A DNA stretch of 10,449 nt. Origin: Candidatus Altarchaeum sp. GTDB taxonomy: Archaea; Altiarchaeota; Altiarchaeia; Altiarchaeales; Altiarchaeaceae. The position numbers were made by a program, and so were the translations under genes. Under the pieces are notes generated by a model. The model saw only the letters and a program-made list of their open reading frames with translations. It searched no databases and was not told the DNA's origin. Location: the NCBI GenBank assembly GCA_018260755.1, contig JAGTWP010000047.1, forward strand, positions 1-10,449, given 5' to 3'. Of this stretch, positions 1-10,449 are shown in pieces. Within the stretch, counting starts at the first letter, position 1. Each line of letters starts with the position of its first letter.

Positions 1-15
1 TTTTTAATACCTGCG

Positions 16-105
16 ATTTTCAAACTTGTTTGAAAATGCACGAACAAAGTGAGTGTAAAATTTCAAAAAATTTATTCGTAATTTTTTGGGTGGCTGAATA
101 GTTAC
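16..105 (+). repeat. Left copy of edge repeat with two hairpins
   Basis: This copy matches the reverse complement of 10357-10449. From 39 to 105 it aligns with 62 of 67 columns identical: four substitutions and one single-base gap. It reads outside to inside as follows. A perfect hairpin lies at 16-37 (arms ATTTTCAAAC and GTTTGAAAAT, 2-nt loop). A conserved core begins CACGAAC at 39. A second hairpin lies at 64-88 (arms CAAAAAATT and AATTTTTTG, 7-nt loop). The end is the exactly conserved GGGTGGCTGAATAGTTAC at 88-105. Similarity stops just after 105. No open frame is seen. It lies 113 bp upstream of mqnA in the direction of transcription. It could be the end of a mobile or MITE-like element, or a structured leader; the sequence does not decide. 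Confidence 0.85.
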
Positions 106-189
106 TTTTTTAAATAATTAAATTTATTATCTATTAAATTTTCTTAAATATAACAAACGGTGTTGAATTTTATTGACGGAAAATAATTA

Positions 190-198
190 TTAATATAT
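190..198 (+). promoter_or_regulatory. Putative TATA box of the mqnA operon
   Basis: The stretch TTAATATAT is centred about 25 bases upstream of the ATG at 219. That is the usual archaeal spacing from TATA box to transcription start, so a leaderless mRNA starting at or near the ATG is inferred. No Shine-Dalgarno motif precedes the ATG, which agrees with this. The whole 106-218 interval is very AT-rich, so other TATA-like stretches cannot be excluded. Confidence 0.4.
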
Positions 199-218
199 CT
201 TTTATACTCTCTTACAAA

Positions 219-1052
219 ATGCCTAAGCATTTAGTAATAGGAAGCACACCTTTTAGAAATATTGTATTTCCATATTATTTCATTGAAAAAAATTTTGGAA
301 ATTTTAAAGCTCATCTTAAATTTTACTCCGCATTTCCACCGCAACTCGGAGAGATGGTTTTGAACAACGAGATAGATATTGCACCTATATCTTCAATTAT
401 CTATGCCAAGCATCCTGAAAATTTTCTCATATTGCCGGATTTTTCAATAAGTGCAAAAGGAAAAACAGGAAGTATAATTTTAATCTCAAAGAAACATTTT
501 GAAGAAATTTCGTCTGTTTGTCTGCCTTCAAATTCCGCTACTTCGGTTGCATTGCTGAAAATAATTCTGAAAGTAAAAGGGATAGATGCAAAATTTAAAA
601 TTTCTAATTCATTAGAATTTGATAACTGCGATGCTGCTTTATTTATAGGTGATGACGGAATTGCGGCAAGGGAAAAATTTAGTTTAGATCGCACAAGGTT
701 GTATAGAAACAATGTAATTGATTTAGGGGAGGAATGGAATAAAATAACTGGGAAGGGCATGGTTTATGCGTTGTGGCTCATAAGCAAGAAAAGTGCAGAA
801 GAAAAATACAAAGAAATAAAATGGTTTTCGGAATTGCTAACGACTTCGCTCAATTATTCATACAAAAATTTTGAGGAGGTTATAGAACAGATAAAAGGAA
901 ATTTAAAAAGGGAAAGTGTTCGATTTCACATTTCGTCTTTATCATACAATTTTGGAAAAGAGCAAACAGATGCATTGTTAAATTTTTACGAGTATGCGAA
1001 AAGGTACGAGATAATTTCGGATGTTCCGAAGTTAAATTTTTTGAAAATTTAA
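219..1052 (+). CDS. mqnA: Chorismate dehydratase MqnA (menaquinone, futalosine pathway)
   Basis: MqnA removes water from chorismate to give 3-[(1-carboxyvinyl)oxy]benzoate, the first step of the futalosine route to menaquinone; it is cytosolic. The 277-residue protein has the size and periplasmic-binding-protein-like pattern of the MqnA/MqnD family. Recognisable family blocks are EIDIAPISSIIYAKHPENF near residues 52-70, LPDFSISAKGKTGSIILISK near 73-92, SATSVALLKIIL near 107-118, DAALFIGDDG near 138-147, and DLGEEWNKITGKGMVYALW near 168-186. These match MqnA better than MqnD. No signal peptide is seen, so it is an enzyme rather than a transport binding protein. It is the first gene of a + strand block, 30 bp ahead of the UbiD-family gene. 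The start is the ATG after CTTACAAA, with a TATA box at leaderless spacing. Confidence 0.88.
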   Translation: MPKHLVIGSTPFRNIVFPYYFIEKNFGNFKAHLKFYSAFPPQLGEMVLNNEIDIAPISSIIYAKHPENFLILPDFSISAKGKTGSIILISKKHFEEISSVCLPSNSATSVALLKIILKVKGIDAKFKISNSLEFDNCDAALFIGDDGIAAREKFSLDRTRLYRNNVIDLGEEWNKITGKGMVYALWLISKKSAEEKYKEIKWFSELLTTSLNYSYKNFEEVIEQIKGNLKRESVRFHISSLSYNFGKEQTDALLNFYEYAKRYEIISDVPKLNFLKI

Positions 1053-1082
1053 TTAACTTTGTTCAAATAAAGAAAATTTAAA

Positions 1083-2552
1083 ATGTCTTACGATGATTTA
1101 AGGGAATTTATCGATGAACTTGAAAAAAAAAATTTAATTGAGCACATAAAAGAAGAGGTCAATTGCGAGCTTGAAATTTCAGAGATAACCGCCCGTGTGT
1201 GTAGAAAATACAGAGAAAACAGCAAGGCATTGTTTTTTGAGAATGTTAAAAATAACGGAAAAATTTCCGAAATTCCTGTTGTTACAAACATCTTTGGCTC
1301 AACAGAAAGGATGAAATTAGCATTAGGGCAGGAAAATTTTGAGTCATTTGGAGATAAATTTTTAAAATTTCTTAAATTTAAGCCGAGTGGATTTTTTGAA
1401 AAACTGCAAGTCCTGAAGGAATTAAATAATATTTCTTCGTATTTTCCGAAAATTGTTAAAACAGGAAAATGTAAGGAAGTAATAATAAATGAAGATAAGG
1501 TTGATTTATTTAAATTTCCTATTTTAAAATTATGGCCAAATGATGGCGGAAGATTTATAACCCTGCCAATGGTATTTACAAAAGACCCCGAAACAGGAAT
1601 GAGAAATGTCGGAATGTATCGTATGCAGGTCTTTGATAAAAATACAACAGGAATGCATTGGCACATACATAAGGATGGGGCTGAACATTATAGAAAGGCA
1701 GAAAAATTTAATAAAAAGCTTGAAGTTGCAGTAGTTATTGGATGCGAGCCAGCTAGCATGTATGCGGCAACAGCGCCGCTTCCACAAAATTTTGATGAAA
1801 TTTTATTTGCTGGCTTGTTAAGAGAAAAGGCAATAAGCATGGTTAAATGCGAAACGATTGATATGAAAGTTCCTGCAAATGCGGAAATTGTGCTTGAGGG
1901 TTATGTCAACCCCAATGAAAGAAGGTTAGAAGGTCCTTTTGGAGACCATACGGGCTATTATTCTGCTATTGATTATTATCCTGTATTTCACATAACATGC
2001 ATAACACATAAACAAAAGCCAATTTATGCAGCAACAGTTACGGGAATTCCGCCAATGGAGGATGCTTATATAGGAAAGGCAACTGAGCGATTGTTTCTTC
2101 CTTTTATAAAGACAATCATTCCTGAAATTAAAGACATCAATCTTCCTATTGAAGGAGTGTTTCATAACTTATGTATTGTTTCAATAAACAAAAAATATCC
2201 GGGACATGCAAAAAAGGTTATGTTTGCACTTTGGGGATTAGGGCAAATGATGTTTACAAAAATAATTATTGTTGTTGATGCGGATGTGAATGTTCAAAAT
2301 ATTGAAGATGTTCTATGGGTTGTTGGAAGCAGGGTTGAGCCAAAAAGAGACATAATTACTATAGAGAATGCTCCTGCCGATGCTCTTGAAAACGCATCTG
2401 AATTTAAATTTTTATCTTCAAAGCTTGGAATAGATGCAACCAGGAAGTGGAAAGAAGAAGTTAATAAAGAGTTAAATTTAGATCTCGCTGAAATGAGTGA
2501 AGAAGTAAAGAAAAAGGTTGATGAAAAATGGAATAAATTCGGATTTAATTGA
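1083..2552 (+). CDS. UbiD-family prenylated-FMN decarboxylase, probably MqnL-like
   Basis: UbiD-family enzymes use prenylated FMN (made by a UbiX partner) and a metal for non-oxidative decarboxylation of aromatic or conjugated acids. The 489-residue length is typical. Visible blocks are LKLWPNDGGRFITLP near 148-162, the cofactor/metal region NVGMYRMQVFDKNTTGMHWH at 175-194, the hallmark EGPFGDHTGYYS at 283-294 with a catalytic-type Glu, and KLGIDATRKW near 447-456. The neighbouring mqnA makes the MqnL role likely, meaning decarboxylation of a prenylated 1,4-dihydroxy-6-naphthoate-type intermediate. That assignment is inferred from context, because UbiD substrates cannot be told from motifs alone. 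No ubiX or prenyltransferase lies in the window. The start ATG follows GAAAATTTAAA with no Shine-Dalgarno. A full-length frame with no breaks is seen. Confidence 0.87.
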   Translation: MSYDDLREFIDELEKKNLIEHIKEEVNCELEISEITARVCRKYRENSKALFFENVKNNGKISEIPVVTNIFGSTERMKLALGQENFESFGDKFLKFLKFKPSGFFEKLQVLKELNNISSYFPKIVKTGKCKEVIINEDKVDLFKFPILKLWPNDGGRFITLPMVFTKDPETGMRNVGMYRMQVFDKNTTGMHWHIHKDGAEHYRKAEKFNKKLEVAVVIGCEPASMYAATAPLPQNFDEILFAGLLREKAISMVKCETIDMKVPANAEIVLEGYVNPNERRLEGPFGDHTGYYSAIDYYPVFHITCITHKQKPIYAATVTGIPPMEDAYIGKATERLFLPFIKTIIPEIKDINLPIEGVFHNLCIVSINKKYPGHAKKVMFALWGLGQMMFTKIIIVVDADVNVQNIEDVLWVVGSRVEPKRDIITIENAPADALENASEFKFLSSKLGIDATRKWKEEVNKELNLDLAEMSEEVKKKVDEKWNKFGFN

Positions 2553-2553
2553 T

Positions 2554-3789
2554 ATGGGCAAAAAAATCGGCATAATCGGACTGAATGCAAAAGCAGCAGC
2601 ACAATCGGCAAAAAGAGCTGGCTATGATGTGTTTTTAGCAACATATTTTTCTGATGCGGATACAGCAAGCATTACAAAAAATTTCTTCCCGATGCAAAAA
2701 GAAAAATTTGAGCCCGATTTAAAAGAATATTCTATAAACACATTGGTTGACTTTGCAACAGAAAAATTTAAAGGCAAAGTTAATAATGTCATTTTAACCT
2801 CAAAAATCGGGGATAGTGCAAAGGCAGTAAAGATAATAGAAAAAAAATTTAAAATAATAGGAAACAATTCGGAAAATGTCCGAAGAGCAAAAAGTTGGGA
2901 ATTTCTCAAAAAAGTGCTTGCCAAACATTCAATACTTTATCCAAAGACAACCGTTGTTAATGCAAATAAAATAAATGAAATAAATGGAATAGATAAAATA
3001 GATGAAATAAATTTAAATTTTCCCTGTGTCATTAAAGCAATGGACATTGATAACGGAAAATGCCCCCCTAACAAAATTTTTTCTTTTGCCGAATTAGAAA
3101 ATTTAATCACGAGAAGCAAAGTGCAGAGAGAAATTTTAATTCAGGAATTTATTGATGGAATTCCTTTAAGCTGCTCTGTTCTTTCAGATGGAAGGCATGC
3201 AGTTGCTATATCTGTCAATCAGCAGTTAATTGGTGAAAAATTTCTCGGAGGATGCGGATTAAAGTATTGCGGCAATATTGTGCCTTATGAAGGAAATAGA
3301 GCGTTAATTCAAAATATCAAAAAAATTTCAGAATTCATAATCTCTTACCTTTCTATTGTCGGTTCAAACGGAATTGATTATGTTGTAAACAAAGATAAAA
3401 TTTACTTTATGGAGGTAAATCCAAGAATTCAGGACACAATAGAAAATGTGGAAAAATATTTAGGTATAAATTTAGTTGAAGAGCACATAAAAGCATGCAA
3501 TAATTCAGATGAAAAATTTAATGAAAAATTTAATGAAAAATTTAATTTCATAGAGGAAAGAAAAAAGGGGAAATTTTACGGAAAAGGAATAATTTATGCA
3601 GAAAAGGATGTAAAGGTTAAAAATTTAGCTCCATTAAATATAGGAGATGTGCCAAATTCAGGGTGTCTTATAAAAAAGAACGAGCCAATTTGCTGTATCT
3701 ATGAAGAAGGAGAAAGCAACGCAGATGTTCTTGAGAAAATGAAAAAGGGTACAAATCAGATATACACAAATTCACTAAAATTTTTCTAA
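2554..3789 (+). CDS. ATP-grasp carboligase of the COG2232 type, substrate unknown
   Basis: ATP-grasp enzymes form a carboxylate-amine or carboxylate-thiol bond through an acyl phosphate. The 411-residue protein opens with KKIGIIGLNAKAAAQSAKRAGYDVFLATYF, of which the pattern GxNxxxxAxSAKRAGYxV is the start I associate with COG2232 'predicted ATP-dependent carboligase'. ATP-grasp landmarks follow: a beta-strand CVIKAMD, the hinge QEFIDGIPLSCSVLSDG, SNGIDYVV, and the metal-binding FMEVNPRIQDTIE. The ATG at 2554 is chosen because it is one base after the UbiD stop and immediately precedes the conserved strand. An upstream TTG at 2518 would add 12 residues with no family likeness. It probably forms one operon with mqnA and the UbiD gene, but no menaquinone step needs an ATP-grasp ligase. 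Two low-complexity in-frame repeats (2965-3009 and 3511-3546) interrupt it. Its 3' end overlaps cobD by 15 bp tail to tail. Confidence 0.78.
   Translation: MGKKIGIIGLNAKAAAQSAKRAGYDVFLATYFSDADTASITKNFFPMQKEKFEPDLKEYSINTLVDFATEKFKGKVNNVILTSKIGDSAKAVKIIEKKFKIIGNNSENVRRAKSWEFLKKVLAKHSILYPKTTVVNANKINEINGIDKIDEINLNFPCVIKAMDIDNGKCPPNKIFSFAELENLITRSKVQREILIQEFIDGIPLSCSVLSDGRHAVAISVNQQLIGEKFLGGCGLKYCGNIVPYEGNRALIQNIKKISEFIISYLSIVGSNGIDYVVNKDKIYFMEVNPRIQDTIENVEKYLGINLVEEHIKACNNSDEKFNEKFNEKFNFIEERKKGKFYGKGIIYAEKDVKVKNLAPLNIGDVPNSGCLIKKNEPICCIYEEGESNADVLEKMKKGTNQIYTNSLKFF
2965..3009 (+). repeat. Degenerate 9-nt tandem repeat inside the ATP-grasp gene
   Basis: Five consecutive 9-nt units of the form AAT-(A/G)AA-ATA code for NKI NEI NGI DKI DEI. 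The repeat adds a hydrophilic, low-complexity loop just before the conserved strand CVIKAMD, so it is probably a tolerated surface insertion. The frame is kept. The units differ by single bases, so this is an old or slowly drifting expansion. Confidence 0.7.
3511..3546 (+). repeat. Three exact 12-nt tandem repeats (EKFN x3) in the ATP-grasp gene
   Basis: GAAAAATTTAAT occurs three times in a row without a mismatch, coding for EKFNEKFNEKFN. It lies after the catalytic ATP-grasp core, in a lysine- and glutamate-rich linker before the C-terminal domain. Exact copies suggest recent replication slippage. A multiple of three bases keeps the frame. Confidence 0.9.
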
Positions 3790-4851
3790 TTCATTCAAGA
3801 CATCCGTAAATTTATTTATAAATTTTTCGTTATCTTTGCGAGAGCGAATGCATATTCTTATATAATTATTTCCCAAATTTCTAAAATTCCCGCAGTCCCT
3901 GACAAATACATTTTTTTCAAAGAGTTTTTGCACAAAAGCAAACGAGTTGAAAGGAATTTTGATTAACAAAAAATTCGTTACGGAATTATAAATTTTTACA
4001 TTATCAATTTTTGTGAGCTCATTGCTCATAAATTTCTTTTCCTTGTCAAAAAATTTATATGTTCTTTTTTTAAATTTTTCAATTGTTTGTCTGTTGTATT
4101 TATTCAAAATTTCGGATATCGTTTCGGAGGCAAGTGAGTTTATATTCCACGGATTGAGGTGGGCATTTAACTTTTCTATTATATTTTTGTCTGCAACTGC
4201 ACATCCGAGCCGTAATCCGGGCAGTCCAAAAAATTTTGAAAATGAACGCAAAACAATGAAATTTTTACCTTCAACTTCATGAATGAATGTTTGTTTTTCT
4301 TCATCATTAACGAATTCCATAAATGATTCATCAACCACAACAATGGAAAAATTTTGACAAATTTTATAAATTTCTTCTTTCTTGAGTAGTAAATTTCCAG
4401 TCGGGTTATTCGGATTGCATAAAAACAAGATGTCATTTTTAAATTTTTTTGCTTTATCAGCAGGAAATTTAAAATTCTCTCCTTCCAAATTCAGGAAATG
4501 TATTTTTCCGTTTATCGCATTCATCGCTCTTTCGTATTCGGAAAATGTCGGAACGGGAATTAATGCACTTTTCGGGTTAAATGTATGAGCAATAAGATAA
4601 ATCAGTTCGGATGTTCCGTTGCCAACAATAATATTTTCAGGATTTACTTTTAAATAACCTGCAAGGGATTTTGTGCTCTTTTTATTTTTTGTGTCGGGAT
4701 AATAAAAAACCGAATCAATATTTTTTAAGAGTAAATTTTTAAGTCCGCTGTATTTTAAGGGATTAATATTTGCACTGAAATCAAGGATTTTGTTTTTACT
4801 CTTTCCTGATTTTGCTTTTATAAATCCCAAACTTCCGTGTTCTGAATTCAT
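3775..4851 (-). CDS. cobD: L-threonine-O-3-phosphate decarboxylase CobD (PLP, HisC-like fold)
   Basis: CobD decarboxylates L-threonine-O-phosphate to (R)-1-amino-2-propanol O-phosphate, the arm that CbiB joins to adenosylcobyric acid. The protein is a fold-type I PLP enzyme of the HisC subgroup, about 358 residues. Positions are counted from a GTG at 4857, two codons upstream of the ATG used here. DFSANINPL at 26-34 is the N-terminal signature usual in CobD, CNPNNPTG lies at 147-154, VVDESFMEF at 174-182, and RSFSKFFGLPGLRLG at 204-218 carries the PLP lysine K208. HisC was considered, but the DFSANINP block and the neighbouring cbiB favour CobD. ATG 4851 is preferred; GTG 4857 would overlap the stop of a short upstream ORF. 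It is the last gene of the minus-strand block. Confidence 0.82.
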   Translation of the reverse strand: MNSEHGSLGFIKAKSGKSKNKILDFSANINPLKYSGLKNLLLKNIDSVFYYPDTKNKKSTKSLAGYLKVNPENIIVGNGTSELIYLIAHTFNPKSALIPVPTFSEYERAMNAINGKIHFLNLEGENFKFPADKAKKFKNDILFLCNPNNPTGNLLLKKEEIYKICQNFSIVVVDESFMEFVNDEEKQTFIHEVEGKNFIVLRSFSKFFGLPGLRLGCAVADKNIIEKLNAHLNPWNINSLASETISEILNKYNRQTIEKFKKRTYKFFDKEKKFMSNELTKIDNVKIYNSVTNFLLIKIPFNSFAFVQKLFEKNVFVRDCGNFRNLGNNYIRICIRSRKDNEKFINKFTDVLNELEKF

Positions 4852-4853
4852 CT

Positions 4854-4970
4854 TCACAACACATAATCATCGCCAGACATCAAAACCTCAACTACAACGC
4901 ACGCATCTATGTGATGCATCGACAAATTTTGCCTTCTTTTTTCCAATTTATATTTGGTTTTATTTTTCAT
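4854..4970 (-). pseudogene. 38-residue ORF, possible remnant of a PIN-domain (VapC-like) gene
   Basis: The 130-bp gap between cbiB and cobD holds a short minus-strand ORF from ATG 4970 to TGA 4854. Its second half reads MHHIDACVVVEVLMSGDD, which resembles the start of PIN-domain toxins (hydrophobic strand, then Asp, then a V-E helix). The frame then ends after a few residues, whereas an intact PIN protein has about 130. The DNA at about 4854-4925 has roughly 44% G+C by hand count, visibly richer than its neighbours, which suits a fragment of foreign origin. The stop is 2 nt before the cobD ATG, so it could instead be a small translated leader coupled to cobD. The PIN likeness rests on about 18 residues and is weak. 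Confidence 0.25.
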
Positions 4971-4981
4971 TCTTTTTGTTT

Positions 4982-5995
4982 TTATAAATACCCATAGATA
5001 ATTTTAATTACAACCCCAATTACCATCATAAAAACAGATACAAGAAAACAAATATTCACACATTTCTTTATTAAATTTTTTTCATACCTTTTCTCATACC
5101 TTTTTTCATACCTTTTTTCATTATCTAATTCGTTGTCTAATTCATTACCTAATGAACAATCATCACCTATTTCTTCTCTGCACTTTTTCTTACCGTTCGG
5201 ATATGAATAACACCCCCCTATTTTTATCCCCAATGCCCCTGCCATCGCCGCCTCACTTATTCCGGCATTAGGCGATTCGTGTTTTCTTCCGTCTCTGAGC
5301 ATTATTTGAAATGCCTTTCTTCCATTATTTTGTAAAATTGATGCAGAGATGCAAATCAAAATTCCTGTTATTCGTGCGGGAATGAAATTTAAAACATCGT
5401 CAAATTTTGCCGAAAACCATCCAAAATTTATATATCTTTGATTCTTGTAACCAACCATTGCATCAAGTGTATTCGCTGCCCTATAACCAATCGCCATTAC
5501 GGGACCTCCGATAATCAGATAAAACAAAGGAGCAACGACGCTGTCATTTAAATTTTCTGCTGTACTTTCTATCGTTGACTTTATGATGTGCTCTTCATCC
5601 AAATTTTTTGTATCCCTTGTAACAATCTTTGCTAAATTTTTTCTCGCAGCGACTAATGAATTTCCCTTTAATTCATCAAATACATCATCCGCCGATTTGA
5701 TTAATACCTTTAATGTAAATGAAATATATGCAACATAAACCGAAACGAGCAATCCGAGCAAATCATTTATTACCTTTGAAAATTCTACCACCAAATAAGC
5801 AACACACATAGTTACGCCAATGACAATGAAAGTCATTATCGCACCATTAATTCGCCTTATTTTAGCATCCTTTCCTTTGTTAAGTATGTTTTCCAATTTC
5901 TCATTCATCCATCCGATTACCCTTACAGGATGGAAAGAATTTTGTGGCTGTCCGAATATCAAATCCGCAAGATAAGAAAAAATAAGAATAAGCAT
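4982..5995 (-). CDS. cbiB: Adenosylcobinamide-phosphate synthase CbiB
   Basis: CbiB is an integral membrane enzyme that joins aminopropanol phosphate to adenosylcobyric acid, giving adenosylcobinamide phosphate. The 337-residue protein begins LILIFSYLADLIFGQPQNSFHPVRVIGWM, of which the DLxxGxPxxxxHPVRxIG pattern is the classic CbiB N-terminus. Other family blocks are TRDTKNLDEEHIIKSTIEST and ESTAENLNDSVVAPLFYLIIGGP (with about residues 140-165), AANTLDAMVGYKNQRYINFGWFSAKFDDVLNFIPARITG, and SPNAGISEAAMAGALGIKIGG. Several hydrophobic helices are evident, including one at the extreme C-terminus. A charged low-complexity insertion (NELDNELDNEKRYEKRYE) sits just before the last helix and comes from 12-nt DNA repeats. 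It starts 22 nt after the btuD stop. Its product and that of cobD feed the same reaction. Confidence 0.93.
   Translation of the reverse strand: MLILIFSYLADLIFGQPQNSFHPVRVIGWMNEKLENILNKGKDAKIRRINGAIMTFIVIGVTMCVAYLVVEFSKVINDLLGLLVSVYVAYISFTLKVLIKSADDVFDELKGNSLVAARKNLAKIVTRDTKNLDEEHIIKSTIESTAENLNDSVVAPLFYLIIGGPVMAIGYRAANTLDAMVGYKNQRYINFGWFSAKFDDVLNFIPARITGILICISASILQNNGRKAFQIMLRDGRKHESPNAGISEAAMAGALGIKIGGCYSYPNGKKKCREEIGDDCSLGNELDNELDNEKRYEKRYEKRYEKNLIKKCVNICFLVSVFMMVIGVVIKIIYGYL
5081..5147 (-). repeat. Two adjacent 12-nt tandem repeats in cbiB
   Basis: On the + strand, TTCATACCTTTT occurs in three near-exact units at 5081-5116 (the middle one starts with C), coding on the minus strand for repeated KRYE. 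Next to it, TCTAATTCGTTG and TCTAATTCATTA at 5124-5147 code for repeated LDNE. Both have a 12-nt period and keep the frame. They sit in a hydrophilic stretch before the final membrane helix of CbiB. Confidence 0.85.
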
Positions 5996-6017
5996 TTTGT
6001 ATGAGCTGTTTCATTCA

Positions 6018-6776
6018 TTAAATTTTAGGAACAATATATAAAAATTTAGCCCTCTTAACCTCAACATCAATTCCATAGACATTTTTTATATTTTCTTCGG
6101 TTAATACATTTTCAGGACTTCCGGTTGCAAAAATTTTTCCGTTGTGCATCAACATCAAGGCATCGCAAAACATCGCCGCCAAATTTAAATCATGCAAAGT
6201 ACAAATAACCATCATTCCCTGTTTTGTAAGTTGCTTAAATATTTTTAATGTCTCAACCTGATATTTTATGTCAAGTTGTGATGTCGGCTCGTCGGCAAAT
6301 AAAATTTTCGGTTCCTGTGCCAGCGCTTTTGCTATTACCACCCGCTGTTTTTCTCCGCCTGAAATTTCAGTAATTGATTTATCCTTAAATTTTAAGGTAT
6401 CGGTAAATTTTAATGCGTTTTCAACAATTTCCCTGTCTTTCGAACCTTCCTTTTGGAGCCTTTTAAGATATGGAATTCTTCCCAACATCACATATTCAAA
6501 CACAGAAAACGGCTGAAACGATGAATTTTGCGGGATATGAGCAATGACTTTTGCGATTTCCGCATAAGAAAGTTCCACTATGTTTTTATCTCCGATAAAA
6601 ATTTCACCTTTTGCAGGCTTTAAAATTTTGCTCATAAGTTTCAGCAAAGTTGTCTTTCCCGCTCCGTTAGGACCGACAATTCCATAAAATTTTCCCTCCT
6701 CTAATTTAAATGTTATTCCATCAATAATTTTTGTATTGTTGTATTTAAAATGCAATGTATTAGCCGAAATTTTCAT
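6018..6776 (-). CDS. btuD: Corrinoid ABC transporter ATP-binding protein (BtuD/FepC family)
   Basis: This cytoplasmic ATPase drives a type II ABC importer with the neighbouring permease. Residue positions here count from a TTG at 6785; the ATG at 6776 (residue 4 of that frame) is taken as the true start, giving 252 residues. Visible motifs are Walker A GPNGAGKTT at 38-46, Q-loop PQNSSFQPF near 85-93, signature ISGGEKQR at 141-148 (Glu in place of the usual Gln after SGG), Walker B ILFADEPTS at 161-169, D-loop SQLD, and switch His in TLHD near 196-199. The family also includes iron-siderophore and heme importers. Corrinoid is inferred from cbiB, cobD and cbiZ next door. It follows btuC by 26 nt in the same operon. 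Confidence 0.82.
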   Translation of the reverse strand: MKISANTLHFKYNNTKIIDGITFKLEEGKFYGIVGPNGAGKTTLLKLMSKILKPAKGEIFIGDKNIVELSYAEIAKVIAHIPQNSSFQPFSVFEYVMLGRIPYLKRLQKEGSKDREIVENALKFTDTLKFKDKSITEISGGEKQRVVIAKALAQEPKILFADEPTSQLDIKYQVETLKIFKQLTKQGMMVICTLHDLNLAAMFCDALMLMHNGKIFATGSPENVLTEENIKNVYGIDVEVKRAKFLYIVPKI

Positions 6777-6802
6777 TTTGTGCAAAATTTTATGTAAAAA
6801 TT

Positions 6803-7825
6803 TTATGTGAAATATTCGTATTTCTTTTTTCTTAATAAATATATAAACAACGGTGCGCCTACCATTGCTGTAATTGCCCCCACCGGAATTTCAATCGGCA
6901 TTGCAATTGTTCTCGCAAGTGTATCACAAACAAGCATAAATATTCCCCCGCTCACTGCCGAAAACGGTATTAAAATTTTGTGGTTTGTGCCGAAGATGAT
7001 TCTGACGACATGCGGAATTACAAGTCCGACAAATCCAATAATTCCTGCAACAGATACTGCAACCGATGTTAACAATGTTGCCAGCAAAATTAAAATTTTC
7101 TTTAAATTTTCCGTATCTATTCCGAGATGTTTTGCCTCTTCTTCTCCAAATAATATGGCATTCATATCTCTTGAGAAAAAATAAAAGCTCAATGTGCAAA
7201 CAATAACAATCGGAAATAAAATTCGGATATCGTCCCATGCACTATGCGCAAAACTTCCGAACAACCAGGACAAAATCCCGTGCAATTTTTCTGATTCTGT
7301 GAGAGTCATTATAATCATAATGAGTGCTGAAAACAAAGTTCCTACGATAATTCCCGAAAGGAGTAATCTTAATATAGACGTTGTGTTTCTCACCCTTGCA
7401 ACATAGTATGTGATTAGCACCGCAAAAATTCCTCCAAAAAATGCAAAGACCGAAACGGAAGAAAGTCCGAAAAATAAGAAATCAACATAAAAAAATATAC
7501 CTAAAAATGTTGCAATTACTACGCCGAATGCCGCCCCGCCTGATATTCCCAAAAGGTATGGCTCTACCAAAGGATTCCTAAAAATTGCCTGCAAAACAAC
7601 ACCCGAAAGCGCAAGAGATATTCCGACAAGGATGTCTGCAATTATCCTCGGAAGACGAACACTGAATATTATAAAATTTTCCGTATCGTTTCCGTGTCCT
7701 GTTAATATATTCCAAACCTTTTCTATGGGATATTCAGCAGCCCCAACCGATAATGAAATCAAAACAACAAGCACAAGGATAAAAATCAGAACTATTCCGG
7801 AGGTAAACAGGGAAATTTTTTTCAT
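6803..7825 (-). CDS. btuC: Corrinoid ABC transporter permease (BtuC/FecCD family)
   Basis: This 340-residue polytopic membrane protein forms the channel of a type II ABC importer. It has the expected length and roughly ten hydrophobic segments. Family blocks include LPRIIADILVGISLALSGVV near 53-72, QAIFRNPLVEPYLLGISGGA just after it, LGIDTENLKKI (the coupling-helix region that contacts the ATPase), and AGIIGFVGLVIPHVVRIIFG. Vitamin B12 and iron-siderophore permeases share all of these, so the corrinoid role is inferred from the gene neighbourhood. No substrate-binding protein (BtuF) is encoded in the window. It is the first gene after a 105-bp gap holding a TATA-like element and a palindrome, so it likely has its own promoter. 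No Shine-Dalgarno precedes the ATG. Confidence 0.82.
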   Translation of the reverse strand: MKKISLFTSGIVLIFILVLVVLISLSVGAAEYPIEKVWNILTGHGNDTENFIIFSVRLPRIIADILVGISLALSGVVLQAIFRNPLVEPYLLGISGGAAFGVVIATFLGIFFYVDFLFFGLSSVSVFAFFGGIFAVLITYYVARVRNTTSILRLLLSGIIVGTLFSALIMIIMTLTESEKLHGILSWLFGSFAHSAWDDIRILFPIVIVCTLSFYFFSRDMNAILFGEEEAKHLGIDTENLKKILILLATLLTSVAVSVAGIIGFVGLVIPHVVRIIFGTNHKILIPFSAVSGGIFMLVCDTLARTIAMPIEIPVGAITAMVGAPLFIYLLRKKKYEYFT

Positions 7826-7870
7826 TTTAAAAGTGAGATTATTTTGAATTTGGTGTTCGTATTTGGATTC

Positions 7871-7880
7871 TATTATAAGT
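7871..7880 (-). promoter_or_regulatory. Putative TATA box upstream of btuC
   Basis: On the minus strand the stretch reads ACTTATAATA, a good archaeal TATA-box match, in the only sizeable gap of the minus-strand block (7826-7930). Its centre is about 50 nt from the btuC ATG, so transcription would start near 7850 and leave a leader of about 25 nt. This would make btuC-btuD-cbiB-cobD a transcription unit able to run separately from cbiZ-dph6-asn. Confidence 0.4.
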
Positions 7881-7899
7881 TATACCATATCGCGATTCG

Positions 7900-7919
7900 G
7901 TCTCTATTGTAATAGACAC
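7900..7919. promoter_or_regulatory. Operator-like palindrome upstream of btuC
   Basis: GTCTCTATTGTAATAGACAC is an inverted repeat with perfect inner arms TCTATT and AATAGA around GT, extended outward with one mismatched pair. It lies about 20 bp upstream of the putative btuC TATA box, where an archaeal transcription regulator could bind. It could also be the end of the preceding transcript, although it lacks the T-tract expected of a terminator. Function is inferred only. Confidence 0.3.
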
Positions 7920-7930
7920 TGAATTATTTT

Positions 7931-8950
7931 TTATGGAAAACATTTTGCTCCATGTTTAAAATTTTTGTATTTCATTGTCATTCTGTTGTTATTTGTCCCG
8001 CAAATCCTGCAAAACAACTTTTCATGCCTAATTCCAGCTCCGCATCCTTTACATTTTATTTCATCTTCTTTTGCTCCCTTAACATTTCCAAAAATTTCCT
8101 TAAAAATTTCATAATAATAAAGATGCTCCTTATCCCTTATAATTACTTGGTCTTCTTTTTCATATTTTAATTTCTTTTGTTCAAAATCAGCATTTTTAAT
8201 TTCATCCTCAAATATATTTGTAAGCAATGTCGTTCCGCTCCCATATTCAATAGGTGTCTTTTTTCGCAATACAAATTCTTCAGGAAGTAAATTTAGATAT
8301 GCCTTTCTTAAAATCCATTTTCCAACACCTTTTTTTATTTTCATTTCATCGTCAATGTTCATTGCATAATTTTTTACTTCATCTGAAAGATATGGGCTAA
8401 AAATTTTCATGCCAAAAAACCTTCCGAAATCGTTTGAAGAAAAGTGCATATTTTTCCACATCTTTTTTGCATAGTTCTCTCTTTCTTCCTTCTCCATTTT
8501 TATTAAAAAGTCATACCCAAAGAACAATTCATCCGCACCATCACCAGTCATCACACTACTTGCATATTTCTTTGCAAATTTTAGGATTGTATATATCGCG
8601 ACGCTATTCCTGATTTCCATCGGGTCAAAGACGGCTAAAATTTTTATTGTTTCTCTTAAATTTTTTGTTAAATTTTCCTCATCAATATTCAAAACATAAT
8701 GTTCTATACCTAAAATTTTACACAACCTTTTAGCGTATTTTGCATCAGGAGCATTTCCGAATTTCAGGGTAAATGCCTTAATTTTAGTATTTTTTGCAGC
8801 AACATAAGATAATATTGAGGTATCAAGTCCTGCTGACAATAAAATTCCTTCACAACCATCGTTTATATTTCTCTTTACTTCGTTTTCCAATAACTCCCTT
8901 AATTTTAATGTTTCGGTTTCAATTCCCATTTTTTTATATCTAAAATCCAT
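7931..8950 (-). CDS. Asparagine-synthetase-like PP-loop ATPase with C-terminal zinc ribbon
   Basis: The 339-residue protein carries the synthetase half of AsnB but lacks the N-terminal glutaminase. The PP-loop is LLSAGLDTS at 37-45 (usual SGGLDSS, so the second Gly and a Ser are changed), followed by the AsnB-type GDGADELFFGY at 136-146 and KWILRKAYLNLLPEEFVLRKK at 211-231. It ends with a zinc ribbon C-x2-C-x10-C-x2-C at C300, C303, C314 and C317. Enzymes of this fold adenylate a carboxylate and transfer an amine; without a glutaminase the nitrogen must come from free ammonia, a partner or another amine. The substrate is unknown. The frame overlaps dph6 by 46 nt from ATG 8950; ATG 8929 would cut this to 25 nt and remains possible. 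True asparagine synthetase is less likely given the missing domain. Confidence 0.7.
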   Translation of the reverse strand: MDFRYKKMGIETETLKLRELLENEVKRNINDGCEGILLSAGLDTSILSYVAAKNTKIKAFTLKFGNAPDAKYAKRLCKILGIEHYVLNIDEENLTKNLRETIKILAVFDPMEIRNSVAIYTILKFAKKYASSVMTGDGADELFFGYDFLIKMEKEERENYAKKMWKNMHFSSNDFGRFFGMKIFSPYLSDEVKNYAMNIDDEMKIKKGVGKWILRKAYLNLLPEEFVLRKKTPIEYGSGTTLLTNIFEDEIKNADFEQKKLKYEKEDQVIIRDKEHLYYYEIFKEIFGNVKGAKEDEIKCKGCGAGIRHEKLFCRICGTNNNRMTMKYKNFKHGAKCFP

Positions 8951-9594
8951 TTATTCGAATAAATTTTAATATGTTCGGTAAAATTTTGGACATCGCTTTC
9001 AAGTATTTCAAGTCGTTTTTTAAATATTGGTCCATCTATAACAAGTGTGTGAAATTCTCCGTTTTCGCCGCATAAATCCACATTTATCCTTTTCGCATCT
9101 TCAATAAACCCGCTTATTGAATCCTTTTTTATAATTCTTCCTAATAAAATTTTTGCTTTGTCAATCGTGCATACAACAATTGCTTCAAAGCCATCTGATA
9201 CAAATTTATCCAAAATTTCTTCCCTCTTTCTTTTCCACAACGGTTCATAATACTTTATGTTTAATTCCGCACTTTTTTTCTTTATCCAGTCTAAATGTTC
9301 TTCCAGATCAATATCTCCTGCAATCATTCCCGCAATTCCTTTTTCCTTCAATTTTAAAACTTCCGAATTAAAGTCATTTTCGTAATTCTTCCATGATGTA
9401 ACCTTTTGAATTAAGGGAATTCCAATTGCTTCTGCCTGTGACTTTATTATTTCTCTGTTTATTCCGTGACTTCTTCCGTCAACGGCAAAATTTAAAAGAA
9501 ATAGTATATCCATGTTGTTTTTCATCGCCTCATAACACGCCAGACAACTATCTTTTCCTCCGCTCCACGAACAAAACCACTTATCTGATTCCAT
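8905..9594 (-). CDS. dph6: Diphthine--ammonia ligase family protein (Dph6-like)
   Basis: Dph6 amidates diphthine on elongation factor 2 with ATP and ammonia, the last step of diphthamide formation. The 229-residue protein has the family's usual archaeal length. SGGKDS at 11-16 is the PP-loop, GDIDLEEHLDW lies at 93-103, EPLWKRKREEIL at 117-128, and GENGEFHTLVIDGPIF at 176-191 is the hallmark of the family, distinguishing it from other PP-loop enzymes. It overlaps the end of cbiZ by 14 nt (the ATG lies inside the last cbiZ codons) and its own end overlaps the next gene, so the three are probably translationally coupled. Its place within a corrinoid set is unexpected: it may simply be the housekeeping EF2 enzyme, or a paralogue with another amidation target. 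Confidence 0.82.
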   Translation of the reverse strand: MESDKWFCSWSGGKDSCLACYEAMKNNMDILFLLNFAVDGRSHGINREIIKSQAEAIGIPLIQKVTSWKNYENDFNSEVLKLKEKGIAGMIAGDIDLEEHLDWIKKKSAELNIKYYEPLWKRKREEILDKFVSDGFEAIVVCTIDKAKILLGRIIKKDSISGFIEDAKRINVDLCGENGEFHTLVIDGPIFKKRLEILESDVQNFTEHIKIYSNKWILDIKKWELKPKH

Positions 9595-10330
9595 TTTGCT
9601 CGAAAATTGCTTCTTTTACTGCTGATGTAGTTGCCTTTGCCATCAATTCGCCAAATTTTGCGTGTCCGCCAGTATAACTTATTTTTTGTTGGCATCCACT
9701 AACAATTATTGCATTATCTGTTCCTGTTCCGGTTGCAAAAATTTTTGGATTATATGAACTTTTTATATGTAAATCCTCAAATGCTATCGTTTTTGCCTCA
9801 GTTATGGTTATCAAACTCCTTGCCATTGCCCCATCTGTTAAAAAGGCATTTGTGAGAATTATTATGTTGACAGTTCCATGTTTGATATCTTCAAATTTTT
9901 CTTCGTCTACCTCAATGCTTCCCGGTTTATCAACCCCTATTCTTTGGGCGTTTGACTTCACTCCTGCTGTGACACAAGCACAAATTTTGATATTTTTATA
10001 TTCTTCGGTTTTGATAGAAATATTGTCCATATCTGCACCCGTGAATAACATTGCAGTATCATCGGGATAAATTTTCAGTTCTTTACATATCTGTGTTTTA
10101 TGCTGTTCTATTTTCAACGAGTGACTGGTCCCCCACAATTCCGGCGGATCATAATGATTTCCTACAAATTTTGCTATTTTAAACCCTTCGAATGTACTTA
10201 ATACCCTTCTATTCTTTCCAAAAGAAACGAGAAAGGTCTTTACGCCAACCTCATCATAAAAATGATAAAATATTCTCGCATCAATCTCATCATTTGCTTC
10301 TATGCCCAACGATATTTTTCTGCTTTTCAT
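9581..10330 (-). CDS. cbiZ: Adenosylcobinamide amidohydrolase CbiZ
   Basis: CbiZ cleaves the aminopropanol side chain from adenosylcobinamide (in some bacteria also from pseudo-B12) to give adenosylcobyric acid, allowing salvage and remodelling of imported corrinoids. The 249-residue protein shows the family blocks TAGVKSNAQRIG at 121-132, LTNAFLTDGAMARSLITITE at 159-178, ATGTGTDNAIIV at 199-210 and GGHAKFGELM at 221-230. No signal peptide or membrane segment is seen, so it acts in the cytosol. It is the first gene of the minus-strand block and begins 26 nt inside the right edge repeat. The start ATG lies in the last of three CATTTTAAT repeats and has no Shine-Dalgarno. CbiB and CobD, encoded downstream, carry out the reverse reassembly. 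Confidence 0.9.
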   Translation of the reverse strand: MKSRKISLGIEANDEIDARIFYHFYDEVGVKTFLVSFGKNRRVLSTFEGFKIAKFVGNHYDPPELWGTSHSLKIEQHKTQICKELKIYPDDTAMLFTGADMDNISIKTEEYKNIKICACVTAGVKSNAQRIGVDKPGSIEVDEEKFEDIKHGTVNIIILTNAFLTDGAMARSLITITEAKTIAFEDLHIKSSYNPKIFATGTGTDNAIIVSGCQQKISYTGGHAKFGELMAKATTSAVKEAIFEQNGIR

Positions 10331-10355
10331 TTTAATACATTTTAATCATTTTAAT
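10328..10355 (-). repeat. Three copies of a 9-nt unit at the cbiZ start, with a mini-ORF
   Basis: On the + strand CATTTTAAT occurs at 10328-10336, 10338-10346 and 10347-10355, so the minus strand carries three ATG triplets. The innermost is the cbiZ start. The other two share a different frame and begin a five-codon mini-ORF (ATG ATT AAA ATG TAT TAA) that stops one base before the cbiZ ATG. If transcription starts upstream of it, the mini-ORF could affect cbiZ translation. It may equally be a chance slippage product in AT-rich DNA. Confidence 0.45.
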
Positions 10356-10356
10356 A

Positions 10357-10449
10357 GTAACTATTCAGCCACCCAAAAAATTACGAGTAAATTTTTTAAT
10401 TTTTACGCTCACTTCGTTCGTGTATTTTAAAATCTTTGAGATTTTAAAA
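10357..10449 (-). repeat. Right copy of edge repeat with two hairpins
   Basis: This is the inverted partner of 16-105. Its inner end is GTAACTATTCAGCCACCC at 10357-10374 (exactly conserved). The inner hairpin has arms AAAAAATT at 10375-10382 and AATTTTTT at 10390-10397 around a 7-nt loop. The core ends with TTCGTTCGTG near 10422. The outer hairpin at 10425-10449 has perfect 11-bp arms TTTTAAAATCT and AGATTTTAAAA around a 3-nt loop. The outer stem differs in sequence from that of the left copy but still pairs fully. The window ends at the last base of this hairpin. Relative to cbiZ it has the same orientation that the left copy has relative to mqnA. Confidence 0.85.

Follow-up and report, generated by a model that had tools for sequence, protein, structure and literature searches.

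The window analysed here, 10,449 bp in length, is a complete contig (G000:C3) that ends within copies of one repeat at both sides (Table 1); G000 denotes the genome to which it belongs, and G001–G003 are three further genomes of the same genus. The stretch between the two copies (219–10330) carries cofactor genes and resembles a cobamide salvage region, encoding MqnA-like, UbiD, ATP-grasp, aminotransferase (which may be CobD-like) and CbiB proteins, an ABC ATPase with a FecCD permease, and asparagine-synthase-like, diphthamide-synthase-like and CbiZ proteins. A preliminary description of the sequence had pointed out that the two edge copies are alike, and this was borne out by 91% identity over query positions 14–90; the two outer palindromes that it reported are also present, at 16–37 and at 10449–10425 (TTTTAAAATCTCAAAGATTTTAAAA). 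A search of the source genome for more copies, which it had named beforehand as a test, gave 62 matches in G000 together with copies in the three same-genus genomes.

Table 1. Features of the two repeat copies at the edges of the window.
Feature	Position	Strand	Remarks
MITE copy 1, 3' part	1..105	+	truncated by contig start; matches 3' half of full-length copies
Variable palindrome, hairpin A (ATTTTCAAA CTTG TTTGAAAAT); whole, ATTTTCAAACTTGTTTGAAAAT	16..37	+	same hairpin at A site in most full-length copies
Tag hairpin TGCA-CGAACAAAGTGAG-TGTA, core 41–53	37..57	+	core with 1 mismatch; structure from covariation
Right terminal inverted repeat GGGTGGCTGAATAGTTAC of IS66-type MITE	88..105	+	same end on IS66 transposase elements
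MITE copy 2, 3' part	10357..10449	-	truncated by contig end
Terminal inverted repeat of copy 2	10357..10374	-	26 bp upstream of cbiZ start codon
Tag hairpin TACA-CGAACGAAGTGAG-CGTA, core 10408–10420	10404..10424	-	exact core; covariation
Variable palindrome, hairpin B (TTTTAAAATCT CAA AGATTTTAAAA + flank)	10424..10449	-	B site of full-length copies

The copies of this 'edge repeat' are therefore real, but their location at the edges only reflects that the window is a whole contig broken within the repeat at both ends. Several further G000 contigs likewise begin or end inside the repeat, as judged from match coordinates against contig ends, and the contig ends are assembly breaks within it. That both copies sit at contig ends could also be taken to mean that they are an assembly artefact, namely duplicated contig ends. 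We find this hardly credible: dozens of internal copies have distinct flanks with matching 8-bp duplications, which refutes the artefact for the repeat itself and leaves it valid only for the position at the window edges. One copy (L058, G000:C7:8507–8555) has a left flank like that of the copy in L045 and a right flank like that of the copy in L031 (C54), a combination produced either by recombination between copies or by an assembly misjoin.

The edge repeat represents the right-hand end of a non-autonomous MITE of the IS66 family (ISBst12-like), an assignment that is well supported by its 8-bp duplications, by transposase elements with the same ends and by its likeness to ISDge4. The element has inverted ends, GTAACTATTCAG..CTGAATAGTTAC, encodes no gene and measures 82–410 bp in full copies; when all copies were extracted with their flanks, the commonest full-length form was ~244 bp, running from GTAACTATTCAGAGGGTAC to GGGTGGCTGAATAGTTAC. 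The preliminary description had proposed a DNA hairpin with GGGTGGCTGAATAGTTAC as its fixed end, which pointed in the right direction, since GGGTGGCTGAATAGTTAC is constant at one end of the copies and constitutes the terminal inverted repeat. An exact 8-bp direct repeat flanks 30 of the 54 full copies in the four same-genus genomes and other lengths are hardly seen, while permuted flanks reach an 8-bp match with at most one mismatch in 4.8% of cases; the left partner of the target duplication for the copy ending at 88–105 lies outside the assembled sequence. The left end occurs 45, 61, 33 and 25 times in G000, G001, G002 and G003, respectively (reversed control, 0), and the right end is found in many bacteria and archaea, several of these occurrences being small elements with 8-bp duplications.

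Elements of ~1.5 kb with the same ends, 8-bp duplications and one IS66-type transposase gene (PF03050/PF13005/PF20042) were identified in Methanomicrobiales (L108) and Cryomorphaceae (L162), and a decayed IS66 copy in G001 (L202, 516–2240) has the asymmetric ends of the MITE, GTAACTATTCAGAGG..AAAAGGGTGGCTGAATAGTTAC. In support of this assignment, ISDge4, an experimentally active member of the ISBst12 group, carries GTAACTGCTCAGCA at its ends, together with an 8-bp repeat (PMC12898284), so that ends near this sequence and the length of the duplication are common to our element and to that group with its MITEs. Full-length relatives in IS66/ISBst12 have a single-ORF transposase with DUF6444, zf-IS66 and DDE_Tnp_IS66 domains, whereas the element described here is gene-free, short and of high copy number, and is filled with hairpin units of another repeat family. 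A MITE usually, though not by strict requirement, shares its genome with an intact autonomous partner. The four same-genus genomes (65–87% complete) yielded no intact IS66 transposase with the MITE ends: PF03050 gave no match in G000 (85% complete), the G001 copy is decayed and the G002 copy is of another type. The MITE, which would be moved in trans by IS66 transposases, is in itself ordinary.

Inside the MITE, most full-length copies carry two modules in series, hairpin A followed by ACACGAACGAAGTGAGCG and then hairpin B followed by ACACGAACGAAGTGAGCG. The left window copy has A beside its 3' end because it lacks the B unit, while the right copy shows B because anything earlier, including the place of A, falls beyond the contig end. 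Consequently, the compensatory change that had been claimed between the two edge copies fails, as the stems compared were two different modules and not alleles of one stem. The two sites each occur empty and filled, and other copies of the MITE lack both units, have just one of them (A or B), or bear an additional, inverted unit within the tag. At the B site, AATTTCAAAAATGAAATTTTTGAA-type stems replace AATTTTAAAATCTCAAAGATTTTAAAAT in G001 copies and in two G000 copies, and hence stems do differ at one place with pairing kept. The second hairpin with a 7-nt loop (~64–88) noted earlier is indeed found in both copies; its stem is weak and AT-rich, and the tag hairpin at 37–57 is better supported. 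Folding of single copies gave a modest advantage only over shuffled sequences (z −1.9 and −2.3), but palindrome and tag recur together far more often than chance would allow, as detailed below. In the copies with an extra unit (L034 and L055, on C67 and C13 of G000), unit A has an inverted palindromic unit inserted into its tag (GAAGT^GAGCG), which produces a nested fold, and the junction CACGAACGAAGTCCGCT occurs also in C62 and C68 of G003.

Modules A and B belong to a second, larger family, in which a variable palindrome is followed by a constant tag. We assign a probability of about 0.8 to the two layers taken together, that is, an IS66-type MITE and, nested within it, units of palindrome and tag. 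Tag 1 is present in 67, 32, 129 and 103 copies in G000, G001, G002 and G003, and its sister, tag 2, in 48, 145, 68 and 175 copies (reversed control, 0–4 per strand), so that the genus holds hundreds of tags, both inside the MITE and elsewhere, and frequently in tandem. In most of 151 tag contexts, which were drawn from listed places rather than at random from all copies, the palindrome ends 2–5 nt ahead of the tag core. A stem score of at least 8 was found beside the tag in 75% of these contexts, compared with 1.4% after Markov resampling and 8% at random places in the same loci, with the reservation that the palindromes are AT-rich and chance therefore adds some pairing; a strong adjacent stem is missing at about a quarter of the tags. 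The 151 contexts include 73 distinct stems. A larger context set has 97, with 1015 of 1077 positions Watson–Crick paired, and the notion of a changing stem with conserved pairing, which did not hold for the edge pair, thus holds in this larger family. Differences between near-identical stems are two-sided in 52 cases and one-sided in 39. A single loop (e.g. GCAGA or CTTG) recurs with many arms, and a few stems are shared by both tags.

Within its class, the exact tag-2 core is practically confined to the genus Altarchaeum. Eight matches obtained when IMG/VR was scanned with the tag had no adjacent AT palindromes and were judged to be due to chance, and a literature search for the tag string returned unrelated papers only. 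A GC-richer genome of the same class (G019, L328) has a tag CGAGCGAAGTGAGG among CCCCTTCGGGG-type hairpins, hinting at the same arrangement in another base composition. A further repeat in G003, TTTTCNGCG..AGTTTTCTTTTTTTCTAAAAAAGAAAAGTGC, has a unit at one and the same point, there with two different stems (L258 and L267, on C97 and C2). Mismatches in the stems of L244–L323 are strand-asymmetric, T.T accounting for 18 and A.A for 2.

The tag appears to be a hairpin in its own right. Its core, CGARCGAAGYGAG, can be written as C-G, G.A, A.G, R-Y and C-G around a GAA loop (C-GA-R-C[GAA]G-Y-GA-G), and the tag of the left window copy pairs as T-A, G.T, C-G, A-T, C-G, tandem G.A/A.G, A-T and C-G around an AAA triloop. 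For all 99 distinct Altarchaeum tags, used instead of a hand-picked set, 76.5% of positions are paired compared with 68.8% after shuffling (0/500) and 14–51% when the frame is slid; for 27 sites in other archaea the corresponding values are 74.4%, 56.0% (0/500) and 29–41%. Two-sided changes in the tag thus exceed both shuffled and slid controls, and while the shuffle test can be inflated by relatedness of the sequences, which was not fully controlled, the slide test argues against relatedness being the whole cause of the signal. The inner pair is G-C in 16 and A-T in 9 of those 27 sites, and in 394 archaeal genomes it is, among the matches listed, nearly always A..T or G..C.

It should be noted that the short Altarchaeum tag alone is predicted to form no stable fold with either DNA or RNA parameters, and its fold consequently rests on covariation; the parameters used give no credit for the special stability of a GNA loop with tandem G.A pairs. 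Genomes of two other archaeal families often have the core at the tip of a stem that is longer and variable, for example GCATTGC-core-GCAATGC or CACTAC-core-GTAGTG, and with both parameter sets these extended forms fold into a stem and a 2x2 internal loop topped by two pairs and a triloop. In these two families (f47 and f28; L334–L345), CGAGCGAAGCGAG caps variable stems and is often followed by TGCATCC, with as many as 17 copies in a genome (control, 0); this is possibly a separate conserved hairpin family. GCGAAGC is described in PMC4686876 as a very stable DNA mini-hairpin with a Tm of about 78 °C and nuclease resistance (Hirao et al., 1994). The core R-C[GAA]G-Y with its GNA triloop is common to d(GCGAAGC), as presented there, and to our tag, which differs in that tandem G.A pairs extend it and that it serves as a repeat tag in the genome. 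A lower stability is expected for the A-T version of the core, and the tag would represent a stable GCGAAGC-type mini-hairpin put to use as a genomic tag.

A covarying hairpin would also suit a repeat that is transcribed and whose stems are paired since the RNA fold works, for instance in regulation or in mRNA leaders. The units are mostly intergenic (4 of 25 within ORFs, compared with 69% coding) and tag 2 contains GAGGTGA, a possible Shine–Dalgarno match. However, few units in ORFs are equally expected of selfish DNA, and the units lie on both strands, are nested within a transposon and point either way with respect to genes. There is no clear wobble signal, with G.T and A.C numbering 15 and 6 in the stems and 7 and 9 in the tag core. 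An Rfam scan of the window and 16 loci returned nothing relevant at gathering score, and a tRNA scan gave none. We consider an RNA function improbable; the structured RNA suggested at the outset left no RNA signature.

Tag-2 repeats occur both empty (61 sampled, in two main forms) and filled, at the same point (CGAACG^AAG or CGAGC^AAG), and the units filling it have several different stems. Different copies of the MITE, and likewise different tag-2 repeats, have their units at the same points, which lie beside A-runs; no target duplication accompanies the units except possibly one A. The MITE site CTGCG^AAAATTTC is without homology to the tag. In tag 2 the insertion point falls inside the GAA loop, a position that would fit a single-strand process, and insertion there could alternatively represent gene conversion between similar tags.

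Short tagged palindromes of the GTAG/CGTC REP type are intergenic, occur singly or in arrays and undergo complementary stem changes, and the CGTC REPs have no known transposase (PMC3733652). Our units resemble them in having a constant tag at one end of the palindrome, an intergenic location, tandem and mixed arrays, and complementary stem changes, and they might therefore be ordinary REP elements that depend on a RAYT-type Y1 transposase for their movement. Against this, the tag is itself a conserved hairpin of ~21 nt (TACA/TCTC-CGAACGAAGTGAG-CGTA/GTGA) and not a GTAG or CGTC tetranucleotide, each genome holds many stems, and the host is an archaeon. The Y1 (HUH) tyrosine transposase domain PF01797 gave no match in G000–G003 (65–87% complete), while control genomes were positive. 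A REP/RAYT system in the strict sense is thus an improbable explanation, and the two-hairpin unit is new and REP-like. A single IS110 transposase gene was found, in G003 only, and none in other tag-bearing archaea.

We tentatively propose that each unit inserts as a piece and duplicates no more of its target than one A, and that the units would spread by a process acting on folded single-stranded DNA and recognising the hairpin shape together with the tag. The stem arms would drift, and their complementarity would be kept by template-switch (quasi-palindrome) repair, perhaps aided by selection for the fold. This scheme is possible, at less than even odds. A bolder version, which we regard as unlikely, is that the two-hairpin unit is a self-contained miniature archaeal mobile element recognised by shape rather than sequence, marked by the tandem-G.A/GAA mini-hairpin, with any perfect palindrome as its other half; an enzyme would insert it with no target duplication, the loop of its own tag hairpin being one of the targets.

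The preliminary description had held that pairing was kept and that the fold is hence under selection. This does not follow, because template switching, a documented process (PMC8794818, PMC7202029), can restore pairing by mutation; it keeps hairpin stems perfect while both arms change, as inferred for RNA genes (PMC8794818), and can explain joint arm changes here without selection. The whole family might consist of passive palindromes kept perfect by replication template switching, with tags spread by gene conversion and microhomology and the fold recognised by nothing, a reading that we also hold to be possible yet short of probable. The excess of two-sided over one-sided stem differences, the retention of one loop with many different arms and the inverted insertion in tag 1 of L034 and L055, which resembles a template-switch product, are all in line with it. 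Left unexplained by mutation alone are the covarying tag in distant archaea and insertion into unrelated sequence at the MITE site, as template switching accounts for neither the tag nor such insertions. Loop inversion, moreover, is an expected by-product of template switching, and none was seen between copies with the same arms. Our hairpins have perfect stems with both arms changing in common with those described as maintained by template switching (PMC8794818), and differ in that template switching is here only proposed and loop inversion is not seen.

More generally, pairwise comparison of repeat copies can imitate compensatory evolution when the modules compared differ. In the family described here, stem sequences are replaced whereas pairing and a structured tag are retained, and this makes testable a long-standing question, namely whether such hairpins owe their persistence to selection for shape or to template-switch repair. 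The tag hairpin recurs, with variable extended stems, in other archaeal families, and hence the motif may matter beyond Altarchaeum.
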